DNA of 43,662 bases from an uncultured SAR86 cluster bacterium. GTDB lineage: Bacteria > Pseudomonadota > Gammaproteobacteria > Magnimaribacterales > D2472. This document shows positions 1 to 43,662 of this stretch, piece after piece. The translations under genes and the position numbers were made by a program. The notes under the pieces are model-generated. The model worked only from the letters and a program-made list of their open reading frames with translations, did no database searches and was not told the origin of the DNA. Where the stretch lies: contig CACOEZ010000003.1 in assembly GCA_902626385.1 (NCBI GenBank), positions 117,148-160,809 on the forward strand, in the 5' to 3' direction. Within the stretch, counting starts at the first letter, position 1, and each line of letters starts with the position of its first letter.

Positions 1-884
1 TCATTTAAGTTATTTGCATCATGAAAAATTTCGCTTGATGAGAAAAGTGAAAGTTCAATAGAATAATTTCTTAAAGATGGCGCTACAGCTTTACCAACAG
101 CATAATCAACTAAAAAATATACTTTATCAATATCTTTTCTTATTCTAGGGTTGTGTTCAATTTCAATATCTCTATCCAGCTTTGAAATTAACAATTTTCT
201 CTCATTGCTTTTGTTTACTTCAAGAACTTCTTGTATTGCCATATCAAAATTTTTGTCATCAATTTCGATATAAATTTGATTAGGATATTTAAGCCTTAAT
301 TTATTTACGGCGTTATCGAATTTATTTGAATAAATTATTACGACTTTCTTAAAAGAGGAATTATCTTCAAACACACTTTTTTCTAATATGCTTTTTTGTT
401 CATCAATAAAGCTTTGACAAAAAAAACTTAATTTTGAATAAAGAACATCATTACTAATTGAATTTGATGAATTTTTATTAAAAGATATTGAAAAGGTCAT
501 CTCATCCTTTAATAGAGATTCAAGGATTATTTTTTTATTTTTTTCACTGGTGTTTATTTCAAGATTTAGTTCATTTGTTAAGACTTTTTCTAAGCTATTA
601 AGCATTGCCTCGATGTTATTAACGTATCCTCTTTTAATGTTGCCATCATCGATACTTGAAATTATTAATTCTTTTTCTATAGCATCAATTTTCTTTAATT
701 TGTAACCGTTTGTGAGAGCTATAACCACATCTTCGTCAACAGGATTTTTGAAATGACTATTTATAAAAAGATTATCATCCTTTTGCATTAACTTTGAAGT
801 AGTGTTTATTTCTTCAGGAATAGTCGAGCATGAACTAATAAATACTATTAATGAAGATAGAATAAATGTTAAGCTCAATTTCAT
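1..884 (-). CDS. lpoA: LpoA-like penicillin-binding protein activator lipoprotein (3' part outside window)
   Basis: The frame runs open through the left edge, so about 294 N-terminal residues are visible. The start at 884 gives a lipoprotein signal peptide, MKLSLTFILSS..., with lipobox ISSC and the acylated Cys at residue 19. An in-frame ATG at 899 would only add five residues. From about residue 180 it resembles the periplasmic-binding-protein-fold C-terminal domain of LpoA, including an RKDIDKVYF stretch that matches the conserved RxDIDaV(F/Y) region and a following strand ending in SSSEI. LpoA is an outer-membrane lipoprotein that activates the bifunctional synthase PBP1A. Divergence from rsmI is the usual lpoA/rsmI arrangement. 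The segment before the binding-protein fold is much shorter than the TPR-like domain of E. coli LpoA. The family call is fairly secure; activity on PBP1A is inferred. Confidence 0.68.
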   Translation of the reverse strand, partial: MKLSLTFILSSLIVFISSCSTIPEEINTTSKLMQKDDNLFINSHFKNPVDEDVVIALTNGYKLKKIDAIEKELIISSIDDGNIKRGYVNNIEAMLNSLEKVLTNELNLEINTSEKNKKIILESLLKDEMTFSISFNKNSSNSISNDVLYSKLSFFCQSFIDEQKSILEKSVFEDNSSFKKVVIIYSNKFDNAVNKLRLKYPNQIYIEIDDKNFDMAIQEVLEVNKSNERKLLISKLDRDIEIEHNPRIRKDIDKVYFLVDYAVGKAVAPSLRNYSIELSLFSSSEIFHDANNLN

Positions 885-905
885 AAATTTATTATGCATA
901 TATAA

Positions 906-1721
906 ATGTTAAATTTAATATCAACACCAATTGGTAATTTAGATGATATCTCATTGAGAGCAATAGATGCTATTAAATCCTCAGATTATATTTATGCTGA
1001 GGACACTAGAAGCTTTAAAAAAATTTTAAAACACATTAAATGCGAAAAAATATGTAAAAGTTTTCATGAGCACAATGAAGAAAAAATTTCGAAAGAAATC
1101 ATTAAACTATTAAAAAATGGTAAAAATATTGTTCTTGCATGCGAGGCAGGAACTCCTGCCATTTCAGATCCGGGATACAAACTGATCAGAGAGATTAATA
1201 ATTTAAATATTAGATATACTTTATTACCTGGTCCATCAGCCGTGATAAATGCTTTGGTAATTTCAGGACTTCCAACAGACAAATTTTCTTTTTACGGTTT
1301 TATTCCTAGAAAAGTAAATGCCAAAGAAGAATTATTTAAAAAAATCGCTATCGAAAATAAAACTTCAATATGTTTTGAATCAATAAAAAGATTGGAAGAT
1401 TCTTTAAAAACTTTATCTAAATTTATTGATACAGAAAGAAAGATTTCAGTTTGTAGAGAAATGACAAAAGCCCATGAACAAATAGTCACAGATAATTGTA
1501 AAAACGTCCTTAAAGAAATCTATAAGGGCAATATTCCTTTAAAGGGAGAGGTTGTTTTAATAGTTGAAGGAGAGTCAAATAAGAAATTTAACGTTAAAAT
1601 TGATAATAAGATTAAACAAGAGTTTCTGTCTAAGATGTCTACTTCTGAGGCTGCAAAATTAATTTCTTTATTGACTAAGCAAAATAAGAGGGAGATCTAT
1701 AAATTTCTCAAAGAATCATAA
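906..1721 (+). CDS. rsmI: 16S rRNA (cytidine1402-2'-O)-methyltransferase RsmI
   Basis: RsmI 2'-O-methylates C1402 of 16S rRNA in the decoding centre, using S-adenosylmethionine. The 271-residue protein has the tetrapyrrole-methylase-type fold: the N-terminal STPIGNLDDIS motif (residues 6-16), YAEDTR (30-35), the glycine-rich EAGTPAISDPG loop (about 80-90) and LPGPSAV (about 106-112). These are diagnostic of RsmI. The length is close to the usual 280-290. Its ATG is only 21 bases from the divergent lpoA start and no Shine-Dalgarno sequence is visible, so it may be read from a leaderless or very short mRNA. The RNase P RNA follows directly, an order also found in pseudomonads. Confidence 0.95.
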   Translation: MLNLISTPIGNLDDISLRAIDAIKSSDYIYAEDTRSFKKILKHIKCEKICKSFHEHNEEKISKEIIKLLKNGKNIVLACEAGTPAISDPGYKLIREINNLNIRYTLLPGPSAVINALVISGLPTDKFSFYGFIPRKVNAKEELFKKIAIENKTSICFESIKRLEDSLKTLSKFIDTERKISVCREMTKAHEQIVTDNCKNVLKEIYKGNIPLKGEVVLIVEGESNKKFNVKIDNKIKQEFLSKMSTSEAAKLISLLTKQNKREIYKFLKES

Positions 1722-1733
1722 AATCTTTATAAT
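1705..1733 (+). promoter_or_regulatory. Probable sigma-70 promoter of rnpB
   Basis: A perfect -10 hexamer TATAAT lies at 1728-1733. A partial -35, TTCTCA (1705-1710), stands 17 bases upstream inside the end of rsmI. The predicted transcription start, about 1740-1741, coincides with the first base of the RNase P RNA P1 helix, which supports the call. Confidence 0.6.
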
Positions 1734-1740
1734 AATCCTT

Positions 1741-2065
1741 GAGTTGGTTGGATGATCGCTAATTTTTTAGAGGAAAGTCCGGACTTCATAGAGCAGGGCG
1801 CCAGGTAACGCCTGGGAAGCGTGAGCTTACGGATAGTGCAACAGAAAATAAACCGCCATTATGGTAAGGGTGAAAAGGTAAGGTAAGAGCTTACCGCTTA
1901 AATGGTAACATTTTAAGGCATTGTAAACCCCAGCCCGAAGCAAGACCAAATAGAAATCCTATAAAGCTGCTCGTTTTGGATTTGGGTAGGTTGCTAGAAT
2001 ATTATGGCAACATAATATCGAGATAGATGATCATATTTAACAGAATCCGGCTTATAAACCAACTC
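1741..2065 (+). ncRNA. rnpB: RNase P RNA (bacterial type A)
   Basis: This is the catalytic RNA of RNase P, which matures tRNA 5' ends. The ends are set by the P1 helix: GAGTTGGTT at 1741-1749 pairs with AACCAACTC at 2057-2065. Conserved core segments appear in order: GAGGAAAGTCCGGAC (1770-1784, P4 5' strand), CAGGGCGCCAGGTAACGCC from 1794, AGTGCAACAGAA, GTAAGGGTGAAAAGG, GTAAACCCC, GAAGCAAGACCAAATAG, TGGGTAGG (the P15 loop that binds the tRNA CCA end), GAGATAGATGATC, and ACAGAATCCGGCTTAT (3' strand of P4). Length is about 325 nt, somewhat below the 377 nt of E. coli, with shorter peripheral helices. Location between rsmI and mraZ matches the Pseudomonas arrangement. Confidence 0.97.
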
Positions 2066-2098
2066 ATTCTATTTTATTAAGCATTTTTATGGTTTTTC

Positions 2099-2135
2099 AT
2101 TGTGTGAAAAAGTGTGTAAAAGTGTTGCAATGTGT
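2099..2135 (+). promoter_or_regulatory. MraZ operator: four boxes phased at 10 bp
   Basis: Four 7-base boxes occur with 3-base spacers: ATTGTGT (2099-2105), AAAGTGT (2109-2115), AAAGTGT (2119-2125) and AATGTGT (2129-2135). The GTGT cores start at 2102, 2112, 2122 and 2132, exactly one helical turn apart. This fits the known mode of MraZ binding, in which a ring-shaped oligomer contacts direct repeats of period 10; box consensus AAAGTG(T/G) with N3 spacing has been described in mollicutes. The array ends 24 bases before mraZ and overlaps the -35 element, so autorepression of the dcw operon is likely. Confidence 0.72.
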
Positions 2136-2153
2136 GCAAAAAGTCTTTATATT
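2125..2153 (+). promoter_or_regulatory. Probable mraZ/dcw promoter giving a leaderless mRNA
   Basis: A -35 TTGCAA (2125-2130) and -10 TATATT (2148-2153) are separated by exactly 17 bases. The predicted start of transcription is about 2160-2161, on the ATG of mraZ (2160). No Shine-Dalgarno sequence precedes mraZ. Boxes 3 and 4 of the MraZ operator overlap or abut the -35, as expected for repression. Inferred from sequence only. Confidence 0.5.
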
Positions 2154-2159
2154 TTGTGA

Positions 2160-2627
2160 ATGTTTGGATTTAATTCATTATCTATGGATGCGAAAGGCAG
2201 AATAGCTATTCCTGCTAGATATAGAAATGATTTTAGAAATCAAAATCAGAGCGCACTTGTTATAACAAAAGATCCTCAATATCCATCTTTAAAGATTTAT
2301 TCTGATAAAGAGTGGGAAAAAATATCAAAGAAACTTCAATCTCTTCAGGGGTTAGACCCAATTGTAAGAAATTTACAATGGACAATACTTGGAAATGCAT
2401 ATGAAACAGAAATTGATGTTGAAGGAAGGATGTTGGTGAGGATTCCTTCAGATCTTCAAGAATACTCTGAAATAACTGATCAAAAACAGATCGCTCTGGT
2501 TGGTATGGGCAATAAATTTGAGGTTTGGAATATAAATAATTGGGAAATGAGACAAACAGGCGGTTCATTATCTACTGAGATATTAGATGTTGTACTTCCG
2601 GAAAGCATAAAAGAAATGTCATTTTAA
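2160..2627 (+). CDS. mraZ: Transcriptional regulator MraZ
   Basis: MraZ is the dcw-cluster DNA-binding repressor, built from two AbrB/MazE-type swapped-hairpin repeats that assemble into a ring. Both repeats are visible: the N-terminal SMDAKGRIAIPARYR (about residues 8-22) and the second EIDVEGRMLVRIPSDL (about 82-97). Length 155 is typical (E. coli 152). It lies first in the dcw cluster and directly behind its own presumed operator. The strong Shine-Dalgarno sequence of ftsZ begins at its stop codon. Confidence 0.95.
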   Translation: MFGFNSLSMDAKGRIAIPARYRNDFRNQNQSALVITKDPQYPSLKIYSDKEWEKISKKLQSLQGLDPIVRNLQWTILGNAYETEIDVEGRMLVRIPSDLQEYSEITDQKQIALVGMGNKFEVWNINNWEMRQTGGSLSTEILDVVLPESIKEMSF

Positions 2628-2638
2628 AGGGGAAATCG

Positions 2639-3748
2639 ATGAATTTTGAAGTAATTGGACAAGCTGTTGAAAATGCAAAAATTAAAGTTGTTGGCGTTGG
2701 CGGCGGCGGCGGTAATGCTGTAATTCATATGATTAACCATAATATTGATGGGGTTGACTTTATATGCGCAAATACTGACACGCAAGCACTTTCTACAGCA
2801 GAAGGTGCTATAACACTTAAACTTGGGAATGGCCTCACCAAAGGACTGGGAGCAGGAGCTGATCCTGATATTGGTAGACGAGCAGCTGAGAGTGATAGGA
2901 CCGCAATAGAAGAACTATTGAGTGGAGCGGATATGATTTTTATAACAGCTGGAATGGGTGGTGGAACTGGGACAGGAGCTGCGCCGGTAATTGCATCTAT
3001 TGCTAAAGAACTTGGTGCTCTAACAGTAGCTGTTGTAACAAAGCCATTTCGCTTTGAGGGTAAAAAAAGAATGGGTGCTGCTGAAAAAGGATTGGCAGCT
3101 TTGGTTGAGGAAGTTGATAGTCTCGTTACTATCCCAAATCAAAAACTTTATGAGATTCTTGGTGAAGATACACCTATGCAAGAAGCTTTTGCAAAAGCTG
3201 ATGACGTATTAAGGGGAGCAGTTCAAGGAATTTCTGACATCATAATGAAAAAAGGACACATCAATGTTGATTTTGCTGATGTAAAAACTGTCATGTCTGA
3301 AAAGGGTATTGCCATGATGGGAACTGGTAGAGCAAGCGGCAAAAATAGAGCTGAAGCAGCCGGTACAATGGCTGTTAAAAGCGAACTTCTTGAAGATATA
3401 AATTTAAAAAATGCACGTGGCGTTTTAGTAAATATCACTGCTAAGAAACCAACACTAGGAGATCAAACTGAAGTTGCAGATATTGTTGACGAAATTGTTA
3501 GCGAAGATGCAAATATAATATACGGATTAGTCTACGATGATAGTTTGGGAGATGACTTGCAAGTCACTATTGTAGCAACTGGAGTAGATCAAAGAGCACC
3601 ATCATTAGTAATAGACAATGAACCATCTATGAAGTTAAATCCGGTTGGTTTAGATAAAGACAAAACAAGTCAAAAAGTTGGCACATCGTCTGCAGAGGCT
3701 ATAGATTTCCTTGATGTGCCGACTTTTATGAGAAAACAAGTAGATTAA
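2639..3748 (+). CDS. ftsZ: Cell division protein FtsZ
   Basis: FtsZ is the tubulin-like GTPase that polymerises into the cytokinetic Z ring at mid-cell. Visible motifs are the N-terminal glycine loop GVGGGGGNA (19-27), the tubulin signature GGGTGTG (107-113), the T7 catalytic loop NVDFADV (about 209-215) and the conserved C-terminal peptide DVPTFMRKQVD, which binds FtsA and ZipA. At 369 residues it has only a short C-terminal linker. A strong Shine-Dalgarno sequence, AAGGGG at 2627-2632, stands 6 bases before the ATG, which fits high expression. Its position, between mraZ and rsmH, is unusual: ftsZ normally follows ftsA at the end of the cluster, and no copy is found after ftsA here. Confidence 0.98.
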   Translation: MNFEVIGQAVENAKIKVVGVGGGGGNAVIHMINHNIDGVDFICANTDTQALSTAEGAITLKLGNGLTKGLGAGADPDIGRRAAESDRTAIEELLSGADMIFITAGMGGGTGTGAAPVIASIAKELGALTVAVVTKPFRFEGKKRMGAAEKGLAALVEEVDSLVTIPNQKLYEILGEDTPMQEAFAKADDVLRGAVQGISDIIMKKGHINVDFADVKTVMSEKGIAMMGTGRASGKNRAEAAGTMAVKSELLEDINLKNARGVLVNITAKKPTLGDQTEVADIVDEIVSEDANIIYGLVYDDSLGDDLQVTIVATGVDQRAPSLVIDNEPSMKLNPVGLDKDKTSQKVGTSSAEAIDFLDVPTFMRKQVD

Positions 3749-3749
3749 A

Positions 3750-4643
3750 ATGCTTCACTTTCCAGTTTTGCTGGAAGAATCTATTGATTTTTTAGTTCAG
3801 AAAAATGACGGCACCTTTATAGATTGTACTTTTGGGAGAGGCGGCCATTCAAAAAATATTTTAGAAAAAATACATAAAAATGGATTCTTAACCTCTTTTG
3901 ATAAAGATCCTTATGCAATTAAATTTGCAAAAAAAATAAGTCAAAAAAACTTCAACATAATTCATGATTCATTTTGTAATTTAAATAAGTATTTCAAGGA
4001 AAATAGTGTTGACGGCATATTATACGATCTAGGAACTTGCTCAACACATTTTGATGATCCTGAAAGAGGCTTTAGTTTTAATAAGGATGGTCCACTTGAT
4101 ATGAGATTTGATAATACCAATGGTGAATCATTAATTGAGTGGATCAACAAAGCCTCGGAATCTGAAATAATGAAAATTTTATATACCTATGGCGACGAAA
4201 AGCACGGCAAGCTAATATCAAAAGAGATTATTTCTGAAAGACAAAAAAACCCTATTCTTAGAACTATCCAATTAGCGGACCTCATCAAGAATATTTATCC
4301 AGAAAAACAAAAGAAAAATCACCCAGCTACAAAATCATTCCAAGCTTTCAGAATTTTTATAAACAATGAGCTTGATGAATTAGAAGAATCATTAAGATCA
4401 GCCCAACATATTATTAAAAAGAACGGGATAATTGTAACAATTGCCTTCCATTCGCTTGAGGATAATATTATTAAAAACTGCTTTAAACCAAAGGAAAAAC
4501 ACTATCCAAGAGATATTCCATTAAACAATGAAAGAATAATAACGTTCAAATGTATTGCAAAAAAAATAAGGCCATCGAATAACGAAATTAAAACAAACCC
4601 AAGATCAAGGAGTGCAATAATGAGGGTATTTCAAAAAATATGA
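3750..4643 (+). CDS. rsmH: 16S rRNA (cytosine1402-N4)-methyltransferase RsmH
   Basis: RsmH (MraW) N4-methylates C1402 of 16S rRNA, the same nucleotide that RsmI (906-1721) methylates on the ribose. N-terminal FPVLLEE, the SAM-binding CTFGRGGHSKNIL (about 26-38), YDLGTCSTHFD (about 91-101), ERGFSF and the distal FHSLEDNIIK are all characteristic. Length 297 is slightly below the usual 310-315. It starts one base after the ftsZ stop, and ftsL overlaps its end by four bases (ATGA), so translation is probably coupled. Confidence 0.95.
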   Translation: MLHFPVLLEESIDFLVQKNDGTFIDCTFGRGGHSKNILEKIHKNGFLTSFDKDPYAIKFAKKISQKNFNIIHDSFCNLNKYFKENSVDGILYDLGTCSTHFDDPERGFSFNKDGPLDMRFDNTNGESLIEWINKASESEIMKILYTYGDEKHGKLISKEIISERQKNPILRTIQLADLIKNIYPEKQKKNHPATKSFQAFRIFINNELDELEESLRSAQHIIKKNGIIVTIAFHSLEDNIIKNCFKPKEKHYPRDIPLNNERIITFKCIAKKIRPSNNEIKTNPRSRSAIMRVFQKI

Positions 4644-4915
4644 TCAATAGAAAAGAAATATCCTATTTTGTTATTATGAATATTCTTGTTCTATTTCTCA
4701 GTCTTGAAAAAATTAAGCTGTCATGGGAAATAACAACACTACATAATAATTTTGAGAATTTACAGATTGAACATGACAACTTAAAGGATCTTAACTTGAA
4801 ATTAATAACACAATTTTATGTTGAAAATTCTCCAGCAAGTATAGAAAAAATAGCTAAGCAAGATCTTGGCATGGAGAAAAAAAGACCAACAAAAATTATT
4901 AAAAATGAAAAATAA
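4640..4915 (+). CDS. ftsL: Cell division protein FtsL
   Basis: FtsL is a small bitopic inner-membrane protein that forms the FtsQLB complex and activates FtsWI. The 91-residue product has a short N-terminus, one membrane segment (about residues 9-24), a coiled-coil stretch (about 30-65) and the family ending IAKQDLGM, equivalent to the usual (A/K)xxLGM. Sequence conservation in the family is low, so position between rsmH and ftsI carries much of the weight. It overlaps ftsI by 11 bases. Confidence 0.88.
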   Translation: MINRKEISYFVIMNILVLFLSLEKIKLSWEITTLHNNFENLQIEHDNLKDLNLKLITQFYVENSPASIEKIAKQDLGMEKKRPTKIIKNEK

Positions 4916-6524
4916 AATAAAAAATTTTAATTGGAGATTTTCATTAATATCTATTTGCATTTTATTTTGCTTTGTAACAATAATTTTTAAAATCTTCCAA
5001 ATTCAAATAAGTGAAGGAAATTTTCTTCAAAACGAGGGAAATAAAAGATATATTAAATATAAAGATATAATTCCAATCAGAGGCACTATATTTGATCGGA
5101 ATAACTTTCCTCTTGCTGTTTCAGTAGTTAACTATGATTTGTATGCTCTTAACGGATTTAAGAAATCAGATTTATTAAAGTTGGCTGAGAATATAGATCT
5201 TGAATTTAAACTCATCGATGAAAGTTATCAAAAAAAGACATTACTTAAAAAAAACGTTTCAAAAAAAGAAATTAATCTTATAAAGAAATTAAGCTTATCT
5301 AATTTTGAAATAGAGATTAGACATAGTAGACATTATCCACTTGGTGACCAAATAGCAACTCTAGTTGGTTTTTATGGAAAAGATGGAGCACAAGAAGGTC
5401 TTGAAAAAAGTTATGATAGTTTGTTAGCAGGTGAAGGTGGAAAAAAACAATATTTTAAAAACGCAAAACAAGAAGTATTTGTCCAACCAATTGAAATTAA
5501 AAAGGCAGTTAAGGGCAAAGACATTCAATTAACAATTGATGCAACTCTTCAATTTTATGCATATAAGTACCTGGTTGAAGGAATCAAAAATAATAAAGCA
5601 AAAGCAGGAACTGTTGTTATCCTAGATAATGAAAAGGGTGAAGTTTTAGCAATTGCTAGCTATCCATCATACAATCCAAATAATCCAAATAGAAAAATTC
5701 AAAAAAATCGGGCGCTTGTAGATGCCTATGAGCTAGGGTCTGTAATAAAACCAATTGTTCTATCAAAAGCTATTGATTTAAATTTAATTTCACCACATGA
5801 GGATATTTATATTCCAAGAAGACTAAATTTAGACGATAAGATAATTGTGGACTCTAAAAATCACGAGCAATTAACACCACAAGAAATTATTGCCGTATCA
5901 AGTCAAATTGGAGCATCAAAAATAGCACTTCAATTAGGATATTCAAATTTAAAGAATAATTATTTTGAATATGGATTCACAAAACCAGTATCTCTTAATT
6001 TTCCATCTTCGGCATTTGGATATATGAATATTAAAGAGAGGGTAACTGATAAAGAATTAGCAAGTTTGGGTTATGGATATGGTATAACTATAAGTCCATT
6101 TCAGATTGCGTCTGCATATTCAGTTTTTGCAAATGATGGGTATCTAAAAGATTTTAAATTACTTAAAAATGATGAAGATATTTCTAGAAAAGTAATTTCA
6201 GCTGATTCTGCAGATTATGTCTTAGAAGCACTAAGGCAGGTTGTAAAAGACGGAACTGGAAAGGCAGCAGACATTAAAGGTTTTTCAGAGGGTGGTAAAA
6301 CTGGAACTGTTCATCAAATCAGAAGAGGAGCAGGCTATGCTGAGGATATATACAGAGCATCGTTCATAGGAATAGCTCCATTGAGTGAAAAATCTTTAAC
6401 AATATTTGTTTCAATTGATAGTCCTGGATTAAATTCTTACTCAGGCGGCGTAGTTGCTGCTCCAGTTTTTGCAAAAATTGCTGAAAGCTCCTTAAATTAT
6501 CTTGGATATTTTGAAGATGAATAA
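4905..6524 (+). CDS. ftsI: Peptidoglycan D,D-transpeptidase FtsI (PBP3)
   Basis: FtsI is the septal class B penicillin-binding protein that crosslinks peptidoglycan made by FtsW. The start at 4905 (MKNKIKNFNW) gives a normal short cytoplasmic tail followed by one membrane helix (about residues 13-32). A start at 4866 would add 13 residues unlike the family. The pedestal motif RGTIFDRN is at 59-66. In the transpeptidase domain the nucleophile motif SVIK is at 279-282 and KTG at 465-467. The middle motif, normally SxN, reads SSQ at 332-334 (codons TCA AGT CAA); this is unusual. Length is 539 (E. coli 588). It overlaps ftsL by 11 and murE by 8 bases. Confidence 0.95.
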   Translation: MKNKIKNFNWRFSLISICILFCFVTIIFKIFQIQISEGNFLQNEGNKRYIKYKDIIPIRGTIFDRNNFPLAVSVVNYDLYALNGFKKSDLLKLAENIDLEFKLIDESYQKKTLLKKNVSKKEINLIKKLSLSNFEIEIRHSRHYPLGDQIATLVGFYGKDGAQEGLEKSYDSLLAGEGGKKQYFKNAKQEVFVQPIEIKKAVKGKDIQLTIDATLQFYAYKYLVEGIKNNKAKAGTVVILDNEKGEVLAIASYPSYNPNNPNRKIQKNRALVDAYELGSVIKPIVLSKAIDLNLISPHEDIYIPRRLNLDDKIIVDSKNHEQLTPQEIIAVSSQIGASKIALQLGYSNLKNNYFEYGFTKPVSLNFPSSAFGYMNIKERVTDKELASLGYGYGITISPFQIASAYSVFANDGYLKDFKLLKNDEDISRKVISADSADYVLEALRQVVKDGTGKAADIKGFSEGGKTGTVHQIRRGAGYAEDIYRASFIGIAPLSEKSLTIFVSIDSPGLNSYSGGVVAAPVFAKIAESSLNYLGYFEDE

Positions 6525-7986
6525 ATTGGAAGATATTTTAGGAGTGAAATTTCCAAAAGGAACTAATATTTCTCATGCTACTAACGATTCTAGAAAAATT
6601 AAAAAAGATTCAATTTTTTTTGGGTTACTGGGGACAAAAAAACATGGAAGCAATTACGTTGAGGAGGCACTTAATCATGGGGCAGCAATAGCAGTTCACG
6701 ATGATAAAAATTATGAACTGAATAGCAATAAAGTTTTTTACATAAAAGATCTAAATAAGCTAATTATTAAATTCCTAAATGAATTAAAAGGCATTGACAT
6801 AAATAATAATAATTTTTTTACTTTCACAGGAACAAATGGAAAAACATCCTCTGCATTTCTTTGCCATCAATTACTGAGCTATATAGGTTATGAATCGATC
6901 TATATAGGTACTCTTGGAGTTATGCATAATAATAAAGAAATACAAACATCATTTTCGACTAAAACAACTCCAAGTATTTTTGAATTATTTGATATTGTGA
7001 GTTCTGCAAATTCGGACATGGACTCCCTGAACATTTGTATTGAAGTTTCATCACATGCACTCGAGCAGGATAGACTTCTTGGCATTGAGTACTTTAATTC
7101 AGCTTCTATATTAAATATAAACAATGACCATATTGATTATCATAAATCTTTGAAGTCATATAGAGATGCAAAATTTGGTATATTTCAGACTAAGTCTAAT
7201 GTGATGCTTATAAAAGCCGAGTTAGAAGATTATTCTAGTGATTATAGTTATTTAAAGAAAAATAAAATTAATTTGAAAACAATCTGTAATACTAATTTAT
7301 TTGCAGATATTTTTTTCAAAATAGAAAAATCTTCAATTAAACAATCTGAGTTTTATATATTACTTAATAATCCACCTAAAAGTCAGGAGCATGAAATAGG
7401 AAAAAAATATAGATTTAAATGCGATCTATTTCCTGAATTCAACATTGAAAATTTAGTTTTTGCTATTTGTTCAATTGGTTTTGATGAATTTTCTGATAGC
7501 TCAACCAATAATCTTCGGTATTTAAAATTACCAATTGGCAGAGTAGAGCTCATAGAAGGTATCTCTAATAATGTCATCATTGATTATGCGCATAATGAGC
7601 ATGCTATGGATTCGCTTTTAAGCTCAATAAAAAAATATTTTGATAATCTTATAGTTGTATTTGGATGCGGCGGTGATAGAGATAAAGGAAAAAGATCAAA
7701 AATGCTTAAAACAGCCATAAAGTATTCCTCAAAAGTTATATTTACGAGCGATAATATAAGGCATGAAACCTTTGAAGAAATCTATGAGGATTCAAAAAAA
7801 GATAATAAATTGGACTCGGTGATTGCAATTAAAGACAGAAAAAAGGCTATTATAAAAGGTAGCGATATGCTTAACAAAGATGATTGCTTAGTTGTATTAG
7901 GAAAAGGCCATGAACAATTTCAGGAGATTGAAGGAGAGTTTATCAACTATAGTGATCATGAGGTTATAAATGAAATTTATAACTAA
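6517..7986 (+). CDS. murE: UDP-MurNAc-L-Ala-D-Glu:meso-diaminopimelate ligase MurE
   Basis: MurE adds the third residue of the peptidoglycan stem peptide, consuming ATP in the cytoplasm. The ATG at 6517 (MNKLEDIL) matches the family's N-terminus better than a TTG at 6502. Motifs are the P-loop TGTNGKT (about residues 108-114), the SYRDAK lysine expected to be carbamylated, a NIxxDHIDYH region and GKGHE near the C-terminus. The specificity motif that is DNPR in meso-DAP ligases reads DNIR. Keeping the Arg and the GKGHE motif argues for meso-diaminopimelate. 490 residues. It overlaps murF by 17 bases. Confidence 0.95.
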   Translation: MNKLEDILGVKFPKGTNISHATNDSRKIKKDSIFFGLLGTKKHGSNYVEEALNHGAAIAVHDDKNYELNSNKVFYIKDLNKLIIKFLNELKGIDINNNNFFTFTGTNGKTSSAFLCHQLLSYIGYESIYIGTLGVMHNNKEIQTSFSTKTTPSIFELFDIVSSANSDMDSLNICIEVSSHALEQDRLLGIEYFNSASILNINNDHIDYHKSLKSYRDAKFGIFQTKSNVMLIKAELEDYSSDYSYLKKNKINLKTICNTNLFADIFFKIEKSSIKQSEFYILLNNPPKSQEHEIGKKYRFKCDLFPEFNIENLVFAICSIGFDEFSDSSTNNLRYLKLPIGRVELIEGISNNVIIDYAHNEHAMDSLLSSIKKYFDNLIVVFGCGGDRDKGKRSKMLKTAIKYSSKVIFTSDNIRHETFEEIYEDSKKDNKLDSVIAIKDRKKAIIKGSDMLNKDDCLVVLGKGHEQFQEIEGEFINYSDHEVINEIYN

Positions 7987-9310
7987 CACACATGATCTTG
8001 AGAAATATCTTGAAATAAAAATAAAAAAACATTCTTCTTTTAAAAACATCTCAATAGATACAAGAAAAATTAAGAAAAACTCCTTATTTTTCGCAATAAA
8101 AGGCGACAATTTTAATGGAAATGATTTTGCTGAAGATGCTCTAAAAAATGGAGCTCTAACTGCTTTTGTCGATGATAAAAAATTTATAAATAACACAAAC
8201 AAAAGAATTATCTATGTAAAAGATACCATTCAGACCCTCAGAAAAATCTGTAGAAATATTATTAAAAATTACGATGGGAAAGTAATTGCAATTACCGGCA
8301 GTAATGGAAAAACAACTACAACTAATATCATAGCTAAAACACTTGATCATTCTTCAAGCACTATAAAAAATTTTAATAACCAAATTGGATTACCATTAAG
8401 TATTCTTAATTCTTCTAGAGAGTCAAAGTATCTAGTATATGAAATAGGTGCATCCAAACTAAAAGATATTGATTATCTAAGTAAAATACTAAATCCTCAT
8501 ATCGGAATTATTACCAATATTGGACACTCCCATCTTGAGCATTTAAAAAATATTGAAGGTGTATTAAAAGTAAAATCTGAAATTATTAGCAATATCAAAA
8601 AGAACGGATGTCTGATAGTACCAAATTGTAATCAAAAACATCTCGCATATTGGAGAAGTATTAGAGATGACATTGATGTGATTACTTTTGGACTTACAAA
8701 TTCTGCGGATTTTTATCCTTCAAATATAAAATTAACTAGTATCGGAGTAGATTTCTTTATTGAATCAAAATATCTTAAAAACAATATACAAATTTCTTCA
8801 AATTTAGAGGGTAAACATAACGTTATGAATATTCTTGCTAGTTGCGCAGCTCATTATTATTTAAAAAAGGATCTTAATGAATTTTCAAAGGAGATAAATT
8901 CCCTAAAGTTCGTTGTATCAAGATTAAAAAAATCAAAATGGATAAACAATTCAACCTTAATAGATGATACCTATAATGCAAACCCGGATTCTACAAAAAA
9001 ATCTATTGATTTATTGAGTAATTACAATGGTAAAACTTATTTGATTCTAGGTGATATGTTGGAATTAGGGCGCTATAAACGAAGCTTGCATAAGGAGGTT
9101 GGTCAATATGCGTACACCAAAAAAATTGATACTTTCATTGGTTTCGGAGAGCTCGCAAAGTATTCAGTTTACGGCTTTGGGAAAAACGGAATTTTTTTTG
9201 ATCAAGAAGATGAACTTAAAGATTATTTAATTCAGAATATATCAAAAAATGATGTTATCTTAATAAAGGGCTCAAGAGGAATGAGGATGGAGAGATTTAT
9301 TAATGTTTGA
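7970..9310 (+). CDS. murF: UDP-MurNAc-tripeptide:D-Ala-D-Ala ligase MurF
   Basis: MurF attaches D-Ala-D-Ala (made by Ddl, 14963-15868) to complete the UDP-MurNAc-pentapeptide. The 446-residue protein shows the Mur-ligase P-loop [10 protein letters not shown] (about 108-117), NIGxSHLEHL, [11 protein letters not shown] (the adenine-binding GxHNxxNxxA element) and [10 protein letters not shown] (about 330-339), which is distinctive for MurF. The start lies 17 bases inside murE. The stop overlaps the mraY start by 8 bases. Confidence 0.95.
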
Positions 9311-10388
9311 GTATTTAGGCACAGTTTTAGTCTCAGTTGATCCTGGATTCGATGTTCTTAGATATCTTACAGTACGCACAATAGGAGGCACTCTTACAGC
9401 ATTAATAATTTCTATTTTAATGGGTCCTGTGATCATAAGTTTTCTTAAATCGCTCCAGTTCGAGCAGTACGTAAGGGAAGATGGCCCATCTTCTCATCAT
9501 AAGAAAACAGGAACACCAACCATGGGTGGACTGTTAATTTTATTTTCTCTAGTAACCTCAACTTTACTTTGGGCAGATCTAGGAAATAGATATATTTGGG
9601 TTGTTCTTGGAGTTACTGTTGGTTTTTCAGTTATAGGATTTTTTGATGATTATTTAAAAATTAAAAATAAAAACTCAGACGGCCTTACTTCTAAACAGAA
9701 GATAATCTTTCAATCATTTATTTCATTAATATCAATAACTTATTTATATTTTTCTGCAGAAATTATTCCAGAAATCTCATTCATAGTTCCTTTTTTTAAA
9801 GATCTAATAATTCCAATGTCACCATATTTATTTATTTTTACTGGGGTATTTGTGCTTGTTGGATCTTCAAATGCTGTAAATTTGACCGATGGTCTTGATG
9901 GCCTAGCAATTTTGCCTTCCGTTTTGATAGGTGGTGCACTAGGCCTCATTGCTTATGCTATGGGTAATCAATTAATTGCTGATTATCTATATCTTCCTCA
10001 CTTACCATTATCAGGAGAGCTGATAGTATTTTGTGGTGCACTTATAGGTTCTGGCATAGGTTTTTTATGGTATAACACATATCCTGCTCAGGTGTTTATG
10101 GGCGACATTGGTTCTCTTGCTTTAGGAGCTATTTTAGGAATTATTGCAATCATACTAAGACATGAACTTGTGTTTGCCATAATGGCAGGAGTCTTTGTAA
10201 TTGAAACTTTGAGTGTTGCAATTCAAGTCATATCATTTAAGACAAGAGGTAAGAGAGTTTTCCTAATGGCACCAATTCATCACCATTATGAACTCAAGGG
10301 TTTGGCTGAACCAAAAATTATTGTTAGGTTCTGGATAATTACGTTAGTTCTAATTTTAATTGCTTTATCAACATTAAAGCTTAGGTAG
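9303..10388 (+). CDS. mraY: Phospho-MurNAc-pentapeptide transferase MraY
   Basis: MraY transfers phospho-MurNAc-pentapeptide to undecaprenyl phosphate at the inner membrane, forming lipid I. The 361-residue polytopic protein carries the family markers KTGTPTMGG (about residues 62-70), FFDDYLK (the metal-binding aspartate pair), [10 protein letters not shown] (about 191-200), [11 protein letters not shown] and the HHHYE motif. Length equals that of E. coli (360). It overlaps murF by 8 bases and is followed by murD after 5 bases. Confidence 0.98.
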
Positions 10389-10393
10389 TTGAA

Positions 10394-11428
10394 ATGAAAT
10401 CTCTCATATATGGTTATGGTAAGACCGGTGAATCATTTGAGAGATACTTAAATAAAAAGAATTTAAGATTTGACATATTTGATAAGAATATTAAAAAGTA
10501 TAGTAAAAAATATGATTTAACTAAATACGATCAGATTTTGTGCAGTCCAGGAATTCCAAAAGATATTTATCATGATATTTTATGCAAAAATAAAAATGTT
10601 CTCACAGATTTAGATTTATTTTTCCGAGAAGATAACTCAATAAAAATAGGAATCACAGGAACTAATAGAAAAAGTACAACCGCCTATCATCTCTATCAGC
10701 TATTTAAGGATTTCGATTCTGTAAATTTAATTGGAAATATTGGAAATCCAATGCTGGACAGCATAAATAGTAGTAAATATTCAATTCTAGAACTCTCAAG
10801 TTTTCAGTTGGACAAAATGATTACAAATAATTTAGACTTCGGAATTTTGCTAAATATAGATGTTGACCATTTAGACTATCATGGTGATTTCGAATCATAT
10901 AAAGAAGCAAAAGAGAAGATTCTTTTATCAAAAAAATTTTTAAAATCTGAAATAGATCCTTGTAAGTTATTTAAATGGATTACTAAAACTGATGCAAAAG
11001 AGATTATTTTTAAAAATTTACCTTATAGATACCAAATAATTTCAGAGAAAGTTATTAATGACTCTAAATCTACTAATTTTCATGCACTTAAATACGCAAT
11101 CAAAAAAACTAATAAAAAATTTTTTGACTCAGAATATATTTTGATAGTTTGTGGTGACCCTAAAAAAGAGGGAAATAGAGAAATAGAGATATTCGGGCCT
11201 GAGGAAATTTACATATTTGGTAAGCATTCTAAGCAGATAGATAAATGTATAAAGCACAGTAATAAAAAAATTTTTGAGACACTTGAAGAAGTTTTTAAAT
11301 CATTAAATAGCAAGAAAATTTGTAAGAATATTCTTTTTTCACCCGGTTATCCAAGCGGTGAAGACTTTGCTAATTTTGAAGAGAGAGGCGATGTGTTTAA
11401 TAAAATTTTCAAAAAATACTCAATTTAA
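10394..11428 (+). CDS. murD: UDP-MurNAc-L-Ala:D-Glu ligase MurD, shortened and with altered P-loop
   Basis: MurD adds D-glutamate to UDP-MurNAc-L-Ala. Identity rests on position (mraY-murD-ftsW) and on ELSSFQLD (133-140), NIDVDHLDYHGDF (154-166), the likely carbamylated Lys in YKEAK (169-173), LPYRYQ, INDSKSTN (221-228) and SPGYPSGEDFANFEERG (316-332). Three things are odd. It has 344 residues against about 440. The P-loop reads GTNRKST (89-95) with Arg92 in place of the usual Gly. About 65 residues are missing between YKEAK and LPYRYQ, including the GxHNxxNxxA adenine-binding element. The frame is intact, with no sign of a recent frameshift. It may be a compact working enzyme or a decaying one. 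Confidence 0.85.
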   Translation: MKSLIYGYGKTGESFERYLNKKNLRFDIFDKNIKKYSKKYDLTKYDQILCSPGIPKDIYHDILCKNKNVLTDLDLFFREDNSIKIGITGTNRKSTTAYHLYQLFKDFDSVNLIGNIGNPMLDSINSSKYSILELSSFQLDKMITNNLDFGILLNIDVDHLDYHGDFESYKEAKEKILLSKKFLKSEIDPCKLFKWITKTDAKEIIFKNLPYRYQIISEKVINDSKSTNFHALKYAIKKTNKKFFDSEYILIVCGDPKKEGNREIEIFGPEEIYIFGKHSKQIDKCIKHSNKKIFETLEEVFKSLNSKKICKNILFSPGYPSGEDFANFEERGDVFNKIFKKYSI

Positions 11429-12538
11429 ATGAAGATTAACAATAATGATGTTTTCGTAATTATTCCTGTAATATTTTTACTTATGATGGGGATAATCATG
11501 GTAGCTTCATCAAGTATCTATATAGCAGATGACATGACAAATAATCCTTTTTATTTCGCACAAAGACAAATTCTTTTTGTTGGGATTGGACTTTTAATCA
11601 TGACATTTTTTTTATTCATACCATCTGATTTTTTATTTAAAATTGATTGGTTGTTTATGTTAGTTAGTATATTTTTGCTTGCTATCCTTTTTGTTCCAGA
11701 TGTGGGCACTAACGTCAATGGAAGTATTAGATGGATTAGACTTGGCCCAATTAACATTCAACCATCTGAGATTTGTAAATTCAGTCTAATACTGTATATC
11801 TCCGGATATTCAGTAAGAAGAATTACAGAGATTGATTCTTTGAGAGGATTTTTAAAACCTTTATTTTTACTTTTTTTAATTTCTATTTTAGTAATGGGAC
11901 AACCAGATCTAGGAACAACCGCAATTATTTGTATTTTAGTAGTGGGAATACTTTTTTATGCTGGCATATCTTTTACACAATTATGTCTATTGGTTCTTTT
12001 AATAGTGCTTTTAGGATATCTTGCGATTTCTTCATCACCAATGAGGCTTGCAAGAGTATTGGCATTTACAGATCCATTCGCAGCAGATGTTGTACTTAAT
12101 GCAGGTTGGCAGCTATCAAATTCTCTCATTAGCATTGGTCAAGGTGGGTGGTTGGGAGTTGGACTTGGAAATAGCTTCCAGAAGAGTTTCTATCTTCCTG
12201 AAGCACATACTGATTTTATTTTTGCAATACTTGTAGAGGAGCTTGGCATAATAGGCGGCCTTTTTTTAATAATTTTGTTTGCATTACTTTTCGTAGGATT
12301 AATATTTATATCATTTGAATCTTTTAATAAAGGTAGACTTTTTCAAGGATATGCAGTTTTTGGAATCTTTCTTTTAATTACAATACAAACTATCTTTAAT
12401 ATTTCAGTCAATATTGGTCTTTTGCCCACAAAAGGTCTTACTCTTCCATTCATAAGCTATGGAGGGACAAGTATTATAATAATGTTGTCTTTGATAGGAA
12501 TTGCACTGAGAATTAATAATGAGAATAAGATATTTTAA
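11429..12538 (+). CDS. ftsW: Septal peptidoglycan glycosyltransferase FtsW
   Basis: FtsW is the SEDS-family polymerase that uses lipid II to make septal glycan strands with FtsI. The 369-residue multi-pass protein has the family signatures GSIRWIRLGPINIQPSE (about residues 97-113), AHTDFIFAILVEELG (about 254-268, with the catalytic-type aspartate) and GLTLPFISYGGTS (about 337-349). These distinguish it as FtsW/RodA, and the dcw context gives FtsW. The ATG follows the murD stop with no spacing. E. coli FtsW is 414 residues; the N-terminal cytoplasmic tail is shorter here. Confidence 0.95.
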   Translation: MKINNNDVFVIIPVIFLLMMGIIMVASSSIYIADDMTNNPFYFAQRQILFVGIGLLIMTFFLFIPSDFLFKIDWLFMLVSIFLLAILFVPDVGTNVNGSIRWIRLGPINIQPSEICKFSLILYISGYSVRRITEIDSLRGFLKPLFLLFLISILVMGQPDLGTTAIICILVVGILFYAGISFTQLCLLVLLIVLLGYLAISSSPMRLARVLAFTDPFAADVVLNAGWQLSNSLISIGQGGWLGVGLGNSFQKSFYLPEAHTDFIFAILVEELGIIGGLFLIILFALLFVGLIFISFESFNKGRLFQGYAVFGIFLLITIQTIFNISVNIGLLPTKGLTLPFISYGGTSIIIMLSLIGIALRINNENKIF

Positions 12539-12541
12539 ATT

Positions 12542-13588
12542 ATGAAATTTATGGTTGTTGCTGCAAAAACTGGAGGTCATGTTTATCCAGCTCAGGCACT
12601 TTCAAATGAAATTATTAGTAATGATCACGAAGTCATATTTATTGGAACTGGTTCAAATATAGAGAAAATTGCTTTTAAAGATTTGAATATAAAATCATAT
12701 CAACTTTCGATTGAAGGCTTTCGAGGAAAAAGTATATTTAAAAAGATAAGGGTCATATTTCAAATTATCGTAAATATTTTTAAAGTATTAAATATTCTAA
12801 GAATTGAAAAAGTTGATGCCATGATAGGATTTGGAGGCTTTATTACTGTTCCAGTTGGAATTTCATGTTGGATATTGAAAAAACCAATTTTTCTTCATGA
12901 ACAAAACTCAGTTTTAGGTTCAGCTAATAAACTTTTATCTAATTTTTCAAAAATAAATTTTTTAGGGATGCCTATCAAAAATATCGAAAATTCAATAATA
13001 ACTGGAAATCCAATAAGAGAATCATTTAAAAGGTTTGAAGAGAATGAAATGACCGTTGATGATCATAAAATTAATATCTATATTACGGGTGGTAGCCAAG
13101 GTGCTGAATATATAAACTCCTCTGTTCCAATTGCACTGAAAAACTTTTCTAATATAAATATTAAGCATCAAAGTGGAAGTGGTCGATCAAGTGAAGTTTC
13201 AGACCAATATGCAAAATATAATTTGCAAGCTGAGGTAAGGGATTTCTATGATGATCCTGTTGAGCAAATTTTATGGTCTGATTTTGTTATATCTAGATCA
13301 GGAGCATTAAGTATTTCTGAGATTACTTCTCTCAAAAGAGGGGTCTTAATGATTCCATTATCAAACTCAATTGATAATCATCAACTTGAAAATGCAAAAT
13401 TAATTTTTGATCAAAAAATGGGATTAATTCATGAACAAAAGGAATCATTAGAGTCATTAACAGCAAAGATAAAGACAATTATTGATAATGACTTGTATAA
13501 AGATTGGAAAAAAAATAACTCGAAAATTCATATTAATGCATCGAAAAAAATTTTAGATAATATTAATCATTACTTGAGTAGAAAGTGA
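12542..13588 (+). CDS. murG: Lipid II synthase MurG (N-acetylglucosaminyl transferase)
   Basis: MurG adds GlcNAc from UDP-GlcNAc to lipid I on the cytoplasmic face of the membrane, giving lipid II. Seen in order: TGGHVYP (about residues 10-16), GFGGFITVPVG, the HEQNSVLG motif, GNPIRESF, the second glycine loop GGSQGAE and the acceptor SRSGALSISE region. The first loop reads AKTGGH where GGTGGH is usual. Length 348 is normal. It overlaps murC by 4 bases. Confidence 0.95.
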   Translation: MKFMVVAAKTGGHVYPAQALSNEIISNDHEVIFIGTGSNIEKIAFKDLNIKSYQLSIEGFRGKSIFKKIRVIFQIIVNIFKVLNILRIEKVDAMIGFGGFITVPVGISCWILKKPIFLHEQNSVLGSANKLLSNFSKINFLGMPIKNIENSIITGNPIRESFKRFEENEMTVDDHKINIYITGGSQGAEYINSSVPIALKNFSNINIKHQSGSGRSSEVSDQYAKYNLQAEVRDFYDDPVEQILWSDFVISRSGALSISEITSLKRGVLMIPLSNSIDNHQLENAKLIFDQKMGLIHEQKESLESLTAKIKTIIDNDLYKDWKKNNSKIHINASKKILDNINHYLSRK

Positions 13589-14970
13589 AAAAATTAGAAA
13601 AAGTAAAAAATATACATTTTGTGGGTATCGGTGGTGCTGGCATGATAGGAATTGCAAGAGTTCTTTTACAAAAAGGGTATTCAATTTCAGGGTCTGATAT
13701 TAATTTTTCTGAAGAATTAAAAAAAATTGCTAAAGATGGTGCAGTTGTTTTTCATGGACATTGTGAGGAAAACATAGATGGAGCTGACTTGTTGGTTGTT
13801 TCATCAGCAATTGAAGCTGATAATCCGGAATTAATTGCAGCAAAAAATAAATCCATAACTGTAATACCAAGAGCGGAGATGCTTGGAAGCTTGATGATTG
13901 GTTATGAAAGTATTGCGATAGCTGGAAGCCATGGAAAAACTACAACAACTAGCATGATTGCAAAAATTTTTGACGTTGCTGATTTAAGTCCAACATATGT
14001 TGTGGGAGGAAAAGTTCTCAGCACTGATGAGAATTCTGATCTTGGAAAAGGCAAATATCTAATTGCAGAAGCTGATGAAAGCGATGGAACATTTATACAT
14101 TTACAACCTGATGTAGTCGTATTAACAAATATTGATAACGATCACCTGGTTCATTACAACAATATTTTTGAAAATTTATTAGATTCATTTGTAACTTTTC
14201 TTGAAAATATTCCTTTCTGGGGTTACGTAGTCATGAATGGTGATGATAGTGATGTCTTAAAAGTTTCAAACAGAATCGCAAGAAAGATGATAACTTTTGG
14301 CGAAGAAACTGACTGTAATTATGTAATAAGAAATATTGAGAGCAAGGGAGGAAGTCAAAATTTTACAATCTATGACAGTAAAAATAATTCTAAATATGAT
14401 TTTCTGTTAAATTTACCAGGCAAACATAATGTATTTAATGCATCTGCTGCAATTGCTGTAGCGCTAGAGGAACAAATTGGTATTGAAAAAATAAGAAAAG
14501 CTATATCGGATTTTTCTGGAGTAGGAAGAAGGTATGAGAAACATAAAGTTAATATAGAATCAAAAAAGATAACACTTATTGACGACTACGGACATCATCC
14601 AATTGAAATAAGATGTAATTTAAACGGAATAAAAGAAGAATATCCAAATAAAAAAATATGTATGATTTTTCAGCCTCACAGGTATACAAGAACTGCACAA
14701 CTTTTTGATGACTTTGTTAATGTTCTGATGATGGCGGATTGCTTGATATTGCTTGATATATATTCTGCAAGTGAGAAACCAATAAGAGATATAAGTTCCA
14801 AAAGGATTGTAGAATCAATTATCAAAAAGGGCCACAAGGACGTTACCCACTTAAAAGATGACGATGATATTATTGATTTTATAAAATTAAAAAAAGACTC
14901 ATATGATATTTTGGTTACTCAAGGAGCAGGGAGCATTTCAAAAGTTTGCGAAAGTATAAAAAATGGATGA
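13585..14970 (+). CDS. murC: UDP-MurNAc:L-alanine ligase MurC
   Basis: MurC adds L-alanine to UDP-MurNAc, the first step of stem-peptide assembly. The GTG start at 13585 shares four bases (GTGA) with the murG stop. Motifs: HFVGIGGAGM (about residues 11-20), P-loop AGSHGKTTTT (about 114-123), EADESDG, NIDNDHL, the GKHNVFNASAA adenine element, DDYGHHP (about 333-339) and FQPHRYTRT. 461 residues, close to the usual length. It overlaps ddl by 8 bases. Confidence 0.96.
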   Translation: MKKLEKVKNIHFVGIGGAGMIGIARVLLQKGYSISGSDINFSEELKKIAKDGAVVFHGHCEENIDGADLLVVSSAIEADNPELIAAKNKSITVIPRAEMLGSLMIGYESIAIAGSHGKTTTTSMIAKIFDVADLSPTYVVGGKVLSTDENSDLGKGKYLIAEADESDGTFIHLQPDVVVLTNIDNDHLVHYNNIFENLLDSFVTFLENIPFWGYVVMNGDDSDVLKVSNRIARKMITFGEETDCNYVIRNIESKGGSQNFTIYDSKNNSKYDFLLNLPGKHNVFNASAAIAVALEEQIGIEKIRKAISDFSGVGRRYEKHKVNIESKKITLIDDYGHHPIEIRCNLNGIKEEYPNKKICMIFQPHRYTRTAQLFDDFVNVLMMADCLILLDIYSASEKPIRDISSKRIVESIIKKGHKDVTHLKDDDDIIDFIKLKKDSYDILVTQGAGSISKVCESIKNG

Positions 14971-15868
14971 AATTAGAAAATTTGCTGTAATATGCGGAGG
15001 CTCTTCACCTGAAAGAGAAATATCATTAAAAAGTGGAAACGGAGTCAATGATGCACTTATTCACATCGGTCATGATTCTCAGATAATTGACTATAAAGAT
15101 TTAGTAAGCTTAGACGAATTAAATAAATTTGATGAAATATTTATTGCTCTCCACGGATTTGAAGGTGAAAGTGGTATTCTTCAAGACAAACTAGAGTCAA
15201 TTGGAGTTAAATATACCGGTTCAAATTCTCAGGGATGCAAGAATACATGGAATAAAAGATTATGCAAAAAGTTGCTTATCAAAAACTCTTTAGAAACCCC
15301 AAATTTTATATCTTGTAAAAATCTAGAGGAGTCATTCAATCCTTTTGTATCCTTTTATGAAGAACATGGATACTATTCAGAACTTTTTATGAAACCGTCT
15401 GAGGACGGCTCAAGTATAGATATTTTTAAAATTTCAAATTTTGAAGAGTTTGAAGATGCTAAAAATAAGTGTCATAACAAATCAAGAGAGTTTATATTTG
15501 AAGAAAGAATTTTGGGAAGAGAATATACTGTAACAATAATTAAAAATGAGTGTTTTCCTCCAATTGAAATTAGAACAAATAATGATTTCTATGATTATGA
15601 TGCAAAGTATATTTCTAATGAAACAATTCTTGCTGAGGCAGATTTATCAGACAAAGACCTAGCAAAAATATCTAAAGTTGCCCTAAAGACATTTAATGTC
15701 CTTGAATGTAATGGCTGGGCAAGAGTTGATTTTATGCAAGACAAAAAAGGAAAATTTCATGTTATTGAAGTTAACACTGTCCCAGGTATGACAACTCACA
15801 GCTGCGTTCCAAAATCTGGCAGTTTTTTAGGATTATCATACGAAGAGGTTGTTAAAAAAATTCTTTGA
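14963..15868 (+). CDS. ddl: D-alanine:D-alanine ligase (DdlB type)
   Basis: Ddl joins two D-alanines, made by Alr (20298-21359), into the dipeptide used by MurF. The ATP-grasp protein of 301 residues shows CGGSSPEREISL (about 10-21), LHGFEGESG (family LHGxxGEDG), KPSEDGSS, the RVDFM strand and the metal/omega-loop motif EVNTVPGMTTHS. The position, murC-ddl-ftsQ, is the DdlB location. It overlaps murC by 8 bases. Confidence 0.94.
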   Translation: MDEIRKFAVICGGSSPEREISLKSGNGVNDALIHIGHDSQIIDYKDLVSLDELNKFDEIFIALHGFEGESGILQDKLESIGVKYTGSNSQGCKNTWNKRLCKKLLIKNSLETPNFISCKNLEESFNPFVSFYEEHGYYSELFMKPSEDGSSIDIFKISNFEEFEDAKNKCHNKSREFIFEERILGREYTVTIIKNECFPPIEIRTNNDFYDYDAKYISNETILAEADLSDKDLAKISKVALKTFNVLECNGWARVDFMQDKKGKFHVIEVNTVPGMTTHSCVPKSGSFLGLSYEEVVKKIL

Positions 15869-15869
15869 T

Positions 15870-16484
15870 ATGTTTAAAATAATTCTTATATCTATTTTAA
15901 GCTTCTCATCAATAAACCTCTATGCAAAACAGCTTGATATCAATATAAATTTTGAATCTGGATTTGAGTTTGAGTCCCAGGCAAGATTAATAAAAAATTT
16001 ACAAAAAATGCAATCAGTAAGTGATATTGAGAAATTAATTAAAGATCAGGATTGGATTCAGGATTTTTCAATCATTTCAAAACCCTTTGGAAATAAAATA
16101 TTTATTAACATCAAAAATAAAAAACCAATTTTTGTACTAAACAACCAATTTTTTTACGATGAAAACTTAAATAAGTTTAGTTTTGACATGTCTAAAAGAG
16201 ATTTAATTCATGTTGAAAGTTCTGAGAATAACCTTCAAGAAATTTTACAGATCATTAATCTCGTTTCGTCAAGGTATGCGACTCGAAAAATTGTATATAG
16301 CTATGCAAAAGGTTGGGAAATTTTCACTGACAGTACTGTAATACGTTTCGGAAAAGAGTTATCAGATACAAAAATACAAAATTTTATAGATACTTCGAAT
16401 TATTTGTTCGAGAATGGAAAAATACCTAGTATCATAGACATTAGATATAAAGATGGAGTTGCTTTAAATTATGGCACTGAATAA
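15870..16484 (+). CDS. ftsQ: Cell division protein FtsQ, minimal form
   Basis: FtsQ is the bitopic scaffold that recruits FtsB and FtsL to the septum. The ATG at 15870 (MFKIILISILSFSS) is one base after the ddl stop. A TTG at 15849 would add only seven residues. The hydrophobic segment (about residues 3-18) begins at once, so there is almost no cytoplasmic tail, and it ends in NLYAKQ, which could even be a signal-peptidase site. A POTRA-like region (about 22-80), KPIFVLN and the terminal IIDIRYKDGVALN follow the family pattern. 204 residues against about 276 in E. coli. It overlaps ftsA by 14 bases. Confidence 0.85.
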   Translation: MFKIILISILSFSSINLYAKQLDININFESGFEFESQARLIKNLQKMQSVSDIEKLIKDQDWIQDFSIISKPFGNKIFINIKNKKPIFVLNNQFFYDENLNKFSFDMSKRDLIHVESSENNLQEILQIINLVSSRYATRKIVYSYAKGWEIFTDSTVIRFGKELSDTKIQNFIDTSNYLFENGKIPSIIDIRYKDGVALNYGTE

Positions 16485-17694
16485 AAATTCTAATATGATA
16501 GTTGGCCTAGATATTGGCACATCTAAAGTCGTCTGTATCGTTGGCAAATACAACAACGAAAATAAATTGGAAATAGTTGCTCTCGGAGCTTATCCATCAA
16601 GTGGGTTAAAAAAGGGCGTCGTTGTAAATATCGACGCAACAACTGACGCCATTAGCAAAGCTGTCGAACAAGCTCAATCGATGATTGAGGAAAAAATTAG
16701 CTCTGTTTTTGTAGGCATAGCTGGAAATCATATAAAAAGTTTAAATTCTCAAGGGGCTGTTGGAATAAGAGATAAAGAGGTAACTTCTTATGATGTTGAT
16801 AGAGTAATTGACTCTGCTCAAGCAGTATCAATACCATCTGATCAAAGAGTTTTGCATGTTTTACCTCAGGAATTTGTTATTGATGGCCAAGAAGTGAGTC
16901 TTGATCCTTTAGGCATGTCTGGAGTTAGATTAGAGGCTAAAGTTCATCTAGTAACATGTGCAAATAGTGCAATCAAAAACATCGAAAAATGCATTAAAAA
17001 TTGCGGTTTGGGTGTAGACGGGTTTGTCCTGGAGCAGTTAGCAAGTTCTCATTCAATTCTATCCAGTGATGAAAAGGATCTTGGTGTTTGCATGGTTGAT
17101 ATCGGTGGAGGAACAACTGACATTGCTATATTTAATTCTGGTTCAATCGTTTTCACAGGCGTTATTCCAATTGCTGGAGATCAAGTAACAAGCGATATAG
17201 CTCAAGCACTTAGAACTCCAACACCACAGGCTGAAGATATCAAACAAAAGCATGGTTGCGCAGTGACAGAATTTACTAAAGACGATGAAACCGTAGAAGT
17301 GCTTGGAGTTGGCGGCAGGCCACCTAGAGAATTATCTAGAAGTTCTTTGGCAGATATAATTCAGCCACGATATTCCGAATTATTTGATTTAATAAAAGCA
17401 GAAATCATACGGAATGGTTTTGAAGATAAAATTTCTGCTGGAATTGTTTTTACTGGCGGGACTTCAAAAATGGAGGGAGTTGTTGAGCTGGCAGAGTCTA
17501 TTTTTCAGACATCTGTAAGACTTGGAATTCCTTCAAATTTTCACGGCATGGAAACAATTTTACAAAATCCAATTTATTCTACATCTATAGGCTTAATTGA
17601 ACACGGAAACAAACAGCTCAATAATGAAATTTTAGCCGAGCAGAATCAAGGCTTCTTTTCAAAACTTCTTAAAATTGTAAAAAGTGAATATTGA
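16471..17694 (+). CDS. ftsA: Cell division protein FtsA
   Basis: FtsA is the actin-like ATPase that tethers FtsZ to the membrane and signals to the late divisome. The 407-residue protein has the phosphate-1 motif GLDIGTSKV (about 12-20), the long 1C domain, the phosphate-2 motif VDIGGGTTDIA (about 210-220) and the adenosine motif GIVFTGGTSKMEG. It ends in an amphipathic helix (FFSKLLKIVK), the usual membrane anchor. It closes the dcw run. The gene usually found next, ftsZ, is absent; a 77-base gap leads to rpsF. Confidence 0.97.
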   Translation: MALNKNSNMIVGLDIGTSKVVCIVGKYNNENKLEIVALGAYPSSGLKKGVVVNIDATTDAISKAVEQAQSMIEEKISSVFVGIAGNHIKSLNSQGAVGIRDKEVTSYDVDRVIDSAQAVSIPSDQRVLHVLPQEFVIDGQEVSLDPLGMSGVRLEAKVHLVTCANSAIKNIEKCIKNCGLGVDGFVLEQLASSHSILSSDEKDLGVCMVDIGGGTTDIAIFNSGSIVFTGVIPIAGDQVTSDIAQALRTPTPQAEDIKQKHGCAVTEFTKDDETVEVLGVGGRPPRELSRSSLADIIQPRYSELFDLIKAEIIRNGFEDKISAGIVFTGGTSKMEGVVELAESIFQTSVRLGIPSNFHGMETILQNPIYSTSIGLIEHGNKQLNNEILAEQNQGFFSKLLKIVKSEY

Positions 17695-17728
17695 AATTAA
17701 ATTTTAATTCAATTAGAATGCTTTTTCC

Positions 17729-17766
17729 TTGGTTTTTGCATTAGGTAAAAATCTATAACCATAAGG
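17729..17766 (+). promoter_or_regulatory. Possible promoter of the rpsF operon
   Basis: The 77-base gap after ftsA is one of the longest breaks on this strand. A -10-like TATAAC lies at 17754-17759. The best -35 candidate, TTGGTT at 17729-17734, has a long 19-base spacer. Transcription would start near 17766, six bases before the rpsF ATG. No clear S6:S18-binding leader structure or rho-independent terminator for ftsA was recognised. Confidence 0.35.
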
Positions 17767-17771
17767 AAAAC

Positions 17772-18260
17772 ATGAACAAATACGAAGCAGTCATAATATT
17801 AAATCCTAATCTTTCTAACAAAATGGAATCATTTATGAAAGATTTTGATTCTTTACTTTCAGATAACTCATTTAACATTTTAAAGAAAGAAGATGTCGGC
17901 AGACGTCAGCTTGCATACTCAATAAATAATCACAATAAAGGTCATTACCTTTTATTTAATCTTGAGGGAGATCCTTCAAAACTAATTGATATTGAAAATA
18001 AAATTAAATATAACGAGTCAATTATTAGACATCTTTTTATTGTGGTCAAAGAACATAATGGCGAAGACTCTCATTTATTAGTTGAATCAAAAACAAAGAA
18101 AAAGGAAGCAGATTCTGACGATAATCCTGTTGAGGATATTCAAGTAAAAAAAGATGATGAAGTAAAAAATATCAAAGAAGTTGATGATACAGAAAGTGAT
18201 AAAGCATCTGAAAATGCAGAAGATGCACCTGTTTCTGATGAGGAGGTAAAAGATGAGTAA
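17772..18260 (+). CDS. rpsF: Ribosomal protein bS6 with long acidic C-terminal tail
   Basis: bS6 binds 16S rRNA with bS18 on the 30S platform. The core (about residues 1-97) is typical: [21 protein letters not shown] and [10 protein letters not shown]. Beyond it lies a tail of about 65 residues, dominated by Asp, Glu and Lys and ending EEVKDE, giving 162 residues against about 131-135 in E. coli. The codons of the tail also hold the Shine-Dalgarno sequence of rpsR. The priB gene that often separates rpsF and rpsR is absent. Confidence 0.95.
18240..18247 (+). promoter_or_regulatory. Strong ribosome binding site of rpsR
   Basis: GAGGAGGT at 18240-18247, five bases before the rpsR ATG (18253), is one of the few near-perfect Shine-Dalgarno sequences in the window. 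It lies inside the rpsF acidic tail and fixes the short rpsR start. Confidence 0.75.
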
Positions 18261-18447
18261 ATATGAACTTCCTAAAATTTTCGATTACAAAGACGTAAAC
18301 ATATTAAAACAATTCATTACAGAAACAGGTAAGATCATTCCTGCAAGAGTTACTGGCGTTTCTGCGTCTAATCAAAGAAAACTTACCAGGAATATCAAAA
18401 TTGCAAGATTTTTAGCTTTAATCCCATATACTGATATGCATAAATAA
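18253..18447 (+). CDS. rpsR: Ribosomal protein bS18, short N-terminus
   Basis: bS18 is the partner of bS6 on the small subunit. The 64-residue product matches bS18 from [18 protein letters not shown] to the end IPYTDMHK. The basic N-terminal arm with the FRRRK(F/Y)CxF motif, present in the 75-residue E. coli protein, is missing. A strong Shine-Dalgarno sequence just upstream fixes this start, so the shortness is genuine. It overlaps rpsF by 8 bases and shares one base (TAATG) with rplI. Confidence 0.94.
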
Positions 18448-18893
18448 TGAAAATTATACTTTTAGACAAAATTCAAAGACTTGGTGAAATTGGTGACATA
18501 GTTGAGGTCAACTCAGGTTATGCGAGAAATTTTTTAATCCCTCAAAAAAAAGCAGCATTTGCAAGCGAATCTAATATTGCGGAAGTTGAGTCAAAAAAAG
18601 ACGAGCTAGCAGCAATGTCTGAAGATATATTAACTAAAGCTAAAGCAAGAGGCGAGTCGATTGAAGGTTCAGAATGCGAAATTCTAGTTCCTGTCACAGA
18701 AGAAGGCGCTCTTTATGGTTCTGTTGGCACGCGTGAAATCTCTGATGCATTTTCAAACATCGATATTTCTATAGATAAAAGTGAAGTACAACTTCCGGAT
18801 GGTCCAATTAAAGAAACCGGTGAACATAATATTGTCATCAGTGTTCATCCTGAAGTTAGTGTCGAAGTATTAGTAAAAGTATCTCCAGAGTAG
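18447..18893 (+). CDS. rplI: Ribosomal protein bL9
   Basis: bL9 is a 50S protein at the base of the L1 stalk that limits frameshifting. The N-terminal domain signature GEIGDIVEVNSGYARNFLIP (about 14-33) is intact. It is followed by a helical linker and the C-terminal domain containing YGSVGTREISDA. Length 148 equals that of E. coli (149). It is last in the rpsF-rpsR-rplI set and is followed by dnaB after 37 bases. Confidence 0.97.
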   Translation: MKIILLDKIQRLGEIGDIVEVNSGYARNFLIPQKKAAFASESNIAEVESKKDELAAMSEDILTKAKARGESIEGSECEILVPVTEEGALYGSVGTREISDAFSNIDISIDKSEVQLPDGPIKETGEHNIVISVHPEVSVEVLVKVSPE

Positions 18894-18930
18894 TTGTATA
18901 TTTTGAAATATGATGTAAAAATCATATTCC

Positions 18931-20301
18931 ATGTCTGATATTAATATTAATCAAAATGAGCAAGCCAGGGAAGCTGAAAGAGCTGTCTTGGGCGGCTTAA
19001 TGCTCGAAACACAAAGATTTGATACAGTTATTCAAGTTATAAAAGATAATGATTTTGATGGTAAGGATCATCAAATTATATTTCAGTCCATGTCAGAACT
19101 CATTGAGGAAAACAAGCCTCTTGATCCTCTTACAGTCTCAGAAAAGCTTGATAATAAAAACTCACTCAACAAAGTAGGTGGAAAAGAGTATTTAATTGAA
19201 TTAGCAACGTCCACTCCATCTGCTGCTAATCTTGAGGCATATGCTGAAATAATAAGACAAAGATCTATTACAAGAAAGTTGATGAAAGCAAATTCAGATA
19301 TTTCTGAGTTAATTTCTAATCCTCAAGGTCAGGATGGCGTCTCACTTCTTGATAAAGCAGAAAGTATGATTTTCGCTCTTAATGATGAAACAAATAAAAA
19401 TGACTCAAGTCTGCAGTCAATGAAAGAGTTAGTTCCTTCAACAATGGACAGATTACATGAGCTGTCTAATAAATCTGGGGGACTTATAGGATCTTCAACC
19501 GGTTTTAAAGACTTGGATAATAAACTTCAAGGAGTTCAAAAGGGCGATCTTATTGTTGTTGCTGGCAGGCCCAGTATGGGTAAAACCTCTTTCGCAATGA
19601 ATATTGCTGAAAATGTTTTACTTGATGATGATTCTAATGGCGCTGTGCTTATTTTTAGCTTAGAGATGCCAGGAGAATCTTTGACAACAAGAATGTTATC
19701 CGGGATGTGTAAGCTTGATCAACAAAACGTTCGATCAGGCATGCTCAAAGATGAAGAGTTAAGAATTTTGCTTCAACAAAGTGAAAAGCTCAAAAATCTT
19801 CCGCTTTGGATCGATGATAGTTCAATACTGTCACCCATGGAGTTAAGAGCAAAAGCCAGACGATTGGCTAGAACTGAGGAAAATGGCTTGTCGTTAATTG
19901 TTGTTGATTATCTTCAGCTTATGCAATTACCACTATCAACAGAAAATAGAGTTAATCAAATATCAGAAATATCAAGGTCGCTTAAATCACTTGCAAAAGA
20001 ACTTAATGTTCCTGTAATCGCATTGTCACAATTGAATAGAGCAGTTGAACAAAGGCCAAACAAGAGACCGATTATGGCGGATCTAAGAGATTCAGGGGCG
20101 ATTGAACAGGACGCAGACGTCATACTTTTCATTTATAGAGACGAAGTCTATAACGAAGACTCTGAACAGGGAAATAAAGCCGAAATTATAATTGGAAAAC
20201 AAAGAAATGGCCCTATAGGAACTATTAATCTCACATTCTTAAAAGAATTTACTCGATTTGAAAATTTTTCTACTGATAGTTTCTATGAATCTTTTGAATG
20301 A
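18931..20301 (+). CDS. dnaB: Replicative DNA helicase DnaB
   Basis: DnaB is the hexameric 5'-3' helicase of the replication fork. It has the N-terminal primase-interacting domain (AERAVLGGLM, about residues 15-24), Walker A GRPSMGKTS (about 211-219), Walker B VVDYLQLM and the distal motif DLRDSGAIEQDADVI with the arginine finger region. 456 residues, close to the usual 470. The rplI-dnaB-alr order is the standard gammaproteobacterial one. No Shine-Dalgarno sequence is evident; an AT-rich hairpin lies just before the ATG. Confidence 0.97.
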   Translation: MSDININQNEQAREAERAVLGGLMLETQRFDTVIQVIKDNDFDGKDHQIIFQSMSELIEENKPLDPLTVSEKLDNKNSLNKVGGKEYLIELATSTPSAANLEAYAEIIRQRSITRKLMKANSDISELISNPQGQDGVSLLDKAESMIFALNDETNKNDSSLQSMKELVPSTMDRLHELSNKSGGLIGSSTGFKDLDNKLQGVQKGDLIVVAGRPSMGKTSFAMNIAENVLLDDDSNGAVLIFSLEMPGESLTTRMLSGMCKLDQQNVRSGMLKDEELRILLQQSEKLKNLPLWIDDSSILSPMELRAKARRLARTEENGLSLIVVDYLQLMQLPLSTENRVNQISEISRSLKSLAKELNVPVIALSQLNRAVEQRPNKRPIMADLRDSGAIEQDADVILFIYRDEVYNEDSEQGNKAEIIIGKQRNGPIGTINLTFLKEFTRFENFSTDSFYESFE

Positions 20302-21359
20302 CAACATTAAACTCTGAACTAATAATAGATCCTAATATTTTTAGGCAAAACATATCCTATATAAAAAAAAAATTAAATAAATCTTCAAATTTTATGGCTG
20401 TCATAAAGTCTGATGCCTATGGCCATCATCTTGAAAATATTGTTAGAGATATTGATGACCTTGCAGATGGTTATGGGGTAGTTAGGACTGATGAGGCATT
20501 AAAGATAAGAAAGCTCTCAGATAAAAAAATATTATTAATGCAAGGAATTTATAACGAGAGTGATTTTAAATTAGCAAGAAAAAATAACTTGGATATGGTT
20601 GTTCATAACATAGAACAATTTAATATTGCAAAGAAATTTTCAGAATACAATAATTTGTGGTTCAAAGTTAATACTGGAATGAACAGATTAGGTTTTGAGA
20701 TAGATGAATTTCTAGATATTTATTCAAGATATCTTCAAGACACTAAATTTACTCTCATGACTCATCTTGCATCTTCGAATGATAAAAATTCTATTTCAAA
20801 TGCTAAACAATTTTCATTATTCGAAGATCTCAAAGAAAAATTACATTCAAAGATATCACTCAGTGTTGCAAATACTGGATGTATTATGAATTATCCTGAA
20901 AAATCATATGATTGGGTTAGATGTGGTATTGGAATATACGGTGGATACATTGACGATGATAACCTCAAAACAGCAATGACTCTCCGATCTCCTATTATAA
21001 ACATAAGAAAAATATTAAAAGGCGAGAGTGTTGGTTACGATGGTAGAGCAGTTGCAGAAAAAGATATGAAAATTGCATCGGTCTATTTAGGTTATGCAGA
21101 TGGCCTGCCTGTCACCATTAGAGACGGCACTAAAGTTCATATTAATGATAATGAAGCAAGTGTATTTGGCAAAGTTAGCATGGACATAACAACAATTGAC
21201 ATAAGTGACAACAAAGACTGTAAGGTTGGTGACTGGTGTACTTTTTTTTCATCTAAACTACCTATTTCAAATATTGCTAAATCTAATGATTTAATTTCGT
21301 ATTTTTTGATGACAAGTGTTAAATCTCGCGTAAAAAAGATATATAAAAATATTAATTAA
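20298..21359 (+). CDS. alr: Alanine racemase
   Basis: Alr is the PLP enzyme that interconverts L- and D-alanine, supplying D-Ala for Ddl. The PLP-binding lysine sits in VIKSDAYGHH (about residues 36-45). FKVNTGMNRLGF, the catalytic tyrosine region SVGYDGR and the substrate motif GYADGLP are present. The C-terminal beta domain contains GKVSMDITTIDI. Length is 353 (E. coli Alr 359). It overlaps dnaB by four bases. Confidence 0.96.
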   Translation: MTTLNSELIIDPNIFRQNISYIKKKLNKSSNFMAVIKSDAYGHHLENIVRDIDDLADGYGVVRTDEALKIRKLSDKKILLMQGIYNESDFKLARKNNLDMVVHNIEQFNIAKKFSEYNNLWFKVNTGMNRLGFEIDEFLDIYSRYLQDTKFTLMTHLASSNDKNSISNAKQFSLFEDLKEKLHSKISLSVANTGCIMNYPEKSYDWVRCGIGIYGGYIDDDNLKTAMTLRSPIINIRKILKGESVGYDGRAVAEKDMKIASVYLGYADGLPVTIRDGTKVHINDNEASVFGKVSMDITTIDISDNKDCKVGDWCTFFSSKLPISNIAKSNDLISYFLMTSVKSRVKKIYKNIN

Positions 21360-21361
21360 TC

Positions 21362-21370
21362 TGTTATTCT
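21362..21370 (+). promoter_or_regulatory. Possible extended -10 promoter for pyrG
   Basis: TGT followed by TATTCT (21365-21370) reads as an extended -10 element in the 38-base gap after alr. It predicts transcription from about 21377. No convincing -35 is seen. Confidence 0.25.
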
Positions 21371-21385
21371 GTTATCCCATCATGA

Positions 21386-23026
<1,641 letters not shown>

Positions 23027-23033
23027 AAATTAC

Positions 23034-23864
23034 ATGAAATTAAGAAACTTCAATATTGGTAATAATGAAAACATGACCTTAATGGGTGGAATGAATGTTC
23101 TTGAATCAAAAGATTTAGCCATGAAGGTCGCTGAAGAGTTTAAAGTAATATCAAGAGATCTAAATATTAATTATATTTTTAAGGCATCTTTTGATAAGGC
23201 TAATCGAAGCTCTATTAATTCATTTAGGGGACCAGGGATGGATGAGGGTCTTAAAATATTAGACGAAATTTCAAAAGAGTTCGATATTCCAGTAATCACT
23301 GATATACATGAGCCCGATCAAGCAAAACCTGTAAGTGAGGTATGTGAAGTCATTCAAATACCAGCTTTCTTAGCAAGACAAACTGACCTGGTTAAAGCAG
23401 CAGCAAAAACTAACTCAATAATACAGTTTAAGAAACCACAATTTTTGTCTGCTCCTGAAATGGCAAACATTGTTGAGAAATGCTCTGCGGCTGGAAATGA
23501 GAATATAACATTATGTGAGAGAGGTAATTCATACGGATATAATAATTTAGTTGTTGATACTTTAAATTTCCAAATCCTAAAAAAATTATCAAAACCTGTA
23601 ATTTTTGATGTTACTCATTCGCTACAATTACCAGGCGGCCTGGGTAGTGCAACTGATGGAAGAAGGGAGTATGTTCTAAGTCTTGCAAAAGCTGGAATAT
23701 CTCAATCAATTGCTGGTCTTTTCTTGGAGGCACACCCTGACCCGGATAATGCAAAATGTGATGGGCCATGCGCATTGCCACTATCAATGCTTGGAGACTT
23801 TTTGAGGCAAATTAAAGATTTAGATGAATTTGTAAAAAACCAAACAGATTTAAATATTAAATAA
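23034..23864 (+). CDS. kdsA: 3-deoxy-8-phosphooctulonate (Kdo-8-P) synthase
   Basis: KdsA condenses arabinose-5-phosphate with phosphoenolpyruvate to give Kdo-8-phosphate for LPS inner core. The 276-residue TIM-barrel protein shows KASFDKANRSS (about 50-60), FRGPGMDEGL, TDIHEPDQ, QIPAFLARQTDL, FKKPQFLSAPEM and the DVTHSLQLPGG segment, all typical. The pyrG-kdsA-eno order is common in proteobacteria. It shows that this organism makes Kdo-containing LPS, so the outer membrane is conventional. Confidence 0.97.
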   Translation: MKLRNFNIGNNENMTLMGGMNVLESKDLAMKVAEEFKVISRDLNINYIFKASFDKANRSSINSFRGPGMDEGLKILDEISKEFDIPVITDIHEPDQAKPVSEVCEVIQIPAFLARQTDLVKAAAKTNSIIQFKKPQFLSAPEMANIVEKCSAAGNENITLCERGNSYGYNNLVVDTLNFQILKKLSKPVIFDVTHSLQLPGGLGSATDGRREYVLSLAKAGISQSIAGLFLEAHPDPDNAKCDGPCALPLSMLGDFLRQIKDLDEFVKNQTDLNIK

Positions 23865-23867
23865 GTC

Positions 23868-25142
23868 ATGGCAAATATAATTGAAACAAAAGCAATTCAG
23901 GTTTTTGACTCCAGAGGCATTCCTACAATTTCATGTAAGATTATTTTAGATGATGGTACTGAGGGTCTTGCAATGGTACCAAGTGGTGCATCGACCGGAT
24001 CTAAAGAAGCATTAGAGTTGAGAGATGCAGAGAAAGAATATCTTGGCAAAGGAGTTCTCAAAGCAGTACAAAATATTAATAATGTTTTAGGACCTTCAAT
24101 TATTGGTAAAAACCCTATCGAGCAGCAATTAATTGACGAAATTTTAATAAAATCTGATGGTACTGATGATAAATCCGAATATGGAGCTAATGCAATTTTA
24201 GCCATATCATTGGCTGTTTCTCATTCAGCGTCTGCATCAAATGGATCAAATTTACACGAACATTTTGCTCATCTGTATAGTAAGATTCATGGCAAGGAAA
24301 TTGACCAGTCTATACCAATGCCGATGCTTAACATTTTAAATGGCGGAGAGCATGCAAATAATAATATAGATATCCAAGAATTTATGATCGTTCCTAGTGG
24401 TGCATCATCTTTTAGTCAGGCAATGCAATGGTCAACTGAAGTTTATATGAATTTAAAAAAAATCATTGAAAAATTTGGACATTCTTCAGCTGTAGGAGAC
24501 GAGGGTGGGTTTGCACCAAACCTAAAAAATAATGAAGAAGCTCTTAAATTAATCATAAGTGCAATTACTGAATCAGACTTGGAACCTGGAAAAGACATTA
24601 ACATTGCTCTTGATTGTGCGGCAAGTGAATTTTACGACGGGAAAAAATATATTTTAAAAGGAGAGGATAAAATATTTTCATCTGAAGAATTAGTCGAATA
24701 CTTAAACGATCTTGTGGGTAAATATCCAATAATTTCAATTGAAGATGGCATGGATGAAAATGATATTGATGGATGGGAACTATTGACTGAAAAGATTGGA
24801 AAAAAATGTCAGCTCGTTGGAGATGATTTATTCGTAACAAATAAGAAAATTCTTCTAGAGGGCATTGAAAAAAACATAGCAAATGCAATTTTGATTAAAT
24901 TTAATCAAGTTGGAACAATTACTGAAACAATTCAAACAATTGCATGTGCTAATGAAAATGGTTACAAATCAATTATCTCTCATAGATCTGGTGAAACAGA
25001 GGATACAACAATCTCAGACTTAGCAGCAGGACTTGGAGTTGGTCAAATTAAAACAGGTGCTCCATGCAGATCCGATAGAGTTTCCAAATATAATAGATTG
25101 CTTTGGATTGAGGAAGAAAATAGCCATATTCATCTTAAATGA
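23868..25142 (+). CDS. eno: Enolase
   Basis: Eno converts 2-phosphoglycerate to phosphoenolpyruvate, the co-substrate of KdsA, in glycolysis and gluconeogenesis; it is also a degradosome component in E. coli. N-terminal ARxVFDSRGxP-type motif (AIQVFDSRGIPT), PSGASTGS, NGGEHANN, the SxVGDEGGFAP segment, the metal ligands in SIEDGMDE and DDLFVTN, and the signature SHRSGETEDTTI are present. 424 residues. ftsB overlaps its stop by four bases. Confidence 0.98.
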   Translation: MANIIETKAIQVFDSRGIPTISCKIILDDGTEGLAMVPSGASTGSKEALELRDAEKEYLGKGVLKAVQNINNVLGPSIIGKNPIEQQLIDEILIKSDGTDDKSEYGANAILAISLAVSHSASASNGSNLHEHFAHLYSKIHGKEIDQSIPMPMLNILNGGEHANNNIDIQEFMIVPSGASSFSQAMQWSTEVYMNLKKIIEKFGHSSAVGDEGGFAPNLKNNEEALKLIISAITESDLEPGKDINIALDCAASEFYDGKKYILKGEDKIFSSEELVEYLNDLVGKYPIISIEDGMDENDIDGWELLTEKIGKKCQLVGDDLFVTNKKILLEGIEKNIANAILIKFNQVGTITETIQTIACANENGYKSIISHRSGETEDTTISDLAAGLGVGQIKTGAPCRSDRVSKYNRLLWIEEENSHIHLK

Positions 25143-25447
25143 AAAGGTCTTATCTTTTTTTAATTTTTTTATTAGCAAGCATTTCTGTGATGCTATTTAA
25201 TAATATTTTTTTTGGAGACAAAAGCTACGAAGTAAGAAATCAACTTCAAATAGAAAATGAGATACAACTAAAGAAAAATGAAGAACTAAAAAAAGAAAAT
25301 GAAATTCTAGAATTCGAGATTAAAAATGCAAAAAATTCAGATGATCATATCGAAAATTATGCACGTGAAAATTTAAATTTATCATATCCAAATGAGGAAT
25401 TTATAACCTTTGAAGAAATTAAAGAGCTTGAAAATGAAAAAAAATAG
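25139..25447 (+). CDS. ftsB: Cell division protein FtsB
   Basis: FtsB is a bitopic septal protein that pairs with FtsL as a coiled coil and docks on FtsQ. The 102-residue product has one membrane segment (about residues 5-25), a charged coiled coil rich in Lys, Glu and Asn (about 35-63), and a YARENLNLSYPNEEFI stretch matching the family's ARexLgmvkpgE ending. The eno-ftsB-ispD order is conserved in gammaproteobacteria. It overlaps ispDF by 14 bases. Confidence 0.92.
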   Translation: MKRSYLFLIFLLASISVMLFNNIFFGDKSYEVRNQLQIENEIQLKKNEELKKENEILEFEIKNAKNSDDHIENYARENLNLSYPNEEFITFEEIKELENEKK

Positions 25448-26582
25448 CCTACTTGCAATTATTCCAGCTGCAGGAATTGGTCAAAGATTTGGCTCTGAAA
25501 TTCCAAAACAATATATGTCACTTGATGGAAAATCTGTAATAGAAAGAGCAACAGAGCCTTTTATTTTGTCAGAATATGTTTCAAAAATTATCATTGCTAC
25601 TTCTCAGAATGATTCTTTTATAAAAGAGCAAAGTTTTTACAACAATGAAAAAGTAGAGTTTGTAACAGGTGGGAATACTAGATCAAGATCAATCTTAAAT
25701 TGCATAAAATCTATTTCAGTTGAAGATTATGAATATGTAATAACGCATGATGCTGCAAGGCCCAATATTCACCAAGAAGATATTGAAAATCTTTATTTAG
25801 ACATAATTTCTAATAAATCTTTATGCTCCTATTTTTATGTTCCAATATATGACTCTATTAAAAATACGACTGAACTTGATAAAACTGAAGATAAAAACAA
25901 ATTTTTACTGGTACAAACACCACAAATTTCTAAATTAAAAGAACTCAAGACCGGAATTATTGAATGTGAAAAAAATAATATAAATATTCCTGATGAGTCT
26001 TTTATTTTTGAACATGCGGGTTTTGCTTCATCAAGAATTTTAGGAAGAAGATCTAATATAAAAATTACCGAAGAGTCAGATTTAGATTTATTAAATAAAT
26101 TTAGTACCAGAACAGGAGCAGGATTTGATCTTCATAGATATGAGGAGGGCAATGGAATTATCTTGGGTGGATATTTTCTTGATTGTGAATTCAAAATCGT
26201 TGCTCATTCTGATGGTGATGTTTTACTTCATTCAATAGCTGATTCAATTCTTGGTGCCTCTGGTCTTGGTGATATAGGAAAATATTTTTCAGACAAAGAC
26301 CCACTAAATAAGGATATTGATAGTAAAGAAATTATAAATTTTTGTTTAGAAAGCATTAAAAATAAAAATCTAGAGATCTATAACGTTGACGCAACCATAA
26401 TATGTGAACAACCCAAGCTAGATCCTCATAGAGATAAGGTCTTAAAATCCTTATCGAAAATTCTAAAAATTTCAGAAGAAAAAATAGGTTTAAAAGCTAC
26501 AACTTCAGAGAAAATTGGAATTATAGGTCGAAACAAGGCAATAGCAGTGCAGAGTTCTGTTAACTTAAGGACTACATTATGA
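25434..26582 (+). CDS. ispDF: Bifunctional IspD/IspF fusion (MEP isoprenoid pathway)
   Basis: One 382-residue chain carries both enzymes. Residues 1-220 are IspD (MEP cytidylyltransferase): PAAGIGQRFG (11-20), PKQY, HDAARP (105-110) and LVQTPQ. From about residue 226 it is IspF (MEcPP synthase): TGAGFDLHRY with metal ligands D232 and H234, HSDGDVLLHSIAD with H266, LGDIG and a C-terminal GLKATTSEKIG. The ATG at 25434 (MKKNSLLAII) is chosen over an upstream start inside ftsB. Fused IspDF is well known in alpha- and epsilonproteobacteria; most gammaproteobacteria have adjacent separate genes. IspE is not in the window. Confidence 0.95.
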   Translation: MKKNSLLAIIPAAGIGQRFGSEIPKQYMSLDGKSVIERATEPFILSEYVSKIIIATSQNDSFIKEQSFYNNEKVEFVTGGNTRSRSILNCIKSISVEDYEYVITHDAARPNIHQEDIENLYLDIISNKSLCSYFYVPIYDSIKNTTELDKTEDKNKFLLVQTPQISKLKELKTGIIECEKNNINIPDESFIFEHAGFASSRILGRRSNIKITEESDLDLLNKFSTRTGAGFDLHRYEEGNGIILGGYFLDCEFKIVAHSDGDVLLHSIADSILGASGLGDIGKYFSDKDPLNKDIDSKEIINFCLESIKNKNLEIYNVDATIICEQPKLDPHRDKVLKSLSKILKISEEKIGLKATTSEKIGIIGRNKAIAVQSSVNLRTTL

Positions 26583-27328
26583 AAATTTTATTGACGAATG
26601 ACGATGGTTTTGATGCAAAGAATATTAAATATCTTTATGAAAAACTCTCAAAAGAACATGATGTATGGATTATTGCTCCAAAAAATAATTGTAGTGGGAT
26701 GAGCGCAGCAATTTCTTACTTGAAAGAAATAGAGATTGAAGAAGTTTCAGATAAAGTATTTGCGGTTGATGGCACGCCTGCAGATTGCACATACTTTGGT
26801 TTATTAAGTATTGTTGATTTTGAATTTGATATAGTCATATCAGGCATTAATCACGGAGCAAATATTGGTAATGATGTTTTATATTCAGGAACTGTTGGTG
26901 CAGCAGTTGGAGGAAGAAATCTAAAATATCCACCAATAGCTATATCAGTAGCATCCTATGAAGCAAAAGATATGGAATTTATTTCTAATAAGTCTATTGA
27001 AATAATACATAAGATTGTTGATAACTTTGAAGAATTTAAAGGTAAGGTTATAAATATTAATTTTCCTGACATTTCTAAAAATGAGTACAAAGGAACTAAA
27101 GCCACTGTTGTTTCAAAAAGAGGAGTTCCACCAAAACCAATATGCTTAGCTTCTAATGAAAAAAATAAGAAAAGATATCGTTATAATTATTCTGGTGAAC
27201 CTATTTCAGAGGATTTAGATACTGATGCTGAGGCAATAAAAAATGGATTTATCTCATTATCGGTCCTTGATTATTCCCTAAATTCTGATTCCTTCATCGA
27301 TTCTTTATCAAAAATAATAAATGAGTAA
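26579..27328 (+). CDS. surE: 5'/3'-nucleotidase SurE
   Basis: SurE is a divalent-metal-dependent phosphatase acting on nucleoside 5'- and 3'-monophosphates and short polyphosphate. N-terminal MKILLTNDDG with the metal-binding DD pair, APKNNCSGMSAA, DGTPADC and SGINHGANIGNDVLYSGTVGAA are definitive. 249 residues, as in the family. The ispF-surE-pcm neighbourhood is conserved, although truD, which often lies between ispF and surE, is missing. It overlaps ispDF by 4 and pcm by 8 bases. Confidence 0.97.
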   Translation: MKILLTNDDGFDAKNIKYLYEKLSKEHDVWIIAPKNNCSGMSAAISYLKEIEIEEVSDKVFAVDGTPADCTYFGLLSIVDFEFDIVISGINHGANIGNDVLYSGTVGAAVGGRNLKYPPIAISVASYEAKDMEFISNKSIEIIHKIVDNFEEFKGKVININFPDISKNEYKGTKATVVSKRGVPPKPICLASNEKNKKRYRYNYSGEPISEDLDTDAEAIKNGFISLSVLDYSLNSDSFIDSLSKIINE

Positions 27329-27998
27329 TTCTGGTTTTACATTTAGAAGGGTAAGAGAGGAAATGATAGAGAAGTTGCTTGATCTTGGAATAAAGGATTT
27401 TAGAGTACTCGATGCGATTTCGCAGGTGCCTAGGCATATCTTTGTTGACGAGGCCTTGAGATCTCGAGCATATGAAAATAGATCCCTCACAATAGGTTAT
27501 CAACAAACAATTTCACAACCATACATTGTTGCAAGAATGACAGAATTATTAATATCTCATACAAATACCAGGGGAAAAGTATTTGAAAAAGTTTTGGAGA
27601 TAGGTTCCGGATGCGGTTATCAATCTGCTGTACTTTCTTTTTTTTGTGAAGAAATTGATGCCATTGAGAGAATAAAACCATTGGTTTATAAATCTCGTGA
27701 AAATCTATCAAACTTAAAGATTCATAATGTGAAATTTAAACATGGTGACGGATATACGGACTGGAGTAATAAAATCCAATACGATGGTATTTTATGTGCC
27801 GCAGCACCAAGATCTTATCCAGATGATCTTATAAACATTTTAAAAAACGAAGCAAAATTAGTTATCCCAGTTGGCGGTACCTCTCAAGTTTTAAAAGTTA
27901 TTTCAAAAAAAGGTAAAGAAGTACAGGAAAAGACATTTGATGATGTAACTTTTGTTCCAATGTTGGCAGGAATCTCAAACGATGGTACTGATTTATGA
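27321..27998 (+). CDS. pcm: Protein-L-isoaspartate O-methyltransferase
   Basis: Pcm methylates abnormal L-isoaspartyl residues in ageing proteins, using SAM, to start their repair. It shows FRRVREEMIEKL (about residues 7-18), VPRHIFVDEALRSRAYEN, the TIGYQQTISQPYIVA motif and the SAM loop VLEIGSGCGYQSA (about 92-104), then GDGYTDW and the C-terminal VPMLAG. 225 residues, against about 208 in E. coli. It overlaps surE by 8 bases and the following membrane protein by 4. Confidence 0.96.
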   Translation: MSNSGFTFRRVREEMIEKLLDLGIKDFRVLDAISQVPRHIFVDEALRSRAYENRSLTIGYQQTISQPYIVARMTELLISHTNTRGKVFEKVLEIGSGCGYQSAVLSFFCEEIDAIERIKPLVYKSRENLSNLKIHNVKFKHGDGYTDWSNKIQYDGILCAAAPRSYPDDLINILKNEAKLVIPVGGTSQVLKVISKKGKEVQEKTFDDVTFVPMLAGISNDGTDL

Positions 27999-28714
27999 AT
28001 GAAAGATTGAGATTCTTTGTATCAGGATTTTTTATTGGTATTGCCGAACTATTACCAGGGATATCTGGATCAACAGTTGCAGTAGCATTTGGGATCTATA
28101 ATAAAATCATAAAAATATTATCAAACATAAGAATAAAGAACTTTTCTGGCAACCTATCAGAAGTTTCTTCAAGATTTCATTTAGACTTACTACTGCTATT
28201 GATTTCATCAATGGCATTAACTGTAATTTTTTTCTCAAAATTAGTTTTATATTTTTATACAAACTATAACGATTTATTTGAGAACTTTCTTGCAACAATC
28301 ATGATAATAATAAGTTTAATTGTTGTTAAGGATTTTATATCTATTAACAAAAATATATTATTATTTATTGGCTTAGGTCTCTTATTTGGTTATCTAATTA
28401 ATCAAATACCAAATCTTGAAATAAGCACTAATGTTTTATTTTTAACATTAATTGGTTTTATAGCTTTCTCATTTTTCTTAGTGCCTGGAATTTCTGGTAG
28501 TGCAATATTAGTCACATTAGGCCAATATAGATTGATAATTGAAGCTGTGGCCGAGTTACATTTTTTCACTTTAATACCATTTGGAGTTGGCTGTCTTATT
28601 TCTTTATATTTGATGCCAAAATTGATAGATAATTTAGTCGATAAATATAACAAATATTTAATGAGCTTTTTCTCAGGACTTATATTTATTGCTGGCTTAA
28701 ATTTATTTTTTTAA
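27995..28714 (+). CDS. DUF368 membrane protein, candidate polyprenyl-phosphate transporter (PopT-like)
   Basis: The 239-residue hydrophobic protein has two related motifs, [16 protein letters not shown] (about 20-35) and [16 protein letters not shown] (about 164-179). This is the twin-motif pattern of DUF368 proteins, consistent with two inverted halves. DUF368 (PopT) members have been reported to recycle undecaprenyl phosphate across the inner membrane in other bacteria. Here the gene shares a window with mraY, murG and ispDF, which make or use the same carrier, so that role is plausible but inferred. It overlaps pcm by 4 bases. Its 3' end overlaps the convergent ferredoxin gene by 12 bases. 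It is somewhat shorter than usual members. Confidence 0.82.
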
Positions 28715-29308
28715 AGTTCTAATCTGCACGTTAGAAAACTGATTCTTTTGGAGAAATTCCATAATCTTCATTGCCCATTCATGGTATGCCTTACCTTCAA
28801 CATCTAGATTAACAATCTCATCTTTTTTTAAATTATCAAGCAATGTATTTTCGAAAATTATGTTGTCGACCGTTGAAAGTTCATCGATTTTGAATTTTGA
28901 ATTATTTAAAACTATTTCTCCGTTATCGTAAAGCAAAATGTTATTGGATTTTATCTCAGATGAATCAGTATCTTCTGTAGCTACTTCAATATTTAAAAAA
29001 TGTACTTTTTCTTCAATGTCCTTAAAGTTTTCAGCATCAGGTAGAGCGTCTTTAGCTTCAGTAATGTTTTCATAAACATCAGCCAATTTTGCATTGATTT
29101 CAATAAATTCAATCTGATTTTCAGGAAGTTCATCATCAGCATATATTGCTTCAATAGGGCACTCTGGTTCACACAAACCACAATCGATACATTCATCTGG
29201 ATGAATTACTAAAAATTCAGGCCCCTCATAAAAACAATCAACAGGACAAACCTCTACACAATCTGTGTACTTACATTTAATGCATGATTCTGTTACAACG
29301 TATGCCAT
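28703..29308 (-). CDS. fdxA: 7Fe-8S-type ferredoxin FdxA fused to a TolR/ExbD-like C-terminal domain
   Basis: Residues 1-106 are a textbook FdxA of the Azotobacter ferredoxin I type, with Cys at 9, 12, 17, 21, 25, 40, 43, 46 and 50 for a [3Fe-4S] and a [4Fe-4S] cluster, plus the usual tail ending near KVHFL. Such proteins normally stop at about 107 residues. This one continues to 201. The extra part (about 122-201) has the strand-helix-strand pattern of the TolR/ExbD periplasmic domain: a [14 protein letters not shown] hairpin, then [15 protein letters not shown], a helix and NVQIRT. No membrane segment is present, so it should be cytoplasmic. Neither redox partner nor function can be read from the sequence. 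The resemblance to TolR is by eye. Confidence 0.9.
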
Positions 29309-29384
29309 AATTTGGAAATGAGATTTTAACCTACTAATATTTAAATTTACATAAAAGTGTTTAAAAAAATTAAAATTTAACTTA

Positions 29385-29404
29385 TACTGTATAAATATAC
29401 AGTA
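29385..29404 (+). promoter_or_regulatory. LexA (SOS) box of recA
   Basis: TACTGTATAAATATACAGTA at 29385-29404 is a near-perfect palindrome and matches the gammaproteobacterial LexA consensus CTGT-N8-ACAG with the favoured flanking TA. It overlaps a TATACT -10 candidate at 29383-29388 and ends directly at the recA Shine-Dalgarno sequence AAGGAG (29404-29409). Repression by LexA and DNA-damage induction of recA follow by analogy. LexA itself is not in the window. Confidence 0.9.
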
Positions 29405-29415
29405 AGGAGTAAATT

Positions 29416-30423
29416 ATGCCTAAGTCAAAAGATACAACTGGAAAGTCTCTTAAAGACACAATAAATGATATAGATAATCATTTCGGTAAAGGAACTGTTA
29501 TGAGAATGGGAGATAGAGAAAATCTTGATATCCCTTCAATATCAACAGGTTCACTCGGTTTAGATATTGCACTCGGAATTGGCGGAATTCCAAAAGGTAG
29601 AGTAACTGAAATATATGGACCGGAATCTTCAGGTAAAACAACACTGACTCTTCAGATTATTGCTCAATGCCAAAAAGAAGGTGGCACATGCGCATTTATT
29701 GATGCTGAGCATGCGTTGGATCCTCAATATGCAGAAAAGCTTGGCGTAAATGTTGATGAGCTTCTTTTGTCTCAGCCTGATACGGGTGAGCAGGCTTTAG
29801 AAGTTGCGGATATGCTAGTTAAGTCTAAGAGTGTTGACCTAGTTATTATTGACTCAGTTGCTGCTTTGGTTCCGCGGGCTGAGATTGAGGGTGAGATGGG
29901 TGACCATCATGTAGGTCTTCAGGCTAGATTAATGTCTCAAGCTCTCAGAAAGATAACTGGCAACATTCAAAGATCAGGTGCAACAGTAGTTTTTATTAAT
30001 CAGATTAGAATGAAAATCGGTGTAATGTTTGGAAGCCCAGAGACTACAACAGGTGGAAATGCTCTTAAGTTTTATTCATCTGTAAGATTGGATATCAGAA
30101 GAATAGGTTCTGTGAAAGAGGGCGATGAGGTTACTGGTAATGAAACTAGAGTAAAGGTTGTTAAAAACAAAGTCTCTCCACCGTTTAAACAAGCTGAATT
30201 CCAAATTATGTACGGACTTGGTATTAATCAAGAAGGCGAGATTTTAGATTTTGGAAATAAACTTGGTTTAGTTGAGAAATCAGGTGCTTTTTATAAGCTT
30301 GATGGAGAAAGCATTGGACAGGGCAAAACAAAAGCCAGTCAATTTCTGAAAGAAAATGCAAAAGTTAAAAATAAACTTATTAAAGAAATAAGGTCTTCTT
30401 ATATAACTTCAAAATCCAAATAG
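29416..30423 (+). CDS. recA: Recombinase A
   Basis: RecA forms the ATP-dependent filament that performs strand exchange and triggers LexA self-cleavage. The 335-residue protein has Walker A GPESSGKT (68-75), the [11 protein letters not shown] segment, Walker [11 protein letters not shown], the loop 1 [21 protein letters not shown] region (shown in part) and [14 protein letters not shown]. Length is close to E. coli (353) with a shorter acidic tail. A strong Shine-Dalgarno sequence sits 6 bases before the ATG. It is divergent from fdxA with a 107-base regulatory gap. cinA and recX, frequent neighbours, are absent here. Confidence 0.98.
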
Positions 30424-30435
30424 TTTTTTTGGTAC

Positions 30436-30470
30436 AATAATTCCTGTTAATTAATTTAATAGGAATTATT
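30436..30470 (+). promoter_or_regulatory. Hairpin sequestering the thiolase ribosome binding site
   Basis: A 10-bp perfect inverted repeat, AATAATTCCT (30436-30445) and AGGAATTATT (30461-30470), encloses a 15-base loop. The 3' arm holds AGGA (30461-30464), 8 bases before the thiolase ATG (30473), so folding would hide the ribosome binding site. The palindrome could instead be a repressor operator, or a weak recA terminator given the TTTT that follows. A -10-like TACAAT lies at 30433-30438. Confidence 0.5.
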
Positions 30471-30472
30471 TT

Positions 30473-31651
30473 ATGGCCGAGAAAGCATATATTGTAGAAG
30501 CAGTAAGAACTGCAGGTGGAAAAAGAGACGGAAAACTAAGTTTATGGCATCCTGCTGATTTAGGCGCTAAAGTTTTAGATGAACTTGTTACCAGATTGGA
30601 CATGGATCCAGCTCTTGTAGATGATGTTATTTTTGGTTGTGTAGATCAGGTAGGCGCACAATCAGGAAATGTTGCAAGAAATTCAGTTTTATCATCATCT
30701 TTTCCTGAATCAGTTCCTGGTACCTCAGTAGATAGACAATGTGGTTCATCTCAGCAAGCAATCCATTTTGCGATTCAAGCAGTTATGTCTGGAACTCAGG
30801 ATATTGTTGTTGGCGGAGGTGTAGAAGTTATGTCAATGGTGCCAATAGGGGCTGCAGTTACAGATGGATACAATGCAGGTCACGGATTACCATTTGATTC
30901 AGATGGAATGAAAGAAAGATATCCTGGCGTTTTCTTTTCTCAATTTACTGGTGCTGAGCTTGTAGCTGAGAAATGGAATTTATCTCGTAAAGATTTAGAT
31001 AAATTTGCCCTTGAGAGTCATCAAAAAGCTGCTAATGCTACAGAATCAAAATATTTTGATAGAGAAATACTTCCTGTAGAGGGAAAGAACGCAGAAGGCA
31101 TAAATGAAATGGTAATGGCTGATGAGGGAATAAGATTTGATGCTAGTTTAGACAAACTAGCTGGATTAAATCCTGTCACTGAAGGTGGTGTCATTACAGC
31201 AGGAAACGCTAGTCAAATCACTGATGGAGCAGCGGCTGTCATGATTTGTAATGATGCAGGATTAAAGAAAATTCAATCTAGTCCCAGAGCTGAAATTGTT
31301 TCAATTTCAGTTGTTGGTGATGATCCAGTATTTATGTTGACAGGGCCAATTCCTGCTTCTCATAAAGCCCTAGAAACTGCAAACCTTAGTATTGAAGACA
31401 TAGATTTATATGAGGTAAATGAAGCTTTTGCTCCAGTTCCACTTGCCTGGGCACATGATCTTAAAGCTGATAAATCAAAACTTAATGTTAATGGTGGAGC
31501 AATGGCTTTAGGTCATCCTCTTGGAGCGACCGGCGCAAAGCTTATGACAACACTATTGCATGAAATGGAAAGAAGAGAATCAACATATGGATTACAAGCA
31601 ATATGCGAAGGTGGCGGAACTGCAAATGCAACTATTATAAAAAGAATATAA
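30473..31651 (+). CDS. Acetyl-CoA acetyltransferase family thiolase
   Basis: Thiolases cleave or form 3-ketoacyl-CoA. The nucleophilic cysteine lies in DRQCGSSQQ (Cys90), followed by the NEAFAP motif, the catalytic His in GGAMALGHPLGATG and the second Cys in ICEGGG, so the active site is complete. Length 392 is normal. Whether it serves fatty-acid or steroid beta-oxidation or acetoacetyl-CoA metabolism cannot be told; no fadB or other beta-oxidation partner is adjacent. It is separated from recA by 49 bases containing a hairpin, and grxC follows after 3 bases. Confidence 0.93.
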   Translation: MAEKAYIVEAVRTAGGKRDGKLSLWHPADLGAKVLDELVTRLDMDPALVDDVIFGCVDQVGAQSGNVARNSVLSSSFPESVPGTSVDRQCGSSQQAIHFAIQAVMSGTQDIVVGGGVEVMSMVPIGAAVTDGYNAGHGLPFDSDGMKERYPGVFFSQFTGAELVAEKWNLSRKDLDKFALESHQKAANATESKYFDREILPVEGKNAEGINEMVMADEGIRFDASLDKLAGLNPVTEGGVITAGNASQITDGAAAVMICNDAGLKKIQSSPRAEIVSISVVGDDPVFMLTGPIPASHKALETANLSIEDIDLYEVNEAFAPVPLAWAHDLKADKSKLNVNGGAMALGHPLGATGAKLMTTLLHEMERRESTYGLQAICEGGGTANATIIKRI

Positions 31652-31654
31652 GTA

Positions 31655-31906
31655 GTGAAACAGGTAGTCGTTTATACAACAAAAACTTGTCCATATTGTT
31701 ACAAAGCTAAAGGATTGCTCAAAAAATTAGGAATTCCATACAAGGAAATTTCTGTAGATTTCAATTCTAAACTTAGAGCCGAAATGGCATTAAAGGCTGG
31801 TAAAACCTCTGTTCCTCAAATTTGGTTTGATGAAGATCACATTGGTGGATGTGATGATTTGCATAGTCTTCATGAGAAAAATAATCTATTAGAGTTATTG
31901 AATTAA
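31655..31906 (+). CDS. grxC: Glutaredoxin 3 (GrxC type)
   Basis: A small cytoplasmic dithiol oxidoreductase that reduces disulfides with glutathione. The active site CPYC is at residues 12-15. The glutathione-binding elements SVPQIWF with cis-Pro and GGCDDL follow in the normal order. 83 residues, as in E. coli GrxC. The start is GTG (31655), three bases after the thiolase stop; no alternative ATG fits the fold. It is convergent with proS. Confidence 0.95.
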   Translation: MKQVVVYTTKTCPYCYKAKGLLKKLGIPYKEISVDFNSKLRAEMALKAGKTSVPQIWFDEDHIGGCDDLHSLHEKNNLLELLN

Positions 31907-31932
31907 GTAAGTTTTATAGACAATTGACAAGA

Positions 31933-33213
31933 TTACTTATTTTTAAAAAAATCTAGTATTGTTTTAATATCGTCAATTGGATTGGAAGATGTTTGTCCAT
32001 CCCTTCCTCTTAATTCAATTTCCTGCTTATCTAAAAATGATTTCCCAATAATTATATTTAAAGGAATTCCTATAAGCTCGGAATCTTTCATTTTTGCGCC
32101 GTAACCATCTTTTCTATCATCAAGCAGAACGTCATAACCCATATCGGTCAGATCTTCATGCAATTTTAGCGATGCAGATGAAATTTTTTTATCTTTATCA
32201 AAACCTATTGCAATTATATTAATATCAAACGGAGCAATACTATGCGGCCAAATAATTCCTTTTTCATCATGATTTTGTTCTATGGCAGCGGCTACCAGCC
32301 TTGATACACCAATACCGTAGCATCCCATATGTAATGTGGATGCTTTGCCATCAGCATTTAGTACATTAGCTTTCATAGATTCAGCATAAAGCTTTCCAAG
32401 TTTAAAAATATGTCCGACTTCAATGCCTTTTTTAATTTGAATTGTACCTTTTCCATCTGGTGAGGGTTTTCCTTCGAGTGAATTTATATCTTCACCATCT
32501 TTTAATAAAAGTTCAGTATTAATTGCAAACTCTGATGAGTCACTAATCGCAATGGTATCTTCTCCATTTTCTGCCAAGACATGAAATTCTTCAGAGCTGT
32601 CTCCACCAATTGCGCCAGAGTCTGCAGCAGAAATCTTATAATCTAGACCAATTCGCTCCAAGACTTTTTTATAAGTATTCCGCATAGTCAGATATGTCTC
32701 TTGGAGCGATTCTTCATCAATATTAAAACTATAAGAGTCTTTCATTAAAAATTCTCTACCCCTCATAATTCCGTATCTTGGACGAACCTCATCTCTAAAT
32801 TTTGTTTGTATTTGATATATATTGAGCGGTAGTTCTTTATAACTTTTTACATTATCTCTGATAACATCTGTGATAACTTCTTCGTGTGTTGGCCCGAGAC
32901 AAAAATATCTTTCGTGTCTGTCTTGAATTCTTAAAAGTTCTGGCCCCATTTTTTCCCATCTTTTTGTTTCATCCCATAATTCTTTTGGTTGCACCATAGG
33001 CATGAAAACTTCTTGTGCACCGGAGGCGTCCATTTCCTCTCTAACAATATTTTCTATTTTTTTTAAGACTTTTAACCCTAGTGGAAGCCATGTATATATT
33101 CCTGAAGCAACTTTTTTAATCATCCCGGCTCGCAACATTAACTTGTGACTGATCACTTCAGCCTCTTGAGGAGCATCTTTTAAAGTTGGTAAAAGTAGCT
33201 TTGAAAATAACAT
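31933..33213 (-). CDS. proS: Prolyl-tRNA synthetase lacking the INS editing domain
   Basis: ProS charges tRNA-Pro. The catalytic class II core is bacterial-type: LPTLKDAPQEAE (8-19), the motif 1 region, motif 2 FRDEVRPRYGIMRGREFLMKD (about 139-159, partly shown), motif 3 CYGIGVSRLVAAAIEQ and an anticodon-binding domain with LLDDRKDGYG. E. coli ProS has 572 residues with an insertion domain of about 180 residues that removes mischarged Ala. Here that insertion is replaced by about 20 residues (about 230-248), between SSEFAIN and PSPDGKGT, and the protein has 426 residues. Short-linker ProRS occurs in alphaproteobacteria and mitochondria. The ATG lies 31 bases from divergent fmdB. Confidence 0.96.
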   Translation of the reverse strand: MLFSKLLLPTLKDAPQEAEVISHKLMLRAGMIKKVASGIYTWLPLGLKVLKKIENIVREEMDASGAQEVFMPMVQPKELWDETKRWEKMGPELLRIQDRHERYFCLGPTHEEVITDVIRDNVKSYKELPLNIYQIQTKFRDEVRPRYGIMRGREFLMKDSYSFNIDEESLQETYLTMRNTYKKVLERIGLDYKISAADSGAIGGDSSEEFHVLAENGEDTIAISDSSEFAINTELLLKDGEDINSLEGKPSPDGKGTIQIKKGIEVGHIFKLGKLYAESMKANVLNADGKASTLHMGCYGIGVSRLVAAAIEQNHDEKGIIWPHSIAPFDINIIAIGFDKDKKISSASLKLHEDLTDMGYDVLLDDRKDGYGAKMKDSELIGIPLNIIIGKSFLDKQEIELRGRDGQTSSNPIDDIKTILDFFKNK

Positions 33214-33244
33214 AGTTTATAATTTTATCTTTTTTTAGAGAGAT

Positions 33245-33535
33245 ATGCCGATTTATGACTATAAATGTTCCGATTGTGAACATCAAATTGAAGTTATTCA
33301 AAAGATTAATGATGAGCCTATGATTGTTTGTCCAAAATGCTCAAAAAGAAGTCTTAAAAAACTAGTTTCAGCACCATCATTTAGACTCAAAGGAGGTGGT
33401 TGGTACGAAACTGACTTTAAAACTGGTAAAAAAAAGAATATATCCACAAAAGATGAGCGCAAAAACGATAAATCTAAAGAAAGTTCTAAATCTGACTCCA
33501 AGAAAGGCTCCAAACAAGATAAAATTAGTAACTAA
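33245..33535 (+). CDS. FmdB-family zinc-ribbon protein
   Basis: A 96-residue small protein with the FmdB putative regulatory domain: MPIYDYKCSDC, then CPKC, forming a four-cysteine zinc ribbon (Cys8, Cys11, Cys29, Cys32), and the typical SAPSFRLKGGGWY segment. The C-terminal third is a low-complexity Lys/Ser/Asp tail. Function is not established for the family. Its place directly upstream of aspS is conserved in many gammaproteobacteria, so co-transcription with aspS is likely. TATAAT at 33218-33223 may be its -10. Confidence 0.9.
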   Translation: MPIYDYKCSDCEHQIEVIQKINDEPMIVCPKCSKRSLKKLVSAPSFRLKGGGWYETDFKTGKKKNISTKDERKNDKSKESSKSDSKKGSKQDKISN

Positions 33536-33548
33536 CAAGGGAATAATC

Positions 33549-35312
33549 ATGAAATCTCATTACTGTGGTGAAATAACTTCTTCAGATATAAAAAAAGAAG
33601 TAAAAATTTGTGGCTGGATTCACAGAAGAAGAGATCATGGCGGAGTTATTTTCTTAGACGTTAGAGATATTAAAGGTATATGCCAAGCAGTTGTTAATCC
33701 AGACAATAAAGAAGCTTTTAAAATTGCTGAGTCAATAAGAAATGAATATGTTATTCAAGTTTCAGGTAGCGTAAGAAAAAGACTTGAAGGAACTATAAAT
33801 AAAAATATGCATACAGGTGAAATTGAGATAGAGGTTTCTGATATCGCCATTCTCAGCAAAGCAAATACCCCTGTATTTCCAATTGATGAATATCAGGATG
33901 TTAATGAGGATGTAAGACTAAAAAATAGGGTTTTAGATTTAAGAAGGCCTGAAATGAATGAGAGAATAATCACTAGATCAAAAATAACTTCATTGATAAG
34001 AAATTATCTTGAAAAAAGTGGATTTCACGAAATAGAAACACCTATATTGACAAGAGCGACTCCAGAAGGAGCCAGAGATTACATTCTCCCAAGTAGAGTT
34101 CAGCCCGGAAGTTTTTATGCATTGCCGCAATCACCCCAGCTATTTAAGCAACTTTTGATGATCGGGGGTCTTGATAAGTATTACCAAATTGCAAGATGCT
34201 TTAGAGATGAGGATTTAAGAGCAGATAGACAGCCAGAGTTTACTCAAATTGATATAGAGGCATCTTTTATAACTCAGGAAGAAATTATGTCTGTGAGTGA
34301 AAAAATGATTAAAAAAATAATCAATAAATTTTGTGGCGACAAGTTAGAAAAATTTGAGGTAATGGATTGGAATAATGCTATGAATGAATATGGCTGTGAC
34401 AAGCCTGATTTAAGGATTCCTCTAAAATTAGTAGATATTGCTGATTTAGTAAAAGATGAAGAGTTTAAAGTATTTTCTGAGCCAGCTAAAAAGACACATT
34501 CAAGGGTAGTTGCATTAAAAGTGCCAGGTGGAAATTCATTAACAAGGGGTCAAATTGATGACTATACCAAATTTGTTTCTAAGCTTGGTGCAAAAGGATT
34601 AGCCTATATTAAAATTAATGATGCTGAAGATATAGAAAATGGCATTCAGTCACCAATACTAAAATTCCTCAAGAAAGAAACGGTTTCAAACATATTGAAT
34701 AATTTAGATGTTAAATCAGATGACTTAATCTTCTTTGGTGCCGGTTCCGAGACAATAGTAAATTTATCAATGAGCAGTTTAATTAAAAAACTCGGTTTGG
34801 ACTTAAATTTATACAATTCTAAATGGGCTCCGTGCTGGATAATTAATTTTCCAATGTTTGAAACTAATAGTGATGGAGAACTAACACCACTTCATCATCC
34901 GTTTACTTTGCCACAATGTAATTCAGATGAATTGAAAAATAATCCTGATACATCATTAGCATACGCATATGATGTAGTCCTAAATGGTTATGAGATCGGA
35001 GGTGGTTCACTTAGGATTTTTGATAAATCTATGCAAGAAACTGTTTTTGAGACCCTCAAGATCTCAAAAGAAGAAGCAACTAATAAATTTGGGTTCTTAT
35101 TAAAGGCTCTGTCTTCGGGATGTCCTCCTCATGGTGGGATAGCTTTTGGCTTAGATAGAATTGTCATGCTTGTAACTGATACAACAAATATCCGAGATGT
35201 AATTGCTTTTCCAAAGACTCAAAGCGCAGCATGCCTTTTAACAGAAGCACCTAGTAAAGTTGATGAAAAACAACTTGAAGAGCTTAAAATAATCAGCACG
35301 CATAAGGAAGAG
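33549..35312 (+). CDS. aspS: Aspartyl-tRNA synthetase
   Basis: AspS attaches aspartate to tRNA-Asp. The ATG at 33549 (MKSHYCGEI) gives about 588 residues, matching E. coli (590), and is preceded by an AAGGGA ribosome binding site. The frame is open further upstream, through fmdB, but that extension is a shadow. Seen in order: OB-fold HRRRDHGGVIFLDVRD, motif 1 region, EGARDYILPSR, QSPQLFKQLLM, the motif 2 RCFRDEDLRADRQPEFTQID (about 217-236), the GAD insertion of bacterial AspRS and motif 3 GIAFGLDRIVML. The stop codon occupies the three bases after 35312. Confidence 0.98.
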
Positions 35313-35318
35313 TAGAAT

Positions 35319-36056
35319 ATGGCCGGTCATTCTAAATGGGCTAATATCAAACATAGAAAGGCAAGACAGGATGCTTCGAGAGGTAAAGTATGGACTAAGG
35401 TTATCCGAGAAATTACAGTTGCCGCTAAAGAGGGACCAGATCCTAATGATAATCCTCGATTAAGACTAGCATTAGAGAAGGCTAATTCTGCAAATATGCC
35501 AAAAGATACAATTAAAAGGGCTATTGAGAAAGGCTCTGGAACAGGAGAGACAGGAGCCTTAGAGGAAATTATTTTTGAGGGGTACGGGCCTGGAGGTGTA
35601 GCAATTCTCGTCGAGACAATGTCTGATAATAGAAATAGAACTGTTTCAGATGTAAGACATGCATTTTCAAAATTTGGTGGCAATCTTGGTACAGATGGTT
35701 CTGTATCTTATCTTTTCAAGAAAATGGGAATTATTCACTTAGATAAAAGTTTTTCTGAAGAGGAGTTAATGGAATTAGTAATTGAGATTGGTGCAGAAGA
35801 CTTATCTGAGGAAGAGGATTTTTTTGAAATTACAACGGATGTTAATCGATTTAACGATATTATTAATGCTTTAAAACAGAAAAATATTATTTATTCTAAT
35901 GCTGAATTAACACTAAGAGCAGAAACTCTTGTTAAATTAGACCAAGATATGTCAGAAAAGGTATTAAATATCATGGAATTTATGGATGATTTAGATGATG
36001 TGCAAGAGGTTCACACTAACGCAGAGTTTCCAGAAAATTTTGAGGTTAAGGCATAA
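35319..36056 (+). CDS. yebC: YebC/PmpR-family protein (transcription/translation factor)
   Basis: A conserved cytoplasmic protein: AGHSKWANIKHRKA (residues 2-15), DNPRLRLALEKA, NMPKDTIKRAIEKGSG, YEGYGPGG-type motif (FEGYGPGGVA) and NRTVSDVRHAFSKFGGNLG. Length 245 is standard. Family members have been described as transcription regulators and, more recently, as factors relieving ribosome stalling. It usually precedes ruvC in gammaproteobacteria. Here it is followed two bases later by an unrelated nuclease. Confidence 0.96.
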   Translation: MAGHSKWANIKHRKARQDASRGKVWTKVIREITVAAKEGPDPNDNPRLRLALEKANSANMPKDTIKRAIEKGSGTGETGALEEIIFEGYGPGGVAILVETMSDNRNRTVSDVRHAFSKFGGNLGTDGSVSYLFKKMGIIHLDKSFSEEELMELVIEIGAEDLSEEEDFFEITTDVNRFNDIINALKQKNIIYSNAELTLRAETLVKLDQDMSEKVLNIMEFMDDLDDVQEVHTNAEFPENFEVKA

Positions 36057-36058
36057 TT

Positions 36059-36484
36059 TTGTCTATTAATTCAAGAAATAAAGGCGCTGCATTTGAAAGG
36101 CAAATCGCTAATGCCCTTATCGAAGATTTGAACCTTAAGAACCCAGTTAAAAGGATTTTAGAGCAGACTAGAACAAAAGAGCTTCCAGACTTGATGTTAG
36201 GAACATGGTGTATTGAATGCAAAGCCTATGGAACTGGAGCAGAACCCAGACCAGACTGGTGGGATCAAGTAATTGCTTCATCGTCTGGCATAAATATGAA
36301 ACCCGCCTTGGTTTATAAATTTAATAATAGACCAATTAAAGTCAGGATTCTTGCAAGCTCGTTAAACAAAAACATTAAAAATAATCTAGTTACTTTGGAT
36401 TTATTATGGCCTGACTTTATTCAAATTATTCTTGAATTATTTCAAGAGGACATAGAGATGCATGAAAAAAATTATCAAGTGTAA
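36059..36484 (+). CDS. PD-(D/E)XK nuclease, Hjc-like (putative Holliday-junction resolvase)
   Basis: The 141-residue protein begins with GAAFERQIANAL (residues 9-20, acidic Glu13), then QTRTKELPD (36-44, Asp44) and IECKAYG (52-58, Glu53-x-Lys55). This Glu...PD...ExK layout is the catalytic pattern of Hjc-type archaeal and phage resolvases in the PD-(D/E)XK superfamily. The start is TTG at 36059, two bases after yebC. The slot between yebC and ybgC normally carries ruvC-ruvA-ruvB; none of these is present. It overlaps ybgC by 23 bases. It could also be a VRR-NUC- or restriction-type nuclease. Fold confidence is good; substrate is inferred from context. Confidence 0.78.
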   Translation: MSINSRNKGAAFERQIANALIEDLNLKNPVKRILEQTRTKELPDLMLGTWCIECKAYGTGAEPRPDWWDQVIASSSGINMKPALVYKFNNRPIKVRILASSLNKNIKNNLVTLDLLWPDFIQIILELFQEDIEMHEKNYQV

Positions 36485-36872
36485 GCCATTAAATTTCAAA
36501 ATATATGTTGAAGATACTGACTTTCAAGGTGTCGTTTATCATGCAAATTATATAAAATTTTTTGAAAGGGCAAGATCAGAGTTTTTGTATGCGAATAATA
36601 TTTCACAAAATAACCTTAAAAGTAACAACTTAGCCTTTGTTATCAAGAGTATAAATATTAAATACATTTCGGCAGCAGAACTTGGTGATGAAATCACTGT
36701 TAAATCTAGTGTTGAAAAAAAATCTGATGCCAGAATGATATTTAGTCAGAAAGTAGTAAACATAAATAATAATATGGAGCATGCTATCGGAGAGGTCGAA
36801 GTTTGTTTTATAAATTTATTAACAAAAAAACCACAAAAATTCCCAGATGATTTATTATTAATTTTTAACTAG
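36462..36872 (+). CDS. ybgC: Tol-Pal-associated acyl-CoA thioesterase YbgC
   Basis: A hot-dog-fold thioesterase acting on acyl-CoA or acyl-ACP at the inner membrane; first gene of tol-pal operons. The 4-hydroxybenzoyl-CoA thioesterase-type active site is clear in YVEDTDFQGVVYHANYIKFF (about residues 15-34), with the catalytic Asp and the HANY segment, followed by ERARSEFL. 136 residues, as in E. coli (134). The ATG lies 23 bases inside the preceding nuclease gene. tolQ follows after 9 bases. Confidence 0.95.
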   Translation: MKKIIKCKPLNFKIYVEDTDFQGVVYHANYIKFFERARSEFLYANNISQNNLKSNNLAFVIKSINIKYISAAELGDEITVKSSVEKKSDARMIFSQKVVNINNNMEHAIGEVEVCFINLLTKKPQKFPDDLLLIFN

Positions 36873-36881
36873 GTCAATGTT

Positions 36882-37550
36882 ATGGATGATATATCGGTAT
36901 TAAATTTATTTTTAGAAGCGGGCATAGTGGTAAAAATTGTAATGCTTTTGCTGTTTATTGCATCTATTTTGTCATGGATCGTCATAGTTGAGAGATATAG
37001 GTTCTTTGAAAAGATCAAATCTCAAAACAGCGCTTTCCTAAAGAGATTTTGGTCAGGCGATGATCTTGATATTCTAATGAAAGATATATCTGAAGATGAA
37101 AGAAACTATGGTGCAATAAATTTATTTAAAAGTTCTTTTGAGGAATTCAAAATTCTTAGTAAGCAAGAGAGCATGAGTGAATCTGATCTTGAGAGTATTA
37201 ATAGATCAATGAGGGTATCAATAGCATCAGATGAAGAAGAGATGAATAAACATTTATCATTTTTAGCTAATGTAGGATCTGTAAGTCCTTATGTTGGTTT
37301 GCTAGGAACGGTCTGGGGAATAATGACCTCATTCCAAGGGTTGTCTGATGCGACTCAAGCTACAATTAATGCAGTTGCCCCAGGTATATCAGAGGCTTTA
37401 GTTGCGACCGGAATGGGACTATTTGCGGCAATACCGGCTGTAGTAGCCTTTAATAAATTTATTTCAGAGTCTGAATCATTTAGCCAGAGTACTTTAATAT
37501 TTGCTGAGGAGTTGGCAAGCATATTTTATAAACAAGCTGTAAAAAAATGA
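36882..37550 (+). CDS. tolQ: Tol-Pal inner-membrane motor subunit TolQ
   Basis: TolQ forms, with TolR, the proton-driven stator that energises TolA. The 222-residue protein has a first membrane helix (about residues 14-32), a large cytoplasmic loop, and the MotA/TolQ/ExbB signature VGLLGTVWGIMTSFQGL followed by APGISEALVATGMGLFAAIPA, which carries the last two helices. It overlaps tolR by four bases. Confidence 0.96.
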   Translation: MDDISVLNLFLEAGIVVKIVMLLLFIASILSWIVIVERYRFFEKIKSQNSAFLKRFWSGDDLDILMKDISEDERNYGAINLFKSSFEEFKILSKQESMSESDLESINRSMRVSIASDEEEMNKHLSFLANVGSVSPYVGLLGTVWGIMTSFQGLSDATQATINAVAPGISEALVATGMGLFAAIPAVVAFNKFISESESFSQSTLIFAEELASIFYKQAVKK

Positions 37551-37969
37551 TTTATCGGCTTGGAAAAAAGAAGAATTTAAAAGCAGAAATTAATGTTGTT
37601 CCTTACATTGATGTGATGCTTGTTTTGCTAATAATTTTTATGGTTTTGTCACCTTTGCTAATTCAAGGAATAGAGGTAAATTTACCCAAAACAGATACAA
37701 CTAAAATGAGTGTTCAAAGTGAGCCACTTGTTATATCGATAAATTCAAATGGTGATTATTTTATCAATGTGGGCGATGAATCTTTATCAATTGATCTTGA
37801 CGAACTAAAAAGAAAATCAAAAGTTATTTTTGATGCAAATCCTGAAATTGAGGTTGTTTTTCAAAGTGACAAAGATGTTTCTTTTGATTTTGTAGCTAAA
37901 GCAATGGCTTCTGTTCAAAGTGTAGGAATTTCAAAAATTGGAATTGTGACAACTGGTTATGCAGAGTAA
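37547..37969 (+). CDS. tolR: Tol-Pal motor subunit TolR
   Basis: TolR has one N-terminal membrane helix with the proton-path aspartate, in INVVPYIDVMLVLLIIFMV (about residues 15-33; Asp in YIDVM), and a periplasmic domain of the ExbD/TolR fold ending IGIVTTGYAE. 140 residues, standard. Overlaps: 4 bases with tolQ, 11 with tolA. Its periplasmic domain is the internal comparison for the C-terminal domain fused to the ferredoxin at 28703-29308. Confidence 0.96.
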   Translation: MIYRLGKKKNLKAEINVVPYIDVMLVLLIIFMVLSPLLIQGIEVNLPKTDTTKMSVQSEPLVISINSNGDYFINVGDESLSIDLDELKRKSKVIFDANPEIEVVFQSDKDVSFDFVAKAMASVQSVGISKIGIVTTGYAE

Positions 37970-38585
37970 CTTAAAGTATCTTGAAGCATCTTTTGTGTCA
38001 TTTATGATTCATGCCTTGATAATTTTATATTTACTAGGCTTTTTTTATGTTGAAGTCTCAGAAAAATCAATTGTCAGCAAACCAATTAATGTTAATCTTT
38101 TATTCGAAGAGCCTTCACAAAAAATTGATGTTCAACAATTAGAAAAATTAAAAGACTTACAACTTGCTGAAGAATCTCTTGAAAAGATATCTGATAGTAA
38201 CGATGTGAACAAGATTTCGTTTGATCAGAGTCTCGATCTTTTTAGTATTCAAGACTTGATTAATGAAGATAAAGAAATATCTCTAAAGTCTGACGAAAGT
38301 AAAGTAGATGCTTTCAGTTCAATGATAATTTCAAATATCCAATCAGCATGGAGAAAGCCTATAAATATTCAGGATGGTTTGATATGTGAAATGAGACTTG
38401 TCATAAATAAAAATGGAAGGATTGTTAAGGCCAACCTTATTAAGAGTAGTGGGAACATTAGATTTGATAATTCAGCTCTTAAGGCAGTTGAGAGGGTAGA
38501 GTCTTTTAGTTTTTTTGATCAGATCCCACAAACATTATATTTATCAAATTTCAAACAAATACTTATTAAGTTTAATCCAAAATGA
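37959..38585 (+). CDS. tolA: TolA, short form
   Basis: TolA spans the periplasm and links the TolQR motor to TolB-Pal. There is one N-terminal membrane segment (about residues 13-32), then a short charged region (about 45-110) and a C-terminal TonB/TolA-type domain: IQSAWRKP, CEMRLVINKNGRIVKANLIKSSG, FDNSALKAVER. The domain II helix, Ala/Lys/Glu-rich and over 200 residues long in E. coli, is nearly absent, giving 208 residues against 421. Position between tolR and tolB makes the identity secure. It overlaps tolB by 4 bases. Confidence 0.9.
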   Translation: MQSNLKYLEASFVSFMIHALIILYLLGFFYVEVSEKSIVSKPINVNLLFEEPSQKIDVQQLEKLKDLQLAEESLEKISDSNDVNKISFDQSLDLFSIQDLINEDKEISLKSDESKVDAFSSMIISNIQSAWRKPINIQDGLICEMRLVINKNGRIVKANLIKSSGNIRFDNSALKAVERVESFSFFDQIPQTLYLSNFKQILIKFNPK

Positions 38586-39826
38586 AAAAGCTACTAATAG
38601 TTTTAATTTTTTCAAGCTTCGTTTCTTCAGAATTGGTTTTAGAGATAACCCAAGGAACAGATGACCCGTATAGAGTAGCAATCCTTCCTTTCAAAGGAGA
38701 TAAGAAATTATCTTCAGATATTGAAAATATAGTAATAAACAATCTAAAAAGATCAGGAGAATTTACTGTGTTTATTGCAGCTGATTTGTTATCAGTTCCG
38801 AAAAACGAGGAAGAGATTGTTTTTAATGATTTTAGAATTTTAAACATTGATTATCTTGTATTAGGTAATATTAATAATGGCGATGTTTTTTATGAGGTTT
38901 ATGATATTAAGAAAGGTTTAAAGATAAGATCTTCAACTGTTTTTGGTATTCCTAATAAGATCAGACAGCTTGCTCATTATGTGACTGATGGTATATATGA
39001 GGAAATTACTGGAATAAAGGGTATCGCAGCTACAAAAATTTTGTATGTCACTCAAAGTGACAAGTATAGTTTAGTTGTTGCAGATTCTGATGGTGAGAAT
39101 GAACAAATTTTACTAGAGAGTTCTGAGCCAATAATTTCTCCATCTTGGTCTCCCGATTCAAAAAAAGTAGCTTATGTATCTTTTGAAACAGGAATGGCAA
39201 AAGTTTTTATTCAAAATATTGCCACAGGTGAAAGAGAGGTTGTTGTTGAGAATTCCAGTCAAATTAGTTCTCCTGCATGGTCCCCAGATGGAAGATTTTT
39301 GTCCCTAACGCTTTATCAGGACGGAAACGCTGAAATTTACATTCTAAATCTATCTAATAAAAATCTGACAAGGTTAACTAATCATTATTCGATTGATACT
39401 GAATCTACATGGTCACCAAAAGGATCCAAAATAATGTTTACCTCTGGAAGATCAGGATCTCCTCAACTATATGAACTTGATCTTAGAAAATCAAACTCGA
39501 AGCCAAAAAGAATTACATTTGATGGCAATTACAATGCAAAAGGTTCTTACCTACCGGACAATCAAGGTATAATTTTTGTTCATCGTTCATCAACAAATTT
39601 CCAAATTGCTCTTAAGTATTTTAACGAAAATTTTATAAGGCCATTAACTGTTTCACAGATGGATGAATCACCTAGTATTTCACCTAATGGAAATGTTATA
39701 GTTTACTCTATAAAAGATGGCGAAACAGGGCTTTTAGCTGGTGTTACTCTGAGTGGCGCTAAATTTAGACTACCATCTAATCGCGGATCAGTAAGAGAGC
39801 CCTCATGGTCAGGCTTTTTAAGATAA
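38582..39826 (+). CDS. tolB: Periplasmic beta-propeller protein TolB
   Basis: TolB is the periplasmic partner of Pal and TolA. A short signal peptide (about residues 1-18, MKKLLIVLIFSSFVSS) is followed by the alpha/beta N-terminal domain and a six-bladed propeller, shown by repeated SWSPDSKKVAYVS, AWSPDGRFLSLT, TWSPKGSKIMFTS and SISPNGNVIVYS blades. 414 residues, close to the usual 430. It overlaps tolA by four bases; pal follows after 15 bases with a GGAG ribosome binding site. Confidence 0.96.
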   Translation: MKKLLIVLIFSSFVSSELVLEITQGTDDPYRVAILPFKGDKKLSSDIENIVINNLKRSGEFTVFIAADLLSVPKNEEEIVFNDFRILNIDYLVLGNINNGDVFYEVYDIKKGLKIRSSTVFGIPNKIRQLAHYVTDGIYEEITGIKGIAATKILYVTQSDKYSLVVADSDGENEQILLESSEPIISPSWSPDSKKVAYVSFETGMAKVFIQNIATGEREVVVENSSQISSPAWSPDGRFLSLTLYQDGNAEIYILNLSNKNLTRLTNHYSIDTESTWSPKGSKIMFTSGRSGSPQLYELDLRKSNSKPKRITFDGNYNAKGSYLPDNQGIIFVHRSSTNFQIALKYFNENFIRPLTVSQMDESPSISPNGNVIVYSIKDGETGLLAGVTLSGAKFRLPSNRGSVREPSWSGFLR

Positions 39827-39841
39827 ATCTATGGAGTAATT

Positions 39842-40327
39842 ATGTTTTCTAAATTAAGTATTAATTTTTTATTTGTGATTTTCTTTTTAGTTTCATGCTC
39901 TAGTATGAATGTTACTGAAGAAACAATGTATTCAGGTGATGTAAAAACAGTACAAGCCTCTTCTGTCAATAATGAGAATATAAGTTATGACAGCAAAGCA
40001 ATGTTTGCAAATGCAACTGTTTACTTTGATTTTGACAAAACTAATTTAACTTCCAAATCTCTTCAAACACTCAAAAGTGTAGCTAATGCTTTAAATGATA
40101 ATCCTGATTTAGATGTTGTTTTAGCAGGTCATGCTGATGAAAGAGGCACTCGGGAATACAATCTAGCGCTCGGGCAAAGAAGAGCAGAGGCGGTAAGTGA
40201 TTATCTCGTTTTAAATGGAATAAAAAAGGATAGAATTACTGTAAAAAGTTTTGGTGAAGAAAGACCAATCTCACTTGGACAAGACGAAGAAAGTTATTCA
40301 AAAAACAGAAGAGTAGAAATCAATTAA
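39842..40327 (+). CDS. pal: Peptidoglycan-associated lipoprotein Pal
   Basis: Pal is an outer-membrane lipoprotein that holds the outer membrane to peptidoglycan and accumulates at the septum through Tol action. The lipobox LVSC ends a hydrophobic leader, with Cys at about residue 19. A short linker leads to the OmpA-like domain: VYFDFDKTNL, GHADERGTREYNLALGQRRA (about residues 99-118), which binds diaminopimelate, and NRRVEI. 161 residues, slightly short. The DAP-binding residues support meso-DAP peptidoglycan in this organism. Confidence 0.97.
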   Translation: MFSKLSINFLFVIFFLVSCSSMNVTEETMYSGDVKTVQASSVNNENISYDSKAMFANATVYFDFDKTNLTSKSLQTLKSVANALNDNPDLDVVLAGHADERGTREYNLALGQRRAEAVSDYLVLNGIKKDRITVKSFGEERPISLGQDEESYSKNRRVEIN

Positions 40328-40330
40328 TTA

Positions 40331-40990
40331 ATGATTAATAAAAGGTTTTTTCTTTTCAATTTTTTCCTTTCTTGTTTCCTTATTACTGAAGTTTTTGCCA
40401 ACGAAAATGAGGATGCTAAAACAGATATTTTGTTCCTTAAAATTCAAGAACTTGAAGCAGAAATTGCTGAACTTAGAAATAGGATCGAATCGCAAAATTA
40501 TTTAATTGATAAACTCATAGAAGAGTCTGTTGCAGATAACAATGAGAGCTCCTCAGATGATATTGAAGATCTCGCATTAAATGCTGATATTAAATTCAAA
40601 GGCATTGAGGATCCGAAAAGCAAAGAGCAGGTATATACATCTGCTATTGATGCTCTAGAGGCTCAAGATTTAGAGAGAGCATTCAACTTATTTGCTTATT
40701 TTGTTGAAAGTTTTGATGATGATGAAAAAACACCCCTTGCTTTATTTTGGCTTGGCGAGATTTCTCTAATAGATGGTAATCTTTCAAAATCTGAAGATTT
40801 TTTTATGGAGCTGATTAGTTCCTTTCCAAGTCATTACAGAATACCTTTGGCACACAAAAAGATTGGCGATATTTATTTCAAAAATAATAATAAAATTGCT
40901 GCTAAAGATAAGTATAATTTTGTAGTAAGAGAATATCCAAACAATACTGCTTCATCCTTAGCCTTGCAGTTATTGAAAAATATGGAATAA
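40331..40990 (+). CDS. cpoB: Cell division coordinator CpoB (YbgF)
   Basis: CpoB is a periplasmic protein that couples Tol-driven outer-membrane constriction to PBP1B. A signal peptide (about residues 1-22, ending VFA) is followed by a short coiled coil (IQELEAEIAELRNRIES, about 37-53) and a TPR domain with YTSAIDAL, LFAYFVESF, ALFWLGEISL, HYRIPLAHKKIGDIYF repeats. 219 residues against 263 in E. coli. It closes the tol-pal operon, three bases after pal. Confidence 0.92.
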   Translation: MINKRFFLFNFFLSCFLITEVFANENEDAKTDILFLKIQELEAEIAELRNRIESQNYLIDKLIEESVADNNESSSDDIEDLALNADIKFKGIEDPKSKEQVYTSAIDALEAQDLERAFNLFAYFVESFDDDEKTPLALFWLGEISLIDGNLSKSEDFFMELISSFPSHYRIPLAHKKIGDIYFKNNNKIAAKDKYNFVVREYPNNTASSLALQLLKNME

Positions 40991-41001
40991 TCTCCATCTT
41001 C

Positions 41002-41007
41002 TATAAT
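41002..41007 (+). promoter_or_regulatory. -10 element of the tRNA-Lys promoter
   Basis: A perfect TATAAT at 41002-41007 predicts transcription from about 41014, four bases before the mature tRNA. No good -35 is found at 16-18 bases; TTGAAA at 40973-40978 is 23 bases away. Co-transcription with tol-pal remains possible. Confidence 0.45.
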
Positions 41008-41017
41008 ATATCAACGT

Positions 41018-41093
41018 GGGTCGCTAGCTCAGCTGGTAGAGCAGTTGGCTTTTAACCAATTGGTCACAGGTTCGAATCCTGTGCGACCCACCA
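41018..41093 (+). tRNA. tRNA-Lys (UUU)
   Basis: A 76-nt cloverleaf with the CCA end encoded. The acceptor stem GGGTCGC (41018-41024) pairs with GCGACCC (41083-41089). The anticodon stem GTTGG pairs with CCAAT around the loop CTTTTAA, giving anticodon TTT. The T arm ACAGG-TTCGAAT-CCTGT is intact. tRNA-Lys directly after the cpoB end of tol-pal is also found in E. coli, so the synteny supports the call. Confidence 0.98.
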
Positions 41094-41117
41094 TTTAATA
41101 GGGCATAATATTTTTAA

Positions 41118-42380
41118 ATGTTTCTATCCTACTTAAAGAAAATAAGTCTGAATATTAAGGCTACTTTTTCAAAAGAATCACTTATTGGAGCTTCGTTATT
41201 TTTTCTTGTTCTCTCATCTTGGTATGTTTTAAGGCCAGTAAGAAACGAAATGGCTGTTGCAAATGTAGACGACCTTCCTTATCTTTTAGCAGCAGGCGCA
41301 ATTGCAATGCTTTTGATAAATCCCATCTATTCTTGGGTAGTATCTAAGACAAACTTAACAAAGATTGTTTTTTATTGTTACTCGTTCCTTATATTAAATT
41401 TGATGTTTTTCTTATCAACATGGAAATTTCTTGGGATTGGAGAATCTGTTTGGGTTGGAAGAGTATTTTATGTTTGGTGTAATGTTTATTCCTTTTTTGT
41501 AGTTTCAATCTTTTGGGTCGTAATAATAAATATTTTTAGAAATTCTAAAACCAGAAGCTTTTATGGAGTTATCATGGCAGGCGGATCTCTGGGTGCTTTA
41601 TTTGGTTCGGAAATTTCAAAAAGGTTTTCAGATTCTTTTGATGAATTTGGTCTCGAGTTTTTTACTTTATCTGCCGCGATTTTACTTTTCATGGCAATGA
41701 TACTTGCGATGAGAGTTACCAAATCCAAAATAAACCAAAACATCATTGAAAAACAAAATATTGGTGGTGGCAGTTTTGATTCAATTAAAAATGCATTGAA
41801 TAAGTCTGAAATTAGAAATATTGCATCTTATGTTTGGATATGGACTTGTTTAATGACACTTCAATGGATAACAGCAATAGGCATAATTGATGATTGGTCT
41901 TCAGATTCGCAACAGCGTATTTCATTTTTTGCAACTATAGAACAGATAGTTTCACCACTTACTCTAATTATTCAATTATTTTTTACAAATATTCTTATTA
42001 GATCAATTGGTATCAAAGGAATTATGCTTACCTATGGTTTTTTATTTTTATTAGCCTATCTTGCTTATGGCATCTTCCCATCGATAGCAGTAGTTGCTCT
42101 AGTAACAGTTACTTTAAGAGTTTTCGAATATGGATTAAATAAGCCAACAAGAGAGATAATTTTCAGCACATTTAAAGTGAATGATAGATATAAATCATCA
42201 GTTCTTATAGATACATTTGTATCCAGATTTGGTGATTTGACTGGGAGTGCTCTAATTAAAATTGCTGGATTTACCTCAATTGCCTCTAATGCATTCCCAC
42301 TTTTAGCAATTCCTATAGCTGGTTATTTATCCTTTTTAGGCGTTAAGATTTCAAATAATACAAAAATTAAAAGCCTCTAG
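41118..42380 (+). CDS. MFS-fold carrier resembling the ATP:ADP antiporter (Tlc/AAA) family
   Basis: A 420-residue polytopic inner-membrane protein, about 11-12 helices. WYVLRPVRNEMA (about residues 35-46) and NKPTREIIFSTFKVNDRYKSS (about 336-356, partly shown) followed by DTFVSRFGDLTG resemble the RPxR and KPxRExLFTxVxxxxKYKxKxxIDT motifs of nucleotide-transporter-like MFS proteins that also occur in free-living bacteria. The substrate is unknown and need not be a nucleotide. It starts 24 bases after the tRNA. Its 3' end overlaps the convergent metalloprotease gene by 14 bases. Confidence 0.65.
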   Translation: MFLSYLKKISLNIKATFSKESLIGASLFFLVLSSWYVLRPVRNEMAVANVDDLPYLLAAGAIAMLLINPIYSWVVSKTNLTKIVFYCYSFLILNLMFFLSTWKFLGIGESVWVGRVFYVWCNVYSFFVVSIFWVVIINIFRNSKTRSFYGVIMAGGSLGALFGSEISKRFSDSFDEFGLEFFTLSAAILLFMAMILAMRVTKSKINQNIIEKQNIGGGSFDSIKNALNKSEIRNIASYVWIWTCLMTLQWITAIGIIDDWSSDSQQRISFFATIEQIVSPLTLIIQLFFTNILIRSIGIKGIMLTYGFLFLLAYLAYGIFPSIAVVALVTVTLRVFEYGLNKPTREIIFSTFKVNDRYKSSVLIDTFVSRFGDLTGSALIKIAGFTSIASNAFPLLAIPIAGYLSFLGVKISNNTKIKSL

Positions 42381-43662
42381 AACCCTCCAAAGATTTTTTT
42401 ATTTCAATAATTTTTGACATTATTCTTTCAGATACTTGAAAATTATTCTGAGTAAGCTGCAACGCAAATTCTAATTGATTTAAAGCCTGCTCGTCTTGCC
42501 CCAATAGAAGGAAATATTCCGCTCTGCTTTGATGGTATCCAATTATATTTTGACTGTTTCTTTGAATCTCTGACAAAAGTAACCATAACTCAGGATCATC
42601 ATTTTTTCTTAGCAGTTGATCTCTGATTATTTCTTCAGATTCAAAATAACGCTTTGTAAGAAGTAATATTTTTGATTTTGAAATAGACAAAGGATAATTT
42701 TTTGGTGATATCTCGAGAAGACTATTCACAAGATTCAGAGCTTCGTTAAATTCTCTAAAATGAGTAAGATAGTCAACTTTAGTCGTATTTAAAACTAAAT
42801 TTTTAGGATATTTTTTAATAAGATTATTTAATAAATTTATTCCTTCATCAAATTCATTATTGTTTTGATGTGCAAGAGCTAAACCATAGCTATTTGCATC
42901 ATTAGGATTCTCAGCAAATCTAGCTTTAAATATCCTCAAAGAATTTGAAGGAATTGTTTCGTAATAAATCTCTAATCTAGCCTTCATTAATGAAAATTCA
43001 AGTGTATCTTTTTTTGTTCCCTCCTCAGATATATTTTCTGCAGCATTAAAAGCATCACTTATCCTTGAGGATGATAGGGGGTGAGTCAGTAAAAATTCAG
43101 GAGGTAAATCACCTGATAGACGCCTTAAATCATTCATGTTTTCAAACATTTCACCCATTGACTTTGGATTATAGCCAGCACTAACAAGATTCATAAATCC
43201 AACTCTGTCTGCTTCTTTCTCAAATAAACGACTGTATCTTAAATTTTGCTGTTGCAATATTGCAGGTCCAACAGCAATTGCATTAGGGTTGTTACTTATT
43301 AAAGCAATAGCTATTGAGGATACCATTACAAGAGCTGACGCCAGATTACTGTCTTTAGATTTAAGAACATTTCTTGCAAAGTGTCTTTGACTAAGGTGAG
43401 CCAGTTCATGTGCTAATACAGAAGCAAATTGACCTTCATTATCCGCATTAAGAAATAATCCACCATTAACTCCAATAATGCCTCCAGGTGCTGCAAAAGC
43501 ATTTAGGGAGTTATCATCAATTAATAAAATGTTGAAGTATCGATCATTTACCTGACTATATTCGGATAACCTATAAATTAGATGCTCAGTATACTCATAT
43601 AACAAGGGATCAGATATTAAGGGAGCTTGAGAGTATATTTGTTTTAAAAACATCTCTCCTAT
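42367..43662 (-). CDS. bepA: BepA-like periplasmic M48 metalloprotease with TPR domain (5' end outside window)
   Basis: BepA degrades misassembled outer-membrane proteins such as stalled LptD. Zinc-site HELAH lies in ASVLAHELAHLSQRH, and FEKEADRVG supplies the third ligand. INxF(A/F)-type NAFAAPGG and LLTHPLSSSRISDA match the family. A TPR region fills the C-terminal half. An ATG occurs at 43653, but the frame stays open to the edge and Ile-Gly-Glu before it fits the family's SIGxE segment ahead of a ...RQLRxxAPLINDP-like stretch (here KQIYSQAPLISDP). The true start and signal peptide are therefore expected beyond the window. Confidence 0.88.
   Translation of the reverse strand: MGEMFLKQIYSQAPLISDPLLYEYTEHLIYRLSEYSQVNDRYFNILLIDDNSLNAFAAPGGIIGVNGGLFLNADNEGQFASVLAHELAHLSQRHFARNVLKSKDSNLASALVMVSSIAIALISNNPNAIAVGPAILQQQNLRYSRLFEKEADRVGFMNLVSAGYNPKSMGEMFENMNDLRRLSGDLPPEFLLTHPLSSSRISDAFNAAENISEEGTKKDTLEFSLMKARLEIYYETIPSNSLRIFKARFAENPNDANSYGLALAHQNNNEFDEGINLLNNLIKKYPKNLVLNTTKVDYLTHFREFNEALNLVNSLLEISPKNYPLSISKSKILLLTKRYFESEEIIRDQLLRKNDDPELWLLLSEIQRNSQNIIGYHQSRAEYFLLLGQDEQALNQLEFALQLTQNNFQVSERIMSKIIEIKKSLEGSRGF

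Follow-up and report, generated by a model that had tools for sequence, protein, structure and literature searches.

A putative phage-type Holliday-junction resolvase in the ruvCAB place of SAR86 bacteria

The nuclease gene and its surroundings

The window, that is, the whole stretch of DNA analysed here, comprises 43,662 nucleotides of an uncultured SAR86 cluster bacterium. The assembly it belongs to amounts to 1.09 Mb on 20 contigs, with a completeness given as 72%. A conserved run of genes leads from aspS to the tol genes and includes a small nuclease gene, and recA lies farther upstream:

29387..29402, + strand: perfect LexA-type box directly upstream of recA, from a CTGT-N8-ACAG pattern scan of the window
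29416..30423, + strand: recA (NCBIfam TIGR02012, above cut-off)
33549..35315, + strand: aspS (NCBIfam NF001750 and TIGR00459, above cut-off), start of the conserved gene run
35319..36056, + strand: yebC (Pfam PF01709 and PF20772), ending 2 bases before the nuclease gene
36059..36484, + strand: PD-(D/E)XK nuclease of 141 aa, beginning with TTG; putative Holliday-junction resolvase at the place of ruvCAB
36095..36097, + strand: Glu13 codon, in helix 5-24 of the structure model; invariant
36188..36190, + strand: Asp44 codon, immediately before model strand 45-47; invariant
36215..36223, + strand: Glu53-Cys54-Lys55 codons (E-x-K), in model strand 50-57; Glu53 and Lys55 invariant
36462..36872, + strand: ybgC (4HBT thioesterase; Pfam PF13279 and PF03061), overlapping the nuclease gene by 23 bases
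36882..37550, + strand: tolQ (NCBIfam TIGR02796, above cut-off), downstream of the replaced slot

The first-pass annotation had described a 141-residue reading frame between yebC and ybgC, 2 bases behind the one and 23 bases into the other. This is confirmed by the list of open reading frames and by the Pfam matches on both flanks, and counting on the translation places Glu13, Asp44, Glu53 and Lys55 exactly where they had been claimed. The start of aspS is an ATG picked by reading, the mechanical open reading frame beginning at 33396. Farther downstream tolB and pal both score above their NCBIfam cut-offs, and tolR, with 124.8 bits, falls slightly below its cut-off of 127.3. At 11 other SAR86 loci the nearest nuclease start lies between 11 bases inside yebC and 10 bases past its end (one of the 11 has additional candidate starts upstream), a spacing that suits a closely coupled operon. 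Of the further claim that the cell keeps a LexA-controlled recA, the window shows recA, recognized by its family, and the perfect box in front of it, control by LexA being inferred from the box alone. This box is the only zero-mismatch occurrence of the pattern among eight matches with at most one mismatch, a number equal to the chance expectation.

The nuclease is present in 177 of 199 genomes of the SAR86 order and in all 22 of its 22 genera, including 38 of the 40 genomes with a completeness of at least 90%. The order aspS-yebC-nuclease-ybgC-tolQ-tolR is kept at 50 of 50 nuclease loci, and yebC lies directly upstream of the nuclease at 80 of 80 named loci, the two sets having genomes in common. 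In the fourth SAR86 family (L070-L074, L078) aspS-yebC-nuclease recurs at six of six loci and tolQ comes next at five; no ybgC was detected between nuclease and tolQ at these six. A scan of named genomes returned 158 relatives. Among the best 80 of these 158, the closest is 98% identical, 68 are named SAR86 cluster bacterium, and the remaining 12 go under broader titles, for instance Gammaproteobacteria bacterium and, in one case, Rhodospirillaceae bacterium. One named SAR86 copy (L159) stops at about residue 125.

Twenty-two genomes are without the nuclease, 20 of them listed as such and two (G115 and G121) deduced by comparing match lists. We rejected them as counter-examples, since the yebC region is missing, cut or foreign in every one: 18 have no YebC match at all, the contig stops inside yebC in G046 and G193 and 38 bases past the YebC match in G054, and the sole YebC of G166, 44% identical to that of the window, sits on an alphaproteobacteria-like contig. 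We have thus seen no SAR86 genome in which the slot is visible and the nuclease absent. The gene is under strong purifying selection: its median dN/dS is 0.051 (161 pairs from 30 sequences), compared with 0.070 for yebC (150 pairs) and 0.050 for tolR (63 pairs). Together with the constant gene order, this goes beyond what chance would produce.

What occupies this position in other Gammaproteobacteria? In a sample of the class with a completeness of at least 85%, RuvC was detected in 85 of 94 genomes, or 85 of 92 when the two SAR86 members are left out. Outside the order, yebC is close by at 25 of 30 RuvC loci viewed with short flanks. At 17 loci viewed with wider flanks, yebC directly precedes ruvC at 16 and ruvA directly follows it at 16, with ybgC downstream at 10 and tolQ at 13. 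The usual arrangement had been given as yebC, ruvC, ruvA and ruvB followed by ybgC and tol; the succession yebC-ruvC-ruvA with ybgC or tolQ beyond was indeed seen, and the position of ruvB lies outside the search because it was not among the genes looked for. Given this outgroup order, the nuclease holds the place of ruvC-ruvA(-ruvB) in SAR86.

Searches for RuvABC, RusA and RecG

The first-pass annotation had stated that all three ruv genes are missing. Intact ruvCAB did not turn up in any of the order's genomes that were sampled: the RuvC profile matched none of 199 genomes and RuvB_C none of 151, and RuvA_N matched two of 199 at an E-value of 0.001, one of them (G118) over the cut-off and the other (G020) below it with 19.8 bits. 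RusA, a further enzyme that it had proposed to search for, was rejected as a substitute for RuvC because its profile matched none of 151 genomes. Among control genomes, which included E. coli, matches were obtained for RuvC in 8 of 14, RuvA_N in 10 of 14, RuvB_C in 10 of 14 and RusA in 3 of 14. The window's own, 72%-complete genome has no match to RuvC, RuvA_N or RuvB_C. Gaps in the assemblies can be dismissed as an explanation for the absent ruv genes, since RuvC, RuvA_N and RuvB_C, and likewise RusA, are also unmatched in all order genomes with a completeness of at least 90% (40 per sample). Within the sampling, the replacement of ruvABC characterizes the whole SAR86 order and not just one cell.

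Two kinds of match required closer attention. The RuvB_N profile matched 198 of 199 order genomes, over the cut-off in 176, with up to five matches per genome in open frames of about 270-600 aa; the window's genome has two weak ones (best E 6.7e-6). We read these matches as other AAA+ ATPases, because none exceeds 36.3 bits, all 14 of 14 controls are positive, archaea included, and RuvB_C is unmatched in all 151 genomes searched. An intact RuvB behind them was rejected on the same grounds, the individual open frames not having been identified. The RuvA of G118 is complete and Pfam-confirmed (L076:2547-3146; G118:C98) and adjoins an open reading frame that reads as an efflux-pump gene. As its contig spans only 3,251 bases and RuvC is unmatched in all sampled genomes of the order, we read it as probably a stray contig and not a true SAR86 gene, which is not proven.

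The search for RecG, likewise suggested at the outset, gave a divided answer. Its RecG_wedge domain was found in 97 of 121 order genomes, 96 of them over the cut-off. The window's genome gave no match, nor did any of the nine further members of its genus that were listed. Also unmatched among the listed genomes are one of g2, three of g4, five of g3 and one of g15, and four more of the 121 without a match fall outside those listed. In g3, G070 (C20:77151-77336) and G101 (C15:2687-2875) have only short RecG matches with stop codons. A second recombination enzyme has apparently been lost later in these groups. Since neither RuvAB nor RecG was found in it, the window's genus seems to lack both classical motors, other helicases being outside the search.

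Sequence family, predicted fold and phage relatives

The nuclease matches the Pfam family PDDEXK_15 (PF24608) with 41.6 bits against a cut-off of 27. The same profile scores 33.6 for a divergent SAR86 copy, 33.8 for a viral one and 42.8 for a copy within a phage block of G026. The nuclease also matches phrog_244 (E 1.2e-13, residues 1-95), which is labelled RusA-like Holliday junction resolvase; the 'RusA-like' part of this label is unsupported, because no RusA profile (PF05866) matches among the Pfam families at E up to 1. A Pfam profile exists for the archaeal Hjc family. Neither this nor a RecU or RuvC profile matched at E up to 1, PF24608 being the only family listed. NCBIfam offers no family for the protein, and sequence searches of the PDB returned no relative, only one chance match with an E-value of 0.91. 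PADLOC contains no matching family at E up to 1, on which basis we rejected an identity as a defence nuclease. Judged by its sequence, the protein is a member of PDDEXK_15/phrog_244 and not of the archaeal Hjc profile family.

A structure model was built with 41 sequences and reached a pLDDT of 87.6 and a pTM of 0.84. It begins with a helix (5-24, with E13), a short helix and the strands 45-47 and 50-57 (with E53 and K55), and continues with helix 65-74, strands 81-88, 94-98 and 112-116 and two end helices, an order of elements that we take to suit a PD-(D/E)XK nuclease. The first 13 Foldseek rows all belong to archaeal resolvases, with a best E-value of 6.6e-4 and TM-scores of roughly 0.4-0.6. 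In VIA, the Hjc structure 1gef gives a Z-score of 10.3 at 2.7 Å over 102 residues with 22% identity, and rows 1-8 are all Hjc or Hje (Z 8.9-10.3, identity 15-22%). Lower rows hold SPARDA nucleases (Z 8.0) and RecU entries (Z 5.8-6.3), two of the latter titled penicillin-binding protein-related factor A. The predicted fold is thus closest to that of archaeal Hjc resolvases.

Nine residues (E13, R32, Q36, D44, E53, K55, Y57, W67 and Q70) never vary, either among 99 distinct SAR86 proteins (143 loci) or among 72 distinct proteins from viruses or phage blocks (89 loci). The viral invariance of E13, R32 and Q36 is partly a matter of selection, because most viral loci were fetched with peptide patterns that contain them; D44, E53 and K55 lie outside these patterns. 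The catalytic E, D and E-x-K follow one another along the chain in the order known from Hjc. The likeness to archaeal and phage Hjc put forward in the first-pass annotation therefore stands for the predicted fold and for the phage family, and fails for the archaeal Hjc sequence profile. Profile search and structure prediction, which it had named as checks, pointed to resolvase families of phages and archaea and not to another class of nuclease.

At least 568 stretches of viral contigs encode a relative, and the best 80 of these at least 568 are up to 55% identical. Five named phage records carry relatives with 27-37% identity to the nuclease. Examples of phages with putative PDDEXK_15/phrog_244 resolvases are the Roseobacter phages CRP-811 and CRP-406. 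Full-length marine viral relatives at L164:5983-6423, L174:5995-6411 and L170:5995-6414 are 50-55% identical and stand among late genes. G026 has a second nuclease copy, 38% identical (L075:8017-8436; G026:C4), in a stretch whose genes, by reading, are those of phage replication, and near relatives of this copy occur at seven viral loci. Selected neighbours were scanned at eight viral loci. At five of them (L203, L222, L231, L217 and L200) the relative is near genes for exonuclease, primase, polymerase or replication initiation, and at L174 it adjoins an endolysin and a virion protein. L234 has a single weak endolysin match, and the neighbour at L164 is a 2OG-Fe(II) oxygenase; the late genes near L170 and L164 were assigned by reading.

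How the SAR86 and viral copies relate was examined in a midpoint-rooted tree of 111 rows (35 from SAR86, 72 from viruses or phage blocks and four from other bacteria) and 138 columns. All 35 SAR86 rows form one group together with six viral rows (support 99/98). This group joins a viral pair (98/84), which according to a warning of the analysis may be misplaced, and lies inside further viral rows (94/79). Within the group L164 is placed with a support of 98/74, the other five viral rows with only 81/28. L164 and L174, both inside the SAR86 group, may by this placement be SAR86 phages. In a sample of the phylum, four of 396 other genomes have a relative (35.7-49 bits). As inferred from these sequences, the tree fits a single transfer from a phage to the ancestor of SAR86, with transfers from host to phage afterwards; the direction is not shown, because the root is a midpoint root. 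The possible phage origin raised at the outset is in this sense supported by viral relatives, viral neighbours and the tree, with direction remaining an inference.

A second resolvase-like gene came to light in the same slot. Contig C26 of G166, 12 kb long and with 28% GC, is binned in a SAR86 genome, and its genes read as alphaproteobacterial (EF-P, GAPDH, ZapA and others, named by reading); the one open reading frame of this contig tested against NCBIfam had no match. Between yebC and a tolQ-like frame lies a 97-aa open reading frame (L289:4578-4871; G166:C26; also L308) that matches phrog_2002, Holliday junction resolvase, with an E-value of 4.5e-10, and has no Pfam family at cut-off and no NCBIfam family. 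Two phage records carry relatives of about 45% identity. From its sequence and position it would appear to be a separate replacement in this slot, possibly in SAR11. One row of a published table names a core SAR11 cluster 'putative Holliday junction resolvase' without specifying the gene.

Proposed role and competing readings

Several known systems can be set beside the SAR86 nuclease. Archaeal Hjc and Hje (1gef, 1ob8, 2wcw) provide the closest solved folds and share a similar length and the E / D / E-x-K order; in contrast, there is no profile match, identity stays at 15-22%, and the SAR86 gene is a bacterial chromosomal one in a yebC-tol operon. With the phage PDDEXK_15/phrog_244 proteins it shares a profile score over the cut-off and the catalytic residues of the viral relatives, but the SAR86 copy is chromosomal in nearly every sampled genome and stands in the place of ruvCAB. 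RuvC has the same position after yebC and the same proposed function, yet the SAR86 protein has no RuvC profile match, and its predicted fold is of PD-(D/E)XK type whereas that of RuvC is RNase H-like. A precedent within bacteria is RecU, which the accessible parts of two surveys describe as a resolvase unrelated to RuvC that replaced it in Firmicutes and Mollicutes with RuvAB kept, and that is rarely encoded near ruv genes (PMC1193525, PMC3403352). RecU entries are among the structural matches too, at lower Z-scores, which makes a likeness of fold at most tentative. SAR86 differs from the RecU groups in that RuvAB was not found, the enzyme is in the ruv slot and no RecU profile matches. The same portions of these surveys mention prophage-encoded proteins as suggested stand-ins where resolvases are missing (PMC1193525, PMC3403352).

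We consider it likely that an ancestor of SAR86 took a phage Hjc-like resolvase into its yebC operon and that RuvABC was lost, with cleavage and direction as inferred parts of this proposal. Since RecA is present and RuvABC was not found, an enzyme that cuts junctions is to be expected. The nuclease would be a small, probably dimeric, metal-dependent PD-(D/E)XK endonuclease acting in the manner of archaeal Hjc, with its catalytic metals presumably held by E13, D44, E53 and K55. It may bind four-way and possibly other branched DNA arising from RecA recombination and fork repair, and would cut two opposing strands of the junction. With RuvAB not found, the customary branch-migration motor would be missing; in most SAR86 families RecG may take this part, but it was not found in the window's genus. 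The donor would have been a marine phage, and the clade would have lost ruvC, ruvA and ruvB, with the nuclease now occupying their place. Dimerization, metal binding, junction cleavage, the role as main resolvase, the phage-to-host direction and the order of gain and loss are inferred only. That it cuts junctions is the best reading of fold, residues, family labels and position, with no biochemistry behind it. Also weighing against the proposal are the missing Hjc and RecU profile matches, the fruitless PDB sequence searches, the modest Foldseek TM-scores, the RuvB_N matches, the limits of the tree and the shortened copy L159. Of resolvase families, the genome searches covered RuvC and RusA only, leaving RecU, YqgF, endonuclease VII and T7 endonuclease I types outside their scope. 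Within these bounds the non-orthologous replacement of the resolvase suggested by the first-pass annotation is supported by the failure to find intact ruvCAB in the sampled genomes, the slot and the phage and archaeal resolvase families, its cleavage activity being an inference.

Could the protein be a less specialized enzyme? As a general nuclease for branched DNA with relaxed specificity it would meet junctions as one substrate among others, and recombination intermediates would be avoided or dissolved by a helicase and a topoisomerase. Phage resolvases are typically more promiscuous than bacterial ones, as stated in the available part of PMC3864405. Close viral relatives stand beside late genes (at L174 and, by reading, at L170 and L164), where debranching would help packaging, and RuvAB was not found. 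The nuclease is nevertheless in the ruvCAB slot at every examined locus, and the solved structures closest to its predicted fold are resolvases of the Hjc type, so that we hold a mere debranching role to be possible but rather unlikely. Far less credible is a function unrelated to recombination, linked to YebC or Tol or to anti-phage defence, with ruvCAB lost separately and the slot a coincidence. Neither YebC nor Tol, its neighbours in the operon, acts in recombination, and a phage-like family could act in conflicts; against this, PADLOC found no match, the gene is present in every genus under strong purifying selection, its predicted fold is Hjc-like and its position is that of ruvC-ruvA in the outgroups.

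A different question concerns direction, since the nuclease might originally have been a resolvase of SAR86 or other bacteria that spread from hosts to phages. Six viral rows branch within the SAR86 group, close to individual families of the order, and transfer from host to phage may therefore also have happened. As an account of the origin we find this doubtful: with the midpoint root, 66 other rows from viruses or phage blocks surround the SAR86 group, and the phylum sample yields relatives in only four other genomes. Acquisition from a phage, with loss of RuvABC, remains our preferred reading.

How unusual would such a situation be? In the sections available to us, PMC1193525 reports resolvases to be nearly as ubiquitous as RecA, neither RuvC nor RecU being present in 10 of 117 genomes, and PMC3403352 gives the bacteria without RuvA and RuvB as fewer than 2%, mostly parasites. 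SAR86, described in the accessible part of PMC11582366 as very abundant marine bacteria, is free-living. According to the same part of that paper, the closed genome of the first cultured SAR86 lacks 28 of 280 marker genes, several of them for recombination and repair, and 27 of these 28 are absent from 732 environmental genomes as well. The loss of ruv genes in SAR86 may thus already be implicit in print, by way of its supplementary list of missing genes. We found no published replacement of ruvABC in SAR86 in the open-licence literature; as far as this literature tells, the family of the nuclease, its exact slot, the additional loss of RuvAB and its presence throughout a free-living order are new.

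SAR86 thus presents a group with no RuvABC found, recA kept in the window and a viral-type candidate in the place of ruv. More tentatively, and with somewhat less than even confidence, we suggest that a dominant ocean order resolves junctions with a single domesticated phage-type nuclease, without RuvAB and in the window's genus apparently without RecG, and that a different phage-type resolvase independently took the ruvCAB slot in low-GC alphaproteobacteria. If true, this would point to a recurring path along which streamlined cells reduce a machine of three genes to a single viral one. What resolves junctions without RuvABC becomes a question about a single gene, and a cultured SAR86 with a closed genome exists (PMC11582366, from the part at hand). 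If the proposal holds, a viral enzyme would have taken over a core chromosomal step across a whole order, in cells that manage recombination without known branch-migration motors.
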